A stretch of 64,000 nucleotides of DNA, taken from assembly GCA_002841695.1 (NCBI GenBank), contig PHAN01000003.1:1-64000 (forward strand), given 5' to 3'. Positions within the stretch are counted from its first letter, which is position 1; the number at the start of each line of letters is the position of its first letter. This DNA is from Elusimicrobia bacterium HGW-Elusimicrobia-1 (GTDB lineage: Bacteria > Elusimicrobiota > Endomicrobiia > PHAN01). The position numbers were made by a program, and so were the translations under genes. Under the pieces are notes generated by a model. It saw only the letters and a program-made list of their open reading frames with translations. It was not told where the DNA came from and did no database searches. Below, piece after piece: positions 1 through 64,000 of this stretch.

Positions 1-83
1 CTTTTTCCGACGAACTCAAAGGTTTCAAGTTTCATTGACACTATTATACTTTAGTGCCAAATCTTTTACAATCACCTAAGATT

Positions 84-845
84 ATGAACGTAGATTTGCG
101 TAATATCGGCTCCGGCGGAAGCATTTTTGCCGTCGTCCTTATTCCGGCGATTTGCGGCATACTTGTTGCCGCGCCGCCGGCCATCGGCCGCGACCCGGGG
201 ATTAAGACAATGCTCGATGAGCGTTATGGCGTTAAATCTTCGGCCAAAATGCTTTCAATTCTCAACGGAGCCGCCGCCGACGGCCTGCCCGACGATTTTC
301 TGGTTATGCGTTTGCGCGAGGCCGCCGCAAAAAGAGCGCCCGCCGCCACGGCCGAAAAAATGCTGCTGTCACGTATAAAATCTCTTGAAAACGCGAGGCG
401 TCTTTCGCGCATAGCCGTTTCCGCGGGTTTCAAAAACGCTGACGGGAAAAACTTCCTGGTGCGCGTGTCGGAAGAAATCGACGCCGGTATGAGCGAACAA
501 TCTTTCGAGGCATTGACGTCGGCCGGATTCAGGCAGAAAACCGCCGCCGCTCTCGGCGACGCGCTGTTGGCGCTTCGCGAGGTCAAAAGAATTCTCGGCG
601 ACGGCAAAGCCGCCTCGGACTTTGCGGTTTCAGCCGCCGTTCTCGGCGGACGCGATATTGCGGCATTGGGGTCGTACCTGGCCGCGGTGCCTTCGTCCCG
701 CTCGGCGGAATTAAGAACTATTATCCGCGATTACGGCAAGTCGCGCGATGCCTCATCAATGCTTGATGCGTCCAGAAAACTTGCGGCCCGCCGCTGGAAA
801 CGCGAAGCCGAATCCGAAATCGCCGACGACAAAAAACTCAGATGA
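84..845 (+). CDS. Hypothetical exported or membrane-anchored helical protein
   Basis: I do not recognise a family. The first 40 residues carry a hydrophobic stretch (IFAVVLIPAICGILVA) ending in small residues, which fits a signal peptide or membrane anchor. The rest is Ala/Arg/Lys/Glu-rich and probably helical. The ATG at 84 is preferred; an in-frame GTG at 54 would add ten residues without a visible ribosome binding site. The 3' end overlaps the ECF sigma gene by four bases (ATGA), so the two are probably translationally coupled. This makes the protein a candidate partner of the sigma factor or of the envelope block downstream, which is inference only. A -10-like TATACT lies at 45-50. Confidence 0.6.
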   Translation: MNVDLRNIGSGGSIFAVVLIPAICGILVAAPPAIGRDPGIKTMLDERYGVKSSAKMLSILNGAAADGLPDDFLVMRLREAAAKRAPAATAEKMLLSRIKSLENARRLSRIAVSAGFKNADGKNFLVRVSEEIDAGMSEQSFEALTSAGFRQKTAAALGDALLALREVKRILGDGKAASDFAVSAAVLGGRDIAALGSYLAAVPSSRSAELRTIIRDYGKSRDASSMLDASRKLAARRWKREAESEIADDKKLR

Positions 846-1414
846 CGGAAGACGATGTCCTTATCGTTAAACGTGTTCTCGCCGGCTCGCGCGATGACTT
901 TGCCCTGCTGGTGGGGCGTTATAAAAATCTGGTTTTCGCTCTGGCGTACAGATTTTTCGACGACGCTTCCCGCGCGGAGGATGTCGCTCAGGAGACGTTT
1001 GTCAAGGCGTATAAGCGTCTGGAGTCGTTCAGGATAGAATACGATTTCAAAAATTGGATATGCGCCATAACACTTAACGTCTGCCGCGATATGAAGCGCA
1101 GAGACGCCCATCCGGCGCGGTCGCCCGCCGGATTATCGACGGAAACAGCTGAAAATATCGCGTTCGCCTCGCGCGACAAATTCTCGGCGTCATCCGCGCA
1201 GAAATCGCTTATACGGGCGTGTGTGGCCAATCTTCCGCCCAAATACCGCGGCGTAATCGTTTTGCGATATTTCGACGGCAAGTCCTACGAAGAAATCGCG
1301 GAAATCACCGCTCTGCCGTCGGGGACCGTCAAGACATATATTTTCAGGGCGCAAAAAATGCTTTACGAGATGTATGTCGACCTCAGAAAACGCGCGCAGG
1401 CCGCGCTGGTTTGA
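842..1414 (+). CDS. ECF-type sigma-70 family RNA polymerase sigma factor
   Basis: 190 residues, the usual size for extracytoplasmic-function sigma factors. Region 2 is visible near residues 10-75, with the core-binding helix FDDASRAEDVAQETF and the -10 recognition segment around FKNWICAITLNVCRD. Region 4 is at about 125-180 with a helix-turn-helix (SYEEIAEITALPSGTVKTYI). It should direct RNA polymerase to a small regulon, typically including its own operon. It overlaps the preceding gene by four bases and is followed by a single-pass membrane protein placed where an anti-sigma factor would be expected, then by an exported FecR protein. Which signal it answers to cannot be read from the sequence. 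Confidence 0.93.
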   Translation: MTEDDVLIVKRVLAGSRDDFALLVGRYKNLVFALAYRFFDDASRAEDVAQETFVKAYKRLESFRIEYDFKNWICAITLNVCRDMKRRDAHPARSPAGLSTETAENIAFASRDKFSASSAQKSLIRACVANLPPKYRGVIVLRYFDGKSYEEIAEITALPSGTVKTYIFRAQKMLYEMYVDLRKRAQAALV

Positions 1415-1502
1415 AACTTTTGCGCCGTTTGGCGCGTAGTAATGGGCGTAGGCGGTTTTATTCCGGTGTGGTTTGAAAAGTCGCGGCGCCTGCGGGGATT
1501 TT

Positions 1503-2054
1503 ATGGATTTCGAATTCATTCGATTGCTTGAAGAACTTAAAAATGACAAACTCGGCGCGTTTTTGAGCGCGGATTTTGACAATAAAGTAATGCGCGCGGT
1601 CGAACAGTTGCCGCCTCGCGTCCGCGCCCGCCGACCGAAAACACTTTCGGACGTTGTTATTCGCGTCAAAGAAATCCTGTCGATTTTTTCGTCGGCGTCA
1701 GCCCCGTTAAGAGCTGTTTCTTTCGCTCTTGTGTCCGTCGCCGCCATATTCATTATCGCGGTAGTCGCGCCGCGGCGCGGTCGCCCCGTATTATTCGAGG
1801 TCGAAATGCCCGGCGCCGTTTCCGTCGCCCTGACCGGAGATTTCAACGGTTGGCAACTTCCGGGTATTGAACTTGCGCGGGATAAAAACGGAAGGTGGAG
1901 CAGGAGGATTAAACTTCCGCCCGGACGTTACCGCTATGTGCTTGTTGTCGACGATAAATTAATGCCCGATCCGTCGGCCGGAGAGTTCGTCCCCGACGGA
2001 TTCGGAGCCCAAAACGCCGTTCTTGACACCGAGCGCCCCGTATTGCGAATGTAA
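1503..2054 (+). CDS. Single-pass membrane protein with periplasmic CBM48-like domain (candidate anti-sigma)
   Basis: 183 residues. Residues 1-68 are a charged, presumably cytoplasmic segment. About 70-89 is one transmembrane helix. About 96-178 resembles the CBM48/isoamylase early-set beta-sandwich, with the typical VALTGDFNGW motif, the GxWSxxIxLPPGRYRY pattern and a PDPSAG segment. CBM48 and AMPK-beta domains bind alpha-glucans. The position directly after an ECF sigma gene, with an N-in/C-out layout, suggests a sensor or anti-sigma role, but no zinc-finger anti-sigma motif is visible. ATG 1503 is chosen because a G-rich Shine-Dalgarno lies 6-10 bases upstream; an upstream in-frame start at 1473 lacks one. 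glgB lies 9 kb downstream. Confidence 0.75.
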   Translation: MDFEFIRLLEELKNDKLGAFLSADFDNKVMRAVEQLPPRVRARRPKTLSDVVIRVKEILSIFSSASAPLRAVSFALVSVAAIFIIAVVAPRRGRPVLFEVEMPGAVSVALTGDFNGWQLPGIELARDKNGRWSRRIKLPPGRYRYVLVVDDKLMPDPSAGEFVPDGFGAQNAVLDTERPVLRM

Positions 2055-2092
2055 AGTCCGGCGGAATCTTTGGAAGCAGCGGAGGATTTTTT

Positions 2093-3610
2093 ATGAAGAT
2101 TATGAAAAAAACAATTGCGGCTTTCGTGCTTGTCGCGGCAGCCGCGGTTTGCGCGCCGCTGTCGGCGGAAGTCAGCGTAACCAGGTTGAAAGGCGATGCC
2201 TCCGTCTGGGATGCCGCCGGCGGCCGCTGGCGTCCTATCTTGAAAAATGAAAAAATCGAGGCGGGTTCGCACGTCAGAACGTCCCGCCGGTCATCCGTAG
2301 AGGGTGAAACTCCGCAAAAGCACAAAATAAAAATCGACGAGAATACAAGAGTGATCATAGAAGAGGCCGACCGGACGTCCAGTGTGATATCTATAATTTC
2401 GGGCAGAATGCGCTCGTGGGTGAAGAAACTCAAGCCCGCCGATAAATACCAGGTAAAAACTCCGATATCAGTCATATCGGTGCGCGGCACGATTTACGAT
2501 GTTTCATACGATGAAACCGGCAAGACCTCAAAGGTCGATGTTTTGGAGGGTGTCGTCGAAGCGCGCGAAGAAACGACCGGCGCCGAGGTATTGGTAAGGG
2601 CCGGAGAGTCGCTTACTATGCGGGAAGGCGTTGCGCCGTCGGCTCCGGAACCGACGCGTTCGGACGGCGCGGCATCCGGTATTTCAGATTCTGCCGTCGC
2701 CGCGCGTCAGGCGGTAAGAGCGGAGATGTTCGACGAGATATCCAGAGACGCCGTTCTGTCCCGCGCCGCGCAGGAAATGAAGGCCGCGGAGTACCAGAAC
2801 GGAAAGGCCCTGGTCGACGCAAGGGGTCTTCGCGTGCGCATGGAGGAATATATCGTGCGCCCGGCCGACAATCAGTTTAAGTATGTGGCGCTCAACACCC
2901 GCGACGACAGATTTGATTTCGGCAAAATACTTTTCACTTTTTCCGGCGGCCTGCCGTCGGATCTTACTCTGGCCACGCGCACTATGTTTGAGTCCGAAGG
3001 CGCCGAAAAACCGTCGCTTTATCTGACCGGCGTGGATTCGGTAATGTCCAACACTGTCGATAAAGTCAACGAGATCGCCGCCGGCGGCGATATGTACCCC
3101 GACGACGCGCTTAATCCTTCCCGATGGACAATGTTCCCCGGCAGTTACGATTTCTACGTAAACGATATTAAGCGCTGGGGTTTTGCCGACGCCAACGCCG
3201 ACGGCAGAATAAGCGCAAGCGAACTCTCGTACTATAACTCATCGGGCGGCAAAATCTCCGCGCCGACTGCGGAATTGGGTATGCCGTCGGGCGGCACGGC
3301 CTTTCACTTCTATCAGAAAAACGTTTATGCCGACGGTTTCTGGATAGCCGCATCGGACTACATCATAAACGACGACGGCAAAATAATAACCGTCGCGGAT
3401 ATGGCTGAGAAGACCTCTTCGGAACTCAAGGATTTCGCCTACAAGCTCAACTTTCAGCGGGAATACACTTCGAGCGCTTTCACCAATGCCTCCGCAAAAA
3501 ACTCCGACGGAAACATAACCATAGACCTTGTGTTCAGTTCCAAACTTTTGATAGACTCCGGTATGCTTTCGCTGCCGGATCCCAAACGATATTCGGCGCC
3601 GTCGTATTGA
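2093..3610 (+). CDS. Exported FecR-domain protein with EF-hand-like loop
   Basis: 505 residues with a clear signal peptide (KKTIAAFVLVAAAAVCAPLSA, cleavage near residue 25). A FecR domain spans about 52-175, shown by KNEKIEAGSHVRTS, SVISVRGTIYDVSYD and VDVLEGVVEAREE. The remaining C-terminal 330 residues are not recognised except for one EF-hand-like calcium loop, DANADGRISASEL, near residues 366-378. Classical FecR proteins are inner-membrane anti-sigma regulators with a cytoplasmic helix; this one is wholly exported and lacks that part. It therefore probably works in the periplasm or at the surface beside the membrane protein upstream. GGAGG at 2080-2084 sets the start. Confidence 0.85.
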   Translation: MKIMKKTIAAFVLVAAAAVCAPLSAEVSVTRLKGDASVWDAAGGRWRPILKNEKIEAGSHVRTSRRSSVEGETPQKHKIKIDENTRVIIEEADRTSSVISIISGRMRSWVKKLKPADKYQVKTPISVISVRGTIYDVSYDETGKTSKVDVLEGVVEAREETTGAEVLVRAGESLTMREGVAPSAPEPTRSDGAASGISDSAVAARQAVRAEMFDEISRDAVLSRAAQEMKAAEYQNGKALVDARGLRVRMEEYIVRPADNQFKYVALNTRDDRFDFGKILFTFSGGLPSDLTLATRTMFESEGAEKPSLYLTGVDSVMSNTVDKVNEIAAGGDMYPDDALNPSRWTMFPGSYDFYVNDIKRWGFADANADGRISASELSYYNSSGGKISAPTAELGMPSGGTAFHFYQKNVYADGFWIAASDYIINDDGKIITVADMAEKTSSELKDFAYKLNFQREYTSSAFTNASAKNSDGNITIDLVFSSKLLIDSGMLSLPDPKRYSAPSY

Positions 3611-3671
3611 CCGGCTTATCGGCCGGTAAATGTCGCGCCAAATTTAGTGCCGTTCGCGAACGGAGTAATTA

Positions 3672-4895
3672 ATGATAAGAAAGTTTCTATTCTGCGGCAT
3701 GGCTTCCGCGTTGTGCTCTACCGTTTTTGCGCAAGACGTAAAGATTACGCCGGTCGCCTCGGTCACACTGGGCGGCGGGCGGTATTTTTATTCGGGGGCG
3801 GCTTCAAACGGCGGTTCGGCGGACGCTTATCTTTGTCCCGTGGTGAACTTTTCGCGCGACACCGCTCTTTTGCCTATGTATTTCGGGACATACCGCGGCA
3901 CCAAGGATGTCAGAGAACTTGTGGGCGGCGGAACGCTTACTCAGGAGACGCAGGATCACGCGCTTACGCTCAGGTTTATAACGAGATTGTCGGATGACTG
4001 GCGACTGCGCGCTCGCGGAGGATACAAAGTCGAGTATGTCAGAGAAACGGTCGACGAATCGTGGGGCGCCGGACTTTTCGACCAGCGCCGGGCGCTTTTC
4101 GGCATTGAAGGCGAGACAGCCGTCGAGGGCGGCGGCTCGGTTCGATTCGGAGCCGATTATTATGCCATCGTCTATCCCAATTATCAGTCGCTTGTGACAA
4201 AAAGCGAGTTTGAAACTTCGCTGGATACAACCACCTATAAGGAACTCTCCACGAACGCCGGAACCAATCCGCTGGACAACACTAATTTGGCCGTGTCGGC
4301 CTCGTATTCCGGGAAACTTGCCGGAGAATCGGGATATAAAGTTTTCGTCGACGTTATTACAAAGAACTTCAACGACCAGAGTGTCGTTATCGTCGACGGT
4401 TCTTTTTCGCCGGCCATTCGCAGAGACCTGTCGGCCGCTCTTGGCGCGCGTCTTTCGGCCGTGTTCCCGCGCGCCCGCGCGGTTCTGAGCGATACTATTG
4501 AAAACTATTCTTCCAATCAAAATAGTTTCGACGCCGGCGCGGCCAAGTTTCTATCGGGGCATTACAACTATATCGGCAATACTTTTTCTCCGTCGATTTC
4601 TTTTTCGCTCGGCGAGTTCGAGCCGTTTTCGATGTTGAGTATTTTTGCGGAGTTTGCGGGCCGGTATTACTCGTCTCGTCCGGCCCAAAGCGCCACCGGC
4701 GTGTATACTTCCGACAAGATGTATCAGGCGACCCAGACGGCAGGGCTTTCGTTTACCCATCCGATTTACAAGGGATTTTCGGCCAGGATGACGTCGAGTT
4801 ACCGGACGTCGTACTCGAACAATCTCTTTGAGGGCAACTATAAATACAACTACGACGTGTTCTCCTATTTTATGGGGATAAACTGGGATTTATAA
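3672..4895 (+). CDS. Putative outer-membrane beta-barrel protein
   Basis: 407 residues with a signal peptide (RKFLFCGMASALCSTVFA, cut near residue 20). The mature part alternates polar and hydrophobic residues in strand-sized blocks rich in Tyr, Gly and Ser, and it ends in an aromatic/hydrophobic C-terminus (FMGINWDL), as expected for a BamA-assembled barrel. No specific porin family is recognised. It follows the FecR gene by 61 bases and precedes the giant exported protein, and a hairpin terminator candidate sits just after the stop. A role as surface channel or anchor for this block is inferred from position only. Confidence 0.7.
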   Translation: MIRKFLFCGMASALCSTVFAQDVKITPVASVTLGGGRYFYSGAASNGGSADAYLCPVVNFSRDTALLPMYFGTYRGTKDVRELVGGGTLTQETQDHALTLRFITRLSDDWRLRARGGYKVEYVRETVDESWGAGLFDQRRALFGIEGETAVEGGGSVRFGADYYAIVYPNYQSLVTKSEFETSLDTTTYKELSTNAGTNPLDNTNLAVSASYSGKLAGESGYKVFVDVITKNFNDQSVVIVDGSFSPAIRRDLSAALGARLSAVFPRARAVLSDTIENYSSNQNSFDAGAAKFLSGHYNYIGNTFSPSISFSLGEFEPFSMLSIFAEFAGRYYSSRPAQSATGVYTSDKMYQATQTAGLSFTHPIYKGFSARMTSSYRTSYSNNLFEGNYKYNYDVFSYFMGINWDL

Positions 4896-4906
4896 GTTCG
4901 CCGCGC

Positions 4907-4938
4907 CGCTGTGATAAAAGTCACGGCGGGTATTTTTC
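4907..4938 (+). terminator. Hairpin terminator candidate after the barrel gene
   Basis: CCGCTGTGA (4907-4915) pairs with TCACGGCGG (4922-4930), with one G-U pair across a six-base loop, and is followed within two bases by TTTTT. It lies 12 bases after the barrel stop codon. Two smaller hairpins follow before the next gene (around 4950-5000), so the 160-base gap has structure, but I could not match it to a known riboswitch. Confidence 0.55.
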
Positions 4939-5055
4939 CGACGGGGAAATGCGATTTTCCGCCCGCCTGCGGCCCTTTCTGAAACAAACGGCGCTCCACC
5001 GCCGTAGTAAGTATCGGAAGCCGTGTCAATACCTGAGTTTTTCCGGAGAAAACAT

Positions 5056-8000
5056 ATGAAAAAAACAATTTTCGCAAAATCAGTCGCATCGGCGGCTATA
5101 ATTGCGCTGGCTGCCGTGTCTGTTCGCGCGGCCACGCTGAAAGTAAAGGTTGTGGACGATACGACATCGGCGGGTATCGAAGATGTCGCCGTGATGGCAG
5201 TGGCTTTTGTGGACGGGTGGGACGAACCGAACGCCGATTATACCCAAGTGAGCAAATCTTCTCCGGCGGGCGCGGCCACTTTCAGCGGTCTGGCCCACCA
5301 AGATTCGTTTTCCAGAAAGATAACCTACAAGATAGCGCTTTCCAAGCACTTTTATCTGCCCTCAATAAAAGAACAAATCAACAACCCCGGCATTCCGAAA
5401 GTATCTTTTCTGAATGCGGGAGACGTCAACGAGCAGTTTCTCAATAATCCTATGAGAATGAGATACGCCCCGTCGGATTTCAGAGCCGGCGCGCTTCATA
5501 TCAGGATTGCCACCACTTCTTTTTCCGGCGGAGAACTCGTAATGCTGGATTTGCGCCATCGAATTACCGGCGAGCCGGTCGGTTTCAGTTTGCAAAAAGT
5601 CCAACTGCCTTCCGTTTCGTCCGATACGCATCTGAGTTTACGGATAACCAACGTTCCTCCCGCTCCGGCCAATACTTACAGAATGCTTCTTGCCAAAATG
5701 AGCACGCCCGACGGCGTCGACGTAGTGATTTCAACCGCGGTGGTTAATTCAACCGAGCCCGCTTCGGGCAACGCGCAAACGGTCGCATTGGGTTTTGTGT
5801 CCACTTCACGTTCCGACGCCGTTTCAATTGACGACACAAGCAGGATAGCTTTTGAGGGCGTGGTTCGCGGACTTGTAAGCGGAGCGATCGTGCCGGTCGC
5901 TAACTGTACCGTCGAGATAAGAGACACTGACCGGTCGCAGGATCCGGAAACCGGCAGAATGTACAGCGACTTCAACAGCTTCAGAACTCTGAGCGACGCA
6001 TCCGGCCGCTTCGTCGTCATGAAGCCGGATACCGGCGATATCAGGCATTCGTCGTATTCGGTGAACGTTTCAAAACTCGGTTTCAAATCGGGCAGCGATT
6101 GGGGCGCCTATCCCGTCGCCGGCGGGCCGGGACGTCTCTACACCGGTTCGCGCATATTACTGCCGCAATACGAATTGCAGGAGGCCACGGGAGCCATACG
6201 GGGAATAGTCACGCTCAACGGCAAACCTTTGCCCGACGCGTATATCTGGATAAGTAATGAGTGGGACAAATTCGTCGGCCCGTATAATTACAGGGGCGAA
6301 GGCGGGCAGTATAGCGTAAACACGCGCGGCGACGGTTCGTTTGATTTTATCGGACTTGCTCCCGGGCAGTACAATATGGGAGTTAATCACAGCGTATTGA
6401 AAGGCAACACCGATTACTGGACGGGCTGGGAGCGTGGCCAGAATGATCCTAATCCGACCGAGGTATGGAACTTCCGCTACACCTATAATTACGGCGAAGA
6501 TCAGAGGTCGAGCCGTCCTGCGTCGGCGTTCGATCCCGATGCCGGCGGGCCTCTGCCTCCCGACTATTACCGTCTTACCGACGACAGAAGGATAGTCATC
6601 ACCGGCGATACGATAAAATCCGTGGTATATTCCACGTCGGGCGCGGTTCTGGTAGTCGCCGGCGGCGATATAAACGTGGCTTTGACGGTAAATATTTCCA
6701 CCCAGGCGCGTATTGCCGGAAATTTTTATTTCCCTGAGTCGGTGTTTATAGCTTCTTCCGACGCAATAAAGGTCATCGCGCATCCCGTTGATCCTTCCAC
6801 GGGACGCTGGCTTGAGCACGACGGACGGGGCACGGTATATTACGCCGATCCCGACGGGATGTCCGGATGGGGCAATCACAAGCCCATAGACATAGAAGTA
6901 TCCACCGGCACATATTACGTCGAGATAAAATCCGACAAATGGGTGCCCGTAAGATCTTTTAACACCCGTGTGACGGTAACGGAACCCGGGTCGGTCGCTG
7001 TATTGCCGCCGATATTTTTGGTGCGGGCCGGACGGCTTGAGGGCAAAATACGCCTTCCCGACGGCAGTTATTTTCAGGCGAAACAAAACTCCGACGGCTC
7101 ATGGAACAGCGCCAACATAGAGGTAAGGGGCACAGGTGTCGACTATCGGCAGAATACACAACTTTATTACGGCGCTCCGGATCCCGCGCGTTTCGTGTTC
7201 GACGCGCTTCCTCCCGGTAAATATGATTTGAGGATTGAACTGAAAAAATACACTCCGTCGGGCGGCAACGGGGCGCCGCTTTATCCCGAGGCGGTCATAT
7301 CCGGCATAAGAGTGCTCAGAGGCGAGACGTCTTTCGTCGAGGCGGGCGTAAAGACCGGCATATTCTGCGAACCGCTCGCGCCCGAACCGCCATTAACCCC
7401 GGAGGTCGACTACACGCCGCGCGGCGGCCCGAATGCGGCGGGATTATACGGAATAATAGGATTTCCGTCGGACTTTACGCCCAAGGGCGCCGATATACAG
7501 GCGCTTATGGAGAACGACGGCCGTCTTGAAGGAATATACGTGCCGTTTTTCGATTACCGGAACGGCGCATGGACGGTTAACGGACTGCACGCGGGCAAAT
7601 ATAATTTCTATATGATGTTCGTGCGGATGTTCGGCGAGCGCGACGCTCTGCCGGGCAACGACGGCCCGCCCAGAAATAACAGAGACGCCTGCTTAACGCT
7701 TATAAGCCGCGCCGAAAACGTGGACGTTAAATCCGACGATCTTGCTCCCTGCGCCAATTTCCAGATAGTTATGGGGGCCGGCGTAATGGGCCCGGGAATA
7801 ATCACGGGTTCTGTGAGGGGCAGTAAAATTCTTACCGAGGCCGACGCCGACACTTACAAGGGCAATATGAAGGAATTGGTCAAAGGTGTAATACCCACCG
7901 CAATGCTCTATGACATGGACGGCAATCTGAGGGGATTTTCGGCCGCAAGACCGCTGCCCGTTCCGGAAGTTATGGGGGCGTGGGACGCGGCTTCAATCTC

Positions 8001-9990
8001 CGGCGACGTGATCGAAATGAACCGAGTTATCAATGCCGCCGCCAGCAAGCTCGAATACTATATAGACAATGTGCCGCTGGGTAAATATGTTCTGGTTTGT
8101 GAAACCAAGAACTACCCGCCCGCCACAAAAGTGGTCACCATTTCCACCGGCGCGACGGTAGTTAACATAGATTTCGATACCGACGCTCAGGCAGGCGCCG
8201 GAATATCCGGACGCGTTACCGACGCCGCCGGCAATTCCATAGCCGATGCCAATGTCATACTGACTCACCGCCTGGTGACCAAAAAAACCCTCACAGCCCG
8301 CGCCGGCGGCGCGGCAGGGACTTTCTCGATTCCCGGCCTTCCGGCCGGTTCATGGAGAATAGATGTTACTAAGGCCGGCTACGCTCCGGCCGGGACGCGC
8401 GTCTCTCTGGGAAAAGAAGATAAGAGCATTGCCGTCGCGCTCACGCCGGCGACGGCAAAAATATCCGGCAAGATATATGTCCGCGAGGGCGGATGGAGCG
8501 TTAAAAACACTTACGCCGGAGCAAAAGTGGTGGCCTATAACGAAACTCTCAATGTGGCCAATCCCACGAAATATCTGCCCGCCACGACGGTAAAGACCGC
8601 CAATGACGGGTCATACATTGTGCCCGACATAATAAAGGGCAATACTTATTACGTTTACACTTTCGTTCCGGAGCGTCCGGTTTATTATAAAAGGATCTAT
8701 GTCTCCGTCGACGACACGACGGATATCGACTTTGACGTGAAGCCGTCCACGCCCACGCTCAAGGTCGTTATGAAGAGGACTGACAATCCCTACATATTCA
8801 GATTTATCGTCGAGTCGCCGCGGCCTCTGGTGTCCGCGCCGGAGTGTTATTATTCGCCCGGGCAGACATATAACGCCCTTGCCAAGATTCGCGCGCTGCC
8901 GACGAAAAGCGTAAAGAATTCCTATATCGTCGAGGTTGAAATTCCGTCGAACTCGGACGAAGAATACTATACCCTTAAAATAAGGGGACAGTACGGAATG
9001 AACGAGTATATGAGCGAGACGGTCACTTTCAGCCAGAAATCCTCGGTAAAGGCCAAAAAAGAAGTCGCCGACGAACTGGCCGAGGGCGGCTCCATACTCA
9101 TAGACGACGAGCGTTCCGACAACACCGAGGTCAAACTTGAACCGGGCTCGCTTATCTCCGAAGAGATGGTCGACCTGCCCGTAGGCGGTTTCCTCTCGGC
9201 GCTTCCCAACGTCAATATGTCGCGCACGAGCAAGGAAATATCGCGCCTGATGGACACTGTGCTGTCCGACATCGCCGCATCGGACGTTTACGAGATGAAA
9301 CTCGACCGCGCGCAGATAAATAAACCGTTCGACGTGGCGCTTGCTTATGACCGCCGCAAAGTTGCCGACGACGAAGTCGCCGATCTCAAAGTATATCGCT
9401 ATAACGACGTCACCGGAAAATGGAAGGCAATGCCGGGCGTGGTCACGGTCGATCCTCTGACCGCCACTGTCGCCGTGGAAACGGACAACATCGAGCAGGA
9501 AACGACTTCGCGGCCGGCTGCGCGTTCCGTCATCAGAAGCGGCGTTTACGCCGTCAACCGCGCGGCTTCGACATCGCAGACGGGGATGTTCGCCGTGTTC
9601 AAGAACGATCCCGAGAGCGCCAAAAATTATACCGGCTCGGCGTTTGTCATATTAAACTTTCCGAATCCGTTCGACCTGAACGCCAAGACCGTCGCGCCCG
9701 ATTTGAGCGACGCCAATTTCACGCAGGCGTCGATCACCGGCACCCTCATCAAGTATTCTCTGCCGTCGGACAAGAGCGGACAGATAAAGCTTTACATATA
9801 TAATCTGGCCGGAGAACTTGTCAAAACCATCGACGAGGGACAGAAAACCGGCGGCTATTATTACTATACGGAATGGGACGGCAAAAACGAAACCGGCCAG
9901 TCCTGCGCAAGCGGCGTTTATTTCCTTATCGCCAAAAAAGGTTCGGAAAAACTGACGGCCAAACCGCTTAAACTGGCCATAATAAAATAA
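5056..9990 (+). CDS. Giant exported protein with carboxypeptidase-regulatory-like repeats and sorting-type C-terminus
   Basis: 1644 residues. Signal peptide at 1-25 (KKTIFAKSVASAAIIALAAVSVRA). Many Ig-like units of the carboxypeptidase-regulatory kind follow, recognisable by pairs such as GAIRGIVTLNGKPLPDAYI...FDFIGLAPGQYN, GISGRVTDAAGNSIADANV...FSIPGLPAGSWRI and KISGKIYVREGG...YIVPDI. The last 85 residues look like a FlgD-Ig or type IX sorting-type domain (IKLYIYNLAGELVKTI...TEWDGKNETGQ...ASGVYFLI). It is probably secreted to or across the outer membrane as an adhesin-like or structural surface protein. GGAG at 5045 supports ATG 5056. The PorV/PorQ protein is encoded next, which fits a shared export route. 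Confidence 0.85.
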   Translation: MKKTIFAKSVASAAIIALAAVSVRAATLKVKVVDDTTSAGIEDVAVMAVAFVDGWDEPNADYTQVSKSSPAGAATFSGLAHQDSFSRKITYKIALSKHFYLPSIKEQINNPGIPKVSFLNAGDVNEQFLNNPMRMRYAPSDFRAGALHIRIATTSFSGGELVMLDLRHRITGEPVGFSLQKVQLPSVSSDTHLSLRITNVPPAPANTYRMLLAKMSTPDGVDVVISTAVVNSTEPASGNAQTVALGFVSTSRSDAVSIDDTSRIAFEGVVRGLVSGAIVPVANCTVEIRDTDRSQDPETGRMYSDFNSFRTLSDASGRFVVMKPDTGDIRHSSYSVNVSKLGFKSGSDWGAYPVAGGPGRLYTGSRILLPQYELQEATGAIRGIVTLNGKPLPDAYIWISNEWDKFVGPYNYRGEGGQYSVNTRGDGSFDFIGLAPGQYNMGVNHSVLKGNTDYWTGWERGQNDPNPTEVWNFRYTYNYGEDQRSSRPASAFDPDAGGPLPPDYYRLTDDRRIVITGDTIKSVVYSTSGAVLVVAGGDINVALTVNISTQARIAGNFYFPESVFIASSDAIKVIAHPVDPSTGRWLEHDGRGTVYYADPDGMSGWGNHKPIDIEVSTGTYYVEIKSDKWVPVRSFNTRVTVTEPGSVAVLPPIFLVRAGRLEGKIRLPDGSYFQAKQNSDGSWNSANIEVRGTGVDYRQNTQLYYGAPDPARFVFDALPPGKYDLRIELKKYTPSGGNGAPLYPEAVISGIRVLRGETSFVEAGVKTGIFCEPLAPEPPLTPEVDYTPRGGPNAAGLYGIIGFPSDFTPKGADIQALMENDGRLEGIYVPFFDYRNGAWTVNGLHAGKYNFYMMFVRMFGERDALPGNDGPPRNNRDACLTLISRAENVDVKSDDLAPCANFQIVMGAGVMGPGIITGSVRGSKILTEADADTYKGNMKELVKGVIPTAMLYDMDGNLRGFSAARPLPVPEVMGAWDAASISGDVIEMNRVINAAASKLEYYIDNVPLGKYVLVCETKNYPPATKVVTISTGATVVNIDFDTDAQAGAGISGRVTDAAGNSIADANVILTHRLVTKKTLTARAGGAAGTFSIPGLPAGSWRIDVTKAGYAPAGTRVSLGKEDKSIAVALTPATAKISGKIYVREGGWSVKNTYAGAKVVAYNETLNVANPTKYLPATTVKTANDGSYIVPDIIKGNTYYVYTFVPERPVYYKRIYVSVDDTTDIDFDVKPSTPTLKVVMKRTDNPYIFRFIVESPRPLVSAPECYYSPGQTYNALAKIRALPTKSVKNSYIVEVEIPSNSDEEYYTLKIRGQYGMNEYMSETVTFSQKSSVKAKKEVADELAEGGSILIDDERSDNTEVKLEPGSLISEEMVDLPVGGFLSALPNVNMSRTSKEISRLMDTVLSDIAASDVYEMKLDRAQINKPFDVALAYDRRKVADDEVADLKVYRYNDVTGKWKAMPGVVTVDPLTATVAVETDNIEQETTSRPAARSVIRSGVYAVNRAASTSQTGMFAVFKNDPESAKNYTGSAFVILNFPNPFDLNAKTVAPDLSDANFTQASITGTLIKYSLPSDKSGQIKLYIYNLAGELVKTIDEGQKTGGYYYYTEWDGKNETGQSCASGVYFLIAKKGSEKLTAKPLKLAIIK

Positions 9991-9991
9991 G

Positions 9992-10125
9992 GAGACCATT
10001 GAAAAAACTATTTTTTGACCATTTTGTCATTCCCGAATGCTTTAATCGGGAATCCATTATTGACAGAAACTCTGGATTCCCGCTTCCGCGGGAATGACAT
10101 TACAAGGGTTTTTCAAAGGCCTCAT
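9992..10125. repeat. MITE-like inverted-repeat element, copy A
   Basis: About 134 bases ending in near-perfect inverted repeats: GAGACCATTGAAAAA on the left and TTTTTCAAAGGCCTC on the right. Inside are two palindromic GTCATTCCCG/CGGGAATGAC blocks. The reverse complement of this copy matches the element at 59033-59165 almost base for base over the core. It carries no coding capacity, so it depends on a transposase elsewhere. It lies between the giant exported protein and the PorV-type gene. Confidence 0.85.
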
Positions 10126-10150
10126 AATGCGATAATTAAGAGGTACATTT

Positions 10151-11101
10151 ATGAAAACAAAAAAATACTCGATAAAATGGATGGTCGCCGTGTCGGCGTT
10201 GTCAGCGGCGGCGGCGGCCTTTCCGTCGGGCGTTTTCGCGGGGGTGGGAACGACCGCCGCGCAGTTTCTTAAGTTAAGCCCCACTGCGCGCGGAGCCGCC
10301 ATGGCCGACGCTCAAGGCGCTTCGGCCGACGATGTATTCGCTATTTACTCAAATCCGGCAGGCCTTGCCGCTATGGAAAAAGCCCAGCTGGGGGCGTCTT
10401 ATATTACATATTTTACCGACGTAAATTACGGATTCGTGGGTTACGCCGATCCCGATAAAAGCATAGGAGCGGTGGGCATAGGTTTGACGTATCTTGTGAT
10501 AAACAAGATAGAACGTTATAGTATCAACGAAGTTAAAGGCGATGATTTCAACGCCGGCGATATGGCGCTGTCATTCGCCTGGGCGCGCCGCGACGCGATT
10601 CCGGCGGTGCTTGAAAACACGTCGGTCGGCGCGGCGCTCAGATTGATATCGTCCGAGATAGACCAGACGGCCGCCTATACCGCTTCCGTCGACATCGGAG
10701 CGATTCACCGTCCGGTTTCCGACGTGGCTGTCGCCATTGCCGTGCAGAATATCTCGCCCGGGCTCAAATTCAGGGAAGTCACCGATAACCTTCCGCTCAA
10801 TATCAAAGTCGCCGGAGCTTACGACGTTACCGAAGACGCCCGCCTGGGTCTTGAAATAAATCAGTACATCATAGACGCCAAATTCTACGCCGCCGTCGGC
10901 GGGGAATATTGGTTGTCCGAGAGGCGCCTCGCCCTGCGGCTGGGATATAAATACGGATACGACACGGCGTCGCTGGGCCCGCTTGTCGGCATTACCGGCG
11001 GTTTGGGTTTCCGCATCTGGGGAGCCGGATTGGATTACGCTTTTGTTCCGTTCGGGGATTTAGGCGATACTCACCGCGTGACTTTTTCCGCGAAATTTTA
11101 G
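10151..11101 (+). CDS. PorV/PorQ-family (UPF0164) outer-membrane protein
   Basis: 316 residues, signal peptide to about residue 27. The mature N-terminus has the family hallmark GTTAAQFLKLSPTARGAAMADA and then DVFAIYSNPAGLA, which places it in the PorV/PorQ (UPF0164) barrel family. The C-terminus ends in strand-like repeats closing with VTFSAKF. In Bacteroidota, PorV is the outer-membrane part of the type IX system that hands over proteins bearing C-terminal sorting domains. Its place next to a giant protein with such a C-terminus suggests a similar job here. No other T9SS gene is in the window, so this stays inference. Confidence 0.88.
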   Translation: MKTKKYSIKWMVAVSALSAAAAAFPSGVFAGVGTTAAQFLKLSPTARGAAMADAQGASADDVFAIYSNPAGLAAMEKAQLGASYITYFTDVNYGFVGYADPDKSIGAVGIGLTYLVINKIERYSINEVKGDDFNAGDMALSFAWARRDAIPAVLENTSVGAALRLISSEIDQTAAYTASVDIGAIHRPVSDVAVAIAVQNISPGLKFREVTDNLPLNIKVAGAYDVTEDARLGLEINQYIIDAKFYAAVGGEYWLSERRLALRLGYKYGYDTASLGPLVGITGGLGFRIWGAGLDYAFVPFGDLGDTHRVTFSAKF

Positions 11102-11183
11102 AAAGCCAACCGAAAACACAGCCGCTCAAAAAAAGCGCTGTCGCCTTTGTCAAATCATCTGACAACCCGGCCATCCAATCATA

Positions 11184-11224
11184 AATCCCCCTCTTTCCCC
11201 CTTTTTTAAAGGGGGATTTTTTTT
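11184..11224 (+). terminator. C5/G5 hairpin used as terminator after the PorV-type gene
   Basis: AATCCCCC (11184-11191) pairs with GGGGGATT (11211-11218) and is followed by an eight-T tract. The arms and the inner CTCTTTCCCCCTTTTT are shared with the repeat inside the gene at 16513 and resemble the composite element at 27924-28048. A dispersed repeat therefore appears to serve here as an intrinsic terminator before glgB. Confidence 0.7.
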
Positions 11225-11254
11225 AGGGAGGATTTGGCAACCTCTCTTTTTTTG

Positions 11255-11260
11255 TATAAT
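11255..11260 (+). promoter_or_regulatory. Promoter -10 (TATAAT) immediately before glgB
   Basis: TATAAT at 11255-11260 with a TTGGCA at 11234-11239 (15-base spacer, shorter than ideal). The first ATG of glgB begins only eight bases after the -10 box, about where transcription would start. The mRNA would then be leaderless, or translation would begin at the in-frame ATG at 11280. Confidence 0.5.
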
Positions 11261-11267
11261 CAAACTT

Positions 11268-13505
11268 ATGATTACTACAATGTCGGCGGAAGATATTCTT
11301 GCCATAGTCCGTTCCACCCACAGTAACCCTCATTACGTTCTGGGAATGCACGAAGTCGAAACAAAAGCGCCCGAAGGCGACAAGAAATGCGTCGCCGTGA
11401 GGGCATTTTTCCCGGATGCCAAAGAACTCCGCGTTATAGACGCGGCCGACGACACAAAGTCCTGGCAGGCCGACAAGATTCACGGCGACGGACTGTTCGA
11501 GGCGATAATCTGGGATCGTCCCGCGAAATTCCGTTACAAACTAAAAATCTTGAATTACGCCGGCGGCGAGTGGGTTACCGAAGACGCTTACGAAGAGTGG
11601 ATAAACGATTTGACCGGATACGACCGGTATCTTTTTTCGCGCGCCACGCACTATAAAATTTACGAAAAAATGGGCGCTCACATACGCACGATAAACGGCA
11701 AGCGCGGAGTGTTCTTTTCCGTCTGGGCGCCGAACGCCGCGCGCGTATCCGTAGTCGGGGATTTCAATAACTGGGACGGCCGCAAGAATCCTATGGATCT
11801 TCTTAAGGATTCGTCGGGCGTATGGGTATTGTTTCTGCCCGGCCTTGGCGTGGGCGACCTTTATAAATACGAGATAAAAACGCGCGACGGCGCGATTCTT
11901 CTTAAATCCGACCCGTACGCGCTTTTCGCCGAGCAACGTCCCAAAACTTCGTCGGTTGTTCACACGCTCGAGGACTATAAATGGACCGACGACAAATGGC
12001 TCAAACAGCGCGCCGAGCAGGATTTTTTGAACCGTCCCGTCAGCGTGTACGAAGTTCACGCCGGTTCGTGGAGGCGCTCTCCGGCTGACCCCGATAAGTT
12101 CCTGTCTTACAGGATTCTTGCCGAAACTCTTGTTCCCTACGTAAAAGAAATGGGCTTCACCCACATACAGCTTATGCCTTTGGCCGAGCATCCGCTCGAC
12201 GAGTCGTGGGGGTATCAGGTTGCCGGATATTACGCTCCCACATCGCGCTTCGGCGAGCCGCGCGACTTGCAGTATTTTGTCGACAAATGTCACGAGGCGG
12301 ACATAGGCGTGCTTATCGACTGGGTTCCCGGACATTTTCCCAAGGACGCGCACGGTCTCAGACGTTTCGACGGCACCGCGCTTTACGAACACGAAGACCC
12401 GCGCATGGGCGAGCATCCCGACTGGGGGACCCTGATATTCAACTACGGACGGCACGAGGTTAAAAATTTTCTCATATCCAACGCTCTCTACTGGCTGGAC
12501 AAATTCCATTTCGACGGCCTCCGCGTCGATGCCGTGGCCTCTATGCTTTATCTCGATTACGGCCGCAAATCCGGACAGTGGCTGCCGAACCGCTACGGCG
12601 GCAAGGAGAACCTTGAGGCCATAGAGTTTCTCAAACATCTGAACTCCGTCGTGTACCAGTATTTTCCTGGCGCTATGATGATAGCCGAGGAGTCGACTTC
12701 GTGGGCGGGCGTTTCGCGTCCGGCTTATCTGGGCGGGCTTGGTTTCGGGTTTAAGTGGAATATGGGATGGATGCACGACGTTCTGGACTACATCCGAAAG
12801 GACCCCATCCACAGGAGATTCCATCACAATCAGCTTACGTTCGGACTTCTCTACGCCTGGAGCGAAAACTTCATCCTGCCGTTTTCCCACGACGAAGTCG
12901 TGCACGGAAAGGGTTCTTTGATAAACAAGATGCCCGGCGATTACTGGCAGAAATTCGCGAACTTGCGGGCACTCTACACTTTTATGTGGGCGCACCCGGG
13001 TAAGCAGATGATTTTTATGGGACAGGAGTTCGGGCAGTTTTCCGAGTGGAACTGCCGCAAGTCGCTCGACTGGCATTTGCTTGGTTTCGAAAAACACTCC
13101 GGCATTCAGGCGTGCGTGCGCGACCTTAACGCCGTCTACGTCCGCGAAAAAGCCCTCTGGTCGAAGGACTTTGCCCCCGAAGGTTTTGACGGCATAAACT
13201 GCGACGACTCCGACAATTCGATAATATCTTTCATCCGACGCTCCGACGACCCGAAGGATTTTGTGGTTGCGGTCGTAAACTTTACTCCGGTTCCCCGCCG
13301 CGGATACGTTCTGGGCGTGCCGGAGGATTGTTACTACGAAGAAATCTTCAACTCCGACGCCTCCGTCTACGGCGGCTCCAACGTCGGTAACATCGGCGGC
13401 GTCCGCGCCCGCTCCGGCCGCGGCGCCCACCGCAAACCCCACTCCATAGAAGTCAGCATTCCGCCTCTCGGCGGGCTGATATTAAAACCCAGATACGATA
13501 AATAA
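11268..13505 (+). CDS. glgB: 1,4-alpha-glucan branching enzyme (GH13)
   Basis: 745 residues, the usual length. It makes alpha-1,6 branches in glycogen. An N-terminal early-set region precedes a CBM48 at about 140-225 (VFFSVWAPNAARVSVVGDFNNWDG). The GH13 barrel follows with all catalytic segments: nucleophile Asp in GLRVDAVASM (about residue 421), Glu in MIAEEST (about 473) and the transition-state Asp in SHDEVVH (about 541). A C-terminal beta domain closes the protein. No other glycogen gene is adjacent. The only other glucan-related feature is the CBM48-like membrane protein at 1503. Start is 11268 or 11280. Confidence 0.97.
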   Translation: MITTMSAEDILAIVRSTHSNPHYVLGMHEVETKAPEGDKKCVAVRAFFPDAKELRVIDAADDTKSWQADKIHGDGLFEAIIWDRPAKFRYKLKILNYAGGEWVTEDAYEEWINDLTGYDRYLFSRATHYKIYEKMGAHIRTINGKRGVFFSVWAPNAARVSVVGDFNNWDGRKNPMDLLKDSSGVWVLFLPGLGVGDLYKYEIKTRDGAILLKSDPYALFAEQRPKTSSVVHTLEDYKWTDDKWLKQRAEQDFLNRPVSVYEVHAGSWRRSPADPDKFLSYRILAETLVPYVKEMGFTHIQLMPLAEHPLDESWGYQVAGYYAPTSRFGEPRDLQYFVDKCHEADIGVLIDWVPGHFPKDAHGLRRFDGTALYEHEDPRMGEHPDWGTLIFNYGRHEVKNFLISNALYWLDKFHFDGLRVDAVASMLYLDYGRKSGQWLPNRYGGKENLEAIEFLKHLNSVVYQYFPGAMMIAEESTSWAGVSRPAYLGGLGFGFKWNMGWMHDVLDYIRKDPIHRRFHHNQLTFGLLYAWSENFILPFSHDEVVHGKGSLINKMPGDYWQKFANLRALYTFMWAHPGKQMIFMGQEFGQFSEWNCRKSLDWHLLGFEKHSGIQACVRDLNAVYVREKALWSKDFAPEGFDGINCDDSDNSIISFIRRSDDPKDFVVAVVNFTPVPRRGYVLGVPEDCYYEEIFNSDASVYGGSNVGNIGGVRARSGRGAHRKPHSIEVSIPPLGGLILKPRYDK

Positions 13506-13518
13506 CAGCCGATACAAA

Positions 13519-13563
13519 TAAAAAAGCGCTCCGTCGCCTTTCGAGTGACGGGACGCTTTTTTT
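13519..13563. terminator. Bidirectional hairpin terminator between glgB and tRNA-fMet
   Basis: AAAAAAGCG...CCGTC on the left pairs with GACGG...CGCTTTTTT on the right, with a short internal mismatch. The A-run and T-run at the two ends allow it to end both the rightward glgB transcript and the leftward tRNA transcript, which face each other here. Confidence 0.8.
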
Positions 13564-13564
13564 A

Positions 13565-13641
<77 letters not shown>

Positions 13642-13659
13642 ATTTTTTTCTTCCCGACG

Positions 13660-13689
13660 ATTATAACATATACTCCGCCGCGAAGTCAA
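13660..13689 (-). promoter_or_regulatory. Promoter of the initiator tRNA
   Basis: Read on the minus strand: TTGACT (13689-13684), an 18-base spacer, then TATAAT (13665-13660). The predicted start, about seven bases on, lies a dozen bases before the mature tRNA 5' end at 13641. Confidence 0.8.
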
Positions 13690-13729
13690 CCCGCCTGAGT
13701 TCCGCGGAATTTTGTATAATTTCCGCTGT

Positions 13730-16501
13730 ATGACAATAATGCGATTGCGCCTCTCCCTCGCCGCGACGTCCTTGTCGCTTGTGGCCGCGGTTTCCGCCGT
13801 CGCGCGGGCCGGGTATCCGCCGGCCGTCTCGCCCGCCGCGCTCAACGCCGCGAAAATCGAAGCCATCAAATCATTCGGCGCGCCGTCGGGCGAAGTCGCG
13901 TCGCAGAATGTCGCCGACGCGTATTATCTCGGCGGTAAATACGACGTGGCCCGCGCCCGCCATCTGAAATTCCTGAATCAATATCCCGCCTCGCCTCTCG
14001 CCGAAAAATCCGAATATTATCTCGCCGATACGTCTTATCGCCTGGGTATTTATGCGGAATCGCTCTTGGTCGCGGAAGCTTTTGTCGCGAAATATCCGTC
14101 GAGCCGTTACGCCGGTCACGCCCACCTTTTCAGGGCGCTTTCAATGTTTAAGTCGGAACGCTATACGGAGGGACTTACCGCTTTCGGGTACTACCTCAAC
14201 CGTCACCGCGTCGCGGGCCTCGACGAAACAGCCAAAGTATACGTGGCCGAGTCGTGGTTTCAGAGGGCCAGCTATAAGGAGGCCGCCGTCGAGTTCCGCG
14301 GACTTCTTGCGGCATATCCCAAATCATCGTCGAAGGCGCTGGCGCAGTTTCGCATAGGAGAGATTCTCTTAAGGAGTAATAACCCCGCCGATTCCCGCGG
14401 GGAGCTTGAGAAGATATTGTCCGATCCGGAAATGTCGCCGGAGTTCAAATCAAAAGCTCTCTATATGATCGCCGAGAGTCACTACCAGCAGAAAAATTAC
14501 CGTTCCGCCGCGAAATGCTACAAAAGAATAATAGATGATTTCGCCCGTTACGGGGAAGCGCCGCACGCCCGTCTGGGTCTTGCGTGGTGTCATCTGGGAG
14601 AACGCGATTATCAGTCCGCTCGCGCGGCCTTCTCGGCTTTTTCGGCGAAATATCCGCGCCACTGGGCTTCCGCCGACGCAGCTTATCTGGCCGCCATATG
14701 CGTGTATCTCGCCGGAGACAACGAATCCGCGGCGTCGGATTTTGCCGGTTTCATTAAATCCTATCCGTCTTCTCCGCGCTCCGCCGACGCATACTACTAC
14801 ACGGGCCACGCCAAATACCGCGCGGGGCATTTTGCCGAAGCGGCGGAAATTTTCAAGAATTTTGCAAAGAAATATACCGCGAACGGGCTTAAAGAATATG
14901 CGGATTTTATGCGGGCGGAATGCTTGTATAAAACGGCGGAGTATGATTTGGCGCGGCGGCATTATTCGGAATTTACCGAAAGGTATCCCGCTTCCGGTCT
15001 GGCCGACGACGCCTACTACAAAATAGCGCTGTGTCATTTGAAACGTATGGATCTTGCGCTGGCGGCGTCGGTTCTGGCCGATGTGACATCCAAATATCCG
15101 TCGACGGAAACCGCGCTCAGCGCGCGACTCGCTCTGGCCGAAGTGCTGTTCGCGCAGGGCAAAAAAAACGAGGCCTTCGACGCGCTCAAAGGCGCGTACT
15201 TGAAACACAGGGGCGCATCCGCGCAGTTTCTTATCGACGCTCAAACGGCCTCGCTTTACGCGAAATCCCTCGAATGGCAAAAAGCAGCGGACTTTTATGA
15301 ATCCGCCCTCAATGTAACGGTTTCTTCGTCGGCCGCGCGCGAGGAGACCTCGTTATCTTACGCCCTGTGTCTGGTCAATCTCGGTCGCCGCGCCGACGCG
15401 CGAAAAGCGCTTGCGCGGCTTTTATCGTCGGAGAATGTCTCTACGGCAGCGGAGGCATTGTTCCGTATGGCCGAAGCGGATTTCGACGAGCGCGATTATA
15501 AATCGGCTTCCGCGAAATACGAGAAAATCGTCTCGGCGCATCCGTCGGCCCGCTCGGCGCCGCAGGCGATGTTCCGTCTGGGCGAGATTGCCAAACAAGA
15601 CGGCGACTTGTCCCGCGCTTACGATATCTGGGCCGATATAGTCGAGAAGTATCCGTATTCGCCCGTCGGAGCCCAGACGCTGGCCGAAGCGGCGCAGTAT
15701 TTGCGCGACAACAAAAAATACGATAAGGCGCTTTCCGTCTATTCAAAAATAGAGTCCTCGTACCTTTATACCGATTTGGCCCGCGGCGCGTCTTTGGCAA
15801 TTGCCGGAATCCACAGAGAAACAGGAAACTCGGGTCTTGCCGCGGAAAAATACGAGCGCATCGTATCGGCGGCCCCGCCCGCGCACGTGGCCGCGGAAGC
15901 GGCATTCGCCTTGGCGGAGATAAAAGCCGAACGCGACGAGACATCCGCATCGCCCAAGAAAACCCGCGCGGCTTCGGCATTTCTTAAAGTTGCCGCCGAC
16001 TATCCCGACACGGATTTTGCCGCGGAATCTATTATGAGAGCGTCCGCGATTTACGACGCGGCGGGTGAAAAATCGCTGGCCAAAGAAATGAAAGACCGCC
16101 TGGCCGGGCGCTATCCTTCGTCGGCGCCGGCGGCGCGTCTGGCCGTGGAGGCCGCCCGCGTCAAAATGAATGCCCGCGAATACTCCGCGGCTATCGATAT
16201 TCTGGGTCCCGCCTCGGCGGGGCGTTCCGAGGATTCGGCCCGCGCCCAGAAAATGGCCGGCGACTGTTATTTCAAAATGTCGAGGTATTCCGAGGCGGCG
16301 GTGGAGTATCTTAAAGCCGTCTATCTTTTCAGAAATTACGAATCCATCGCGTCCGAAGCGCAGTTTTTGGCAGCCAAGGCGCTGGAATTAAAAAAAGACC
16401 GGCGCGAGGCCGTCAACGCTTATCGTCGGACGGTCGATTTCTTTCCGGGCACGCTCTGGGCCGCCGAGGCCGACGGCCGCATCAAAGAACTTTCAAAATA
16501 A
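13730..16501 (+). CDS. Large exported tetratricopeptide-repeat protein
   Basis: About 923 residues. A signal peptide (MRLRLSLAATSLSLVAAVSAVARA) begins at ATG 13739; ATG 13730 lies nine bases after a TATAAT (13715-13720). The body is more than fifteen TPR units of the YbgF/BamD-like kind, with recurring A.Y.LG.Y..A...F..F...YP.S..A. It is probably a periplasmic or surface scaffold. Gap sizes and order suggest one unit with the barrel gene and the ExbB-like channel downstream. No catalytic domain is seen. The closest functional analogy is TPR partners of Tol/Exb systems, which is inference. Confidence 0.88.
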   Translation: MTIMRLRLSLAATSLSLVAAVSAVARAGYPPAVSPAALNAAKIEAIKSFGAPSGEVASQNVADAYYLGGKYDVARARHLKFLNQYPASPLAEKSEYYLADTSYRLGIYAESLLVAEAFVAKYPSSRYAGHAHLFRALSMFKSERYTEGLTAFGYYLNRHRVAGLDETAKVYVAESWFQRASYKEAAVEFRGLLAAYPKSSSKALAQFRIGEILLRSNNPADSRGELEKILSDPEMSPEFKSKALYMIAESHYQQKNYRSAAKCYKRIIDDFARYGEAPHARLGLAWCHLGERDYQSARAAFSAFSAKYPRHWASADAAYLAAICVYLAGDNESAASDFAGFIKSYPSSPRSADAYYYTGHAKYRAGHFAEAAEIFKNFAKKYTANGLKEYADFMRAECLYKTAEYDLARRHYSEFTERYPASGLADDAYYKIALCHLKRMDLALAASVLADVTSKYPSTETALSARLALAEVLFAQGKKNEAFDALKGAYLKHRGASAQFLIDAQTASLYAKSLEWQKAADFYESALNVTVSSSAAREETSLSYALCLVNLGRRADARKALARLLSSENVSTAAEALFRMAEADFDERDYKSASAKYEKIVSAHPSARSAPQAMFRLGEIAKQDGDLSRAYDIWADIVEKYPYSPVGAQTLAEAAQYLRDNKKYDKALSVYSKIESSYLYTDLARGASLAIAGIHRETGNSGLAAEKYERIVSAAPPAHVAAEAAFALAEIKAERDETSASPKKTRAASAFLKVAADYPDTDFAAESIMRASAIYDAAGEKSLAKEMKDRLAGRYPSSAPAARLAVEAARVKMNAREYSAAIDILGPASAGRSEDSARAQKMAGDCYFKMSRYSEAAVEYLKAVYLFRNYESIASEAQFLAAKALELKKDRREAVNAYRRTVDFFPGTLWAAEADGRIKELSK

Positions 16502-16512
16502 TTCTCAGCGAT

Positions 16513-18180
16513 ATGAAAAAAAATGGAACGGCCCGCCTGCCGTCTGGAAATGCGGCGGCGGTATTAAATCCCCCTCTTTCCCCCTTTTTCAAAGGGGGAT
16601 TAAGGGGGAATTTTCGCGGCAATCAAGATAAATCCTGGCGGGTTGCCGTCGCCGCAAAAACCGATGCGGCGCGATTCCCGCGAACGCGGCGCGCAGCTTT
16701 TGCCGCCTGCTTTTTTTTATTGGCGGCAAACGGCTTTTCCGACGAGAGAGAACCTGTAAGCGTTTCCGAGCCGGTGTTTCGCGAGTCGCCCGTGGCCATC
16801 GAGCAGCAGGGCGACGTCAGTATAGACGAGCCGCTTTTAAGAAAACAGACATTTATTCCGGATTCGCCGCAGTTCCGTCTGCCCGATATACCGTCGGTGT
16901 ATTTTATGGCGAACCCGTCCGACGTCCGGCGGCTGGACTTCGGCTGGGCCGCTGGCAGTCACAATTTTTCGCGCGCGGAGCTTTCATACATTGTTTCGAC
17001 CGGCGCGGCGCGTCTTGAACTGTCGGCCGCCGCGGCGTCGTCCTTCGGGCCGTCGCCCGACGGAAAACTATCGCGCGCATCGCGGGAAATCGCCGCCGCG
17101 CGTTCTGCGGAACTGTCGCCGAGAGTTTCTCTTGATGTGTCGGCAGGGTTGTCGGAAAAATCCGTCCGGACTCTGGAAAAAACTCGCGCAAGTTTCGCGG
17201 CCGCGCTCGGGTACCATCCCGCCGACGGCGTGGTCGTTTCGGCTCGCGGCTCGTCGCAAAACATCGACGCGGGGCTGCGCCCGTCCGCCGAACCCGCCAT
17301 CCGCGCCGATTACCGCGACGCCGACGTCGAGGCGCGCTTCCTCCCCGACGCCGATACCGCCGTCTACGGAGGAATCGCGGTTTACTCGGGAGGACTTCCG
17401 TCGGGCGGCGATATTTCCATGCCCAAAGCCGGTCTGGACAAAATATTTTTCGACGTCGCCACGCTGTCGGCCGAAGTCAGGAACGAATCGGGAAATACCC
17501 GCTCGTCGGTGACGGTCGGGCTGCGTCCCGCCGACGGTTTCAGAGTGTATGTTTCGCGCCGCGACGGCTACCGTATCATAGCGCCCGACGACCTGTATCC
17601 CGACGGCCTTTTCGTCGTTACGCCGTCGGATTTTCGCGGGACATACCCGGAAAACGTTCTGGTTTCGGCGGGCGCGCGGTACGCTCCGCGCTCGGCATCC
17701 TCGGCCGGCGTGGAATTTACCCGCCGCGAAATCACGAATCATTTTTATCTTAAAGCTTCTTCATCCGCGGCCGCGCTTGAGCCGTCGTTCGTCGGCGGGG
17801 CCGTCGAAATAAACGATGTCGCCGGCTCTCTGAAACATCGTCTCGGCGGTTTTGAATTAACCGTCGGATTTTTATACAATACCGGCGAGTCCGTCCCCGG
17901 TTTTCCGAAGTTAAAATCGACGACGCGCGTCGGTTACACCGTCGATGGTTTTTCGGCCGGCCTCACTCACGAGGCCGCGTCGTCGAGGATGTTCGGCATC
18001 TCTCCCGAAGTATTCGCCGCCGACCTGTCAGTCGTGGATTTGGACGCGGAAATCAGGTTCGCGCCGGGACTGTTTCTGCTTGCCTCGGCCCGCAACGTAT
18101 TTTCCGCCGTTAATGAAATTCAGCCCGGCTTCGTCTCCGACGAGCGGGAGTTTACGCTGGGAATAAAAGCGTCTTTCTGA
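16513..18180 (+). CDS. Outer-membrane barrel protein whose 5' end contains a dispersed repeat
   Basis: 555 residues. The mature part is strand-rich (many SVxVxLRPxDGFRVYVS-like blocks) and ends in TLGIKASF, a terminal Phe typical of barrel proteins. The signal-peptide hydrophobic core (AAFAACFFLLAANGFS) only begins near residue 62. The preceding region reads in frame through a C5/G5 hairpin repeat (16566-16613) as NPPLSPFFKGGLRGNF. The repeat probably inserted between the start codon and the signal core, or the true start is a non-ATG codon I cannot identify. It follows the TPR gene by 11 bases. Confidence 0.7.
   Translation: MKKNGTARLPSGNAAAVLNPPLSPFFKGGLRGNFRGNQDKSWRVAVAAKTDAARFPRTRRAAFAACFFLLAANGFSDEREPVSVSEPVFRESPVAIEQQGDVSIDEPLLRKQTFIPDSPQFRLPDIPSVYFMANPSDVRRLDFGWAAGSHNFSRAELSYIVSTGAARLELSAAAASSFGPSPDGKLSRASREIAAARSAELSPRVSLDVSAGLSEKSVRTLEKTRASFAAALGYHPADGVVVSARGSSQNIDAGLRPSAEPAIRADYRDADVEARFLPDADTAVYGGIAVYSGGLPSGGDISMPKAGLDKIFFDVATLSAEVRNESGNTRSSVTVGLRPADGFRVYVSRRDGYRIIAPDDLYPDGLFVVTPSDFRGTYPENVLVSAGARYAPRSASSAGVEFTRREITNHFYLKASSSAAALEPSFVGGAVEINDVAGSLKHRLGGFELTVGFLYNTGESVPGFPKLKSTTRVGYTVDGFSAGLTHEAASSRMFGISPEVFAADLSVVDLDAEIRFAPGLFLLASARNVFSAVNEIQPGFVSDEREFTLGIKASF
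16566..16613. repeat. C5/G5 hairpin repeat inside a coding region
   Basis: AAATCCCCCTCTTTCCCC through TTTCAAAGGGGGATTAAGGG forms a hairpin with CCCCC/GGGGG arms. It is the same element as the terminator at 11184-11224, base for base over CCCCCTCTTTCCCCCTTTTT, but here it is read in frame at the start of the barrel gene at 16513. Confidence 0.8.
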
Positions 18181-18241
18181 ACTTTGAGGCGGTCCCCGCG
18201 CCGGAGCGCTGCCCTGACGCGGGTATCCGAAGGAAAAAACA

Positions 18242-18841
18242 ATGATAGATTACATTTTCAAGGGCGGTTTTATGATGCTGCCCCTCATCGCAAGTTCGGT
18301 CATTGCCCTCGCCATTATCATCGACCGGCTTATTTTTTTCCGCCGCATCTCCGTCGACGAGCGCATTTTGATGTCGCAGCTTGCCAAAGAAATTAAGAAC
18401 AAAAATATCGAGGGCGCCATAGCCGTATGCGCGAAGCATCCGGGTCCGCTGGCGGCGATTCTTGCGGCGGCCATCCGCAAATTTTCGCTCGACCGGCGGG
18501 AAATAGAAAACGCCATCGAGAACGAAGTCGTAAACGAAATGCCCAAGGTCGAAAAATATATTCCGGGGCTGGCGGTCATAGCGTCCGTCTCGACCCTTAT
18601 GGGTTTTACGGGAACCGTCACCGGAATGATACGGGCATTCGGCGACATCGCCTCGCGGGGCGTCTCCTCGCCGGCCGTGGTGGCCTCAGGAATTTCCGAG
18701 GCGCTCATAACCACCGCCACCGGACTGATTATAGCGATACCGACGATGCTGTTCTATCATTATTTTTCGTACAGAGTTTCGCGCCTTACGCTTGAAGTCG
18801 AAAAATGCACCAACGAACTTTTGGAGATTAAACCGAAATAA
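18242..18841 (+). CDS. MotA/TolQ/ExbB family proton channel protein
   Basis: 199 residues with three membrane segments: near the N-terminus (MMLPLIASSVIALAIIIDRL), in the middle (IPGLAVIASVSTLMGFTGTVTGMI) and towards the C-terminus (GISEALITTATGLIIAIPTML). The GFTGTVxGM and ALxTTAxGLxxAIP motifs are diagnostic for ExbB/TolQ, which with ExbD/TolR turns proton flow into work on the outer membrane. The expected ExbD/TolR gene is missing: two bases after the stop begins an unrelated, AT-richer gene. It may pair with an ExbD encoded elsewhere. Confidence 0.93.
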   Translation: MIDYIFKGGFMMLPLIASSVIALAIIIDRLIFFRRISVDERILMSQLAKEIKNKNIEGAIAVCAKHPGPLAAILAAAIRKFSLDRREIENAIENEVVNEMPKVEKYIPGLAVIASVSTLMGFTGTVTGMIRAFGDIASRGVSSPAVVASGISEALITTATGLIIAIPTMLFYHYFSYRVSRLTLEVEKCTNELLEIKPK

Positions 18842-18843
18842 AA

Positions 18844-19584
18844 ATGAATAATGAAAGACTCGGTCTCGCATTTTGGCGCAAGATATTTTTTTATCTGATG
18901 GTTTTCTTGTCAGTGTCGCTTTCCATAGGCAGCGCCGCGACAACTTCTCAGGGAATCAAGCCGCCCGTCGAAAAAACGACAGTCAGTATTCGTGACGGCA
19001 AAAAGATAATAGTCGCGGACCCGAAAACCAAAAGAGAAAAAGTTATTCTCTCAAATGATGACCCCGCGCTTGATATTTACCCCGGCGGAGTTTTTTTTGA
19101 CGCCATACTTTCTCCCGACGGTAAAAAGATAGCATTCAAAGGCGGCGTTTTGCATGATTATGAGTTTTCCGAATTGTGGGTGATTAATGCAAACGGCGGC
19201 GGATTGAAGAAAATCGTATCGTTAAGAAAAGGAGGTCACATTAAATCGGAGGGAGAGTTTCCCGCTTACACATCACTGCCGGAAAATCATTGGTCAAAAT
19301 GGGAAGACGCGTACATAGAAAATTATTTTTGGTCGCCGTGCAGCAAAAAAATCGCTTATATTATTTGTGTGAGCGTATCCTTCGTAAAAAAAGAAAAAGA
19401 TAGTTGTGAAAAACAACACCGGACGGATGTGCGCATAAAAGATATTGCAACCGACGGGGATACTCTTATCGCGACATTCAATCCCGACAGATTGGTTACA
19501 TTAAACGATATAGAATGGGAAAACACCGGCCACACTATTAAATTTAAGACAAAAATCAAAGAATGGAAAACACAGGAGGAATAA
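18844..19584 (+). CDS. Exported PD40/TolB-like beta-propeller fragment protein
   Basis: 246 residues. A signal peptide or anchor (IFFYLMVFLSVSLSIGSAA) is followed by two or three PD40-like units: AILSPDGKKIAFKGG, YFWSPCSKKIAYI and a weaker IEWENTGHTIKFK. Such units build TolB-type propellers, but this protein is too short for a full one. Base composition is richer in A and T than the genes on either side. It starts two bases after exbB and is followed two bases later by an M15-like peptidase gene with a strong Shine-Dalgarno, so the insert is co-transcribed. Confidence 0.6.
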   Translation: MNNERLGLAFWRKIFFYLMVFLSVSLSIGSAATTSQGIKPPVEKTTVSIRDGKKIIVADPKTKREKVILSNDDPALDIYPGGVFFDAILSPDGKKIAFKGGVLHDYEFSELWVINANGGGLKKIVSLRKGGHIKSEGEFPAYTSLPENHWSKWEDAYIENYFWSPCSKKIAYIICVSVSFVKKEKDSCEKQHRTDVRIKDIATDGDTLIATFNPDRLVTLNDIEWENTGHTIKFKTKIKEWKTQEE

Positions 19585-19586
19585 AT

Positions 19587-19958
19587 ATGCCTGTTACCGG
19601 CAACAAAGAAGGTTTAAAACAGGAAGTGCTTGACAAGTTGGAAGAGATTAGCCGAAACACCGGCAAAACCGTGTATATAACCGACGGATATAGAGATGAG
19701 CAAAAGGATATGCCGACAAAAACCCACGGGCAGGGAATTGCAGCAGATATTTACATAGACGGGATGAATACGGTGGAGATTTCCCGCGAATTGGAAAAAG
19801 TCGGATTCACAGGACTCGGTCAATACTACAACAATGACAATTCAATGACGACTTTTGCCCACGGCGACCTTCGGGACGCTGAAACGAAATGGGTGCACCG
19901 CGAAGACGCCCAGGGCTCAAGAAAATTCATTAAATGGCCCGAAGAACCGTGGAAATAA
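19587..19958 (+). CDS. M15-like D,D-peptidase domain protein
   Basis: 123 residues. The zinc-ligand pattern of the M15/hedgehog peptidase fold is visible: TDGYRD, then THGQGIAADIY (His and Asp ligands of HxxGxAxD) and TFAHGDLRD (the HxD motif). Family members cleave peptidoglycan cross-links or stem peptides. There is no signal peptide, which is unusual for an envelope hydrolase and leaves room for a cytoplasmic peptide substrate. GGAGG at 19576-19580 fixes the ATG at 19587. It sits between the PD40-like gene and a probable ATP-grasp gene. Confidence 0.7.
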   Translation: MPVTGNKEGLKQEVLDKLEEISRNTGKTVYITDGYRDEQKDMPTKTHGQGIAADIYIDGMNTVEISRELEKVGFTGLGQYYNNDNSMTTFAHGDLRDAETKWVHREDAQGSRKFIKWPEEPWK

Positions 19959-19964
19959 TCCCCT

Positions 19965-21179
19965 ATGAAAGCAGTCGTTATTGTTCGTGATAGTTTGTTG
20001 TTTGCGGCGATAGGTCAAGAATTCCCGCATAAATTATTCTATAGACATTCCGAAACACTTGACATCTGCAACGCAAAGAGTAAATCCTGCGGTTACGACG
20101 AGGTATATCCCGCAAAATATCTGTTCGGATATAAACAAGGGGGCAGACATTATCAAGGGTTGATATCAAAATATCTCAACGATGGTGATGAAGTTTATCT
20201 TTTCGCCGAATCGGCGATATCAGCGCATCTTGAAGATGTTTTAAATTGCGATTTTCTCGACGTGCAATTGGCGTCTTTGGAAGATGCTTTCGTCCGCATT
20301 GTGGCGCACAAAGGTATTTTCGTGCGGGGATGGCTGCCTGAATTTCTGGCAGATAAGTTTCTTCTGGCACTCTTTGTGTATGCTTCTTTCGGACATACCG
20401 AATACGTTCCAAATCAAATAAACATTCCCAAGAAAACGGAGTGTTCCGACGCGTTGATTTCTTTTTGTCGCAGACATCTATCCTCTCGATACGTCATATT
20501 AAAAACCTCCCACGGCTCGGCGTCCGCGACGGGGCTACCGCGCGAATATTTAATATGCCGCAATGAAAATCTCGATTTTGCGCTGCCGTATTATCTGAAA
20601 ATATGCAAAGATGAATGTAATCTCGCGAGTGTGATGGCAATGGAATTTATTATAAACGAAAATACACTTGCATCGCCGCCCGATAACGTCATTTACAAGG
20701 CAAATTGTATCGGCGTCGGCGCCGACGACAAATCGCGCGCGGCGTTTGTCTCGCAGGAGTGTCAGAAAATAACAAATAGTTATAACACATATTTGACGGA
20801 TACAAGGCCATACGCAAAAATAAGCGAGGTTTTCGGCGGCTCACATTTTTCGACGGCAAGCGTCGAGAGGTACAGCATTATACTCGAACCTTTCAAATTT
20901 TCGGACGCCATATTTACATTGGATTTCGTCCTTTCATCGTATGGCGCTCCTAAAATTCTTGAGATAAACAAGATCTCCGGCATTTTTTCGGATGTGTTCA
21001 ATGCCGGCGGCATAACCGCTTTGGAAAGTTATATTTCTTGCAAACAAGATTCTTTTGCGGCGATTTCCGTCGAATCGTTAAATCATTATAAAAACTTGGT
21101 TATGGATTGGTCGTCTGCGGGTTTTTTTGACAAAGTGGTTTGTTTGGACAACGATGGAATCGAACTTTTCATCGGATAG
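19965..21179 (+). CDS. Probable ATP-grasp enzyme, family unrecognised
   Basis: 404 residues. I assign the ATP-grasp fold from three spaced signals: RYVILKTSHGSAS (nucleotide-binding Lys and small-residue loop, about residues 175-187), an acidic segment around SVMAMEFIINEN (about 220), and TLDFVLSSYGAPKILEINKISG (about 325-346), where the Asp and the EIN triad match the metal ligands of ATP-grasp ligases. ATP-grasp enzymes join a carboxylate to an amine or thiol, often on peptides. No signal peptide is seen. It follows the M15-like gene by six bases. The substrate is unknown, and the low-GC composition suggests recent transfer. Confidence 0.55.
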   Translation: MKAVVIVRDSLLFAAIGQEFPHKLFYRHSETLDICNAKSKSCGYDEVYPAKYLFGYKQGGRHYQGLISKYLNDGDEVYLFAESAISAHLEDVLNCDFLDVQLASLEDAFVRIVAHKGIFVRGWLPEFLADKFLLALFVYASFGHTEYVPNQINIPKKTECSDALISFCRRHLSSRYVILKTSHGSASATGLPREYLICRNENLDFALPYYLKICKDECNLASVMAMEFIINENTLASPPDNVIYKANCIGVGADDKSRAAFVSQECQKITNSYNTYLTDTRPYAKISEVFGGSHFSTASVERYSIILEPFKFSDAIFTLDFVLSSYGAPKILEINKISGIFSDVFNAGGITALESYISCKQDSFAAISVESLNHYKNLVMDWSSAGFFDKVVCLDNDGIELFIG

Positions 21180-21283
21180 GTTGTGTCGGGTAAGTTGTTA
21201 AGGAAATAGCGGCCGCAATAATTCTTGCAAACGTGTTGAATAATATCAGGACGGACTTAATGTCCGGGATAATTGGAGGCAAA

Positions 21284-23788
21284 ATGTCGGCAAAATCCAC
21301 CACCGGTGAAAAGATGTTTCTGACGGACGCTCAACTCAAAAACGAATTCGAAAAATGCGAGTTTTGCGAGGAAAAACCCTGCAAAGACGCCTGCCCCTGC
21401 GATTGCTCCGCCGCCGATTTTATAATGGCCGCGAAAGTATTCGCTCCGTCGGACATAAAACGTTCTGCCGCCGAAATTATGAAGAGCAACCCTTTCGGAG
21501 GCGTTTGCGGAATGGTCTGTCCCGACAGATTTTGCATGGCCGCGTGTGTGCATAAAAAATTCGATTCTCCCGTCAATATTCCCGCCGTGCAGGCCGCAAT
21601 CGTGCATAAAGCCCGCGTCCTCGGCGGAATTGCCGAGTTCGTAAAGCCCAAACTCAACGGTAAAAAAGTAGCGATAGTCGGCTCCGGCCCCGCCGGTCTG
21701 GGCGCGGCTTCCGTGCTGGGTTCGCTCGGGTACAAAGTGGATGTTTTTGAGAAGGAAAAAGTTGCCGGCGGCATGTGCAACCTGATTCCCGAATACCGCC
21801 TCAGCCGCGATATGCTCAAAGAGGATATAAAATTCCTGGCGTCTCTCGGGGAAATATCGATAAAAACCGATTCGTCCGTCGATGTTCCCGAATCGCTGCT
21901 TAATAAGGGCTACGACGCGGTAGTCGTTGCGACCGGTCTTTCTGAGCCGCTTAAAATGGGAATAGAAAACGAAAATCTGGCCGTCGCCGGACTGGACTAT
22001 CTTAAAGATTCCGGGAAACATAAACTGACGGGCAAAGTCGCGGTTATAGGCGGAGGCGCCACAGCCGCCGACTGCGCTATGACGGCAAAATTAAACGGCG
22101 TTGCCGGAGTCGAGATGTTCGCGCTTGAATCCGTCGGAGAAATGCCGCTTACCCCGCGGGAAATGGGAGAACTGCTTGAAAACGGCATAGAAATATCCGG
22201 CCGGACGAAAGTTGTTACCATCGTCGGGAAAGACGGCAAAATCGCCGGACTTAAAACCGTAAAAGTGTCGCTCCCCGCGGGCAAAAAATTCGGACTGCGC
22301 GACCTGTCGGACATCGCCGGCACGGAACAGACAAGAAACGACATCTCGTCGGTAATCATAGCCATCGGTGCTCGCGCCAAAAAAGAAAGGTCGTCGAATC
22401 CGGCGGTAATCTACGCGGGCGATTGCATAGAAGGCCCCACGACCGTCGTGGAGGCGTCTGCCGCCGGCAAAAACGCGGCGCTTGAAGTCGAAGCCGTCAT
22501 AGGCGCCAAAAAGAAGCCGTCGTTCGACAAAAAAGTCAAGAGCGCAGTCGAACTCAAAGGTTACGTCCGCGCCCCGGTCTCTCTTGAAACCGACTTCTTC
22601 AGCAGAAAAATATCGACCCCGTTTCTTCTCTCGGCGGCTCCTCCGTCGGACGGATACGACCAGATGAAAAAGGCCTATGAAGCCGGATGGTCGGGCGGAG
22701 TGATGAAGACTTCGTTCGATAATGTTCCGATTCACATCCCCGGCGAATATATGTTCGCATTTAACGAAACGACTTACGCCAACTGCGACAACGTTTCCGG
22801 ACATCCGATGGACAGGGTGTGCAAAGAAATCAAACAACTCATAAAAGAGTATCCCGACCGTCTGACAATGGCTTCCACCGGCGGCCCCGTCACCGGTAAC
22901 GACGCGACCGACAAAAAGGGCTGGCAGGCCAACACCAAAAAGCTCGAATCGTCGGGAGTAATGGGAATAGAGTATTCGCTTTCCTGCCCTCAGGGCGGCG
23001 ACGGCACCGAGGGGGACATCGTCTCCCAGAACGCGGCGCTTACCGCCAAAATCATCGACTGGGTAATGGAAGCCGGCGACCCCGAAATCCCCAAACTTTT
23101 CAAATTGACTGCGGCGGTGACTTCCATAGTACCTATCGTCAACGCCATTAAAAAAGTCTTCGCGAAATATCCGAACAAAAAAGCGGGCATCACGCTGGCC
23201 AACACATTCCCGACGATGGCCTTCCGCCCCGGCAAAAAAAAGGAATGGGAAGAAGGTGTCGTCGTGGGAATGAGCGGCGAAGGAGTCACCCCGATAAGTT
23301 ATCTTACGCTTGCGGGCGTTTCATCTCCGGGCGTTGCCGTCTCGGGGAACGGCGGCCCGATGGATTACAAAGCGGCGATGAACTTCCTCGCCCTCGGAGT
23401 GAAGACCGTCCAATTCTGCACGATAGCGACCAAACATGGCTACGGAATCTTCGACGAGCTCGTCAATGGCGCGAGTTCTCTGATGAAAGAGCGCGGCATC
23501 AAGTCGATGAAAGAACTCATCGGTATCGCGCTTCCGAAACCCGTCACCGGTTTTATGGAATTGACGAGCGTAAAAAAAATCTCGACCTGCGACACGGATG
23601 TCTGCCTTATCTGCGGCAACTGTTCGCGCTGCCCGTATCAGGCGATTACTCTCGACGACGAGAGGCATCCCGTCACCGACGCGGCGAAGTGCATCGGTTG
23701 CAGCATCTGCGTGCAGAAATGTTTCTCGGGAGCCCTCTCGATGCGCGAGAGAACGTCCGAGGAAACCGCGGCGTTGAAAGAGGACTGA
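21284..23788 (+). CDS. Dihydropyrimidine dehydrogenase-like flavo-iron-sulfur enzyme
   Basis: 834 residues with the domain order of full-length dihydropyrimidine dehydrogenase. A Cys-rich Fe-S region lies at about 24-95 (CEFCEEKPC; GGVCGMVCP). An FAD Rossmann site is near 127 (VAIVGSGPAGLGA) and an NAD(P) site near 251 (VAVIGGGATAAD). An FMN barrel spans about 437-760, and two ferredoxin clusters are near 772 and 805 (CLICGNCSRCP, CIGCSICVQKC). It would reduce a pyrimidine or similar base with NAD(P)H. In the catalytic loop SCPQGGDGTEGDIVSQN the Cys of mammalian enzymes is absent. GGAGG sets ATG 21284. The neighbours SsnA and 8-oxoguanine deaminase support nucleobase metabolism. Confidence 0.85.
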   Translation: MSAKSTTGEKMFLTDAQLKNEFEKCEFCEEKPCKDACPCDCSAADFIMAAKVFAPSDIKRSAAEIMKSNPFGGVCGMVCPDRFCMAACVHKKFDSPVNIPAVQAAIVHKARVLGGIAEFVKPKLNGKKVAIVGSGPAGLGAASVLGSLGYKVDVFEKEKVAGGMCNLIPEYRLSRDMLKEDIKFLASLGEISIKTDSSVDVPESLLNKGYDAVVVATGLSEPLKMGIENENLAVAGLDYLKDSGKHKLTGKVAVIGGGATAADCAMTAKLNGVAGVEMFALESVGEMPLTPREMGELLENGIEISGRTKVVTIVGKDGKIAGLKTVKVSLPAGKKFGLRDLSDIAGTEQTRNDISSVIIAIGARAKKERSSNPAVIYAGDCIEGPTTVVEASAAGKNAALEVEAVIGAKKKPSFDKKVKSAVELKGYVRAPVSLETDFFSRKISTPFLLSAAPPSDGYDQMKKAYEAGWSGGVMKTSFDNVPIHIPGEYMFAFNETTYANCDNVSGHPMDRVCKEIKQLIKEYPDRLTMASTGGPVTGNDATDKKGWQANTKKLESSGVMGIEYSLSCPQGGDGTEGDIVSQNAALTAKIIDWVMEAGDPEIPKLFKLTAAVTSIVPIVNAIKKVFAKYPNKKAGITLANTFPTMAFRPGKKKEWEEGVVVGMSGEGVTPISYLTLAGVSSPGVAVSGNGGPMDYKAAMNFLALGVKTVQFCTIATKHGYGIFDELVNGASSLMKERGIKSMKELIGIALPKPVTGFMELTSVKKISTCDTDVCLICGNCSRCPYQAITLDDERHPVTDAAKCIGCSICVQKCFSGALSMRERTSEETAALKED

Positions 23789-23792
23789 AGCA

Positions 23793-24017
23793 ATGAAAAC
23801 TGTCGGGCGCAGGGCCAATACTGAAATATCTTTTCACGCCACCGTCAAAAACCTTAAAAAGGGTTGCGAGTTCAACGATTCCGTAAACAAGTTTTTCAGA
23901 GCGGAACTTCGCATCCCGAAGGGCGTCTACCATTACAAAACTCACGAGGATGCGTCACGTCACTGGACGGATTGCGTCGTCGGAGGGATAGTCGCCCGTC
24001 AGAAAGATAAAAAATAA
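23793..24017 (+). CDS. Small protein paired with nucleotidyltransferase (candidate antitoxin)
   Basis: 74 residues, basic, with no recognised fold. The C-terminal half, AELRIPKGVYHYKTHEDASRHW, is clearly related to the small protein at 24640 (CIPKGVYKFKTLEDAEKW), so these are two copies of one family. Its stop overlaps the start of the nucleotidyltransferase gene by one base (TAATG), indicating coupled expression. Small genes directly before AbiEii-type nucleotidyltransferases commonly encode their partners. The antitoxin role is inference. Confidence 0.6.
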   Translation: MKTVGRRANTEISFHATVKNLKKGCEFNDSVNKFFRAELRIPKGVYHYKTHEDASRHWTDCVVGGIVARQKDKK

Positions 24018-24514
24018 TGTTCGAGCCCGTCCCGCGTCCCGCTACGATAGAAGACCTTAAAAAAATAATAAAGGCGTTCAACGAACGCGGAGTGGATTAT
24101 TTGCTCATAGGCGGATATGCTCTTCAGGCACACGGCTACGTAAGAACCACGACGGATATAGACATACTTGTTCCGTCGGGCGGAAAAACCGGCGCGGACG
24201 TGATACGGGCGTTGCTGGTATTGCCTGATAAATGCGCCAAAGATATAGACCTCGCTTGGTTCGACGAAAAAGGGACTATCCGCGTGGCCGACGAAGTCGT
24301 GGTTGATATAATGTTCAACGCCTGCGGCCACACTTACGGCGATTTGAAAAAATACGAAGAGACAATCGTATTTGACGGCATCCCCATAAAAACCGTAAAT
24401 TTAGAGGGCCTGCTACTTACCAAAAAGACATTAAGGGACAAAGACGTCCCCGACAGAAAAATACTCGAAAAAGCGCTTCGGGCCATGAAATCCGGCAAAA
24501 AAGCGGACTCGTGA
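24017..24514 (+). CDS. AbiEii/MNT-like nucleotidyltransferase (candidate toxin)
   Basis: 165 residues. Near residues 30-55 the polymerase-beta-type active site is visible: LLIGGYALQAHGYVRTTTDIDILV, with the GG motif and the DxD metal ligands, and a further acidic strand VVVDIMF near 98. This is the minimal AbiEii or DUF6036-like nucleotidyltransferase fold. Relatives act as toxins that add nucleotides to tRNA or protein. It is translationally coupled to the 74-residue gene. A second, decayed copy of the same pair lies 130 bases downstream, separated by a REP sequence. Confidence 0.75.
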   Translation: MFEPVPRPATIEDLKKIIKAFNERGVDYLLIGGYALQAHGYVRTTTDIDILVPSGGKTGADVIRALLVLPDKCAKDIDLAWFDEKGTIRVADEVVVDIMFNACGHTYGDLKKYEETIVFDGIPIKTVNLEGLLLTKKTLRDKDVPDRKILEKALRAMKSGKKADS

Positions 24515-24539
24515 GTTTGTTTTAAAAGGGCATGTAAAT

Positions 24540-24600
24540 TGTAGCGGCGGGATTGCCATCCCGCCATAGCAAGGGGCCGCATGGCAATGCGGCCGCTACA
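24540..24600. repeat. REP palindrome, copy 1
   Basis: Sixty-one bases, TGTAGCGGCGGGATTGCC to CAATGCGGCCGCTACA, made of two hairpins (GCGGGAT/ATCCCGC and GGCCGCATGGC/GCAATGCGGCC) bounded by TGTAGCGGC/GCCGCTACA ends. A further half copy follows at 24607-24631. An almost identical copy (26252-26312) lies inside the REP-associated transposase gene 1.6 kb downstream. Confidence 0.9.
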
Positions 24601-24606
24601 ATATGC

Positions 24607-24631
24607 GTAGCGGCCGCATTGCTATCGCGCA
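24607..24631. repeat. Half REP sequence
   Basis: GTAGCGGCCGCATTGCTAT matches one end of the full REP at 24540-24600 in inverted orientation and then diverges. It gives the paired arrangement (BIME-like) usual for REP elements mobilised by RAYT enzymes. Confidence 0.7.
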
Positions 24632-24639
24632 AAATAACA

Positions 24640-24807
24640 ATGAAAAAAGGTTTCAGCGACGAACTCAATAGATTCCTGATTATGTTTGCGAAATTCAGGA
24701 AAGACAATATTTGTATTCCCAAAGGTGTCTATAAATTCAAAACATTGGAAGATGCGGAAAAATGGCGGATGCAAATGCTCAGGGGCAATCGTCCCGACAG
24801 CCGATGA
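24640..24807 (+). CDS. Second copy of the candidate antitoxin
   Basis: 55 residues, starting MKKGFSDELNRF. Its C-terminal half (NICIPKGVYKFKTLEDAEKW) is homologous to residues 47-68 of the protein at 23793. It immediately follows the REP cluster. Its last four bases overlap the ATG of a 28-codon frame that resembles only the tail of a nucleotidyltransferase, so the partner enzyme has been lost. It may be a relic or a free antitoxin acting on the intact pair. Confidence 0.55.
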   Translation: MKKGFSDELNRFLIMFAKFRKDNICIPKGVYKFKTLEDAEKWRMQMLRGNRPDSR

Positions 24808-24890
24808 AAGAACGCTCTCCAAGACCGAGAAACAAAGATGATATTTTATTTTTGAAAATCGTGGAGCGTGAGGAAGGGGAGAACAAGTAG
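24804..24890 (+). pseudogene. Remnant of a nucleotidyltransferase gene (C-terminal stub)
   Basis: A 28-codon frame starting at the ATGA overlap with the preceding gene: KERSPRPRNKDDILFLKIVERE. The RPKxKxDIxFL pattern is the usual C-terminal end of AbiEii-type nucleotidyltransferases, while the catalytic part is missing. The overlap is the same kind as in the intact pair upstream. I read this as an internal deletion that fused the start to the tail. It is too short to be certain. Confidence 0.4.
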
Positions 24891-24996
24891 TCGTCGCATT
24901 TTTATGACACAGGTGTAGCAGGATGATTAGAGAGAATACGTGAAAGAGGGTTTTGAGTAATCCTTTAAATTGTTTTAAAAAAGGGGAGGGTAAATT

Positions 24997-25857
24997 ATGA
25001 TGTTAAAAAGGAGCAATCTTTTCTTTGCAGTTTTCACTGTGCTTTTATTGTCTCCATGTTTAGTTGAATCTAAAACCGTCGATACAAATGAACCCGCCAC
25101 GGATGAACGCACTGCTAAGTTCAATGAAATCCTCAAACTCTCAAAACCAGTAAAAAGTAAAATAAATGTTGATGAAAAAAATGCAAAAGATCTCTTGAAT
25201 GCTTTGCGGCCCCATGAAAATGTGCCATTGACAGATAGGGAAATGACCACGGGAGAATTTTACTATTACATTGAAGGAATAAAATTCGCCGAGTGGTCCT
25301 TAAAAAAGTACAAGGAAGAATCATCGGGCATTAAGGATTTGTTTAAAATCAAAGAACTGAAAGCCAAATATAATCCTGATGTCAGGAAGGAAGAACTAAA
25401 TACTTTTTGGGGGTTGCTTGAAAAAACAACATGGACGCTATCGGTAGGTGTTTCTTTGGGCGACTATGTTGATGGTGGATTTGAAATAAAAGAAAACATA
25501 TCGGGCTTTGAATCCAGCACAAAATCAGATATAAGTTACAGGGATGGGGCTTATTGGCATAAAAGGGCATCTGAAATAGGGGCGCACACAATAAAATTTG
25601 GGAACTCAATAATTTACGACACAACTTTACCTGTTAGTGAGAATAATGCGATAAAAATTCTAAAAAACATTGGCGATGAGCGAGTCGTTCCTATAACAAT
25701 ATTATTTACAGTTAAAAAATATGAAATTGAACACGGAAGGATGGCGTGGGATAATACCGTAAAACTTTATTTAACCGCTAATGCAATAGATGCCCGCATG
25801 GATGTTCCAGAAAAAATTTACGTATATCCTAAACGAATACTAAGAATTAGAAAATGA
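24997..25857 (+). CDS. Hypothetical exported protein, AT-rich
   Basis: 286 residues with a signal peptide (NLFFAVFTVLLLSPCLVES). No domain is recognised. The body is charged and mixed helical and strand, ending in a basic tail (KRILRIRK). GGGGAGGG upstream is a strong ribosome binding site; ATG 24997 or 25000 both work. Codon use is far richer in A and T than the surrounding housekeeping genes. It sits between the decayed toxin-antitoxin copy and the REP transposase, so this 2.5 kb looks like an insertion zone. Confidence 0.6.
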   Translation: MMLKRSNLFFAVFTVLLLSPCLVESKTVDTNEPATDERTAKFNEILKLSKPVKSKINVDEKNAKDLLNALRPHENVPLTDREMTTGEFYYYIEGIKFAEWSLKKYKEESSGIKDLFKIKELKAKYNPDVRKEELNTFWGLLEKTTWTLSVGVSLGDYVDGGFEIKENISGFESSTKSDISYRDGAYWHKRASEIGAHTIKFGNSIIYDTTLPVSENNAIKILKNIGDERVVPITILFTVKKYEIEHGRMAWDNTVKLYLTANAIDARMDVPEKIYVYPKRILRIRK

Positions 25858-25943
25858 CAGTTGTGTTTTCTTTCGATGTCGCCGTTTAATTTCTACCGAT
25901 AAGAAGATAAGCAAAATTTTATAAACCGATTGCCGGGGGAATC

Positions 25944-26472
25944 GTGAAAGATTTAGCGCTGAAACGACGAAAGGACATCAGGTTAAAAAATTACGACTAT
26001 AAAACCAATGGATATTATTTCGTTACGGTGGTAACTCGCGACAGATTACCTTTGTTGAAAGAATATAGTTCCGACATCGGTGCGGTTGCCGTAGCGCGGG
26101 CAATAAATGATTTGCCGGAGTTTTTTAACGGGCTGGCTGTTGATTATTATGTCGTTATGGACGACCATATCCATATAATTTTTGCTTTTAATGATTGCGG
26201 CAAAACGTTGGGACAGGTCGTCAAAGCGATGAAATATAATATAACTAAAATTGTAGCGGCGGGATTGCCATCCCGCCATAGCAAGGGGCCGCATAGCAAT
26301 GCGGCCGCTACAAAAGCTAATGATATTGCGGTCGCCACAAAAACAATGTGGCAATGGAACTATTACGAACATATAATACGAGACGAGAAGAAACTGGCAA
26401 AAAATCAGGAATTATGTCGCCAATAATCCCGAAAAAGAGATTAACAACTGGGAAGCCGTAGAGAAAAACTAA
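25944..26472 (+). pseudogene. REP-associated tyrosine transposase (RAYT), frameshifted and carrying an internal REP
   Basis: A Y1/HUH transposase of the IS200-like REP-associated group. The N-terminal RRKDIRLKNYDY and YFVTVVTRDR motifs, the HUH motif in VVMDDHIHIIF, and WQWNYYEHIIRDEKKL are present. Translation stops at 26426, but the catalytic-Tyr segment continues in the next frame as IRNYVANNPEKEINNW up to 26472. The shift is at an A6 run (26399-26404), where losing one A restores the frame. A 61-bp REP (26252-26312) is embedded in frame just before the WQWNYY segment, adding about 20 residues. GTG start after GGGGGA. Confidence 0.85.
26252..26312. repeat. REP palindrome, copy 2, inside the transposase gene
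   Basis: Differs from copy 1 (24540-24600) by one base (ATAGCAAT versus ATGGCAAT). It is read in frame as VAAGLPSRHSKGPHSNAAAT within the RAYT coding region. Confidence 0.92.
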
Positions 26473-26489
26473 CAACAAAAGGAGTCAAC

Positions 26490-27839
26490 ATGCTCACCTT
26501 GCTTTGTAACGGAACCGTAATCACCTCGACGGAAGTCATCGAAAACGGCGGTGTCTTGTTTGAAGACGGAATAATAAAAGACATCGGCAAAACCGACGAC
26601 GTGCGCTCAAAGGCCCTCAAAGCCCCCGGCGACAAAGTCAACCTTAAAATCATCGACGTCAAGAAAAAAATAATCCTCCCGGGCTTCATCAACACCCATC
26701 ATCATTTGTACTCGACATTCGCCCGCGGGATGTATATTCCGGGCGAACCGGCTAAAAACTTCGTCGAGGTTCTTGAAAAACTCTGGTGGAAACTCGACAG
26801 AATACTCACCGAAGAGGACATCTATTATTCGTCGCTCATCCCTCTTATCGAGTGCGTGAAAAACGGAACGACTACGATAATAGACCATCACGAGTCGCAG
26901 ACGCTGCAGGTCGGGTCTCTTGACCCGATAGAGAATGCCGTCGAAGAAATCGGAATACGCGCGTGCTTGTGCTTCGGCACGTCGGACAGATATGGCAAGG
27001 GCAAAGAGGGTTTGAAAGAAAACGAGCGGTTCCTCGCTAAAATCGCAAAAGATAAATCGGATAAAATCGCCGGAATGGTCGGACTGCACGCGGCTTTTAC
27101 CGTCAATAATGACACTCTTGAAGCGCACGCGGCTCTTGCAAAAAAATACGATGTCGGCCTTCATATCCACTGCGCCGAGGACTTGTCCGACGAAAACGAT
27201 TCCGTGGCCAAACACGGGATGCGTGTCGTCGAGCGGCTTAATAAATTCGGAGCGCTGGGGCCCAAAACCGCGCTGATTCACTGCATACATATCGACGAAA
27301 AAGAAATGGACATCATAAAAGAGACCGACACAAACGCCGTCCACAATCCCGAGTCGAATATGAATAACGCCGTCGGCTGCGCCGATGTGTTGACGATGAT
27401 GAAAAAGGGAATAACCGTGGGACTTGGCACCGACGGGATGTCGTCGGATATGCTTTCGCAGATGAGATGCGCGTATCTTATACACAGACACAATAAAAGG
27501 GACCCGAGGGTCGCGTTTGTCGAGGCGCCGACGATGCTTCTTGACAATAACGTAAAAATTGCCGAGCGTGTGTTCGGCAAAAAAATCGGAAAGATGGAAG
27601 TCGGAGGCGCCGCCGATTTGGTCGTTCTCGACTACACGCCCCCGACGCCGTTGACGAAGGATAATTTCCTGGGCCATTTGATTTTCGGGATGGTGGACTC
27701 GACGGTGGACACGGTGATAGCCGGCGGTAAAACGCTGATGAAAGACAAAAAACTCGAAGGCATAAACGAAGAGCTTATCTGCGAAAAATCAAGGGAACTC
27801 TCCAAAAAATTCTGGGAGAGAATCGTCAAGGAAAGTTAA
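26490..27839 (+). CDS. ssnA: SsnA-type amidohydrolase (putative aminohydrolase of purine catabolism)
   Basis: 449 residues, amidohydrolase superfamily (ATZ/TRZ branch). Metal ligands are seen in INTHHHLYSTFARG (HxH), in LHIHCAED, in LIHCIHIDE and in the Asp of LGTDGMSSD. The STFARG signature and overall pattern match SsnA, which in enterobacteria lies with purine-degradation genes such as ygfK and xdhD. The exact substrate of SsnA is not settled; deamination or hydrolysis of a purine-derived intermediate is likely. AAAGGAG at 26478 is a good ribosome binding site. It belongs with the dihydropyrimidine-dehydrogenase-like gene, split from it by the insertion zone. Confidence 0.82.
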   Translation: MLTLLCNGTVITSTEVIENGGVLFEDGIIKDIGKTDDVRSKALKAPGDKVNLKIIDVKKKIILPGFINTHHHLYSTFARGMYIPGEPAKNFVEVLEKLWWKLDRILTEEDIYYSSLIPLIECVKNGTTTIIDHHESQTLQVGSLDPIENAVEEIGIRACLCFGTSDRYGKGKEGLKENERFLAKIAKDKSDKIAGMVGLHAAFTVNNDTLEAHAALAKKYDVGLHIHCAEDLSDENDSVAKHGMRVVERLNKFGALGPKTALIHCIHIDEKEMDIIKETDTNAVHNPESNMNNAVGCADVLTMMKKGITVGLGTDGMSSDMLSQMRCAYLIHRHNKRDPRVAFVEAPTMLLDNNVKIAERVFGKKIGKMEVGGAADLVVLDYTPPTPLTKDNFLGHLIFGMVDSTVDTVIAGGKTLMKDKKLEGINEELICEKSRELSKKFWERIVKES

Positions 27840-27923
27840 AACTATGCCCGACATCACACGTGTCCGGTAAAAACTCGACGGAGATTAAAAACAGAACATG
27901 ATTAGTGCGCTTACTTTACAGCA

Positions 27924-28048
27924 ATTCCCCCTTAACAAAGGGGGAACAAAAGGGGGTTGTCGCCCTTTCGTTAAAGAAGGACACAACAACCCCCTTACCC
28001 CCTCCGATGCCTTCAGATACGGAGTCTGCGACTTTGTTAAGGGGGAAT
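27924..28048. repeat. Composite C5/G5 inverted-repeat element
   Basis: Outer arms ATTCCCCCTTAACAAAG (27924-27940) and CTTTGTTAAGGGGGAAT (28032-28048) are perfectly complementary. Inner arms AGGGGGTTGT (27951-27960) and ACAACCCCCT (27986-27995) form a second hairpin. A central CTCCGATGCC...GGAGTC part fills the rest. It occupies most of the 283-base gap between ssnA and the glutamate dehydrogenase gene; I see no small gene or known RNA there. Confidence 0.75.
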
Positions 28049-28122
28049 ACTTTGCAATGACGAGCGCGAGTTTTTAATTCTTGATTCCGACTATAAAACA
28101 TCGTTTGATACGGAGGCTTAAT

Positions 28123-29391
28123 ATGGCTAAGTTTAATCCGTGGGAAATGGCTTGCAGTCAGTTGGATACAGTGGCTCAGAAAATGGATCTCGACAAGAGC
28201 ATCCATGCCAAACTTCGCAGCTGCAAAAGGGCTCTTATCGTCTCCATCCCGATAAGGATGGACAACGGCGAAGTTCGGGTTTTCGAGGGCTATCGCGTGC
28301 AGCACAATTTGGAGCGCGGCCCGGCGAAAGGCGGCATAAGGTATCATCCCGATGTCACGCTCGACGAAGTAAAGGCGCTGGCGATGTGGATGACGTGGAA
28401 ATGCGCCGTCGTCGGAATCCCTTACGGCGGGGCGAAAGGCGGCGTCATTTGCGACCCGTCGAAGATGTCGATTTACGAAATAGAAAAACTCACCCGCCGC
28501 TTCACCTCCGAAATCTCCATAATAATCGGGCCCGAAAAAGACATTCCCGCGCCCGACGTCAACACGAACCCGCAGATTATGGCATGGATAATGGACACGT
28601 ACTCGATGAATATCGGGTATTCCGCTCCGGGTGTGGTAACAGGAAAACCCATAGAAATCGGCGGCAGCGAAGGTCGTCTCACCGCGACGGGACGCGGCGC
28701 GATGTTCGTTATCGACGAGGCGCTGAAATACAAAAAAATCAAACCGTCCGACTGCGCGGTTTCCGTGCAGGGTTTCGGAAACGTGGGAAGCGCGACGGCG
28801 CAATTTCTGCACGAACTCGGATGTAAAATCATCGGTGTGACGGACGTCTCGGGCGGACTGTTCAACAAAAAAGGCATAGATGTGCCGAAACTTATCGAGC
28901 ACGTCAAAAATGCCCCGAAGAAAAGCATCGAGGGTTTTTCGGGTGGAGATTTCGTGTCGGGCATAGAAAAGGCAAACGAGGAACTCTTCAATTTAGAGGT
29001 CGATATTCTGGCGCCTTGCGCCCTTGAAAATCAGATAACCAGCCGGAATGCCGCAAAGATAAAAGCCAAAATCATCGCCGAGGGAGCCAACGGCCCCACG
29101 ACTCCCAACGCCGACAAAATCCTGCACGACAACGGTGTTATGGTTCTGCCGGATATTCTGACCAACGCCGGCGGCGTAACGGTGTCTTATTTCGAGTGGG
29201 TGCAGGACTTGCAGTCGCACTTCTGGCGGCCGGAAGGCATAGACAAAGAACTCAAGAGAATAATGACGAAAAGTTTCGCGGACGTCATGGCCATCGCCGA
29301 GAGAGAAAAGTGCGATATGCGCCTTGCGGCGTACATACTTGCCGTGAGCCGCGTGGCGACCGCCGTAAAATTAAGAGGCGTATATCCCTGA
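28123..29391 (+). CDS. gdhA: Glutamate dehydrogenase (Glu/Leu/Phe/Val dehydrogenase family)
   Basis: 422 residues, the usual length of the hexameric enzyme. The dimerisation/active-site domain has GPAKGGIRYHPDV, the catalytic Lys in GIPYGGAKGGVICDP and PAPDVNT. The NAD(P) domain has the dinucleotide site VQGFGNVGSATA near residue 220, and the acid-rich LAPCALENQIT segment. It converts glutamate and 2-oxoglutarate/ammonia. Between two deaminase-type genes it would be well placed to use the ammonia they release. GGAGG at 28111 sets ATG 28123; an upstream in-frame ATG at 28081 lacks a binding site. Confidence 0.95.
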   Translation: MAKFNPWEMACSQLDTVAQKMDLDKSIHAKLRSCKRALIVSIPIRMDNGEVRVFEGYRVQHNLERGPAKGGIRYHPDVTLDEVKALAMWMTWKCAVVGIPYGGAKGGVICDPSKMSIYEIEKLTRRFTSEISIIIGPEKDIPAPDVNTNPQIMAWIMDTYSMNIGYSAPGVVTGKPIEIGGSEGRLTATGRGAMFVIDEALKYKKIKPSDCAVSVQGFGNVGSATAQFLHELGCKIIGVTDVSGGLFNKKGIDVPKLIEHVKNAPKKSIEGFSGGDFVSGIEKANEELFNLEVDILAPCALENQITSRNAAKIKAKIIAEGANGPTTPNADKILHDNGVMVLPDILTNAGGVTVSYFEWVQDLQSHFWRPEGIDKELKRIMTKSFADVMAIAEREKCDMRLAAYILAVSRVATAVKLRGVYP

Positions 29392-29403
29392 CAGACATAA
29401 AAA

Positions 29404-29508
29404 GCAGTGGATAGTGGTTAGTGGCGAGTGGTGAGTAAAAGCGTATTTATGGCTGCAACCGGACAGCAGAAACACACTATTCACTATCCACTAATCACTA
29501 ACCACTGC
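29404..29508. repeat. Heptamer-arm hairpin element, copy 1
   Basis: The left arm (29404-29436) is built of 7-bp units AGTGGAT AGTGGTT AGTGGCG AGTGGTG. The right arm (29476-29508) is built of complementary ACTATTC ACTATCC ACTAATC ACTAACC units. The 40-base centre, AAAAGCG...TGGCT...CAGCAGAAACA, is shared with copy 2 at 34797-34902. It lies directly before the Shine-Dalgarno of the deaminase gene at 29525. Confidence 0.88.
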
Positions 29509-29524
29509 CTTTAGGAGATTCATA

Positions 29525-30883
29525 ATGAAAACTCTCATAAAAAACGCCCTGCTCGTCGCTGTTATGGACGACAAGCGCACCAAAATACCCGGCGGGGACG
29601 TTTTGATAGAGAATAACGTCATCAAGGCGGTCGGAAAAAATCTTGCGGCCGACGGAGTGACAAAAACAATAGACGCTTCCGGCTGTGTGGCGCTGCCCGG
29701 CTTCGTCAACACTCATCATCATCTCTATCAAACGCTTACAAGAAACATCGCCGCCGTGCAGGACGCCAAATTATTCGACTGGCTCGTGCATCTTTACGAG
29801 ATATGGGCCGGCCTCGACCCTGAAATTGTTCGCGTGAGTACTCAGTTGGGCCTGGCCGAGTTGCTTCTGACGGGCTGCACGACTTCCACCGATCAGTTTT
29901 ACGTTTTTCCGCACGGACAGCCGACGGATCTTATCGACCGTCAGGTGGAAGCCGCGCGAGAAGTCGGAATGCGCTTTCAGCCGTGCCACGGTTCGATGTC
30001 GAGGGGAAAATCAAAGGGCGGACTTCCGCCCGACAGAGTTGTTCAGGAAGAGGACGCGATACTCAAAGAAAGCGAGCGGCTCATAGCAAAACATCACGAT
30101 TCAAAACCATTGGCGATGACAAGAATCTCTCTGGCGCCGTGCTCGCCGTTTTCCGTGACCAGCGAACTTTTGGTCGAAACGGCTAAACTTGCCCGCGCCA
30201 AAAAAGTCCGAATTCACACTCATCTTGCCGAAACGCTCGACGAAGAACAGTTCTGTATAGATATGCACGGGCTTAAACCACTGGCTTATATGGAAAAAGT
30301 CGGATGGATAGGCCCCGACGTGTGGTACGCCCACTGCGTTCATATGTCCGACGACGAAATAAAACTTATGGGCAAAACCAAAACCGGCGTGGCGCACTGC
30401 CCCACATCAAATCTGCGTCTGGGGTCCGGCATCGCGCCGATAAGAAAAATGCTCGACGCCGGCGTGCCCGTCTCCATAGCCGTCGACGGCTCGGCGTCGA
30501 ACGATACCTCCGATATGCTCGGAGAATTGAGACAGTGTCTGCTGGTTCACAGGATAAAATCGGGGGTAGGGTCGATGCCCGCCGAGGACGTTTTTTATAT
30601 GGCGACCCGCGGCGGCGCGGCGGTGCTCGGGCGCGACGATATTGGTTCTCTTGAAGCGGGCAAGGCCGCGGATATCGCCATATTCGACATGAAAAAAATC
30701 GGATACGCGGGAGCCCTTCACGATCCTCTGGCGGCTCTGGTTTTTTGCGGCGACTCCCACATAGCGCGGACGGTTATCGTAAACGGAAAAATAGTCGTCG
30801 ACGGCGGCCGCCTGGCTTCCATCGACGAGGAAAAATTATTCGCATCCGCCGATATTCTCTCGCGCAAATTCATAGGCGCCTGA
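29525..30883 (+). CDS. 8-oxoguanine deaminase-like amidohydrolase
   Basis: 452 residues, amidohydrolase superfamily. HxH ligands in VNTHHHLYQTLTRN, a His in RIHTHLAET, another in YAHCVHMSDDE, and the metal Asp in IAVDGSASND. The LGSGIAPIRKMLDAGV and ASNDTSDMLGELRQ segments match the 8-oxoguanine deaminase / hydroxydechloroatrazine ethylaminohydrolase group. The likely reaction is deamination of 8-oxoguanine to urate plus ammonia, with related aminopurines as alternatives. TAGGAG is the ribosome binding site, placed immediately after the heptamer hairpin element. Glutamate dehydrogenase upstream could fix or supply the ammonia. Confidence 0.85.
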   Translation: MKTLIKNALLVAVMDDKRTKIPGGDVLIENNVIKAVGKNLAADGVTKTIDASGCVALPGFVNTHHHLYQTLTRNIAAVQDAKLFDWLVHLYEIWAGLDPEIVRVSTQLGLAELLLTGCTTSTDQFYVFPHGQPTDLIDRQVEAAREVGMRFQPCHGSMSRGKSKGGLPPDRVVQEEDAILKESERLIAKHHDSKPLAMTRISLAPCSPFSVTSELLVETAKLARAKKVRIHTHLAETLDEEQFCIDMHGLKPLAYMEKVGWIGPDVWYAHCVHMSDDEIKLMGKTKTGVAHCPTSNLRLGSGIAPIRKMLDAGVPVSIAVDGSASNDTSDMLGELRQCLLVHRIKSGVGSMPAEDVFYMATRGGAAVLGRDDIGSLEAGKAADIAIFDMKKIGYAGALHDPLAALVFCGDSHIARTVIVNGKIVVDGGRLASIDEEKLFASADILSRKFIGA

Positions 30884-30921
30884 CGGACACTGTAAAAATC
30901 CTTCGGCGGCAATCCGGTAAA

Positions 30922-32079
30922 ATGAGAAAGACACTGCTTGCGCTGACTTTCATCGCTATCGCGTCGCCCTCCGGTCTTTTCGCGCAACAGACCAAGACAA
31001 CCCCCGACCTTGAGGCGATAATGGCGGATTCGGCGCCGTCGCGGCAAATACGCGTAATAGCGTCGATGTCTGCGCGCTACGCCTTTCGTCCGTTCAGCGT
31101 TTCCGTGCCGGAGCAAAGGGAGCAGATACGCCTTAGGCGCGTCGAGGAACTCAAGGAATTCGCGTCTTCCGACCAGGCCGGCGTTTCGGGATATCTTTCT
31201 AAAGCCGCCGCCGGCCAAAAAGCGTCCGATGTGCGATCCAACCGCATAAAAAATCAAATAGCTTTCAGCGCGACCGCCGACGTCATAAAAGATCTTGCCC
31301 GCCGCGATGACATTGCGCTGATATTTCCCTACGACGAAGTCAAGTTCGCCGAGGAGAATGTAACCGACGCTGAACTTAATATAATCGACTATACCAGAGA
31401 TTTCGACGCGGCTTTTTCGCGCTTGTCCGACGCAAATCCCACCGCCCGCAGGAACGCCATACTTTTCATAGCCCGTCAGCAGACACCCGAATCGCTCAAG
31501 GCCATAATAGGCGTGCTTTACGACGACGACGTTCTCGTCCGGCGCACGGCCGTCGAGGCGCTGGGACGGCTTGAAGGCGCGTGGCCGTCGGCGCGGGCGG
31601 CCGTCGCGGAATTCCTGAAAAAAGAAACCGACGTGGGCGCCAAGATATCAGCCATCCGCGCCGCCGGTGACCTCGGCGGGACGTCGTCGGTGGAAACGCT
31701 CAAAAAACTCGCCGTCGACCCTTACGCGATTTATCGTTCCGAGGCAGTCAAAGCTCTCGGCAAAATCAGTCCGCAAGGTATTTCGTCTGTCGTGGTTCCG
31801 GCAATTTCCGACGAGGCCGAAGGCGTCAGAATTGCCGCTATGGAGGTCGCCGGGCGTTTGCGCATTGCCGCCGGCCTTCCGGGCATACGCGCCAACCTGT
31901 CGGATCCGTCCACGATTGTGCGCCGCGCCGCCGCATGGGCGCTGGGACAGACCGGAGGAACTTCCGACGCGGATACACTTATTAAAATGACGACATCCGA
32001 CCCTGAAGATTATGTCCGCGTGGAAGCGGCAAACTCCGTGGAACTTATACGCAGCCGCATAAAATCGCAGGCGAAATAA
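30922..32079 (+). CDS. Exported HEAT-repeat protein
   Basis: 385 residues. Signal peptide (RKTLLALTFIAIASPSGLFA). The middle has the inhibitor-I9-like phrase NRIKNQIAFSATADVIKDLARRDDIALIFPYDEV, as in subtilase propeptides. The last 230 residues are PBS-lyase-type HEAT repeats (VLVRRTAVEALGRLEG, AKISAIRAAGDLGG, IYRSEAVKALGKI, IVRRAAAWALGQTGG). It is probably a periplasmic protein-binding scaffold. No protease domain is attached, so the I9-like part would act as a binding or chaperone module. Its stop overlaps the next start by one base (TAATG). Confidence 0.82.
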   Translation: MRKTLLALTFIAIASPSGLFAQQTKTTPDLEAIMADSAPSRQIRVIASMSARYAFRPFSVSVPEQREQIRLRRVEELKEFASSDQAGVSGYLSKAAAGQKASDVRSNRIKNQIAFSATADVIKDLARRDDIALIFPYDEVKFAEENVTDAELNIIDYTRDFDAAFSRLSDANPTARRNAILFIARQQTPESLKAIIGVLYDDDVLVRRTAVEALGRLEGAWPSARAAVAEFLKKETDVGAKISAIRAAGDLGGTSSVETLKKLAVDPYAIYRSEAVKALGKISPQGISSVVVPAISDEAEGVRIAAMEVAGRLRIAAGLPGIRANLSDPSTIVRRAAAWALGQTGGTSDADTLIKMTTSDPEDYVRVEAANSVELIRSRIKSQAK

Positions 32080-32366
32080 TGACGCAAAAACATAAAATAA
32101 CCGTCAAATTTTATCCTCCGTTGAAGGAAACTTTGGGCGTCGGCTCGGTGACCATAACCGCCCGGGACGCCGGCGAGGCCATTGAGATATTAAGCGGCCG
32201 CTTCGGTAAAAAATTTACGTCGGAAGTGCTCGAAGACGACGGCAGCGTCAAAAATTACTTCATACTTCTTCTCGACGGAAAAGCCGTCGACCAGAAAAAT
32301 CCCGCCGCCTCGAAGTTCGTCGAAGGTTCCGTGCTTCACGTGCTGCCGCCCGTGGCCGGAGGATAA
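32079..32366 (+). CDS. MoaD/ThiS-family ubiquitin-like sulfur carrier
   Basis: 95 residues with a beta-grasp pattern (KITVKFYPPLKETLGVGSVTI, ...VEGSVLHVLPPVAGG) ending in the essential Gly-Gly. Such proteins are adenylated and thiocarboxylated at the C-terminal Gly and deliver sulfur for molybdopterin, thiazole or other cofactors, or act as modifiers. No MoaE, MoeB or ThiF gene is in the window, so the pathway cannot be named. It is coupled to the HEAT-repeat gene by a one-base overlap. Confidence 0.87.
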   Translation: MTQKHKITVKFYPPLKETLGVGSVTITARDAGEAIEILSGRFGKKFTSEVLEDDGSVKNYFILLLDGKAVDQKNPAASKFVEGSVLHVLPPVAGG

Positions 32367-32368
32367 AA

Positions 32369-32405
32369 GCAGTGGTTAGTGGCGAGTGGATAGAAAAAGC
32401 AGTGG
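32369..32405. repeat. Degenerate heptamer-arm repeat (left arm only)
   Basis: GCAGTGGTTAGTGGCGAGTG continuing with GATAG is the left arm of the elements at 29404 and 34797, followed by AAAAAGCAGTGG. The core and right arm are missing. It fills the short gap between the MoaD-like and CoA-binding genes. Confidence 0.7.
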
Positions 32406-32414
32406 AGGGCGAAA

Positions 32415-32810
32415 ATGGATATTCCGCAGATACTTAAGACCGCGCGAGTGATAGCCGTGGTGGGGCTTTCGCCGAAAGCCGACCGCCCGTCTAACGTCGT
32501 TGCCGCGTATCTTAAAAAAGCCGGATATAAGATTATTCCGGTCAATCCCGGTCAGACGGAAATCCTCGGCGAAAAATGCTATAAGTCCCTGCTCGATGTG
32601 CCCGAAAAAATCGACATAGCGGACGTTTTCAGGCGTCCGGAAGAAGTTCCGGCCGTTGCCGCCGACGCCGTAAAAATAGGCGCCCGCGTGTTGTGGCTGC
32701 AGGAAGGCGTAGTCAGCCAAGAGGCCTCGACGCTGGCGCGCGCGGCCGGCCTTGAAGTCGTGATGGATCGCTGTATACTCAAAGAGCACAGCGGAATTTT
32801 CGGCGGATGA
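32415..32810 (+). CDS. CoA-binding Rossmann domain protein (YccU-like)
   Basis: 131 residues. The CoA-binding fold of the succinyl-CoA synthetase alpha type is seen in ARVIAVVGLSPKADRPSNVVAAYL, then GYKIIPVNPG and RVLWLQEGVVSQEA, ending in VVMDRCILKEH. These stand-alone proteins are widespread; the cellular role is not established. It is followed after 47 bases by a phosphodiesterase gene. Confidence 0.9.
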   Translation: MDIPQILKTARVIAVVGLSPKADRPSNVVAAYLKKAGYKIIPVNPGQTEILGEKCYKSLLDVPEKIDIADVFRRPEEVPAVAADAVKIGARVLWLQEGVVSQEASTLARAAGLEVVMDRCILKEHSGIFGG

Positions 32811-32857
32811 ATGAGCGCTTGCTCCGCCGGAAGGATCGTCGAACGGAGAGGTAACCC

Positions 32858-33391
32858 ATGAAAATAGGAGTCGTCACCGACACGCACGAGAACGTTCCGC
32901 GGATAAAAAGAGCCGTCGAGTTTTTTAATTCTTCCGGCGTCGAACTCGTTTTGCACGCCGGCGACATAATATCGCCCATTATGACGGATCATTTCAAAAA
33001 ACTCAAAGTAAAAATGCTCGGCGTTTTCGGCAATAACGACGGCGAAAAAAATCTCTGGCGGATACGCTCCGCCGAATTTCCGAACGGTCTGGAACTCAGG
33101 GAACGCTACGCCGAAGTCGACGCGGGCGGCGCGAGAATTCTTGTCATCCACGAGCCGTACCTGCTGGATTCCATCGTCGCCGGCGGCAAGTACGATTTTG
33201 TGATATACGGACACACCCACGAAACGGATCTGCGCCGCGAAGGTCGCACGGTCGTGCTCAACTGCGGGGAAACGTCGGGGATAATGAGCGGACAATCAAC
33301 CGCGGGCGTAATAGACCTTGCCGCCGGGACAGTCGAAGTCACGGATCTTGATACCGGAACGCGGGTCGCCTATCTTGAATATGGCCGCTGA
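32858..33391 (+). CDS. YfcE-family metallophosphoesterase
   Basis: 177 residues, single calcineurin-like domain. Metal ligands are in VVTDTHEN (DxH), HAGDI (GD), FGNND (GNxD/H), HEPY and YGHTHE (GHTH). Family enzymes hydrolyse phosphodiesters in vitro and usually use Mn2+. Its end overlaps the next gene by 11 bases, giving a YfcE - flavodoxin - AmrS string in one transcript. Confidence 0.92.
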   Translation: MKIGVVTDTHENVPRIKRAVEFFNSSGVELVLHAGDIISPIMTDHFKKLKVKMLGVFGNNDGEKNLWRIRSAEFPNGLELRERYAEVDAGGARILVIHEPYLLDSIVAGGKYDFVIYGHTHETDLRREGRTVVLNCGETSGIMSGQSTAGVIDLAAGTVEVTDLDTGTRVAYLEYGR

Positions 33392-33941
33392 AATCATCGC
33401 TATTTTGGCATCGCCCCGCCGCGGCGGTAATTCGGAATTTCTGCTGCGCGCCGCTGTCGGGCGTTTCCCTTCCGAAAAAATAAAAATAATCCGGACGTCG
33501 TCGCTGAAACTGTCGGCCTGCGAAGCGTGCGGATGGTGCGACACGCGCGGCGAGTGCCGCATAAAGGACGACTTTCAGAAAGTGTCGGGCGACATTCTTG
33601 CCGCACGCGCGGTGGTCGTGGCGTCGCCCATATATTTTTACGGGTTGCCGTCGAAGTTTAAGGCGCTGATAGACCGCTCTCAGTGTCTGTGGGCGCGGAA
33701 GTATCTTTTAGGGAAGCAGCCCGCGCCGTTGCGCCCGGCGTATACGATTCTGGTCGGGGCCACAAAAGGCGCAAAGCTTTTCGACGGAGCCCTTCTTACC
33801 CTCAAATATTTCTACGACGTTTACAATCTCAAGTCCGCCGGCTCGGCGCTCGTAAGAAACGCCGACGGAAAAAAAGCGGTCGCGGCTGATAAAACGGCCA
33901 TTAGATCCGCGGCGTCCCTCATTAAATATCTCTCAAAATGA
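33381..33941 (+). CDS. Flavodoxin-fold NAD(P)H-dependent FMN reductase
   Basis: 186 residues. The FMN phosphate loop ASPRRGGNSE is near the N-terminus. It is followed by a Cys motif CEACGWCDTRGEC, a DDFQK segment and SPIYFYGLPSKFKALIDR, which is typical of iron-sulfur-containing or NQO-like flavodoxin reductases. It probably transfers electrons to a nearby or general acceptor. ATG 33381 is chosen because the domain starts at once. It overlaps the phosphoesterase by 11 bases and the radical-SAM gene by 4. Confidence 0.88.
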   Translation: MAAEIIAILASPRRGGNSEFLLRAAVGRFPSEKIKIIRTSSLKLSACEACGWCDTRGECRIKDDFQKVSGDILAARAVVVASPIYFYGLPSKFKALIDRSQCLWARKYLLGKQPAPLRPAYTILVGATKGAKLFDGALLTLKYFYDVYNLKSAGSALVRNADGKKAVAADKTAIRSAASLIKYLSK

Positions 33942-34795
33942 AAGAAGCGCTTTATTACGAGAAAATGCCCGACGGGTCGGTAGTTTGCGGCCTTTGTCCT
34001 CACGGCTGCCGCATAAAGCCCGGCGCGTCCGGAATTTGTCTGGCGCGAGCCAACAGGGGCGGCGTTCTTGAATCGCTTGCCTACGGACGGCTTGCGGCCG
34101 TCCACATGGACCCGATAGAAAAAAAGCCGCTGTATCACTTCCACCCGGGTTCGATGATATTGTCCGTAGGGACAGGCGGCTGCAACTTAAAATGTGCGCA
34201 CTGCCAGAATTGGGAACTCGCCCGCACCTCGCCGGAAGATTTATCGTCGAGCGAACTTTCGCCGCGGGAGGCGCTTGAACTTGCCCGCCGCATGGGTTCA
34301 ATCGGTATAGCGTATACGTACAACGAGCCGCTTATGAACTTCGAGTGGACGCTTGAAACATCCCGTCTGTTGACGTCGGCGAATATGAAAAACGTACTTG
34401 TCACAAACGGTTTTATCAATGAGAAACCTTGGAGAGAAATTCTCGAATACATAGACGCCGCCAATATCGATCTTAAGGCGTTCGACGACGGCTTCTACAA
34501 AAAAATCTGCGGCGCGCGTCTGGCGCCGGTTTTGCGCAGCATAGAAATAATGGTGAAATCCGGACGGCACGTGGAAGTGACGTATCTTGTAATACCGGGA
34601 CAAAACGACGACCCGTCGAAGGTGGAAGAGGCGGCTTCGTGGCTGGCCGCGCTCGACAAGAAAATTCCGTTTCATCTGAGCCGCTACTTTCCGAATTACA
34701 AATCGAGCGCGCCTCCCACGCCGATGGCCGCGCTTGAGGCCGCCAAAGCCGCCGCGCAAAAACATCTTGAAAGGGTTTATCTGGGCAATGTTTAA
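33938..34795 (+). CDS. amrS: AmmeMemoRadiSam-system radical SAM enzyme (AmrS-type)
   Basis: 285 residues. An N-terminal Cys motif CGLCPHGC precedes the radical-SAM motif GGCNLKCAHCQNW (CxxxCxxC form with the usual spacing) near residue 85. It then follows the pyruvate-formate-lyase activase-like layout with YTYNEP, VTNGF and NIDLKAF. This is the AmrS protein that usually occurs with AmmeMemoRadiSam partners A and B; neither partner is in this window. The target is not known for the family. ATGA overlap with the flavodoxin gene suggests that protein may be its electron donor. Confidence 0.9.
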   Translation: MKEALYYEKMPDGSVVCGLCPHGCRIKPGASGICLARANRGGVLESLAYGRLAAVHMDPIEKKPLYHFHPGSMILSVGTGGCNLKCAHCQNWELARTSPEDLSSSELSPREALELARRMGSIGIAYTYNEPLMNFEWTLETSRLLTSANMKNVLVTNGFINEKPWREILEYIDAANIDLKAFDDGFYKKICGARLAPVLRSIEIMVKSGRHVEVTYLVIPGQNDDPSKVEEAASWLAALDKKIPFHLSRYFPNYKSSAPPTPMAALEAAKAAAQKHLERVYLGNV

Positions 34796-34796
34796 A

Positions 34797-34902
34797 AGAA
34801 GTGATTCGTGGTTAGTGAACAGTGGATAGTAAAAGCGTCTGTTTGGCTATAAGCAGGCAGCAGAAACAGACTAACCACTATTCACTAACCACTATCCACT
34901 GC
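34797..34902. repeat. Heptamer-arm hairpin element, copy 2
   Basis: The left arm (34797-34830) carries GTGGTTAGTGAACAGTGGATAGT and the right arm (34871-34902) CTAACCACTATTCACTAACC continuing with ACTATCCACTGC. The core AAAAGCGTCTGTTTGGCTAT...GGCAGCAGAAACA matches copy 1 at 29404-29508. As in copy 1, it ends just before a ribosome binding site (AAGGAGG), here of the DUF4321 gene. Confidence 0.88.
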
Positions 34903-34922
34903 ATAAGGAGGTTGCGGAAGTT

Positions 34923-35186
34923 ATGAGCAAAAATGTTATTTATTTCATTATCGTAATCGTCGTCGGAGCGTTGCTGGGAACTTTCATAGGGGAGTTTCTT
35001 GCCATTGTGATGCCGGCGGGTAACGCCAGGGATCTTTTCGCCAAGGGCATCGAGGCGGGGCTTCATCCCGCGCGGCTTGATTTAAGAGTCATAGAGCTGA
35101 CGTTCGGATGTATATTTAAATTCAATGTAACGTCCGTCGTCGGCATTGTCGCCGCCGCCTACATATTCCGTGGTATCTCGAAATAA
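34923..35186 (+). CDS. DUF4321 small membrane protein
   Basis: 87 residues with two membrane segments, YFIIVIVVGALLGTFIGEFL and FNVTSVVGIVAAAYIFRGI, and between them the conserved amphipathic part DLRVIELTFGCIFKFN. This matches DUF4321, a family of unknown function found in several diderm and firmicute lineages, often next to maf, as here. Confidence 0.85.
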   Translation: MSKNVIYFIIVIVVGALLGTFIGEFLAIVMPAGNARDLFAKGIEAGLHPARLDLRVIELTFGCIFKFNVTSVVGIVAAAYIFRGISK

Positions 35187-35814
35187 AAAACTATCGAGAA
35201 ATGTCTCGGCGCCGCGCGAAAAGCGTTCGCCGGAGATAATTCTGGCGTCGGCATCGCCCCGTCGCAGGGAAATACTCGGGATGCTCGGCATACGCCACAA
35301 AGTAATGGCCTCACGGGCGTCCGAGGACTCTGTCGAAACCGATCCGCGCCGTCTGGTCAAGGAACTCGCCGCCCGCAAAGCGGCGGAAGTCGCTCGACGT
35401 CTTAAAACCCGCAAGTGTTTGGTGATAGGCGCCGATACCGTCGTATATTTGAAGGGTAAAGTTATCGGTAAGCCGCGGTCTTCGGGCCATGCCCGCGGTA
35501 TATTGAAGAGTTTGTCGGGCAGGGTAAGCGAAGTTTATACGGGTGTCGCTGTTCTGGACACCGCGACCGGCAGAATGAAAACCGGCTCGGCGGTCAGCGA
35601 GGTTACCATGCGCCGCCTTACCGGCGCCGAAATAAAGTCGGCGGCGAGCCGCCATATGGACAAGGCCGGAGCTTACGCCGTACAGGAAAAAAACGACGCT
35701 TTCGTCAAAAAGATAAAAGGGGATTATTATAACGTGGTGGGACTGCCGGCGGGATTGCTGATTTCTATTCTTGAGAGCTTCGGTGTTGTCGTCAGCCCTT
35801 CCAAAAAACTTTGA
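35170..35814 (+). CDS. maf: Maf-family nucleotide pyrophosphatase
   Basis: About 214 residues. The Maf motif ILASASPRRREIL comes near the N-terminus, then KAAEVARR, the catalytic Asp region IGADTVVY, the STYTG-like segment VSEVYTGV, and DKAGAYAVQE with DYYNVVGLP at the end. It hydrolyses non-canonical or methylated NTPs to monophosphates. No in-frame ATG precedes the domain; GTG 35170 is my choice and TTG 35146 is possible. Either start overlaps the DUF4321 gene. It converges with, and overlaps by 23 bases, the SurA-like gene on the other strand. Confidence 0.9.
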   Translation: MVSRNKKLSRNVSAPREKRSPEIILASASPRRREILGMLGIRHKVMASRASEDSVETDPRRLVKELAARKAAEVARRLKTRKCLVIGADTVVYLKGKVIGKPRSSGHARGILKSLSGRVSEVYTGVAVLDTATGRMKTGSAVSEVTMRRLTGAEIKSAASRHMDKAGAYAVQEKNDAFVKKIKGDYYNVVGLPAGLLISILESFGVVVSPSKKL

Positions 35815-36478
35815 TACTTACCGTGTTGTTGAGTTGTTTGAGGTATTCGTTGAAAACCGCGTTGACGACTTCCTGCCTGTATGCGCTCGAATAATCGGAT
35901 TTTTCCTTGTCCCACGATTTTAACTTTCCGGGATTTTTCTGACGGTAATCCGCGAAAATTTCGCTATCCGGCACGTAAATCGATGCCGATATGAAGTAAC
36001 GCAGTTTGGCGAAAGCTATCCGCCGGCGCTGATATTCGTCGAATTCTTTCGGCGTTACGCGGAAAACCTGCCTTACGAAATTATAATGTAATCTGAAGTC
36101 GTAAAGCCCCTCGCGCTGGAAGGCGGGAATCGACCTTATGTTCGCCGCAAGTTCGGCGTCGGTCACCTTTATGCCGAAGCGCGCGGACTCCTGATAGAAC
36201 ACCTCGTCCTGTATCAACTCCTGTATGACTTCCGCCTCGACCTGTTTTAAAACTTCGGACGTCAACTCCTTGTCCTGCCGTCTGAGTTCGTCGACCTGCC
36301 TGTTGTAAAGAAAATCGAATTTGCGCCGCGGAATTCTTTTGCCCGCCACCTGAGCAACGTCCGAGCCGGCCCTGTCGCCAAACAGGTAGCCGCCGAAGCC
36401 CACGAAAGTTCCGCCCATAAATATCACGACGGTGGCTATGAAAATATTTCTCTTGTATTTACGGAAGAAGTTCATCAT
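35792..36478 (-). CDS. SurA-N/PpiD-like membrane-anchored chaperone
   Basis: 228 residues. One N-terminal membrane helix (NIFIATVVIFMGGTFVGFGGYLF) precedes a SurA N-terminal domain: VAQVAGKRIPRRKFDFLYNRQVDELRRQ, VIQELIQDEVFYQESARFGIKVTDAEL and the following helices. There is no parvulin PPIase domain, so this is the short, chaperone-only form. It probably helps fold exported or outer-membrane proteins, of which the window encodes many. The stop overlaps the maf gene on the opposite strand. Confidence 0.87.
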   Translation of the reverse strand: MMNFFRKYKRNIFIATVVIFMGGTFVGFGGYLFGDRAGSDVAQVAGKRIPRRKFDFLYNRQVDELRRQDKELTSEVLKQVEAEVIQELIQDEVFYQESARFGIKVTDAELAANIRSIPAFQREGLYDFRLHYNFVRQVFRVTPKEFDEYQRRRIAFAKLRYFISASIYVPDSEIFADYRQKNPGKLKSWDKEKSDYSSAYRQEVVNAVFNEYLKQLNNTVSIKVFWKG

Positions 36479-36527
36479 AATGCGGATATTATATAAAAAA
36501 ACGGGGTCAGGCGCTCTATACGGGACA

Positions 36528-37691
36528 CTATTTAAAAAAGATTTCCTTCCGGAAGGGCGGAATATTTTCGGCCGCGCCTTTTATTTGAAACGCGGTTATT
36601 TCAGATTTTGAAAAGAACCGCATCGGCGGCCCCCATGTTCCGGTGCCCGGAGATGTGTAAATCAGAGATGTCCCCCGACGGTAAAGACCGGCCGGATACT
36701 TAAACAACAGCCGAACCATAATATCGACGGGAGGTATCTGTCCCCAGTGGGTATGCCCCGATAGTTGCAGGTCTATGCCGGCGTCGGCGTAACCGTCAAA
36801 TCCCGCGGGCCGGTGATACAGCAGCACCGCATACTTGGAAAAGTCCGCGCCCTTGGACGCCGCGGCGAAGTCGGGTCCGCCGCCGGCGAATCTCGATCCC
36901 TCGTCGTCGTTAATGCCTATCAGGGTAAGGCGTTTGCCGTCGGGCGAGATATTTTGATTGTAAAGAATTTTTATGCCCGCCGCTTCGGCCAGTATCTCGA
37001 ATTTTTCGAGGCCGACATAATATTCGTGGTTTCCGGTAATCGCGAACACTCCGTGTTTGGAGCGAATCCCGGAAAGTATTTCGCAAAAATTATTGAACCC
37101 GCAGAGCCGCGCGTCGATTAAATCGCCGGTTATGACCACCGCGTCCGGCTCGAGAGCATTTATTCGGGATACCAGGGCTTCGACCCACTCGTCGCTTCTT
37201 GCGTAGTTGAGGTGCAAGTCCGTTATTTGCACGAGCGTGAACTTTTCCCGCGAACTAAATTTGTCCGTTGTAACCGTAATCTCCCGTACCGTCGGCGGAC
37301 CCGAAGCGTTTATCACGGCGAATACCGTCGCGCCGGCGCTTAATGCCAAAGCGGCCGTAAGGGAATAATATTTGAAGCGGGGCGACCTCAAAAAGGCCGT
37401 GAGAGCGGATCTGATAATAAGAATAAAGAAAGTCATAGTCAGCAGGCCTATCCAAATCCCGCCGGCCGTTATCGCGGTTTTCAACCTTGCCGCCGCCGGA
37501 GTTCTGGACAGAAATTCACCGGCCGGAAACCACAGACCCAAAAGAAGAAAAACAATCCGCAAAATCCGGCCCGCGCGGGAATCTTTGGCGATTCCGTAAC
37601 CGGAAATTATGGAATGGTAGACGAAATAATGCGTTCCCAGATATACCGCCGATGCGACGGACAGAAAAATAATAAGATATATCACAGTCAT
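36528..37691 (-). CDS. Membrane-anchored metallophosphoesterase (YkuE/YaeI-like)
   Basis: 387 residues from ATG 37691. Four hydrophobic segments in the first 150 residues are followed by a calcineurin-like domain with LVQITDLHLN (DxH), VITGDLID (GD), AITGNHEYY (GNHE), LLYHRP and LQLSGHTHWGQ (GHTH). This is the YkuE/YaeI type, which acts at the membrane, in some species on lipid A precursors or other phospho-lipids. An in-frame ATG at 37727 would add 12 residues. It lies divergently from the 2-hydroxyglutarate oxidase-like gene. Confidence 0.9.
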   Translation of the reverse strand: MTVIYLIIFLSVASAVYLGTHYFVYHSIISGYGIAKDSRAGRILRIVFLLLGLWFPAGEFLSRTPAAARLKTAITAGGIWIGLLTMTFFILIIRSALTAFLRSPRFKYYSLTAALALSAGATVFAVINASGPPTVREITVTTDKFSSREKFTLVQITDLHLNYARSDEWVEALVSRINALEPDAVVITGDLIDARLCGFNNFCEILSGIRSKHGVFAITGNHEYYVGLEKFEILAEAAGIKILYNQNISPDGKRLTLIGINDDEGSRFAGGGPDFAAASKGADFSKYAVLLYHRPAGFDGYADAGIDLQLSGHTHWGQIPPVDIMVRLLFKYPAGLYRRGTSLIYTSPGTGTWGPPMRFFSKSEITAFQIKGAAENIPPFRKEIFFK

Positions 37692-37751
37692 ATTGAGTTC
37701 CTGTATATTGAGGAAATGATGATACAAAAATTTTGCCTCTGCCGGAAATTT

Positions 37752-37779
37752 TTGTACACTATCCGGATTGTCCTATGCT
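37752..37779 (+). promoter_or_regulatory. Promoter candidate of the 2-hydroxyglutarate oxidase-like gene
   Basis: TTGTAC (37752-37757), 16-base spacer, TATGCT (37774-37779). A short GGCGGC/GCCGCC hairpin follows in the leader, just before the ATG at 37822. Confidence 0.45.
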
Positions 37780-37821
37780 TTTTGCGCTTGACTTAAGGCG
37801 GCTTGGCGCCGCCGCCGAATT

Positions 37822-38994
37822 ATGGAAAAAATACCGGTAACTATAATAGGCGGGGGCGTTGTGGGGCTGGCCATCGCGCGCGAACTTTCCTTAAACGGGG
37901 TTGACGGGGTCTACCTCTTTGAAAAGAATCCTTATCTGGGAGATGAACAGTCGGGCCGTAATTCCTGCGTGCTCCACGCCGGCGTTTATTATTCCCCGGG
38001 CTCGTTGAAGGCGAAGCTTTGCGTGCAAGGAAACGCCATGCTTTATGCTTTTTGCGACGAGCACGGCGTGGCGTGCTTCAATACTTCCAAGATAATAGTC
38101 GCCGTGGACGAAGCCAAAGACCGCATGATTGACACTTATGTCGAGCGCTGCGCGGCCAACGGCGTGAAAGGCGTAAAAAAAATCTCCTCGAAGGAAATAA
38201 TCGAAATCGAACCCAACGTCCGCGCGCTGAGCGCCTTGCTTGTTCCTTCCACGGGCGTGCTCGACGTGCCGGAATACGTAAAGACCCTGGCGCGTCTGGC
38301 TTCCGACGCGGGAGCCGGTATAATTAAGGACACAAAGGTGACGGGTATCGAACCGCGCGGCGACGGTTTCGTCGTGCGCACACGCGATTCCCGCGGCGCC
38401 GAAGACGAGTTTGAGACCGACAGGATAATAAACTCCGCCGGTCTTTACGCCGACGAAATCGCCGCTCTCGTAAATCCCTCCAATTCGTGGCGGATAGCCC
38501 CGCTGCGCGGGGAATATTACAGGTACGATTCTTCCTCCCGCAAGGAAGTGGGACTCAACGGAACTTGCGTTTATCAGGTGCAGGAACCCTACGAACTCGA
38601 CGGAAAACTTTATTTCGGTATAGGCATACATCTTACGCCAACTCTTGACGTCGCCGAAGGCGGCTCCAGAAAAATAGGCCGGTATGTTTCCGTCGGGCCG
38701 ACGTCCATTCCGGTGACCGATAAACACGATTACGAGACGGGCAGAAAAGCCGCCGGCTTCTTTTACGAAGACGTAAAAAGATTTTTTCCGAACCTGCGCG
38801 TCGAAGACCTTCAGATGGATTACGCCGGCAACCGCGCCAAGCTGAAGGGTTACGACGACTTTGTCATACGCCGCGACGAAAAATATCCGGCGTGCGCGCA
38901 TCTCGTCGGCATTGATTCTCCCGGTCTCACTTCGTCCCTGGCGATAGCCCGCTACGTGGCCGAAGAATTCTTCGACGTCCGCCGGACTTCTTAA
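37822..38994 (+). CDS. L-2-hydroxyglutarate oxidase-like FAD enzyme
   Basis: 390 residues, DAO-fold flavoprotein. The FAD site VTIIGGGVVGLAIARELS is at the N-terminus. The family segments SGRNSCVLHAGVYYSPGSLKA and the C-terminal DFVIRRDE...LVGIDSPGLTSSLAIA match the LhgO/L2HGDH group. It would oxidise L-2-hydroxyglutarate to 2-oxoglutarate, passing electrons to quinone or oxygen. It also resembles some glycerol-3-phosphate dehydrogenases, which is less likely. It is probably the first gene of a unit with the giant DHH-like protein, which begins 22 bases later. Confidence 0.88.
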   Translation: MEKIPVTIIGGGVVGLAIARELSLNGVDGVYLFEKNPYLGDEQSGRNSCVLHAGVYYSPGSLKAKLCVQGNAMLYAFCDEHGVACFNTSKIIVAVDEAKDRMIDTYVERCAANGVKGVKKISSKEIIEIEPNVRALSALLVPSTGVLDVPEYVKTLARLASDAGAGIIKDTKVTGIEPRGDGFVVRTRDSRGAEDEFETDRIINSAGLYADEIAALVNPSNSWRIAPLRGEYYRYDSSSRKEVGLNGTCVYQVQEPYELDGKLYFGIGIHLTPTLDVAEGGSRKIGRYVSVGPTSIPVTDKHDYETGRKAAGFFYEDVKRFFPNLRVEDLQMDYAGNRAKLKGYDDFVIRRDEKYPACAHLVGIDSPGLTSSLAIARYVAEEFFDVRRTS

Positions 38995-39015
38995 AAAAAG
39001 CATATCGGAGATATT

Positions 39016-42000
39016 ATGAACCGCTCGCCCATGAAAAAAAAGATCTTCATTATCCACGGATTCGGCCAGCGAAACGGCATCGGCTGGGAAGCCGGCGGCG
39101 ACCTCGACACGGTTTCATCCAGTGTGTTTTACACCGCGTGGGCCCGCAAAGAGATAGAAAAAGCAAAGGGCTCGCCCGCCGTCCGGGGCGAGGACTACGA
39201 TTACGATTTCGTAAATTATTCCGAGGGACTCTCGCATCTTGTCGTGCATTCCGGCTGCGACATATACATCCCGGATTTTCCAATCGACGCGCTCTCTCCC
39301 CGCCTTGAACTGATGTATATTCCCGATCCGTCCGCCGTCGGGCTCATAAGCGATTTTAATTCCAAACTGTTCGCTCTTAAAATTTTAATCGGGCGCAACG
39401 CTCTTTTGGTCGACGACCGTCTCAAAAAACTTTTTAATTCCGGTTTTAAGCAGAAGACAAAGGTGCTGGAACATTCCGAGCGCGACGCGATTGCCACGGC
39501 CGTCGCCTGCGCGGACATTGTAACTTACTGCGTGGAAATGTCCGCCGCGCTGTCGGCAAAACCCGACGCCGCCGCGACGGCTTATCTCAACGACGTGCTG
39601 TCCAATATAGCCGGCGACGCGCTGCGCTCCGCCAAGGATTACATAATTCAGAACATGGGCGGTTTCGTCAAAGATGAGCAGATGGATGAACTCGAAAATC
39701 CTCGCGACATTTTAAAGATAGAAGAGTCGAACACGCGCGATTTTTCCGCCAAAGGCCGCGTTAATTATACCGACGATTTTATGATAGTATCCGTCGAGAG
39801 CGTGGCTTACGCCGCAAGAAATACCGTAGAAGCAGGCGCGCTTGCCTACACTAAAACGAACGCCGAGCGGATACAGGCCGCATCCGCCGAGATAGTCCAG
39901 GCGGTGGCCTCGCTTTTCAAAAACGTTAAAAATGTTTCCGATGTATTTTTGGCGTCCTCCGCGTCGAACGCTCTGGCGCCTCTGGCGGAAAAAATATCTC
40001 TTGCGGCATCCTCGGCGATGGATGCAGCGCTTCGCGCGAAAAATCCCGCGCCCGCCGCCGCTTCCGCCGACGGAGACAAAATAACCGCGCTGCTTATGGA
40101 GCAGTCCAGCGGACGGACTGTCGCCGGCGTCAAGATTTCGCTCAAAAGATTGCTCGGCGCCGGTGTTTTTCGCGGTCTCGACGGCAAACAGCTTGGCTCC
40201 GGCGCCTCGGCCGACATCGTGACCGGCTCCGACGGCTCCGCCGCGATAGTGTACGTCCCGGGCGCGCCCGGCGAAGAGTACCAGATTTCCGCCACTTACG
40301 ACGACGTGAAGTATCTGATGATTCCCGAGGAAATAATCTCCGCGGCGGATTCGGGAGCCGTCGAAGAAGCCCTCGACGACGAGGACGACGATTCGCGCAT
40401 AGACAGGGCGATGTCGGTCTCGCTGCAACTTCTGGAAAAGCAGTTCCGGTTTCTGGCCGAAAACGACGTTACCGTCGAGAGCGTCACCGACCATCATCCC
40501 TACACCCCCGCGGTTCACGAACTTATAGCGCGGCTTCAAAAAGAAGGTCTTGTAAAAGAGTTCAACGTTCGCGCGGCCCCGCGCGGGCAGGAAGAGCCCG
40601 TCGAGAAGCAGGTCTGCGGCGCCAACATCGTTTTTTTCGAACGCCTCTCGTCGTCCGCCGCGAAGACCGAAGGTTTGTCGCAGCTCAACGTAATGGCCCG
40701 TATGCAGGACTTGCACATAAAGATGATGCCGCTGGCGATATCGCTTTCAAAACTCATCGGCTCGAAATTTTCAAAGATAGAGATGGCGCTGAAACTTTCG
40801 GAGCTTACCGACAAAAAGTCGCTTGAAAACATAATGGCGTCGACGGGCTGGGATAAAGTCGTCGCCGATTATGAGCGCCGTCTGGCGCTGGTGCTGCCGC
40901 GCGCGGAAGCCAACGTAATGCGTATGACTTTCGAGCGCGAGGCCAAAGGCCTTTCCGCCGTTCTGGGGAAAATATTTCCGTCGCTGAACAAAAAAAATAT
41001 CATCGAAATTTTTGCCGCGCTTTCGGCGTTTTGCGACCCGCGCAAGGGAGAACCCCAGATAAACGTGGCCTCCGCGATCGGTTACATCGCGGGCGTCAAA
41101 AAAATGAAGACGGATTACTTCTTTTACTGCTACGGCTCGAACATTCTTACCCAGAGAAAAATGGCCAACTCCGACGAGAGAATTAATTTGAGCACCCTCT
41201 CGCAGTGGCTCGGCACCAAAGCCGACGGCGGTCACTCCGGCGCTTCCACCTGCAAGCCCGTTTCAAATCCTTCGTTCCCGCGCAAAAGATTATCCAACGT
41301 GAAGGAGTGGAACTTTCCGGAGTACCTTTATTATCTCGCCGGAAAAATATCCGAAAGCGCGGGCTTTCCGTTCAAGAAACTCGAACCGGTCAATTTTGAT
41401 TTCTCGCCGGTGATAAGACAGAGTTTGGAGCGTCTTGACCCCACACTCGTAGAATTAGTCGTAAAATCCGGCTGGATGAGAAAAAAGATAATGTTCGCCA
41501 AGATGCCCAAGCCCGATTACGATTCGCGCGACTCAAATCCGTCGCTGGTTCAGGTCATAACCTATCTGAGGATGAAATACCGCTTCGACTATCTGTTCCT
41601 GGTGCAGGGCGCGATGTCCAAAATAATTCTGGCCAATGTCGGAGACGCGTCGGCCGCCATAGACCTTGTCCCCGTCGCCAAAGCGCTCGGATGGCAGGAG
41701 GACTCGGGCGATCCGCGTTTTGCCGCGGCAAATCCCCGACGGAACAAAAAAATATCAAGAGAATGGCGTTTCGCCAAGGAAGAGCGTTTCTTCGACTTGG
41801 CGGCGTTTTTAAGCGGCTTTGTCGAGCAGGGACTTTCTGACCCGTCGCAGAAAAATAAATGGAAGATTCATTCGCTTTTGTCGCCCCCGGCGGTTTTTGT
41901 GCCCAAGGAACTCGATCCCTTCGCAAAAAAATTCCTCCGCGGCGCGGTTTTTGAAACCCGCCTGATACCGGCCGACAAAAAATCCAAGCCGCTTACGGTC

Positions 42001-42375
42001 GCGTTTATCGAGGAGCCCTTCGTCAAGGGATCGCGCGCGCCGGTTATGCCGCTGTGCATAGGTCTGTTGCGTCGCTCCATGCATCTGGGACTTTATAAAT
42101 ACATCGTCTATATGCGCTACGGGGCGTTCTATCTCATCAATACGGGCGACGACGCCCGCTCGTTCGACCTGTCTCGGATAGCCAAAAATCTCGACGCGAA
42201 TTATTCCGGATTTTCTCCGATTTTCGCGTCGGTGGACAGAAAAACCGCGGTTATGCCGACGGGTTACGAAAAAATGACCCGCGACAATCAGTCGGTTTTC
42301 ATAACGAAACTGCTTGAGAAACTTTTCGGCCCGGCCGGTTACAAAACGGACAAAATCGAGAAAAAAGGCGCTTAA
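39016..42375 (+). CDS. 1119-residue protein with degenerate DHH/DHHA1 phosphoesterase features
   Basis: No family is recognised as a whole. Residues 8-35 (KIFIIHGFGQRN...GGDLDTVSSS) resemble DHH motif I, DIYIPDFPID near 82 could be motif II, and VTDHHPYTPAVHELI near 492 is a literal DHH motif. About 460 residues lie between, including an Ala-rich helical part and an Ig-like section near 355-450. C-terminal of DHH are three related modules (about 690-790, 850-940 and 1035-1110). The first has DGGHSGAST near 735, as in DHHA1 domains. No signal peptide. GGAG sets ATG 39016. Function is unknown; nuclease or dinucleotide phosphodiesterase is the first guess. Confidence 0.6.
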   Translation: MNRSPMKKKIFIIHGFGQRNGIGWEAGGDLDTVSSSVFYTAWARKEIEKAKGSPAVRGEDYDYDFVNYSEGLSHLVVHSGCDIYIPDFPIDALSPRLELMYIPDPSAVGLISDFNSKLFALKILIGRNALLVDDRLKKLFNSGFKQKTKVLEHSERDAIATAVACADIVTYCVEMSAALSAKPDAAATAYLNDVLSNIAGDALRSAKDYIIQNMGGFVKDEQMDELENPRDILKIEESNTRDFSAKGRVNYTDDFMIVSVESVAYAARNTVEAGALAYTKTNAERIQAASAEIVQAVASLFKNVKNVSDVFLASSASNALAPLAEKISLAASSAMDAALRAKNPAPAAASADGDKITALLMEQSSGRTVAGVKISLKRLLGAGVFRGLDGKQLGSGASADIVTGSDGSAAIVYVPGAPGEEYQISATYDDVKYLMIPEEIISAADSGAVEEALDDEDDDSRIDRAMSVSLQLLEKQFRFLAENDVTVESVTDHHPYTPAVHELIARLQKEGLVKEFNVRAAPRGQEEPVEKQVCGANIVFFERLSSSAAKTEGLSQLNVMARMQDLHIKMMPLAISLSKLIGSKFSKIEMALKLSELTDKKSLENIMASTGWDKVVADYERRLALVLPRAEANVMRMTFEREAKGLSAVLGKIFPSLNKKNIIEIFAALSAFCDPRKGEPQINVASAIGYIAGVKKMKTDYFFYCYGSNILTQRKMANSDERINLSTLSQWLGTKADGGHSGASTCKPVSNPSFPRKRLSNVKEWNFPEYLYYLAGKISESAGFPFKKLEPVNFDFSPVIRQSLERLDPTLVELVVKSGWMRKKIMFAKMPKPDYDSRDSNPSLVQVITYLRMKYRFDYLFLVQGAMSKIILANVGDASAAIDLVPVAKALGWQEDSGDPRFAAANPRRNKKISREWRFAKEERFFDLAAFLSGFVEQGLSDPSQKNKWKIHSLLSPPAVFVPKELDPFAKKFLRGAVFETRLIPADKKSKPLTVAFIEEPFVKGSRAPVMPLCIGLLRRSMHLGLYKYIVYMRYGAFYLINTGDDARSFDLSRIAKNLDANYSGFSPIFASVDRKTAVMPTGYEKMTRDNQSVFITKLLEKLFGPAGYKTDKIEKKGA

Positions 42376-42392
42376 GACGGCGACGCGTCCGG

Positions 42393-42422
42393 TTGACATC
42401 CGTCCGCGCCTTCTGATATAAT
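42393..42422 (+). promoter_or_regulatory. Promoter of tRNA-Val
   Basis: TTGACA (42393-42398), 18-base spacer, TATAAT (42417-42422): both boxes are perfect consensus. The predicted start lies about eight bases before the mature tRNA at 42438. Confidence 0.88.
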
Positions 42423-42437
42423 GCCCGCAAGATTCGG

Positions 42438-42511
42438 GGGCGGTTAGCTCAGTTGGTTAGAGTACTTGCTTGACATGCAAGGGGTCACAGGTTCGAATCC
42501 TGTACCGCCCA
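42438..42511 (+). tRNA. tRNA-Val (GAC)
   Basis: 74 nt. Acceptor GGGCGGT/ACCGCCC, D arm GCTC...GAGT, anticodon stem CTTGC/GCAAG with loop TTGACAT (anticodon GAC), T arm ACAGG TTCGAAT CCTGT, discriminator A. CCA is not encoded, unlike the initiator tRNA in this window. Confidence 0.96.
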
Positions 42512-42571
42512 TTTTGTTTAAGTTATTTCCGCGCGACTCAACATGATGTAAACCGACGGCGTTTTCTTGTT

Positions 42572-42609
42572 GTCGTCGCCACCCTGCGGGCGGCGGCTTA
42601 TTTTTTTAT
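42572..42609 (+). terminator. Terminator or attenuator between tRNA-Val and thrS
   Basis: GTCGTCGCC (42572-42580) pairs along its whole length with GGCGGCGGC (42589-42597), followed by TTATTTTTTT. CGACG at 42554-42558 could pair instead with CGTCG (42574-42578) in the left arm, so an attenuator is conceivable. The stop of the T-run is eight bases from the thrS ATG, and no separate thrS promoter is obvious. Confidence 0.65.
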
Positions 42610-42616
42610 ATCGACT

Positions 42617-44368
42617 ATGAACGAAATATCTTCCGACTCAAATCAGGCGAAATTGCATCTGGATACCTTGCGTCACTCCGCCGCGCACATAATGGCCGCG
42701 GCCGTAACGGAACTTTTTCCGGGCACGAAAGTCGCCATAGGCCCCTCCATCGACGAAGGATTCTATTACGATTTCGACCGCGCGGAAGCGTTTACTCCCG
42801 AAGACCTCGAAAAAATCGAATCGCGGATGAGGGAAATCGCGGTCCGCGACGAGCCGTTCGTAAGAACCGAAAAATCCAAAGCCGAAGCTCTCGCCCGCTT
42901 TGAATCTCTCGGCGAAAAATATAAAGTCGAACTTATAAACGGCATCACCGACGATAAAGTCAGTTATTATTCCACGGGCGCGTTCACCGATTTGTGCCGC
43001 GGCCCGCATATCGAGCGCGCCGGTGCCATAAAACATTTCAAACTTCTTTCCGTGGCCGGGGCGTATTGGCGCGGCGACGCCCGCAACCCGATGCTGCAGC
43101 GCATATACGGCACGGCTTTTGAGTCGGAAAAAGAACTCAAAAAATATCTTCTGAAGATTGAAGAGGCCAAAAAGCGCGACCACCGCAAGCTCGGACGCGA
43201 ACTCGGTTTTTTCGGCGTTTCCGACGAGGTCGGCCCCGGGCTTATACTCTGGCATCCGCGCGGTGCGATGATCAGGCACATCATAGAAACATTCTGGCGC
43301 GAGGAACATTATAAAAACGGCTATGAATTGATTTATTCTCCGCACATAGGCCGTTCGACGCTTTGGGAAACCAGCGGACATCTGGGTTTTTACAAAGACG
43401 CTATGTACGCTCCCATGAAAATCGACGGAAACGACTACTACGTAAAACCGATGAACTGCCCGTTTCACATAGAAATTTACCGCTCCCGCCTGTATTCGTA
43501 CCGCGATCTGCCGTTGCGATGGGCGGAACTGGGCACGGTTTATCGTTACGAAAAATCCGGCGTTTTGCACGGACTTATGCGGGTCCGCGGATTCACTCAG
43601 GACGACGCCCACATCTTCTGCTCGCCGGAGCAGGTCTCCTCGGAAATCCGCGAAGTTTTAAGGTTCAGTATGTCGATTTGGAAGACATTCGGTTTTTCGG
43701 AAATTAAGGCGTATCTGGCTACAAAACCCGTCGACGCCATCGGGCCGTCGGAGAGATGGGCCGAGGCCACGGCCGCCCTGCGCGGAGCCGTCGAGGCCGA
43801 AGGGCTGGAATGCGAAATAGACGAAGGCGGCGGGGCTTTCTACGGGCCTAAGATAGACCTTAAAGTAAAAGACGCGCTGGGCAGGGAGTGGCAGACATCG
43901 ACCATTCAATTTGATTTTAATATGCCGGAGCGTTTCGATATGACTTTTGTGGGAGCCGACGGCGCAAAGCACAGGCCGTATATGATTCATAGGGCTTTAT
44001 TCGGATCGCTTGAGAGATTTTTTGGAATTTTGATAGAGCATCACGCCGGGAAATTTCCCGCGTGGCTCTCGCCCACGCAGGTCGTCGTGGCCAATATTTC
44101 CGACGACAACGCCGATTACGCGCGTTCCGTGGCCGACGAACTCCGCCGCGCGGGTTTTCGCGCCGAAGCGGACCTGAGAAACGAAAAAATCGGATATAAA
44201 ATCAGAGAGGCCACGCTTGCCAAAGTGTCTTACATACTCGTGGCGGGGGAAAAAGAAAAGGCGTCGTCCACCGTGGCGGTGAGAACCCGCGCCGGCGAAA
44301 ATCTCGGAACAATGAGCGTGACTGATTTTCTGGCCCGCCTGAAGGACGATGTTTCTCGACGGCTTTAA
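42617..44368 (+). CDS. thrS: Threonyl-tRNA synthetase, form lacking the TGS domain
   Basis: 583 residues. The protein begins directly with the editing (second additional) domain: LRHSAAHIMAAAV (HxxxH) and FTDLCRGPHI. The class II core follows with motif 2 in GTVYRYEKSGVLHGLMRVRGFTQDDAHIF, zinc ligands Cys in PMNCPFH and His further on, and the anticodon-binding domain (VVVANISDDNADYARSVADELRRAGF). Common bacterial enzymes have about 60 more N-terminal residues (TGS). The ATG at 42617 lies after a stable hairpin; frames upstream run into the tRNA gene, so no TGS coding region is hidden there. Confidence 0.95.
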   Translation: MNEISSDSNQAKLHLDTLRHSAAHIMAAAVTELFPGTKVAIGPSIDEGFYYDFDRAEAFTPEDLEKIESRMREIAVRDEPFVRTEKSKAEALARFESLGEKYKVELINGITDDKVSYYSTGAFTDLCRGPHIERAGAIKHFKLLSVAGAYWRGDARNPMLQRIYGTAFESEKELKKYLLKIEEAKKRDHRKLGRELGFFGVSDEVGPGLILWHPRGAMIRHIIETFWREEHYKNGYELIYSPHIGRSTLWETSGHLGFYKDAMYAPMKIDGNDYYVKPMNCPFHIEIYRSRLYSYRDLPLRWAELGTVYRYEKSGVLHGLMRVRGFTQDDAHIFCSPEQVSSEIREVLRFSMSIWKTFGFSEIKAYLATKPVDAIGPSERWAEATAALRGAVEAEGLECEIDEGGGAFYGPKIDLKVKDALGREWQTSTIQFDFNMPERFDMTFVGADGAKHRPYMIHRALFGSLERFFGILIEHHAGKFPAWLSPTQVVVANISDDNADYARSVADELRRAGFRAEADLRNEKIGYKIREATLAKVSYILVAGEKEKASSTVAVRTRAGENLGTMSVTDFLARLKDDVSRRL

Positions 44369-44369
44369 A

Positions 44370-46397
44370 ATGGAATCCCCTCCGTCGTTATCCGCAAGAA
44401 TACTCCGCGACATAGTCCCGCTTCATCTCGACGAATACGAGGAACGCGCCGAACAGTTCGCGATGGCTCTGCGCGTCGAAAAGGCCTTTGCCTCCGGACG
44501 GCATCTTCTATCGGAGGCCGGCACCGGCACCGGAAAATCGCTCGCCTACATAGTTCCGGCCGCCTTGATGCGCCCGGCGGATAGTCCCGCCGCCGTCGGC
44601 GACGGCGATGCGCTCGCGCCTAAAAGGCGCGTAGTCATATCCACCTTCACGAAAGTCCTGCAAAACCAACTCATCGAAAAAGACATCCCGATGGTTTCAA
44701 GAATCCTTGAAACCGACGGACGCTCTCTGGACTTTGCCGTTCTGTTCGGCAGCGATAATTATCTGTGTCTCCGGCGGCTCGACCGCTTCTCGCCGGACGT
44801 TTTCTCGTCGGAGGGGCTCAGGGAGCGCGTTTTATCCTGGGCAGCCGAAACCAAAACGGGCATCCTGAGCGAGTTCGATTTCATCGAAGATTATTCCGCC
44901 CGCGAGGATATTTCGCGCGAAGCCGACGTCTGTATGGGCTCCTCCTGCGGACGCGCGGCGGATTGTTTTTACAGAAAAGCGCAGGCGCGCGCGGCTTCGT
45001 CGGATATTCTGGTGGTGAACCATCATCTGTTCTTTACCAATATCGCCTCCGGCGGAAGGGTTTTGCCGCCGTTTGACTTCGCCGTTATCGACGAAGCGCA
45101 CAACGCCGAGGAGGTCGCGCTCGATCTTCTGGGCGATTCGGCCAATAACTATCAGGCCAGAAAACTCTGTCTCGACGTCTTTAATCCCCGTCGCCGCCGC
45201 GGACTGCTTTTCCGTCTGGGGCGCATAAGTCCCGAAAGCAAAGACGCGGCAGCCGCCGCCGTCTCCGAAGTCCTGGCCGCCTCCGAGCGGTTTTTCGGCG
45301 CGGTATCCGTCGCCGCGGGCGCCTCGCGCGACACCGTGAGATTTCTTGAGCCGCCCGCGGTTTCCGTCGACGGCGCGGCGCTTTCGGCGTCGCTGAAAAA
45401 TCTTTCGGCGACGTTGAAGGATTTGATACCTTCGGCGTCCGGCCGCGAGGAAGCGCTCGACATACAATCCAAGGCGCTGCGCGCGCAGGGCTTTGCGGCC
45501 GTTGTGGAAGAATGGCTTGCGCACAAAAATCCCGACAGGGTCTACTGGTTCGAGCGCGAACGCCGCCGCCGCGGCGAGAGGATTTCGATATGCTCCACGC
45601 CCACGGATATTTCAGGGATTCTTGCGGAAAAACTTTTCGGCGCGACGTACTCGGTCGTTCTGACGTCGGCCACGCTTTCCGTCGGAGGGAGCTTCGAGTA
45701 CGTCAAGGAGACGCTCGGCGTGCCGTCTGAAAACTGCGACGAAATCATACTATCAAGCGGTTTTAATTACCGCGACAGGGTCGCGCTTTATATTCCCGAA
45801 AATATGCCCGACCCGCGTTCCGGCGACGCGGCCTATGAAGATGCCGTAAAAAAGGAAGTCGGCGAAATCGTTCATCTGGCCGGGGGCCGTTCGTTTGTTC
45901 TTTTTACGAGTTACAAACTGCTTAATTCCGTTTACGCCGAACTCGAACAGAGCGGCGGGCACACACTTTTTAAGCAAGGCGCGCGCTCGCATTGGCGGAT
46001 TATCGAGGAGTTCAAGGCGGCCGGAAATGCCGTGCTATGCGGCACGGACAGTTTCTGGCAGGGAGTCGACGTCCCCGGCGATTCTCTGGTCTGCGTGATA
46101 CTGACCAAACTTCCCTTCGACGTTCCCGACCACCCCGTCGTGGAAGCCAAACTTGAAGAACTTCGCAAAGCGGGCAAAGATCCGTTTTCGCATTACACTC
46201 TGCCGCGCGCTGTGCTTAAATTCCGTCAGGGATTCGGACGGCTTATGCGCACGGGAACCGACTGGGGCGTAGTGGCCTCGCTTGATCCCAGGATACGGAC
46301 GAAATACTACGGAAAATATTTTTTAAGTGCCCTGCCCGAGGTCAACATAATATCTGACAAGAAGATACTGGAAGATTTTTTTGCTTCGCACGTTTAG
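44370..46397 (+). CDS. dinG: DinG/XPD-type superfamily 2 DNA helicase
   Basis: 675 residues. Walker A in EAGTGTGKSLAYIVPA, a DEAH box in AVIDEAHNAEEVA, and the motif V/VI region GTDSFWQGVDVPGD and KFRQGFGRLMRT. Cysteines at NYLCLRR, DVCMGSSCGRAADCF give four candidate ligands for the 4Fe-4S cluster of the XPD/DinG group. A 5'-3' helicase in DNA repair and R-loop removal is expected. No exonuclease domain is fused, unlike the staphylococcal type. It starts two bases after the thrS stop codon. Confidence 0.93.
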   Translation: MESPPSLSARILRDIVPLHLDEYEERAEQFAMALRVEKAFASGRHLLSEAGTGTGKSLAYIVPAALMRPADSPAAVGDGDALAPKRRVVISTFTKVLQNQLIEKDIPMVSRILETDGRSLDFAVLFGSDNYLCLRRLDRFSPDVFSSEGLRERVLSWAAETKTGILSEFDFIEDYSAREDISREADVCMGSSCGRAADCFYRKAQARAASSDILVVNHHLFFTNIASGGRVLPPFDFAVIDEAHNAEEVALDLLGDSANNYQARKLCLDVFNPRRRRGLLFRLGRISPESKDAAAAAVSEVLAASERFFGAVSVAAGASRDTVRFLEPPAVSVDGAALSASLKNLSATLKDLIPSASGREEALDIQSKALRAQGFAAVVEEWLAHKNPDRVYWFERERRRRGERISICSTPTDISGILAEKLFGATYSVVLTSATLSVGGSFEYVKETLGVPSENCDEIILSSGFNYRDRVALYIPENMPDPRSGDAAYEDAVKKEVGEIVHLAGGRSFVLFTSYKLLNSVYAELEQSGGHTLFKQGARSHWRIIEEFKAAGNAVLCGTDSFWQGVDVPGDSLVCVILTKLPFDVPDHPVVEAKLEELRKAGKDPFSHYTLPRAVLKFRQGFGRLMRTGTDWGVVASLDPRIRTKYYGKYFLSALPEVNIISDKKILEDFFASHV

Positions 46398-46447
46398 GGC
46401 GTTCGCCGACGGGAAAACAGACGTGTCAGGAAAAAAGGCGGTAAAAT

Positions 46448-47476
46448 ATGACTGTGATAATAATTGAATTCGCGCTGTGTCTTGCGCTCGTTTTTTGGGC
46501 CGGTAAAAACGTGGCGATTTCCGGCGACGCCCTGGCGCAAAAAACCGGTCTCGGAGGTCTTTGGATAGGCGTCGTGCTTATGGCCGCCGTCACGTCGCTG
46601 CCGGAGATATTCACCGGCGTGGGCAGTATAGTTTTTGTGGGCAATCCCGACCTTACCTTCGGCGACATTCTGGGAGCCAACACCTATAATCTGCTTAAAA
46701 TCGCCGTGCTCGACTACTTCGCCGTCGGCGTTCCGATTTTAAGCGCGATGTCCCGCGGGCAGACGCTTACCGCGTGGCTGAGCTTGTCGCCGCTCGTATT
46801 CGTTATCGGCGGGCTGCTCGGAGCGCCTATGGGATTTAACGCGAGTTTCCTTAATATTTCCGTGTGGAGTTGGGGCGTGGCGATATCCTACGCTTTTTCC
46901 ATGAGGGCGATTTATTTACACGAAAAAGACGCCCGCGCGGCCGGTGAGCCGCCGCAGACATCGCCCGCCGCAGTGGCGCCGCCGTCGGAAATGGCCTCGC
47001 CGCTTAAAAAAATATGGATTCATTTTCTGCTGTCGGCCGCCGTCGTTGTCGCCTGCGGGATATGGCTTGCCTACATCGGAGACGGTTTCGTGGAAAAAAT
47101 GGGATGGCATTCGAGTTTCGTGGGCACGCTTATTCTGGGCTTCGCCACGACAATGCCCGAGATAGCCGTTTCGTTTGCGGCTATGCGCATAGGCGCGCAC
47201 GAGATGGCCGTAGCCAACATGATCGGCTCCAATCTTTTCAACTATGCCATAATCTTCGTCAACGACGCTCTCTACTCAAAAGGCGACATTTTCGCCGCGC
47301 TTGATACTTACGCTCATCTGAATACGACGGGCGCGATTCTTGCCATGACAGTCGTGGTTATAATCGGTATGCGTTTGCGCTCGAAGCGAAAACTTGCCGC
47401 TGGTTTCGCGTGGTATTCTTATCTGCTGGCCGCTCTTTTTCTGGCCGGCGCGATACTTAATTTCTCCTCGAAATAA
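46448..47476 (+). CDS. Sodium/calcium antiporter (CaCA family)
   Basis: 342 residues, about ten membrane helices. Two inverted alpha repeats are clear: AAVTSLPEIFTGVGSI...GDILGANTYNLLKIAV and GFATTMPEIAVSFAAM...VANMIGSNLFNYAII. The acidic residues in PE and the NxxN positions are the ion ligands. It exchanges Na+ or K+ for Ca2+ across the inner membrane. A 25-residue soluble loop joins the halves. Confidence 0.94.
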   Translation: MTVIIIEFALCLALVFWAGKNVAISGDALAQKTGLGGLWIGVVLMAAVTSLPEIFTGVGSIVFVGNPDLTFGDILGANTYNLLKIAVLDYFAVGVPILSAMSRGQTLTAWLSLSPLVFVIGGLLGAPMGFNASFLNISVWSWGVAISYAFSMRAIYLHEKDARAAGEPPQTSPAAVAPPSEMASPLKKIWIHFLLSAAVVVACGIWLAYIGDGFVEKMGWHSSFVGTLILGFATTMPEIAVSFAAMRIGAHEMAVANMIGSNLFNYAIIFVNDALYSKGDIFAALDTYAHLNTTGAILAMTVVVIIGMRLRSKRKLAAGFAWYSYLLAALFLAGAILNFSSK

Positions 47477-47487
47477 GACACCTTTTT

Positions 47488-47496
47488 TGCTATAAT
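47488..47496 (+). promoter_or_regulatory. Extended -10 promoter ahead of argG
   Basis: TGCTATAAT fits an extended -10 (TGNTATAAT); no good -35 is visible. It lies before the MITE-like element that separates it from argG, so the element would be transcribed as leader RNA. Confidence 0.45.
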
Positions 47497-47499
47497 GAA

Positions 47500-47645
47500 A
47501 TTGTTGAAAAACCCATCATTTGTCATTCTGACCCCGCCGTTGTGTGGAGGGGGAAGAATCTCATCTTCCGATGACCACCCTTCGGGTGGAGACCCTTCGC
47601 TTCGCTCAGGGTGACATTTTGACGACTTTTTCAATGGTCTCATAA
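47500..47645. repeat. MITE-like element, copy C (different core)
   Basis: The ends TTGTTGAAAAACCC and TTTTTCAATGGTCTCATAA match the terminal repeats of the elements at 9992 and 59033. The inside is different: GTCATTCTGACCCC..., a CCACCCTTCGGGTGG hairpin and GCTTCGCTCAGGGTGACA. It seems to be a related element with another core, between the antiporter gene and argG. Confidence 0.75.
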
Positions 47646-47676
47646 GCAGCCCTGTCCAGATATCGGAGGAGTAGTT

Positions 47677-48927
47677 ATGAAAATAGTAATCGCCTATTCC
47701 GGCGGTCTCGACACATCCGTAATGATAACGTGGCTTATCGAACATTACGGCGCCGAAGTCATTGCCGCCATCGTCGACGTGGGGCAAAACGAAGATTTGG
47801 CCGCCATAAAAAAGAAGGCATTGAAGACGGGCGCTTCCAAGGCGTACATAATAGACGCTAAAAAAGAGTTTGCCGAAAAATATGTCGTTCCGGCCATTAA
47901 AGCCGACGCCGTTTACGAGCACAAATATCTTCTGGGGACATCTTTGGCCCGCCCGCTCATAGCTCTTAAAGTGGTCGATATCGCCCGCAGCCAAAAGGCC
48001 TCCGCCGTCGCTCACGGCGCCACGGGCAAGGGCAACGACCAGGTGAGATTCGAGCTTACTTTCAAGGCGCTCGCGCCCGACCTCAAAATTATCGCGCCCT
48101 GGCGCGAATGGGAGATGAAGTCGCGCGAGGACGAAATCGCTTACGCCCGCCGCAGAAAAATTCCCATAGAAGTGACGCCCGCCAAACCTTATTCTTCCGA
48201 CGCCAATCTCTGGCATATTTCATACGAGGGCGGCATACTCGAAGACCCTGCGAACGAGCCCGACGAAAAAATGTTCCAAATGACCGTCTCGCCCGAACGA
48301 GCCCCGTCGAAGGCGCGTTATGTGGAAATAGGATTCCAGAAGGGCGCGCCCGTTTCTCTCGACGGCAAGAGAATGCCGGCCGTCGAACTGATAAATCGTC
48401 TTAATAAAATCGCCGGAGCAAACGGCGTCGGCCGCGTGGACATAGTGGAGAACCGCCTCGTCGGAATAAAATCCCGCGGCGTCTACGAGTGTCCCGCCGC
48501 CACTGTTTTATTGGCGGCGCACCGTGAGATCGAATCGCTGGTTCTTGACCGCGACACCTCTCACTACAAAGAATTACTCTCTCAAAAATACGCCGAACTG
48601 GCCTATAACGGTTTGTGGTTCACGCCGCTGAAAGAATCTATTGACGCCTTCATAACGGAAACGCAGAAAAACGTTTCGGGCTCCGTGCGTCTCAAACTCT
48701 GCAAGGGTTCGGTAATTGTCGCAGGACGCAAATCCAGGCACTCTCTCTACTGGGAAAAACTCGCTACTTTCGGACGGGAAGATATTTATAATCAGAAAGA
48801 CGCCGAGGGTTTTATAAATCTCTACGGCCTGCCGCTTAAAGTGCGCGCGATACTGAAAAATCAACAAAATAAAAGCAAAAATCCGAATTTTACGTCGATA
48901 AAACATAAAATGGAGATAAAAATATGA
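47677..48927 (+). CDS. argG: Argininosuccinate synthase
   Basis: 416 residues, full length. ATP site [15 protein letters not shown] at the N-terminus, [14 protein letters not shown] in the middle, [14 protein letters not shown] and the C-terminal tetramerisation tail. It joins citrulline and aspartate in arginine synthesis. GGAGGAG at 47665 is a strong ribosome binding site. Its last codons overlap the antitoxin gene by four bases (ATGA), and argH follows the toxin gene. Confidence 0.97.
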
Positions 48928-49115
48928 AAGCGGTAAAAGAAAAATTTCTTGTCGACAACAAAGGCCATAAAACGGCGGTGGTGCTTGGCATCAACTTTTA
49001 CAATCAGCTGCTCGATGATATGGATGATTTGAGAATTATCGCCGAAAGAAAAGACGAACCTGCCTTGTCCCTCAAAGAAGTGGAAAAGCGACTTAGACAC
49101 AATGGACTTATATAA
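48924..49115 (+). CDS. Antitoxin of a RelBE/ParDE-type pair
   Basis: 63 residues: [32 protein letters not shown] then acidic helices ending RHNGLI. The N-terminal strand and helix pattern (xxxVxxxGxxxAVVLxxxxYxxLL) is that of Phd/YefM/RelB-like antitoxins, and the C-terminal part would wrap the toxin. It overlaps argG by four bases and the toxin gene by 14. Confidence 0.8.
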
Positions 49116-49362
49116 AGTAGAAGTCAAAAAATCGGCGGTTAAAGAGTTGCAGTCGCTTGATACGAGGTTTATTCCCGTTATTTGGAAACAAATAAAAAAG
49201 CTTTCCGAAAATCCCACTCCGATGCACTCGGCGAAACTTTGGGCCAGTGATAAAAGTTATCGCATACGTATAGGCAATTACAGAGTCGTATATCAGGTGG
49301 ATGACGACAGGAGAATCGTAACCGTTCAGAGAATAAAACACAGAAGAGAAGTTTATAGATAA
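49102..49362 (+). CDS. RelE/ParE-family toxin
   Basis: 86 residues with the RelE/ParE fold pattern: [25 protein letters not shown] and then YRIRIGNYRVVYQVDDDRRIVTVQRIKHRREVYR. The RIGxYRVxY and final HRxxVYR residues are those used by RelE-type mRNA interferases. It lies, with its antitoxin, exactly between argG and argH in the same direction and with minimal gaps, so it shares the arginine transcript. Confidence 0.9.
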   Translation: MDLYKVEVKKSAVKELQSLDTRFIPVIWKQIKKLSENPTPMHSAKLWASDKSYRIRIGNYRVVYQVDDDRRIVTVQRIKHRREVYR

Positions 49363-49382
49363 GCGGCGGGGTAAATAAAACA

Positions 49383-50744
49383 ATGAAGACGACCACAAAC
49401 TCAAAAAGTTTCATATCGTCGTCAGGATACGACTGGCGGCTGGCTCTTTGCGATATCGCCGGCTCGGTCGCTCACGTCAAGATGCTCTCCGAGCGCGGAA
49501 TAATCCCGCGCCGCGATGCCGTCAAAATCGCGGCCGCGCTGGGTAAACTCTCGTCGCAAATACGCCCCGCGGTATCCGCCGGGAAACGTCCGCGGCTTCC
49601 CGATGCCGAAGATATTCATTTCGCCGTGGAAAAAGAGATTATAAAACGTCTGGGCCCCGTCGGAGGAAAGATGCACACCGCCCGCAGCCGCAACGATCAG
49701 GTCGCCACGGATCTGCGCCTCTGGCTCAAAGAAGAAATTCCTTCATTAATACAATCATCGCGCCGCGCCCGCAAAGAAATTCTGCTTAAAGCCCGCGCCA
49801 ACATAAAGGCCGTAATGCCCGGCTATACGCATTTGCAGCAGGCGCAGCCGGTGCTTTTCGCCCACTGGATTTCGGCTTACAATGAAATGCTCAAACGCGA
49901 CGAATCGCGGCTTGCCGGATGCCTCGGACGTCTCGACGAATCGCCGCTTGGCGCGGCCGCTTTCGCGGGAACTTCTTTCCCTGTGGACCGGCGTCTCACG
50001 GCGCGCCTTCTGGGGTTTGCCCGCCCTATGGCGAACTCCGTCGACGCCGTGGCGTCGAGGGACTTCGCCTGCGAGTTTGCCGCGGCCTGCGCGGTGCTTC
50101 TTGTGAACCTTTCGAGGTTTGCGGAAGACCTGATAATATTTTCGTCGTCGGAGTTCGGCTTTGTCGAAATGCCTTCGGGCTATTCGAGCGGGTCGTCCAT
50201 AATGCCGCAGAAGAAAAACCCGGACTGGCTCGAACTCGTGCGCGCGAAAGCCGCTTCGGCCGTCGGCTCGCTGATGTCGCTGATGGCTCTTACGAAAAAC
50301 CTTCCGCTCGCTTACAATCGCGATCTTCAGGAAGACAAGCTTCACGTTTTCCGCTCCGCCGACGACGCGCGTCTCGCTCTTGAAGTTTGCGCCGCCGTGG
50401 CCAATGGCCTCAAAGTAAACAGCCGCCGGATGCTGGCTTCTTTCGACAAGGATTATCTTCTGGCCACCGAGTTGGCGGACTATCTGGCCGTGCGGGGAGT
50501 TCCTTTCCGCAAGGCGCACGCGGCCGTTTCGGCGGTGGCGCGGTATGCCGTCGAGCGCGGCGTTTCTCTGTCCGAAGTCACTTTTGAAGTTTACAAAAAA
50601 TACTCGCCGGCCTTTGGACGCGATTTATACAAATGCCTCGACGTGAGGCGCGCGGTATCTTCCCGCAAGTCGCTTGGCGGTACCGCGGCTTCGGAAGTGT
50701 CGCGGTATTTATCTTCGGAATTGCGGGGGCTTAAAAAAATATGA
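49383..50744 (+). CDS. argH: Argininosuccinate lyase
   Basis: 453 residues. The fumarase/aspartase superfamily signature GSSIMPQKKNPDW is near residue 280, with MHTARSRNDQVATDLRLW and the catalytic His in GYTHLQQAQP. It splits argininosuccinate into arginine and fumarate. It begins 20 bases after the toxin stop codon, and its end overlaps the TolC gene start by four bases. Confidence 0.97.
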   Translation: MKTTTNSKSFISSSGYDWRLALCDIAGSVAHVKMLSERGIIPRRDAVKIAAALGKLSSQIRPAVSAGKRPRLPDAEDIHFAVEKEIIKRLGPVGGKMHTARSRNDQVATDLRLWLKEEIPSLIQSSRRARKEILLKARANIKAVMPGYTHLQQAQPVLFAHWISAYNEMLKRDESRLAGCLGRLDESPLGAAAFAGTSFPVDRRLTARLLGFARPMANSVDAVASRDFACEFAAACAVLLVNLSRFAEDLIIFSSSEFGFVEMPSGYSSGSSIMPQKKNPDWLELVRAKAASAVGSLMSLMALTKNLPLAYNRDLQEDKLHVFRSADDARLALEVCAAVANGLKVNSRRMLASFDKDYLLATELADYLAVRGVPFRKAHAAVSAVARYAVERGVSLSEVTFEVYKKYSPAFGRDLYKCLDVRRAVSSRKSLGGTAASEVSRYLSSELRGLKKI

Positions 50745-52027
50745 GATCAAGATTCTCCGGCACAGGCAGGATTTTTTCGGCGTCTATCAGGGCGGCGGTG
50801 TGTGCGTTTTTTTTATTTTGCGCCGCAAACTCGTCTCCGGCCGCCGATGACGGTTCGATGTCGCCTTCGCGGCCGTCGGCTTCGGTAAGAGTTTTCACCG
50901 CCGCCGACGCTGTATTTTACGGCATCAGAAATAATCAGCAAATCCTTGTGGCCAACGAAGACGTCGAGATAGCAAAAGCCAAAATACGCGAAACCCACGC
51001 GCTCGTGTTTCCCAAGATAGATTTTAATCTCAACGCGTCCAAATACGACACAGCCACGCCTTTCATACTGTCCGACGCGCTGGGCTCCATTTATTACGAC
51101 GCGAGCCGCGCTCCGTCGGAAAATTACACGGCAAAATTCACCATGGCGCAGTACATCTATGCCGGCGGCCGGTATACGTCCAATATGCGGCTGGCCAAAA
51201 CAAATCTCAGGGTGGCCGAAACCAACAGGGAAATTCTGTTGTCCAATGTTCGCGCCGAGGTCAAAAAAGCTTTTTACCGCCTGATATACGCGTCCGCGCG
51301 GCTTAGCGATATGAAAAAAGAAGCCGCCCGCCTGTCGTCCGGCGGACGCTCCGCCGACGGAGAATTGCTCGCGGCGCTGCGAAGGGATATTATCTCCGCG
51401 GAAAAAAATTACGCCGCCGCCCGCCTCGGCTTTCTTTCCACGGCGGGTCTTGAACTGAACACGATTTTTGAAATATCAGGCGCGTTGAAAATTGATTTGC
51501 CGACCGCGCTTGAAGCCGATAAACTTGTGGCGCAGGCGTATCAGTACCGCAGGGAACTCAGCAGAGTGGCCATTCAGGAAACTATAGATTCGCTGGCGGT
51601 TTCTTTGCTGCAGACCGAAAAATTTCCGGCGGTCACATTGGGCGGAACGTACGAATTTGTCGATGTCAACCGGTCGGATTCCCGGAAAAACTGGGCAATG
51701 TTTCTCAATCTGAATCTGCCGGTTTTCGACGGATGGGCTTCGTGGGCGCGTCTCGACGCGCGAAAATCCCACGCCCGCCAGAGCGGCATAAAAAAGACCG
51801 ACGCCGAAGACGCCATATCCTACGAAGTGCGTCTGGCCGTGCTTACGCTTGAGGCGGCCGCCAAAAAAGTAAAGCATGACGAAGACCGTCTCGCCGAGGC
51901 GCTGTCGGCTAAACCCGTCAACCCCCGAGCCGTATATCTTGCGTCCATGGATATTCTGGATTCGCGTCTTGAGGCCGTAACCTCGCTGATAAATCTGGAA
52001 CTCGCCGTAGGCAAAGAAATATCGTGA
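50741..52027 (+). CDS. TolC-family outer-membrane efflux protein
   Basis: 428 residues. Signal peptide (IRAAVCAFFLFCAANSSPAA). The paired TolC helical repeats are recognisable: NQQILVANEDVEIAKAKIRETHALVFPKIDFN early, with a YIYAGGRYTSNMRLAKTNLRVAETNREI coil, and later LQTEKFPAVTLGGTYEF, FLNLNLPVFDG and long coiled-coil segments. It would form the outer-membrane duct of an efflux or type I secretion system; no pump or fusion protein is nearby. ATGA overlap with argH. Confidence 0.9.
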   Translation: MRSRFSGTGRIFSASIRAAVCAFFLFCAANSSPAADDGSMSPSRPSASVRVFTAADAVFYGIRNNQQILVANEDVEIAKAKIRETHALVFPKIDFNLNASKYDTATPFILSDALGSIYYDASRAPSENYTAKFTMAQYIYAGGRYTSNMRLAKTNLRVAETNREILLSNVRAEVKKAFYRLIYASARLSDMKKEAARLSSGGRSADGELLAALRRDIISAEKNYAAARLGFLSTAGLELNTIFEISGALKIDLPTALEADKLVAQAYQYRRELSRVAIQETIDSLAVSLLQTEKFPAVTLGGTYEFVDVNRSDSRKNWAMFLNLNLPVFDGWASWARLDARKSHARQSGIKKTDAEDAISYEVRLAVLTLEAAAKKVKHDEDRLAEALSAKPVNPRAVYLASMDILDSRLEAVTSLINLELAVGKEIS

Positions 52028-52070
52028 AGAATATGCGGCGATAAAAACACTTTGACATTTGATTTTTACT

Positions 52071-52170
52071 TGTCATTCCCACCCCGTATCAAGTACGGGG
52101 TAAACTCCAGTGGGAATCCAGAAATTGTTGTCGGAAAAACTCTGGATACCCGCTTGCGCGGGTATGACAT
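52071..52170. repeat. Inverted-repeat element with TGTCATTCCC ends
   Basis: TGTCATTCCCAC at the left and GGGTATGACA at the right, with an internal CCCCGT...ACGGGG hairpin and a TCTGGATACCCGC/GTGGGAATCCAGA pair. The core is related to the MITE cores at 9992 and 59033, but the outer TTGAAAAA ends are absent. The frame of the patatin gene runs through it as LWIPACAGMTYF, so the apparent N-terminal extension is repeat-derived. Confidence 0.75.
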
Positions 52171-52211
52171 ACTTTGTTAATTGGGATACGTGTGTGCTGC
52201 GATACATTAAG

Positions 52212-53174
52212 ATGCCCGCGTTTTTCTTTTGCGTGGCGGTTTCGGTTTTGTGTTTAGCCGTTTCCGTGACGGCGGCGGAGAATCCTTTTTCCGAAGACCG
52301 CGTTGTAATGGATTATCTTTGGCATTCGGCATCGCTTCTTCCGGCGTCAAAACGGCCCAAAATCGCTCTGGTTCTTTCGGGCGGCGGAGCGCGCGGATTT
52401 GCTCACATCGGGGTGTTAAGAGTGCTTAAGCGGCACGGCTTGCCCGTCGATATTGTCGTAGGCGTCAGTATCGGAGCCGTAATCGGCTCTCTTTACGCCG
52501 GCGGTGTGCCGCTGGAACGTCTCGAATATATTTCATCTGACCTTGGCTGGGATAAAATAGCGGACATGGGCAGCGCCTCCCTCGTAGGTTTGCTGCTGGG
52601 CAGCAATCTGCTTTCGACCGAACGTCTCGAAGCGTATCTGGAAAAATATCTGGGCGGCAAGAGATTTCACGAACTGGACATAAAGTTCGCCTGTGTCGCG
52701 GTGGATATTTCCACGGGAGAGCGGATAGTTTTTTCGGAAGGCAAAGTGGCTTCCGCCGTGCGGGCGTCGGCCACTATTCCGGGCATCTTCGAGCCGGTTA
52801 TGTTCCGCCATCGTTACCTGGTGGACGGCGGATTGATCGACAATATACCGGTGGACATCGCCCGCTCTATGGGCGCCGACATAGTTATAGTTCTTACGGC
52901 CCGTTCCGATTACACGCTGAATCCATCCGAAGGCATTTTCCGGACCCTCACTCAGGCCATTTATATTCAGGGCGCGCTTCTTGAGAATGAATCGCTCAAA
53001 AAAGCCGATTTCATCATCTCTCCCGACGTGAAGGGCGTTTCCGCCATAGACCTTTCAAAAGCCAAAGAATGTATCGCCGCCGGTGTTGTGGAAACCGAAT
53101 CCAGGATGGATGCCCTTAAAGAATTTATAGTGCGCAGAGTGTTGGAGCGCGCCGGAGCCGATGTTTACAAATAG
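52212..53174 (+). CDS. Patatin-like phospholipase (RssA-type), exported
   Basis: 320 residues from ATG 52212, where a normal signal peptide begins (FFFCVAVSVLCLAVSVTA). Patatin motifs: oxyanion loop LSGGGARGFAHIG, nucleophile GVSIGAV and catalytic Asp in LVDGGLIDNIP. It is probably a lipid acyl hydrolase in the envelope. The frame is open further upstream through a dispersed repeat, but those residues are unlikely to be translated usefully. No C-terminal barrel is present, so it is not a PlpD-type autotransporter. Confidence 0.92.
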   Translation: MPAFFFCVAVSVLCLAVSVTAAENPFSEDRVVMDYLWHSASLLPASKRPKIALVLSGGGARGFAHIGVLRVLKRHGLPVDIVVGVSIGAVIGSLYAGGVPLERLEYISSDLGWDKIADMGSASLVGLLLGSNLLSTERLEAYLEKYLGGKRFHELDIKFACVAVDISTGERIVFSEGKVASAVRASATIPGIFEPVMFRHRYLVDGGLIDNIPVDIARSMGADIVIVLTARSDYTLNPSEGIFRTLTQAIYIQGALLENESLKKADFIISPDVKGVSAIDLSKAKECIAAGVVETESRMDALKEFIVRRVLERAGADVYK

Positions 53175-53184
53175 AGCGGAGCTT

Positions 53185-54207
53185 ATGAAATTTTCGTCTG
53201 TTGCCGTTATATCGATATTTATTTGGGCGCTCGGCGCGCCGCAAAGTTTGCGCGCCGGCGTCGCCGATGGCGAAATCTCGCGCCTCCATGCCGCGGCCGA
53301 CGGCCGCTCGTCGGACGCGCGGAAGTCCGACGCTTTTTTCTCTCTGGGCGAAATTTATCTGGAGCGTTCCAGAACTCAGGAGGCGTTGAATTACTATCAG
53401 TCGTCCCTCCATTACGCGCGTTCCGCTCGACGGAAACTGCGAGCCCTCCGGCGCCTGTCCGACACTTATTATTCACAGGGGTCGCTTGGAAAGGCCATAG
53501 AGTTCGCCAAAGATGCCGTCGCCGCGGCTCCGCGCGATGTCTCCGCGCAAAAAAAATTGGCGCATTATTACGTCGAGGCGGACCTGCGCATACCGGCGCT
53601 CGAAGAATACAAAAAGATACTTTCGCGGCGACCCGACGACGTGGATACCCTGCTCGGCGCCGCGGGAGTTTTTGAATCGCTGGGTCTTTACGCCGACGCC
53701 ATAGAACATTACAAAAAAGCCATGGTGCGCGGCGCCTCCGGCGATGTAATACTCAGGGTTGCCGGCTGCTATGAGATAGTTTCGGAACGGGTTATTGCCG
53801 AGGCGCTGCTCAAGGAATATCTGGCCGCGACTCCGGATTACGGGGGATTCATTCAGTTGGGGAAACTCTATTATGCGTCGGGACAATACGCGCGCGCCGT
53901 AACGGCTTTCTCATCGGCCGTAAAAATGAACCCTCGCGGCCCCGATGCGCTTTTGCGCCTTGGCATGGCCTATTATAAGAGTTCCCGTCCCGACGAGGCC
54001 GCCGAGATATTCAAGATATATCTGCTTGAAATGCCCGATTCGTCCGCCGCCAGATTTTTTCTGGGACTGTCGCTGGAGTTGTCCGGAGAATCCTCAAGAG
54101 CTTCGACGGAATACGCCGCGGCGTTGAAGTTGTCCGGACACGATTCCGTGCTGTCGGCCGTGGCGGGGGCGCTAAAGACATCGGTCGCCGGGACCGTTCC
54201 GCGTTGA
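53185..54207 (+). CDS. Exported TPR protein
   Basis: 340 residues from ATG 53185 with a signal peptide (KFSSVAVISIFIWALGAPQSLRA). An upstream ATG at 53161 would add eight residues and overlap the patatin gene. Seven or so TPR units follow (FFSLGEIYLERSRTQEALNYYQSSL, KKLAHYYVEADLRIPALEEYKKIL, GGFIQLGKLYYASGQYARAVTAFSSAV). It is a periplasmic scaffold without an enzyme domain. It ends 67 bases before rplU and just before its promoter. Confidence 0.88.
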   Translation: MKFSSVAVISIFIWALGAPQSLRAGVADGEISRLHAAADGRSSDARKSDAFFSLGEIYLERSRTQEALNYYQSSLHYARSARRKLRALRRLSDTYYSQGSLGKAIEFAKDAVAAAPRDVSAQKKLAHYYVEADLRIPALEEYKKILSRRPDDVDTLLGAAGVFESLGLYADAIEHYKKAMVRGASGDVILRVAGCYEIVSERVIAEALLKEYLAATPDYGGFIQLGKLYYASGQYARAVTAFSSAVKMNPRGPDALLRLGMAYYKSSRPDEAAEIFKIYLLEMPDSSAARFFLGLSLELSGESSRASTEYAAALKLSGHDSVLSAVAGALKTSVAGTVPR

Positions 54208-54209
54208 TT

Positions 54210-54238
54210 TTGAAAATCCACCCGAAATAAAGTATAAT
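54210..54238 (+). promoter_or_regulatory. Promoter of the rplU-rpmA-obg operon
   Basis: TTGAAA (54210-54215), 17-base spacer, TATAAT (54233-54238), 36 bases before the rplU start. Confidence 0.85.
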
Positions 54239-54274
54239 AGCCGGGCAGTCAAGAATGTAAGGGAGAGAAACTAT

Positions 54275-54589
54275 ATGCAGGTACTCGTATCCATAAATTC
54301 GGCTCAGCGCAAGGTCTCGGTGGGCTCGAACGTTGTTGTTGACCACATTAAAAACGTAAAGCCCGGGGATAAGGTCGAGTTCGACAAAGTTCTGGCCATA
54401 TCCGACGGAGATAAAACGCTCGTCGGCACGCCCGTCGTTCCCAAAGCGAAAGTGGTGGCCGAAGTGGTAGGCCACAAAAAAGCGCCCAAAGTCCTGGTTT
54501 TTAAAAAGCGTTCCAAAAAGGGATATAAAAAAATACGCGGGCACAGGCAGTCACTCACTGAATTGATCATCAAAGAGATAAAAATATAA
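54275..54589 (+). CDS. rplU: 50S ribosomal protein L21
   Basis: 104 residues. The N-terminus is slightly divergent (MQVLVSINSAQRKVSVGSNVVVDHI), but the KPGDKVEFDKVLAISDGDKTLVGTPVV and FKKRSKKGYKKIRGHRQSLTELIIKEI segments are standard L21. AAGGGAGAG is the ribosome binding site. The rplU-rpmA-obg order is the common bacterial arrangement. Confidence 0.96.
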   Translation: MQVLVSINSAQRKVSVGSNVVVDHIKNVKPGDKVEFDKVLAISDGDKTLVGTPVVPKAKVVAEVVGHKKAPKVLVFKKRSKKGYKKIRGHRQSLTELIIKEIKI

Positions 54590-54610
54590 GCACTTACCGG
54601 AGCACATAAA

Positions 54611-54871
54611 ATGGCACACACAAAATCGCAAGGATCGTCCACAAACGGCAGAAACTCTCCCGGGCAGCGGCTCGGAGTGAAGGTTTACGGCTCTCAGAGT
54701 GTTCTTCCCGGCGCCGTAATAATCCGGCAGCGCGGCACTAAGGTGTATCCCGGAGCCGGTGTCGGAATGGGCTCCGATTTTACGATTTTTGCCAAAGCAG
54801 CCGGAGTGGTGAGTTTCAAAAGGGGCGCCAAGGATCGTCTGCGCGTGAGCGTGCTTCCCTCGGAAAAATAG
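54611..54871 (+). CDS. rpmA: 50S ribosomal protein L27
   Basis: 86 residues. [31 protein letters not shown] and then [26 protein letters not shown]. The usual N-terminus has GGGSTKNGRDS; here Gly-Gly is Gln-Gly and Asp is Asn. There is no cleavable N-terminal extension of the staphylococcal kind. Confidence 0.97.
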
Positions 54872-54959
54872 CCGCCCGCCTCCATCCCGTTTCAAACCAT
54901 AAACCCGCGCAGTAGTTACCTTTCTTCGTCATCGTAGTTGCTCCTTTGCGAGCGTACGC

Positions 54960-56312
54960 ATGAAAAACCCTGATAAAGAATCGGCATCTTTGAATCCCGT
55001 GAGCGGCTCTGCCGTCGCGCGGACGACCTCAGTCCGGTCCCCGGGAAAATCCACCGGAGCTTTCATCGATAAGGCGTTGATAGTAGTCGCCGGCGGGCGC
55101 GGCGGCGACGGTTCCATGAGTTTCCGCAGGGAAAAATACGTGCCTTTCGGCGGGCCCGACGGAGGAAACGGCGGGCGCGGCGGCGACGTATGGCTTGAGG
55201 CGACCGACCGGATGTCCTCTCTGCTGGATTTCAAATATCGTCCGAGATTTACGGCTGCCGACGGCGGAAAAGGCTCCTCGTCCGACAGAACGGGGCCTTG
55301 CGCCGAAGACCTTATAATAACCGTTCCCGTCGGAACGATAGCGCGCAAGAACGGCGAGGTGTTGGCTGATTTGAGCGCTCCGGCGATGAGGGTTTTGGCC
55401 GCTCGCGGCGGCAGGGGCGGCCGCGGTAACAAGTCGTTTAAGACGGCGATGAATACCGCGCCCCGTATCTACGAAAAAGGCCAGCCGGCCGAGACGTCGA
55501 CCCTCGAACTCGAATTAAAACTTATCGCGGACGTAGGCATTATAGGCATTCCCAATGCCGGCAAATCGTCCATACTTTCCAGAATCACTTCCGCCCGCCC
55601 CAAGATTGCGTCTTATCCTTTCACGACACTTTCGCCCAATCTTGGCGTCGCGACGATACGTTCCAGAAACGTGGTATTTGCCGACATTCCCGGTCTTATC
55701 GAAGGCGCCCGCGACGGAAAGGGGCTGGGGCACGATTTTTTAAGACACATCGAAAGAACCGGACTTCTGCTGCACGTGATAGACGCGTCCGGGTCTTCCG
55801 GCGACCCGCTGGAAAATTATAAAACCATTATCGCCGAACTTGGCGCTCATTCCAAAGAGCTCATCAAAAAACCGACGGTCATCGCGCTTAATAAAATGGA
55901 TGTTCCCGAAAGCGCCCGCGCGCCGGCTCTTTTCCGCAGGCGATTGAAGGGCAAAAAGATATTTCCGATTTCGGCCGTTACGGGCGAAGGTCTGGCGCCG
56001 CTGTTGGACTATTGCGCCGAGCGCGCCGCCGAAAGGACGGTAGCGCCGCCGGTTGCGTCCGACGACCGCCGGACGAGAAGATTTACGTACGAAAAGCCGT
56101 TTGTCGTCGAGCGGAACGGCGACGTCTGGGTTTTATCCGGCAAAAGAATCGACGATCTTGCCGAGATGACGGATTTTGCAAACGAGGAAACCCTCGTGCG
56201 CTTTCAGCATATAATTAAAAAAATGGGCATAGATAAAGCATTGGAGGCCGCCGGCGCCGCGGAGGGCGACACCGTCCGTATAGGTTCCAAGGAATTTGAT
56301 TTTGAGCCCTGA
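54960..56312 (+). CDS. obg: GTPase ObgE/CgtA
   Basis: 450 residues. The Obg glycine-rich domain starts near residue 35 (FIDKALIVVAGGRGGDGSMSFRREKYVPFGGPDGGNGG). The G domain follows with the P-loop GIPNAGKSS, switch motif SYPFTTLSPNLG, DIPGLIEGA and NKMD. A C-terminal OCT domain (FTYEKPFVVERNGDVWVLSGKRI) closes it. The first 34 residues are extra compared with most Obg proteins and lack an obvious ribosome binding site; an internal GTG at 54999 is an alternative. It acts in ribosome maturation and growth control. Confidence 0.95.
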   Translation: MKNPDKESASLNPVSGSAVARTTSVRSPGKSTGAFIDKALIVVAGGRGGDGSMSFRREKYVPFGGPDGGNGGRGGDVWLEATDRMSSLLDFKYRPRFTAADGGKGSSSDRTGPCAEDLIITVPVGTIARKNGEVLADLSAPAMRVLAARGGRGGRGNKSFKTAMNTAPRIYEKGQPAETSTLELELKLIADVGIIGIPNAGKSSILSRITSARPKIASYPFTTLSPNLGVATIRSRNVVFADIPGLIEGARDGKGLGHDFLRHIERTGLLLHVIDASGSSGDPLENYKTIIAELGAHSKELIKKPTVIALNKMDVPESARAPALFRRRLKGKKIFPISAVTGEGLAPLLDYCAERAAERTVAPPVASDDRRTRRFTYEKPFVVERNGDVWVLSGKRIDDLAEMTDFANEETLVRFQHIIKKMGIDKALEAAGAAEGDTVRIGSKEFDFEP

Positions 56313-57573
56313 CCCACGGACGAAAAAGTTTTTTTATCGGGCGCGCCTGGTTTTTTGGTGCGCTCTTATTTTTTATTTTTCATCCGTGCCGTATCTTAAA
56401 ACCGATCTCGGCGTATGGGACACCATTCTTCGCAAAATCGCCCACGCCGCCGTATACGGGCTGCTTTTTGTTTTCGCGCGCTCCGCTTTCGCGGATTCTT
56501 CGGTGAACATCGCCGGCGCAACCGTCCGCCCGCGCCGTTTTGAACTCGTATGGCCGGTTTTATTTAGTATAATATACGCCGTATCCGACGAATATCACCA
56601 GACGTTCGTGCCCGGCCGTTCGGGCTCTGCCGCGGATGTTCTTATAGACACTTCCGGCGTTGCGTTGGCGGTTTGGCTCGAAATTAAAGGACATACCGCA
56701 AGGATAAACCGTTTTTTCCGGGAAATGAAGCCAAATCGCGCGATTTTTCTTTTTCTGCCGATCTTGCTGGCCGCAGTTCTGGCCGTCAAACTCCTTTTTT
56801 TCGGCGCGAGCCACGATTTTATGCGCGCTGCAAAACTTGCCGAGGCGGGCCGCTATGTAGACGCCGCAGTCCGGTATGAGCGCTTCGCCGACCGTCGGCC
56901 GTCTCACCGGCTTGCGTCATCCGCGATTTTTGAGGCCGCCGGAATTTACAATTTTCAACTGCGACTTCCCGCAAAAGCGGCCTCTCTTTACAGACGCGCC
57001 GAAGCCGATTATTCGTCCGACCCCGCGCTGCTTGTCCGGGCCCGCGCGGGGCTTTTAAGATCACCGGACTACTTTCCTCTTATCGACGGAGCCCAGTGGG
57101 TCGAAGGGGACTCGGCTACCGGCGGCGCCAACATGAAAGCGATATGGTCGGCGCACGAGGTCTCGACCGGAGTTTTCCGCGTCGACAAAAAATTCTTTGC
57201 CGGTCCCATGGTAGTGACCACGCGCAGCGTCTATTATGCCGTTTCCGGCTATGCCCTGCTTGAAAGTCAGTCGAGGCCGGATTCCGGTTCCGCCGTTTTT
57301 CTCGAACACCCGATTTATCACGGAAAAAAATGGTCCCGCCGCGACGGCGCCAGGGTAGCCGGGATTACGGTGGAGTTCGTCCCGACTGCCGTAAAAGTAA
57401 GGGCCGGAGTGTTCGGCGAGTGCATAAGAATAGGCGAAAAATATACCGATTCTCCCGGCGTAATCAGATACAGCTATTACGCTCCCTACGTCGGATGGGT
57501 GCTCACTACCATTTCCGGTTCCCGCGGGGAACATCGCAACAGCGAACTTATAACTTTCAAACTTCGGGGATAA
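56296..57573 (+). CDS. VanZ-like membrane domain fused to a TPR-like and unknown domain
   Basis: 425 residues if TTG 56296 is the start (inside the end of obg); no in-frame ATG is close to the domain start. Residues 15-130 are a VanZ-like domain (LVFWCALIFYFSSVPYL, KIAHAAVYGLLFVFARSAF, YAVSDEYHQTFVPGRSGSAADVLIDTSG). After another helix comes a short TPR-like section (AAKLAEAGRYVDAAVRYERFADRRPSH). The last 170 residues (YFPLIDGAQW... to ELITFKLRG) are strand-rich and presumably outside; I do not recognise them. Fusion of VanZ to this part is unusual. Confidence 0.75.
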   Translation: MILSPDPRTKKFFYRARLVFWCALIFYFSSVPYLKTDLGVWDTILRKIAHAAVYGLLFVFARSAFADSSVNIAGATVRPRRFELVWPVLFSIIYAVSDEYHQTFVPGRSGSAADVLIDTSGVALAVWLEIKGHTARINRFFREMKPNRAIFLFLPILLAAVLAVKLLFFGASHDFMRAAKLAEAGRYVDAAVRYERFADRRPSHRLASSAIFEAAGIYNFQLRLPAKAASLYRRAEADYSSDPALLVRARAGLLRSPDYFPLIDGAQWVEGDSATGGANMKAIWSAHEVSTGVFRVDKKFFAGPMVVTTRSVYYAVSGYALLESQSRPDSGSAVFLEHPIYHGKKWSRRDGARVAGITVEFVPTAVKVRAGVFGECIRIGEKYTDSPGVIRYSYYAPYVGWVLTTISGSRGEHRNSELITFKLRG

Positions 57574-57577
57574 AACT

Positions 57578-57958
57578 ATGAACAAAACCTCTGAGTCGCC
57601 GCTGCCGTCCATGGCATCGCCGTCGGCGGCCATCGAAAAAAGAAAACACGCGCGGCATATACTGGTGTCTCCCGTAAAAATATCCGATTCGGACAAAACG
57701 AAGCAGGGACTTATACGGAATATATCTTTTTCCGGTCTGGGGTTAGAGTCGTACGAAATTTTGTCCATCGACAAAAAATACCGTTTCATTTTTTCAACCG
57801 GCGGATTCGTAAAGATAAAAGCGTTTGCCCGCATTAAGTGGTCGAGCGAGGCCTTCGGCAAGCGTCTTTACGGCGCGGAATTTGAGGCAAACAGATTATT
57901 AACGCGCCTTAAGATTTGGCTGTTGGTCCGCCGGATAGAGGGCAAAAGGATTTTCTAA
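57578..57958 (+). CDS. PilZ-domain protein (c-di-GMP receptor candidate)
   Basis: 126 residues, essentially a single PilZ domain. The binding residues are present: the Arg-rich IEKRKHARHILVSPV (RxxxR) and the second motif RNISFSGLGLES (NxSxxG), then FARIKWSSEAFGKRLYGAEFE. It should bind cyclic di-GMP. It lies between the VanZ-like gene and the ceramide-type genes, 80 bases before the latter, and could bring c-di-GMP control to envelope functions; this is inference. Confidence 0.92.
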   Translation: MNKTSESPLPSMASPSAAIEKRKHARHILVSPVKISDSDKTKQGLIRNISFSGLGLESYEILSIDKKYRFIFSTGGFVKIKAFARIKWSSEAFGKRLYGAEFEANRLLTRLKIWLLVRRIEGKRIF

Positions 57959-58038
57959 AAAATTCCGGCACTGACCCCGCGGACATCGGTAATGTCGACG
58001 GGCGGCCTGTTTTTCCGGCGTTTTACCTAAATTATCCG

Positions 58039-59025
58039 ATGAAAAGTTTTCTTGTCACAGGCGCGGGCGGTTTTATAGGCACCCGCATAACCGAAACGCT
58101 TTTGTCCCGCGGACATAAAGTTTTTTGTCTTGTCAGAAATCTTGCGCGTGCCGAACATCTGACACAAATGGGAGCCGTTGTCGTGAGGGGAGACGTTACC
58201 GACCCTGTTTCGCTGCGCGCCGTCATGGAAAAACCCGCTTTCGGCGAAGGCCGTCCGGACGCGGTGATAAACTCCGCCGGAGTGCTCCGTTCCCGCGACA
58301 TGGCGCGCTACTACGCCGTCAACAGCGCAGCCGTCGCGTCTATGGGCGCCATCGCGCGGACAATCGGAACGAAAGTCGTTCATCTATCGTCGCTGGCGGC
58401 CTTCGGGCCGTCGGAGCCGGGAAAACCGCGGCGTCTCGGCGACAGGCCGTCGCCCGTGTCGGTTTACGGCAGAAGCAAATTAGACGGCACTTTGGCGCTT
58501 GCGGCGTCGGGAGCGCGGCACTGCGTGATTGTGCCGTCGGCCGTCTACGGCCCCCGCGACAGGGACATGTTTTTTTTCTTCAAAGCCGTTTCGCTGGGAA
58601 TAAGCGTGTCGTCGCGTCCTCCCCGCTTTATAAATATGAGTTTTTCCGAAGATGTCGCGCTGGCCGTAGCCCTTGCCGCCGAGACCGACCGCGCCGACGG
58701 CAAAACCTATTACGCGGCCGACCCGAAGGAGTATTCATGGAGCGATGTCTGCGAGATTATAGCCGCGGCGGCCAAAAAAAGCGTTTTGCGGGTGATAGTT
58801 CCGGATTTCATTCTATCCTCTGCCGCCCTCGTTTCCGAAAAAATATCGTCGGCGCTGGGAAAGGACGCGGTGTTCAACACCGATAAGGCCAATGAGATGC
58901 TCCGGCCGGCATGGACATGCTCCGGCGTCGAAGATACGCAAAAGGATTTGGGTTTTAGAATGACGGATTTTGCCGACGGCGCGGCAAAAACATATAATTG
59001 GTACAAAGAAAACCATTGGCTTTGA
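58039..59025 (+). CDS. NAD-dependent epimerase/dehydratase-family reductase (CerR-like)
   Basis: 328 residues, extended short-chain dehydrogenase. Nucleotide site VTGAGGFIGTRITETLL, then the catalytic VHLSSLAAFGPS and VYGRSKLDG (YxxxK). The C-terminal FINMSFSEDVALAVALA and DPKEYSWSDVCEII pattern fits the sugar-epimerase-like group to which the bacterial ceramide reductase CerR belongs. With the neighbouring serine palmitoyltransferase and acyltransferase, reduction of the 3-keto group of the long-chain base or ceramide is the likely reaction. On its own the family is too broad to name a substrate. Confidence 0.78.
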   Translation: MKSFLVTGAGGFIGTRITETLLSRGHKVFCLVRNLARAEHLTQMGAVVVRGDVTDPVSLRAVMEKPAFGEGRPDAVINSAGVLRSRDMARYYAVNSAAVASMGAIARTIGTKVVHLSSLAAFGPSEPGKPRRLGDRPSPVSVYGRSKLDGTLALAASGARHCVIVPSAVYGPRDRDMFFFFKAVSLGISVSSRPPRFINMSFSEDVALAVALAAETDRADGKTYYAADPKEYSWSDVCEIIAAAAKKSVLRVIVPDFILSSAALVSEKISSALGKDAVFNTDKANEMLRPAWTCSGVEDTQKDLGFRMTDFADGAAKTYNWYKENHWL

Positions 59026-59032
59026 AATTAAT

Positions 59033-59165
59033 ATGAGGCCATTGAAAAACTCTTGTCATGTCATTCCCGCGAAAGCGGGAATCCAGATTTCCTGTCAGTG
59101 ATGGATTCCCGATTAAAGCATTCGGGAATGACAAAATGGTTCAAAAATACTTTTTCGACGGGCTC
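59033..59165. repeat. MITE-like inverted-repeat element, copy B
   Basis: Begins ATGAGGCCATTGAAAAACTC and contains GTCATTCCCGCGAAAGCGGG, GATTAAAGCATTCGGGAATG and ACAAAATGGTTCAAAAAATA-like bases. It is the reverse complement of copy A at 9992-10125. The right terminal repeat has decayed (TTTTTCGACGGGCTC). Its right end overlaps the frame that leads into the serine palmitoyltransferase gene. Confidence 0.88.
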
Positions 59166-59177
59166 AATGTAACATCA

Positions 59178-60506
59178 ATGGATATATTTAACAAGTGTTC
59201 TAAGTTTACCGCCGCCAAGGAAATTATGGCGGCCAACTTGTATCCCTACTTTTTAAGGGTGGATTCGGCCCAGGGCCCCACCGCCATAGTGGAAGGCCGC
59301 GAACGGGTTGTCATTTGCTCCAATAATTATCTGGGGCTCGCGAACCATCCCAAAGTCAAGGAAGCCGCAATCGCGGCCGTCAAAAAATACGGCACGTCCT
59401 GCACCGGTTCCAGGTTTCTCAACGGAACTATAGATATGCACCTGGATGTGGAGAGAAAACTCGCCCGATTTGTAGGCAAGGAATCGGCCGTGCTTTTTAC
59501 GACGGGACATCACGCCAATCTGGGCGCCATATCCACGATCGTAGGCAAGGGCGATTATGTTCTTACCGACAAACTCGACCACGCTTCAATAATCGACGGC
59601 TGCCGGCTTTCTTACGGAGAAATGTTGCGCTTCCGGCACAATAACATCGGAGATCTCGAACGCCTGCTTGCCGCCCGCAAGGACTCGGGCAAACTTATCG
59701 TCGTAGACGGTGTTTTCTCCATGGAAGGCGACATCGCCGACCTGCCCGGAATAGTCAAACTCGCCAGGGCTTACAACGCCAGGGTTCTTGTCGACGACGC
59801 GCATTCGCTGGGCGTTCTCGGGGATAATGGCCGCGGCACATCGGAACATTTTAAGCTTGAAAGCGAGGTCGACCTGATAATGGGGACGGCCTCGAAGTCG
59901 CTGGCTTCAATAGGCGGATTTATCGCCGGCCGCGAGGAAGTCATACATTACATCAAGCATATTTCGCGTTCGCTGATATTCACGGCTTCGCTTCCCGCGT
60001 CGAATACGGCGGCCATTGCCGCGGCCCTCGACATCATAGAGAGCGAGCCGGAACGAAGAGAGCGGCTCTGGCGCAACGTAAGAAAAATGAAGAGTGAATT
60101 TACGCGCATGGGTTTCGACACCGGCAATTCGAGCACCCCCATAATACCCATTACCGTCGGTGAAAATATGGCCGCTTTCCAGATGTGGCGCATGCTTTAC
60201 GACGGGGGAATATTCGCCAGTCCCGTGGTCGCTCCCGCAGTGCCCGAGGGCCACGCCATAATAAGAACAAGCTACACCGCGGCGCACACCGAGGAAGATT
60301 TGGATTTTGTGCTCGAAAAATTCGCCAAGATCGGCGCGGATCTGGGTATCATTTCCGGAAGGACGGCGGTATCGGCGTCCGGCCGGCTCAAAAGACCCCG
60401 CGGTCGCGTTTCCACCGCGAGGTTCCGGCGTATCTGGGGGCGTTTCAAAAATCTCGGCGTCAAAGAAAAAACACAGTCCTGGATCAAAAAAATATGGAGA
60501 GCGTAG
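59178..60506 (+). CDS. Serine palmitoyltransferase-type alpha-oxoamine synthase
   Basis: 442 residues, PLP-dependent. It has NLYPYFLRVDS, SNNYLGLANHPKV, YGTSCTGSRFLNGTIDMH, DKLDHASIIDGCRLS, VDGVFSMEGDIADLP, VDDAHSLGVLGDNGRGTSEHF and the PLP-Lys in GTASKSLASIGGF. These phrases closely follow known bacterial serine palmitoyltransferases rather than KBL or BioF enzymes. The reaction would be serine plus acyl thioester to 3-ketosphinganine. ATG 59178 aligns with the family start; an in-frame ATG at 59136 lies inside the MITE. A basic C-terminal tail of about 45 residues is extra. Confidence 0.87.
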   Translation: MDIFNKCSKFTAAKEIMAANLYPYFLRVDSAQGPTAIVEGRERVVICSNNYLGLANHPKVKEAAIAAVKKYGTSCTGSRFLNGTIDMHLDVERKLARFVGKESAVLFTTGHHANLGAISTIVGKGDYVLTDKLDHASIIDGCRLSYGEMLRFRHNNIGDLERLLAARKDSGKLIVVDGVFSMEGDIADLPGIVKLARAYNARVLVDDAHSLGVLGDNGRGTSEHFKLESEVDLIMGTASKSLASIGGFIAGREEVIHYIKHISRSLIFTASLPASNTAAIAAALDIIESEPERRERLWRNVRKMKSEFTRMGFDTGNSSTPIIPITVGENMAAFQMWRMLYDGGIFASPVVAPAVPEGHAIIRTSYTAAHTEEDLDFVLEKFAKIGADLGIISGRTAVSASGRLKRPRGRVSTARFRRIWGRFKNLGVKEKTQSWIKKIWRA

Positions 60507-60525
60507 GTCCTTCCGTTTTTAAGAA

Positions 60526-61653
60526 ATGAATATCCTACCCGTGGAAACCAAGCAGGATCTTAAAGATTTCGTGGAGTTGCCCTGGAAGATTTACGCCGGC
60601 GATCCCGCGTGGGTTCCGCCGCTTAAATCGGAAGTTCGCGACATCCTCGACGAAAACAGGAATCCTTTCTGGGAGCACTCTTCGCGCCGGCTTTTCATTG
60701 CCCGCGACGAGGCGGGCGCCGTCGTCGGGCGCGTGGCCGCCATTGTCGACGACAATTTTGTGGAGTTCCACGGTGAAAAAACGGGCTTCTTCGGTTTTTT
60801 TGAGTCGATAAACGATTCCGCCGTCGCGCGCGCCTTGCTTGAAACGGCGCGTGGGTACCTCGCCGCCCGCGGAATGAAAAAAATCATAGGCCCCACCGCG
60901 CCTTCCACCAACGACGAAATGGGTTTTCTCGTCGAGGGTTTCGACACTCCTCCTTTTATAATGATGCCGCACAATCCGCCGTATTACAAAAATCTGGTCG
61001 AGTCGTCCGGATTCACGCCGGCGAAAAATCTTCTGGCGTATCTTATGACGGAAGAAAACTCGCCCAAGGCGCGCATAGAGCGGCTGGTCGCCGCCGTCAG
61101 AAAAAAAGAGCCGTTTTTGACTGTGCGTCCCATAAATCCGCGCGACTTCGCCGGTGAAGTGAAGCGTATATGGGAAATCTACAATAACGCATGGGAGAAA
61201 AACTGGGGTTTCGTGCCGTGGACGCAAAAAGAGTTTGAGGCGCAGTGCGCGAAATTAAAGCCCCTGATGATTCCCGACCTCATTCTGCTGGCCGAGATAA
61301 AAGACCGCCCCGTCGGTGTTTTGGCGGGCGTTCCGAATTATTCCGAAGTGCTCAAAAAAATAAACGGCCGCCTCGGTCCCATCGAGCTGATCAAATTTCT
61401 TTACTACAAGACCAAAATAAAAGCGATGCGCGTAATGATAATGGGTGTCACAAAAGAATATCGCAACAGAGGCATAGAAGGCGTAATGTTTTCCGAAATT
61501 ATAAAAAACGGCCCAAAGCACGGCATATTGACGGCCGAGATGTCGTGGATACTCGAAGACAATATAATGATGCGCCGCGCGGCCGAGATGCTCGGCGGAT
61601 ATATCTACAAAAAATACACGGTTTTCCAAAGCGATATCGAGCCGTCCGTCTGA
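60526..61653 (+). CDS. GNAT-like acyltransferase, candidate bacterial ceramide synthase (bCerS)
   Basis: 375 residues. The N-terminal segment [25 protein letters not shown], the [19 protein letters not shown] and [13 protein letters not shown] phrases, [11 protein letters not shown] and [33 protein letters not shown] belong to a family of long GNAT-fold proteins that includes the bacterial ceramide synthase of Caulobacter. It would N-acylate the sphingoid base made by the upstream enzyme. It follows that gene by 19 bases. A generic acyltransferase of other substrate remains possible. Confidence 0.75.
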
Positions 61654-61657
61654 CGAT

Positions 61658-62824
61658 ATGAGCGAAAAAAAATTTTCTGACACCCCCGCCTCCGCAAAAA
61701 CGTCGAATTATCGCGGGCTTATAGAACGTTACCGCGATTATCTGAGCGTTTCCGGCAAGACGCCGGTGGTCACGCTTCTTGAGGGCAATACACCTCTTAT
61801 CCGCGCGTCAAACCTTGCCGCCGAAATCGGGTTTTCCGGCGAGATTTACCTTAAATACGAAGGCATGAATCCCACCGGCTCCTTCAAAGATCGCGGAATG
61901 ACGATGGCCATATCCAAGGCCGCCGAAGCCGGATCCTCGACGGTAATCTGCGCTTCCACGGGCAATACTTCGGCTTCCGCGGCGGCCTACGCCGCGCGGG
62001 CCAAAATGCGCTGCGTGGTGCTCATCCCCGACGGAGCCATCGCTCTGGGCAAACTTTCGCAGGCGCTGGTTCACGGCGCGGAGGTCTTCGCCGTAAGCGG
62101 TAACTTCGACGAAGCGCTCAACATAGTGCGGGAACTCTCGGAAAAATATCCGCTCACGCTGGTCAATTCCGTCAATCCTTACCGCATCGAGGGGCAGAAG
62201 ACGGCCGCCTTCGAGATAATCGAGACGCTCGGCCGCGCGCCGGACTTTCACTTTATACCGGTGGGCAACGCCGGAAACATCACCGCTTACTGGAAGGGCT
62301 ACAAAGAATACGCCGACGGGAAATTCTTCATAGCCGCCGCTTCTGCGCCCTATCCCCTATCCACTATCCACTATCCACTGCCTCATATGATGGGCTTTCA
62401 GGCCGAAGGCGCCGCGCCCATCGTAAGGGGCGCGCCGGTAGCCAAACCTGAGACCGTCGCGACCGCCATAAGAATAGGAAACCCCGCCTCGTGGCGGCAG
62501 GCCGTCGAGGCCAGAGACGAGTCGCTCGGCGCGATAGACATCGTGACCGACGACGAAATTCTGGCCGCCTACAAACTGCTGGCTCGGTCGGAAGGCGTGT
62601 TTTGCGAACCCGCCTCCGCCGCATCCGTGGCCGGCCTGATCAAATACAAAAAAATCATTTCCGATTCCGGCGGCTCCGACGGCAAAGATTCCCCGGTCGC
62701 CGTCTGCACCCTTACCGGCCATGGTCTTAAGGACCCCGACTGCGCCGTCAAGAATTCCTCCCGTCCAATGTCGGTTCCCTGCGACGCGGCGAAAATCGTT
62801 TCTCTTTTGGGGATAAAATCATAG
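61658..62824 (+). CDS. thrC: Threonine synthase, with repeat-derived insertion
   Basis: 388 residues, PLP fold type II. PLP-Lys in [48 protein letters not shown] and [13 protein letters not shown]. It converts O-phosphohomoserine to threonine. Between [13 protein letters not shown] and MMGFQAEGA, where relatives have a short link, the protein reads [15 protein letters not shown]. This is encoded by 62350-62381, one arm of the dispersed heptamer element. The insertion is in frame and the gene is otherwise intact, so the loop is presumably tolerated. It starts four bases after the acyltransferase gene. Confidence 0.95.
62350..62381. repeat. Heptamer-arm repeat inside thrC (right arm only)
   Basis: CTATCCCCTATCC followed by ACTATCCACTATCCACTGCC is built of the same 7-bp ACTATCC units and the same CCACTGCC end as the right arms at 29476-29508 and 34871-34902. 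It is read in frame within threonine synthase. Confidence 0.85.
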
Positions 62825-62830
62825 TTAATC

Positions 62831-63499
62831 GTGAATAACATGGGGGGACATCTTTATATTTTTCTCGATGAAGGCGGCAACCTTGATTTTTCCGCGCGGG
62901 GCACTAAATATTTTGTTATGACCGCCATAGTCAAGACAAGACCTTTTGATGCTTACAAGGAACTCGCCGAAATAAAATATGACTTGATAGAATCCGGGCT
63001 GGATTTGGAGTATTTTCATGCCTCCGAAGACAGGCAGATAGTCAGAGATGTTGTATTCAGAGTGATTAAAAAGCACTTGGACGTGATTTTGGATAGTTTG
63101 GTAGTAGAAAAAAGAAAGGTCGATCCCGTATTGCGGGCGGAGGAAAGATTTTTCCCTGAAATGCTGGGTTATCTGTTAAAATATGTATTGGGTTGTTGCG
63201 AATTATCGGGATATGATGAGATTTTAATATTTACCGACGCCATTCCCTTAAAGAGAAAAAGGGAAGCCATAGAGAAAGCCATCAAAAAAGTGCTTAAAAG
63301 AGTTGTGCCGCCGTTTACCAAGTACAGAATTTTCCACCATGCCTCAAAGTCCAGTTATGATTTACAAATAGCGGACTATTGCAATTGGTCGATTTTTCGC
63401 AAATGGGAAAGCGGCGACGCAAGGTCTTACGATATTATATCTTCTGCGGTAAGAAGCGAATATGACATATTCCGTGCAGGCGGGCGTTATTACTACTAA
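62831..63499 (+). CDS. DUF3800 protein (RNase H-like fold)
   Basis: 222 residues from GTG 62831 (ATG 62840 is an alternative). It opens with HLYIFLDEGGNLDF, the DESG-type acidic motif of DUF3800, and carries FTDAIPLKRKREAI in the middle and SSYDLQIADYCNWSIFRKWE near the end, with the conserved LQxADY. The fold is RNase H-like, so nuclease or transposase-like chemistry on nucleic acid is suspected, but the function is not established. It is AT-richer than thrC. A three-helix RNA candidate follows the stop by seven bases. Confidence 0.9.
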   Translation: MNNMGGHLYIFLDEGGNLDFSARGTKYFVMTAIVKTRPFDAYKELAEIKYDLIESGLDLEYFHASEDRQIVRDVVFRVIKKHLDVILDSLVVEKRKVDPVLRAEERFFPEMLGYLLKYVLGCCELSGYDEILIFTDAIPLKRKREAIEKAIKKVLKRVVPPFTKYRIFHHASKSSYDLQIADYCNWSIFRKWESGDARSYDIISSAVRSEYDIFRAGGRYYY

Positions 63500-63506
63500 A
63501 AATTAA

Positions 63507-63563
63507 GACCGCCCCGACTACCCTTGCGGGAGAGCCCCATGGGCTCTTGTCATCGGAGCGGTA
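63507..63563 (+). ncRNA. Three-helix structured RNA candidate linked to DUF3800
   Basis: ACCGCCCCGA (63508-63517) pairs with TCGGAGCGGT (63553-63562) except for one mismatch. Inside, CCC(TTGC)GGG (63521-63530) and AGAGCCC(CAT)GGGCTCT (63531-63547) form two adjacent hairpins, giving a three-way junction. Families of structured RNAs named after DUF3800 have been reported next to such genes; this matches their size and place, but I cannot tell which motif it is. No T-run follows, so it is not an ordinary terminator. Confidence 0.6.
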
Positions 63564-63607
63564 CCTTTTGACGATAGTGTATAAAATTGGCAGAGGATTG
63601 TCAAGTT

Positions 63608-64000
63608 GTGTATCAAAAAATGAAACAGCGCGAAAACTGGGGCTCCAAGCTCGGCGTTATATTCGCCGTCGCCGGCTCGGCGGTCGGCCTGGGAAATTTC
63701 TTAAGATTTCCCGTGCAGGCGGCCCGCAACGGCGGCGGCGCTTTTATGATTCCATATTTTGCCGCGCTGATTTTTCTGGGCATCCCTCTTATGCTCATTG
63801 AATGGACGGCCGGACGTTTCGGCGGCGGATTCGGCCACGGCACGGCTCCCGGAATATTTCATTCGATGTGGCGCAAGAACCGCTTCATCAAATATTTCGG
63901 CGTCATAGGCATTTTCGGGCCCGTCATAATTTTCATCTATTATACTTATATCGAGTCGTGGCTTCTCGGATACGCTTTCTTTTCCCTCGTCGGGAAATAC
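63608..64000 (+). CDS. Sodium-dependent transporter, SNF family (5' part, cut by window end)
   Basis: 131 residues visible. [26 protein letters not shown] is the N-terminal signature of neurotransmitter:sodium symporters (LeuT fold), with the sodium-site residues in the first helix. [25 protein letters not shown] and the third helix follow. It imports amino acids or similar with Na+. AGAGGA at 63592 favours GTG 63608; ATG 63620 is an alternative. The gene runs past the end of the window. Confidence 0.92.

Follow-up and report, generated by a model that had tools for sequence, protein, structure and literature searches.

RAYTs have been described as single-copy, vertically inherited, domesticated transposases (PMC8049555). 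The E. coli TnpA_REP (PDB 4er8) with its GTAG REPs (REPtrons) shares with the locus presented here the HUH-Y1 fold and a REP built of a GTAG foot and a hairpin. In E. coli, the REPs flank the TnpA_REP gene, whereas here they also lie inside it. The basic phenomenon of in-frame REPs in RAYT genes was already published in 2018. The main text portion of Quentin et al. (PMC6006769) places them inside genes of TnpA_REP subclass 2.4, which corresponds to RAYT group 4, generally between HuH and Y. It further describes a variable insert and, apart from it, one of 8 residues close to where helix alpha-B ends. In-frame REPs, variable insert and alpha-B-end insert are all shared by the genes studied here, but the alpha-B insert is not named a REP in that text. 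Palindromes read in frame in proteins are also known from intragenic REPs (Di Nocera et al. 2013, PMC3733652) and from Rickettsia RPEs. Their hosts are unrelated genes, whereas here the host is the RAYT itself. Finally, the succession of a sense and an antisense REP, foldable as one stem, resembles a REPIN (REP-spacer-inverse REP), except that the spacer here is the transposase core and that the likeness comes from sequence layout rather than from observed movement.

The window, i.e. the whole 64,000-nt stretch that was analysed, comprises positions 1-64000 of contig C3 of a draft genome of 2.06 Mb in 25 contigs. Its RAYT gene, the only one of its type in the source genome (G000), starts with GTG and according to the ORF listing with translation codes for 160 residues including the HUH part VVMDDHIHII (Table 1). 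An earlier note on this DNA had reported that a RAYT gene contains, in frame and separating its HUH part from its Tyr part, a near-exact REP copy. This was borne out by a repeat with two copies in the window, spaced by 1712 nt and 98% identical, of which the in-gene copy is read without a stop as KIVAAGLPSRHSKGPHSNAAAT. The length of 61 bp given for it needs correction: the repeat measures 66 nt and is a sense and antisense REP pair of the BIME/REPIN type (GTAGCGG and hairpin, linker, hairpin and CCGCTAC), accompanied by a third, decayed half-unit further upstream in the gene. As single-stranded DNA, the pair is predicted to fold into two hairpins (−23.5 kcal/mol, z −5.5 versus shuffles). Similarity searches of the genome gave 30 matches at E<=0.01, some of them one place counted on both strands, which correspond to about 20-25 places of the family. 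At the place of the decayed half-unit, at which the hairpin scan of the window did not pick up a unit, the relative L150 has GTAGCGGTGCGATTGCTATCGCAC. The intergenic twin and the in-gene copy share a few bases past the usual REP edge (AAATTGTAG), a hint, too weak to claim, that copying proceeded from the gene to the twin. Beside the RAYT gene, positions 24997-25857 code for a 286-residue protein with a signal-like N-terminus and no Pfam match. A second RAYT-like gene (L001, 1357-1815) is intact, of another type and free of in-gene REPs. It is situated directly 3′ of about eight head-to-tail 22-bp units with GTAG (CTTGTCCCCGTAGGCAAAAGGA; L001 1184-1356, genome contig C2, about 99.7-99.9 kb).

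Table 1. Positions of the RAYT gene, its parts and the associated REPs in the window.
Feature	Position	Strand	Basis
RAYT (TnpA_REP-like) ORF in the zero frame, with N-terminus, HUH motif and WQWNYYEH, stopping short of the Tyr helix	25944-26426	+	ORF list, NF047646 and Y1_Tnp profile scores, intact relatives
Decayed sense REP half, loop 1 (IGAVAVARA)	about 26076-26102	+	inferred by homology to L150
HIH of the HUH motif	about 26166-26174	+	within the RAYT ORF
In-frame REP pair (GTAGCGG-hairpin / hairpin-CCGCTAC), loop 2, residues about 102-123	26248-26313	+	98% repeat, ssDNA fold, genome copies
A6 run, beyond which the Tyr part is read in a frame other than the zero frame	26399-26404	+	sequence, ORF list; same-genus L200 open here
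Tyr part in the other frame, IRNYVANNPEKEINNWEAVEKN, stop codon at 26470-26472	26404-26472	+	sequence; similar to the same-genus copy
Candidate catalytic Tyr codon	26413-26415	+	Tyr part, other frame
Intergenic twin of the in-gene REP pair	24536-24601	+	66-nt repeat comparison
Single REP half beside the intergenic twin, GTAGCGGCCGCATTGCTAT	24607-24625	+	repeat comparison, genome matches

On the NCBIfam profile NF047646 (REP_Tyr_transpos), the window protein, scored with its Tyr end out of frame, reached 58.8 bits and L150 66.1 bits, both below the cut-off of 80, and the relative L158 reached 88.7 bits. By this profile, the window protein is family-like and no formal member. The Pfam Y1_Tnp score of the window ORF (15.9 bits) is below cut-off, as are the scores on NF033573, the IS200/IS605 comparison, where relatives match. 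The HUH and Tyr motifs of a Y1 transposase occupy separate frames in the window and one intact frame in close relatives. An associated REP family is present, with GTAG foot and hairpin, many genome copies and some of these beside the gene. As the window RAYT also has the in-frame REPs between HUH and Tyr that characterize subclass 2.4 or group 4, its sequence marks it as group-4-like by the feature described in the portion of PMC6006769 cited above. In a protein model of L150 (23 sequences, mean pLDDT 79), strands and helices are arranged in the HUH-Y1 order. Confidence falls below a pLDDT of 50 at residues 106-120, within the REP-coded loop 2, which is predicted to be disordered, and the loop-1 residues are placed at a helix start. 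The best solved relative by sequence is the E. coli protein (4er8; profile match E 1.4e-9).

The earlier note had correctly assigned the catalytic-Tyr part to the next frame after an A6 run. The presence of a homopolymer exactly at the frame change might indicate a slippage site yielding two protein forms. In a genome of the same genus (G001), a RAYT whose C-terminal end adjoins the same downstream gene as in the window (L200) is open in this stretch and has no A6; its contig starts within the RAYT, so that the comparison covers the C-terminal end and not the HUH part. Distant relatives likewise have an open frame and lack the run. Moreover, A6 is common in the AT-rich window, with 92 further runs in the 64 kb, and the zero-frame product stops 8 residues on, without the Tyr. 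Programmed slippage, one of the options named in the note, was rejected on these grounds and its probability is practically nil. Because the Tyr part of the window still resembles its same-genus counterpart IRDYIARNPEKEINDWEAIEN, the break would be either recent or an error of the assembly. It is private to the window, and decay and assembly error are indistinguishable from sequence alone. General frame breakage in the assembly was dismissed since the other window genes are mostly whole in a rough ORF list, with which a single error stays compatible. RAYT genes with a stop or frame break just before the Tyr helix, in the same stretch as in the window, were also seen in L266 (R. flavefaciens FD-1) and L162. 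RAYT genes may often decay by losing the Tyr end.

The 98% identity to a copy 1.7 kb away, together with the broken frame, would be compatible with a single self-targeting insertion into the window gene followed by decay. In contrast to this proposal of the earlier note, relatives with open frames and 61-68% protein identity to the window have diverged REPs of their own at the corresponding loop. Of the full relatives, the nearest (L043 = L150, genome G339; 68% identity over the HUH part, open frame) has the same-loop REP IVAVGLPSHEKSSYSNATA. Compared to the window, its first hairpin shows a C-to-T and a matching G-to-A change that keep the pairing (GCGGGAT..ATCCCGC to GTGGGAT..ATCCCAC) although each replaces a residue (A to V, R to H). 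This REP recurs at about 25 further places in its own genome, two of them exact over 26-27 nt. Diverged same-loop REPs that match the REPs of their own genomes are likewise present in L152 (G335) and L155 (G171), a same-loop REP as in these three in the fragment L199, and half a unit in L148 (G002) and in L154. Homologues thus do have residues at this place, as the note had considered, but those residues are not independent of REP sequences: they are REPs. Since the loop residues of the homologues are themselves diverged REPs, the in-frame REP of this RAYT is either old or has arisen repeatedly, and it does not preclude an open gene. A one-off insertion as the full account is refuted by L150, L152 and L155 and is very improbable. 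The window REP family was found in G000, G001, G002, G335, G339, G171, G172 and G173, which are all searched genomes with this RAYT type plus G001 and G173, and was not found in G340, G341 and G332, the three searched genomes with only other RAYT cores.

RAYT genes from several phyla were collected into a wider set by searching 341 genomes of the phylum with a profile and by scanning genome contigs once. REP units were called by a GTAG-hairpin rule, which misses decayed copies. RAYT ORFs contain 1.57 sense and 1.92 antisense units per kb compared to 0.064 and 0.071 in the 646 other ORFs of the same loci, a 26-fold enrichment by which a chance origin of the in-gene REPs was rejected. At least one in-frame GTAG hairpin is present in 41 of 42 non-redundant RAYT genes, across several phyla. 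The units fall in two loops bracketing the HUH core, loop 1 extending from the first strand to HUH and loop 2 from HUH to WQ, and differ in polarity (27 sense to 3 antisense in loop 1, 11 sense to 39 antisense in loop 2; Fisher p 2e-9). REP identity is higher within a gene than across genes (mean 0.84 versus 0.64; 0 of 100,000 permutations, in a set of genes kin to one another, for which shuffle tests overstate significance). Perfect inverse copies occur in six genes, compared to 0 of 506 cross-gene pairs. In Ruminococcus, where two REP types differ solely at the hairpin tip and each has many exact genome copies, two RAYT genes each hold one type in both loops. The reading phase varies by gene (sense 22/5/0, antisense 14/22/3), and the TAG-reading phase is never used by sense units. 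Because the phase differs between genes, it is the DNA motif that is kept and not one peptide, and selection for one encoded peptide across the class was rejected for the same reason. In a Clostridia genome (G367), six contigs (C9, C16, C20, C22, C25 and C77) all break off inside one and the same RAYT N-terminus. This points to several copies of one RAYT, contrary to the single-copy rule, or to a strain mixture.

Two explanations compete for this pattern with the one we favor. In a view similar to that of Quentin et al. 2018, REPs might be passive passengers that insert near or into the RAYT, survive in tolerant in-frame loops and are kept similar by genome-wide turnover, with no benefit to the gene. 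The predicted disorder of loop 2, the varying reading phases and the intragenic REPs known from other genes (PMC3733652) are in accordance with this idea. However, tolerated accidents would not be expected to show opposite polarity in each of two fixed loops, to match in pairs and to be present in nearly every gene, and in G335 the in-gene pair, one of only two matches of the family in that genome, is kept nonetheless. On balance, we regard a pure passenger origin as unlikely. Alternatively, the in-gene pair could serve the RAYT as a binding site on its own mRNA or gene, or could fold the mRNA over the HUH codons, and thus limit expression. The perfect inverse copies in six genes would suit such a cis-regulatory role, and in the predicted fold of the L071 mRNA both REPs pair in a long perfect stem around the HUH core (z −3.3), a minor support as this one gene was folded in full. 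On the other hand, many pairs are imperfect, and the window pair is confined to loop 2 and would form no long stem. We therefore consider this role quite improbable.

Comparison of closely related alleles revealed that the core and its REPs change together. At a syntenic locus of two species of one genus (L158/L168), the flanks are about 83%, the N-terminal part 98% and the C-terminal part 100% identical, whereas the core is at the level of noise (58%) and the loop REPs differ. Between two R. flavefaciens (L266 is FD-1, L265 a genome assigned to the species), the thrS flank is 100%, the N-terminal part 95% and the C-terminal part 96% identical, with a core of 65% and a REP tip changed in both loops. 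L045 and L050 follow with 90% (N), 59% (core) and 85% (C). When gene pairs with similar ends are compared, their core identities form two humps, at 57-64% and at 80% or more, with few values between. Upstream of thrS in Ruminococcus, some species have an empty site and about 20 carry a RAYT, with at least six REP/core types. Empty sites where relatives have a RAYT were seen in G377, G448, G405 and G466, the flanks lying 9-43 nt apart; such sites would delimit the RAYT unit. In the 21 species (genes) compared at this locus, similarity at the N end goes along with similarity at the C end (Mantel rho 0.51, p 0.0005), and both ends correlate with the flank. For the core, its identity computed with the REPs removed, there is no correlation with the C end (rho −0.03) or the flank (0.12), and a weakly positive one with the N end (rho 0.18, p 0.06). 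REP type separates the cores (72 versus 63%; 0 of 5000 permutations) but not the C ends (p 0.07) or the flank (p 0.08) of these 21 genes. Thus, core and REP pair differ between otherwise nearly identical alleles, and by these comparisons REP type tracks the core rather than the gene ends. As the right edge of the replacement is the WQ motif, some 60 nt past the antisense REP, plain homologous recombination via the conserved ends would suffice. The evidence for exchange comes from Ruminococcus and one family of the Elusimicrobiota phylum; in the window itself, no core exchange was seen, and its loop-1 unit is decayed.

Some genes have lost parts of this arrangement. The 191 nt missing from L082 (about 5130-5150) begin exactly at the GTAG of the loop-1 REP and end exactly at the last C preceding the TAC of the loop-2 REP. 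In L074 (about 4300-4330), the missing piece is precisely the loop-2 hairpin, and its right edge is the same (CCCC/TACGG). Both losses are compatible with hairpin-driven deletion or with enzymatic excision. The L082 loss was not accepted as proof of the latter, as a hairpin can be skipped in replication and L279 and L280 have lost their cores at edges that are not at REPs. A more far-reaching version of our reading, in which the inverted pair of own REPs brackets the core and labels its specificity, REP-core-REP is gained, lost and exchanged as one, perhaps via the enzyme's own cleavage, and L082 represents an excised cassette, is offered as a tentative and rather doubtful possibility.

Taken together, we favor, with a probability of roughly 0.62, a group-4-like RAYT that carries its cognate REP as coding sequence and belongs to a class made of a conserved shell and an exchangeable, self-labelled specificity cassette. 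The shell would consist of the N-terminus and the WQ-NYYEH-Tyr end, the cassette of sense REP, HUH core and antisense REP. By analogy with other RAYTs, for which recognition is known, the enzyme would recognise the in-gene copies, and the REP pair could act as a built-in label linking enzyme and substrate when the core moves. Other RAYT genes might supply replacement cores through recombination or gene conversion, an exchange perhaps begun by the enzyme's own nick at an in-gene REP. The window gene would then combine an in-gene REP pair of old standing with a loop-1 unit that has decayed, and its reading frame would have been lost recently ahead of the Tyr, or be mis-assembled at that point.

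The window locus appears to be a member of a published class, and the bracketed exchangeable core seems new within the literature searched. The main text portion of PMC6006769 contains no opposite polarity in two loops, matched pairs, link between REP type and core, or joint replacement of core and REPs, and a literature search, with many journals outside its coverage, returned no report of polarity, matched pairs or core exchange. The cassette reading addresses the problem of how a RAYT keeps its fit to a REP family that is dispersed and served in trans. If it is true, the cognate REP is coded beside the specificity core, so that the match would be hard-wired and would travel with gene transfer, and a change of REP family would amount to one visible core exchange. 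RAYTs could then be paired with their REPs from sequence alone, and their specificity would be testable by core swaps.

Follow-up and report, generated by a model that had tools for sequence, protein, structure and literature searches.

Hairpins with heptamer arms in two gene gaps

Two gene gaps in the window (the whole stretch of 64,000 nucleotides analysed here) hold hairpins with arms of tandem 7-bp units. An earlier note on this DNA had taken them for two full copies of one element (29404–29508 and 34797–34902), which raises the question of what such an element consists of, how it spreads and which part of it is kept. Both copies are present at these places. Element 1 (29400–29508, forward strand) lies in the gap that separates a glutamate/leucine-type dehydrogenase gene from an amidohydrolase gene and consists of a left arm of four AGTGGNN units plus AGT (29406–29436), a core (29437–29475) and a right arm of four units (29476–29506), with GC at both flanks; the Shine-Dalgarno sequence AGGAG of the amidohydrolase gene (29513–29517, forward strand; ATG at 29525) follows directly 3' of it. 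Element 2 (34800–34900, forward strand; left arm 34800–34830, core 34831–34869, right arm 34870–34900) occupies the gap that parts a radical SAM gene from a DUF4321 gene, and the Shine-Dalgarno sequence of the latter (AAGGAGG, 34905–34911, forward strand; ATG at 34923) again follows directly. The partial arms reported at 32369 and in thrC were likewise recovered, the former as a left-arm-only element between two genes (32371–32407, forward strand; three units, then AAAAAGCAGTGGAG) and the latter as a CACT-type heptamer array (62350–62379, reverse strand) that is translated within a PALP-enzyme gene (thrC-like, PF00291; 61658–62824).

The arm module recurs across the genome around different loops

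The arms are runs of the module AGTGR-NN with a period of 7, the right arm being the inverted form of a left-arm run. In the genome to which the window belongs (2.06 Mb, 25 contigs), a three-unit pattern (AGTGRNNAGTGRNNAGTGR) gave 82 + 72 = 154 matches compared with 1 + 0 for the backwards control, and a four-unit pattern 65 + 58 compared with 0. Since these counts are far above the control and both window hairpins fold with z of about −7, the recurrence of the hairpins in this genome is not chance. A census of 265,133 bp around matches, which included the window and the best 40 of 67 candidates among the matches listed, contained at least 62 array clusters. Only a few unit types are used (R can be G or A, and NN is mostly TT, AT or CG), all units counted carry AGTG and never AGTT, and none has a run of three G. 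AAAGGC or GCCTTT often lies outside the inward-facing arms in aligned copies and clusters. The arms thus provide the terminal inverted repeats by which MITEs are recognised.

The core also recurs, as the genome-wide search suggested in the earlier note revealed, so that the outcome named there as refuting its reading did not occur: three pattern matches to the exact sequence were found, one of them a look-alike inside a gene, and allowing substitutions gave 12 aligned rows, four of which are halves at contig ends, corresponding to 10 to 12 loci. Most hairpins, however, have loops other than the 40-nt core, some of just 5–7 nt. An identical compound left arm together with the same core is present at three unrelated loci, the copy at C7:6.3 kb and that at C3:34.8 kb are set apart by a single complete heptamer in their right arms, a unit loss, and the left arm of the C7:6.3 kb copy is found unchanged at C2:161.9 kb, where the core is clearly different. 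The earlier proposal of unit turnover in the arms around a lasting core therefore holds for the arms but not for the core. Since arms of one kind enclose several loop types, it is the arm module that stays constant, and the core is only one of several loop families.

Position and polarity relative to genes

With own genes called by a home-made hexamer scorer, only 2 of the 62 cluster midpoints fell in an ORF, although 88.3% of bases are coding. Foreign hairpins, with genes taken as the longest ORFs and identical sequences not collapsed, lay outside long ORFs in 93 of 117 cases in genomes and 51 of 81 in viral contigs, compared with 13% of random positions. Arrays began a median of 5 nt after the upstream stop. 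The placement directly before a Shine-Dalgarno sequence, described earlier as a feature of both window copies, holds for these two but not for every element: among 53 co-directional clusters the next called start was 2–762 nt away (median 32). By gap type, 53 of the 62 clusters were co-directional, two convergent, two divergent and three at contig edges; this preference says little, because 178 of the 186 gaps in the own stretches are co-directional anyway.

Arms facing each other showed a strict polarity, with the AGTG arm first and the CACT arm last. Among 119 arrays in the own stretches, opposite-sense neighbours within 60 bp were in the order AGTG-then-CACT 35 times and never in the reverse order. 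Viral contigs had 60 stretches with AGTG-first hairpins and none with CACT-first hairpins, and no CACT-first pair within 60 bp was found among 588 arrays in foreign loci (identical sequences not collapsed), which had been picked with AGTG-first patterns; the one count that does not depend on this choice is the zero for the reverse order. This zero count appears to be new. Hairpins of the same first-arm form built on other cores were rarer in viral contigs (ACTG 1, AGTT 10, TGAG 9, of which one was in AGTG frame, and GATG 7, compared with 60 for AGTG), and AGTG hairpins with a period of 8 gave no match there. AGTG is thus strongly favoured, yet other heptamer hairpins exist; such a preference would be expected of a recognition module.

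Single arms are also polar relative to genes. On the coding strand, single AGTG arms in the own stretches were nearer the upstream stop in 18 of 19 cases and single CACT arms nearer the next start in 10 of 13, while two more CACT arrays lay in ORFs and eight arms remained unclassed. This speaks against a mobile element and for a possible alternative, only a little less probable in our estimate than the reading preferred below, in which heptamer satellites would be born and lengthened in place by polymerase slippage and would persist at positions tolerated by the mRNA, with AGTG strands after stops and CACT strands, which are free of GTG or ATG starts and of Shine-Dalgarno-like runs, before starts. 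Nothing would transpose, and gene conversion between arrays would spread variants. The arrays might also act behind genes as a stop in all reading frames. Slippage has been proposed for heptamers in PMC4679880 and PMC4692102, and it fits the whole-unit indels as well as foreign arrays, in which units two positions apart are more alike than expected (z = 4.0 and 4.6; z = 1.5 in own arrays). Neighbouring units, on the other hand, were not more alike than shuffled ones (lag of one unit: own z = −0.6, genome z = −3.5, viral z = 0.0), and the same core with the same compound arm at unrelated loci needs copying. Moreover, 11 of the 81 viral hairpins and 23 of the 117 from genomes lie in convergent gaps and show the AGTG-first order as well, so mRNA selection near start codons cannot explain the polarity there.

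Five genes have, in the same frame each time, a CACT array as the last part of an apparent signal peptide (F-T-I-H-Y-x-L ... L-x-A-A), and in each case an AGTG array follows the stop of the upstream gene. These signal peptides are putative, as judged from the translations, and arrays read as protein in this way may represent one route of repeats into genes.

Opposing arms are not matched to each other

When the register was fixed at the loop and identical sequences were counted once, the NN letters of opposing units in own hairpins agreed in 0.308 of 78 pairs (27 hairpins), compared with 0.338 after shuffling within arms and 0.351 with units from other elements; the corresponding values, with within-arm shuffling, were 0.467 compared with 0.443 for foreign genome hairpins and 0.244 compared with 0.263 for viral hairpins. 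In the best register, again with identical sequences counted once, own hairpins had fewer matches than expected (34 compared with 41.1, sd 2.6). As the opposing NN letters are unmatched, the arms were neither copied from each other nor selected for pairing along their whole length; the five-letter module persists, together with its spacing. Fold-back (templated) synthesis, in which one arm would serve as template for the other, was rejected on these grounds, opposing NN letters being no better than shuffled in either the fixed or the best register.

These data also bear on the suggestion that the hairpins are mRNA elements selected because, within operons, they protect or cut the transcript or uncouple translation of the next gene. 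Five elements do fold strongly (z of about −6 to −9), and both the short distance to the upstream stop and the co-directional majority would suit such a role, the latter being shared by nearly all gaps. But the folding energy of own hairpins was no better than with shuffled unit order and their pairing was slightly worse, so that the order of units is not matched for pairing; many arms are single; and Rfam gave no match up to E 1 for the part of the window from 29000 to 35500. We therefore regard selection as an mRNA element as unlikely.

Orthologous sites in a sister species

Nine sites were compared with the same-genus genome G001, the matching pieces being 67–86% identical. Three of them have no array in G001 (32369, 34797 and C7:46890), an absence that also stands against a conserved mRNA element, and two carry other repeats (C3:75299 and C7:40030). 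At C3:72551, G001 combines an AGTG-like left arm with a right arm made of AGAAGTA units, and at C7:47302 AGRRRYR units make up both arms (5 and 6 of 2000 shuffles attained the identity at lag 7), so that units have been replaced at these orthologous sites. At the 29404 site, both flanking genes have arrays of 8-bp units in G001, where the junction is broken by contig ends and another neighbour. The array in the PALP gene has a degenerate form in G001; its presence in both species indicates that it is older than the species split. No target-site duplication was visible at the sites compared with G001, whose DNA is highly diverged.

G001 has a family of its own with 8-bp units, unlike the AGTG hairpins in form: units of the type GTGANAAN gave 52 matches compared with 2 in the control and none in the own genome, whereas the three-unit AGTG pattern gave 11 matches in G001 compared with 10 in the control. 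The design of period and polarity seems, on comparison of these sequences, to last while the letters of the units change.

Patchy distribution and the search for a linked enzyme

The hairpin pattern was present in 10 of the 340 genomes of the phylum Elusimicrobiota, to which the window belongs, with no match of the backwards control among the matches listed. The own genome had 41 hairpin matches and the others 87, 19, 13, 8, 6, 4 and, in three genomes, one each. Within genera the hairpins were found in one of three species in one case (g54) and two of four in another (g56). At least 116 stretches of GTDB contigs match, compared with about 0.03 expected in random sequence by our own estimate, and records among the matches listed include Acidobacteria, Bacteroides, Chloroflexi, Planctomycetes, Nostoc, Selenomonadaceae and others; Parabacteroides sp. 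52 and Bacteroides nordii are two carriers that can be cultured. AGTG hairpins are thus patchy across phyla. A BLAST search of plasmid and phage records with one element each, with the low-complexity filter on, gave no match.

Inverted pairs, a location in gene gaps and patchiness are also properties of REPINs moved by a RAYT (Y1 transposase), and the own genome has one Y1_Tnp gene (C2:100030). This gene, however, is flanked by other repeats with GTAG motifs; the sister species has no Y1_Tnp despite its 8-mer hairpins, and neither has the genome G019 despite 38 three-unit matches compared with 4 in the control. In 16 further genomes, the presence of the gene did not follow the hairpins, Y1_Tnp being found in 15 of these relatives with or without hairpins. 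RAYT is accordingly unsupported as the mover and appears the least probable of the explanations considered. A transposase between inward arrays, as an autonomous copy or a parent transposon with matching ends would have, was not found in the fetched loci.

A proposed dispersing palindrome with module arrays at its ends

Our best reading, to which we give a probability of roughly 40%, is that the hairpins are dispersing, non-autonomous palindromes with module arrays that face inward as their ends. The ends would be arrays of a short directional module, AGTGR-NN every 7 bp and always pointing inward, and the sequence between them would be a passenger, which may be the 40-nt core, any of several short loops or some longer stretch. 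Such an element would copy, partly or whole, into gene gaps, which are probably the places where insertions survive; after insertion, complete units would be added to or lost from the arms, and in the long run one unit family could give way to another with period and polarity unchanged. In the way that transposases read arrays at the ends of transposons, a putative DNA-processing enzyme may recognise the module array at the element ends, or else their folded single strand. The module with its period and polarity, the dispersal of identical compound arms, the sister sites without an array and the loss and replacement of units are observed; we infer this enzyme, the copying mechanism and any benefit or cost to the host.

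This reading is favoured because core and compound arms are shared by unrelated loci, three of nine sister sites have no array and the polarity is fixed, and also because opposing NN letters are unmatched, AGTG is preferred over other cores and the distribution is patchy within genera. The earlier note had based a mobile element on the shared core; the recurrence of the core at 10 to 12 loci, the shared compound arms and the sister sites without an array agree with this, but the core itself is not constant. Against dispersal as an element stands, besides the polarity of single arms, that the unit families are swappable, which is not easily explained by a single sequence-specific enzyme. Its main weaknesses are the lack of a linked enzyme and of a visible target duplication.

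Relation to known heptamer repeats

Cyanobacterial STRRs are short tandem heptamers in gene gaps, as the AGTG arrays are. Among the periodic repeats in intergenic DNA of prokaryotes, tandem heptamers are the most abundant, yet their function is not clear (PMC6344855). Among those described, the G-rich repeats GGGAATC of Xanthomonas and GGGGA(C/T)T of Nostoc, discussed as G-quadruplex formers, come closest: they likewise lie in gene gaps with the G-rich strand downstream of ORFs and form convergent pairs of the same polarity, of which Xanthomonas has 70 and 75 per genome (PMC4692102). The AGTG family shares with them the tandem 7-bp units of variable number (154 matches compared with 1; unit loss) and the intergenic position with convergent pairs (2 of 62 midpoints in ORFs; 18 of 19 and 10 of 13 single arms; 35:0), but it has neither the GGGAATC or GGGGAYT unit nor the G-tracts. 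In the part of that work considered here, the unit differs and there is no shared core, arm-complementarity test or count of the opposite order (PMC4692102). On sequence grounds the AGTG family is best described as a variant of the Xanthomonas/Nostoc intergenic heptamers and not as a member of that sequence family. The same paper cites an earlier report of a GTGATTA heptamer in Helicobacter (PMC4692102).

TAACTGA direct repeats of Beggiatoaceae, Cyanobacteria and Bacteroidetes have in common with the AGTG family that they are heptamers in gene gaps with the ACT-strand before start codons, show 7-nt indels (there between strains), are patchy and are absent from relatives' gaps; unlike it, they are almost all single direct arrays, with one inverted pair in 170 sets, and are of AGTT type (PMC4679880). 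The TAACTGA unit (reverse complement TCAGTTA) does not occur in the AGTG family, and AGTT hairpins form a separate group. In the P6b stem of the Nostoc trnL intron (Class I TDNGATT, Class II NNTGAGT), both arms consist of 7-nt units with one-sided unit indels and a whole unit class has been swapped at the same site, as in the AGTG family, but this is one intron locus and not dispersed (PMC4476775). REPINs and GTAG/CGTC-tagged REPs resemble the AGTG family in being dispersed inverted pairs in gene gaps with a patchy distribution, whereas they have no tandem 7-bp arms and are marked by a tag and a RAYT linkage (PMC3116915, PMC3733652). Neither a GTAG nor a CGTC tag was found at the arm ends of aligned copies of the AGTG family, and the one Y1_Tnp gene of the own genome lies beside other repeats.

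Arrays of heptads also serve as binding sites. The parS site of pSM19035 consists of 7–10 contiguous 7-bp repeats WATCACW, with one protein dimer per heptad and four or more heptads needed (PMC9499535), and the unit AATCACT fits this consensus. The hairpins could accordingly be arrays bound by a ribbon-helix-helix protein of the omega/ParB kind for segregation or regulation. However, only AATCACT-type units match the contiguous WATCACW heptads and most others (AACCACT, ATCCACT, CGCCACT) do not, the main family of the sister species has 8-bp units, and dozens of dispersed sites with variable cores are unlike a centromere, which makes this role quite improbable.

A broader and rather doubtful possibility is that all these repeats belong to one cross-phylum class of mobile palindromes set by architecture, with inward purine-rich modules every 7 (sometimes 8) bp around free passenger DNA and a putative enzyme that reads period and polarity; its products would include the Xanthomonas heptamers, cyanobacterial STRRs, TAACTGA repeats and the trnL P6b stem. 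The unit families AGTG, AGTT, TGAG, GATG, AGRRRYR, GTGANAAR, GGGAATC and TAACTGA would then be swappable at the same site. Swapped units at sister sites, absolute polarity and non-complementary arms narrow the mechanisms, disfavouring fold-back copying and full-stem selection, and make an old question about heptamers testable: whether they arise by insertion or by slippage, and with a reader of the module or without one.

Heptamer repeats in gene gaps were known before; the AGTG family, the zero count of the reverse order, the non-complementarity of the arms and the replacement of units at orthologous sites appear to be new. In the open-access PMC literature we recognised no description of AGTGRNN hairpins and found no zero count of reverse order, no arm non-complementarity and no unit replacement at orthologous dispersed sites. 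One of five exact arm strings occurs in each of 19 open-access papers, whose titles concern other subjects.

Heptamer hairpins and other repeats

Four contig ends of the source genome (C12, C21, C23 and C25) fall inside identical copies of the type with the long core, the 40-base loop between the arms of both full hairpins in the window, so the heptamer-hairpin family has broken the assembly. At two sites where the source genome carries heptamer hairpins, the same-genus sister genome G001 carries unrelated repeats (C23:2900-3050, L279, and C36:900-1000, L280), as if different repeat families reused the gaps. In the source genome, further interspersed repeats, of the GTCATTCTGAGCGAAGCGAAGAATC and GTCATTCCCG.. 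types, occupy the same gaps (L036, near C2:147.0 kb and C2:149.6 kb, and L041). The same genome has a Y1 transposase gene (PF01797; C2:100030-100272, L185) with series of GGGGCTTGTCCCC repeats on either side; these repeats contain GTAG and are a REP family separate from the heptamer hairpins. In the viral contigs (L296-L310), the purine-first form is also found in heptamer hairpins built of other units (TGAGGCY, GATGAAG).

CACT arrays read as protein

In five genes of the source genome, the apparent signal peptide ends in a CACT heptamer array, the inverted-sense arm, translated in one frame (pattern FTIHY.L.TNH..AA); these arrays lie in L036 (C2:136600-151500) and at C2:103 kb, C2:158 kb and C13:43 kb. 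One of the five genes has a weak outer-membrane transport match.
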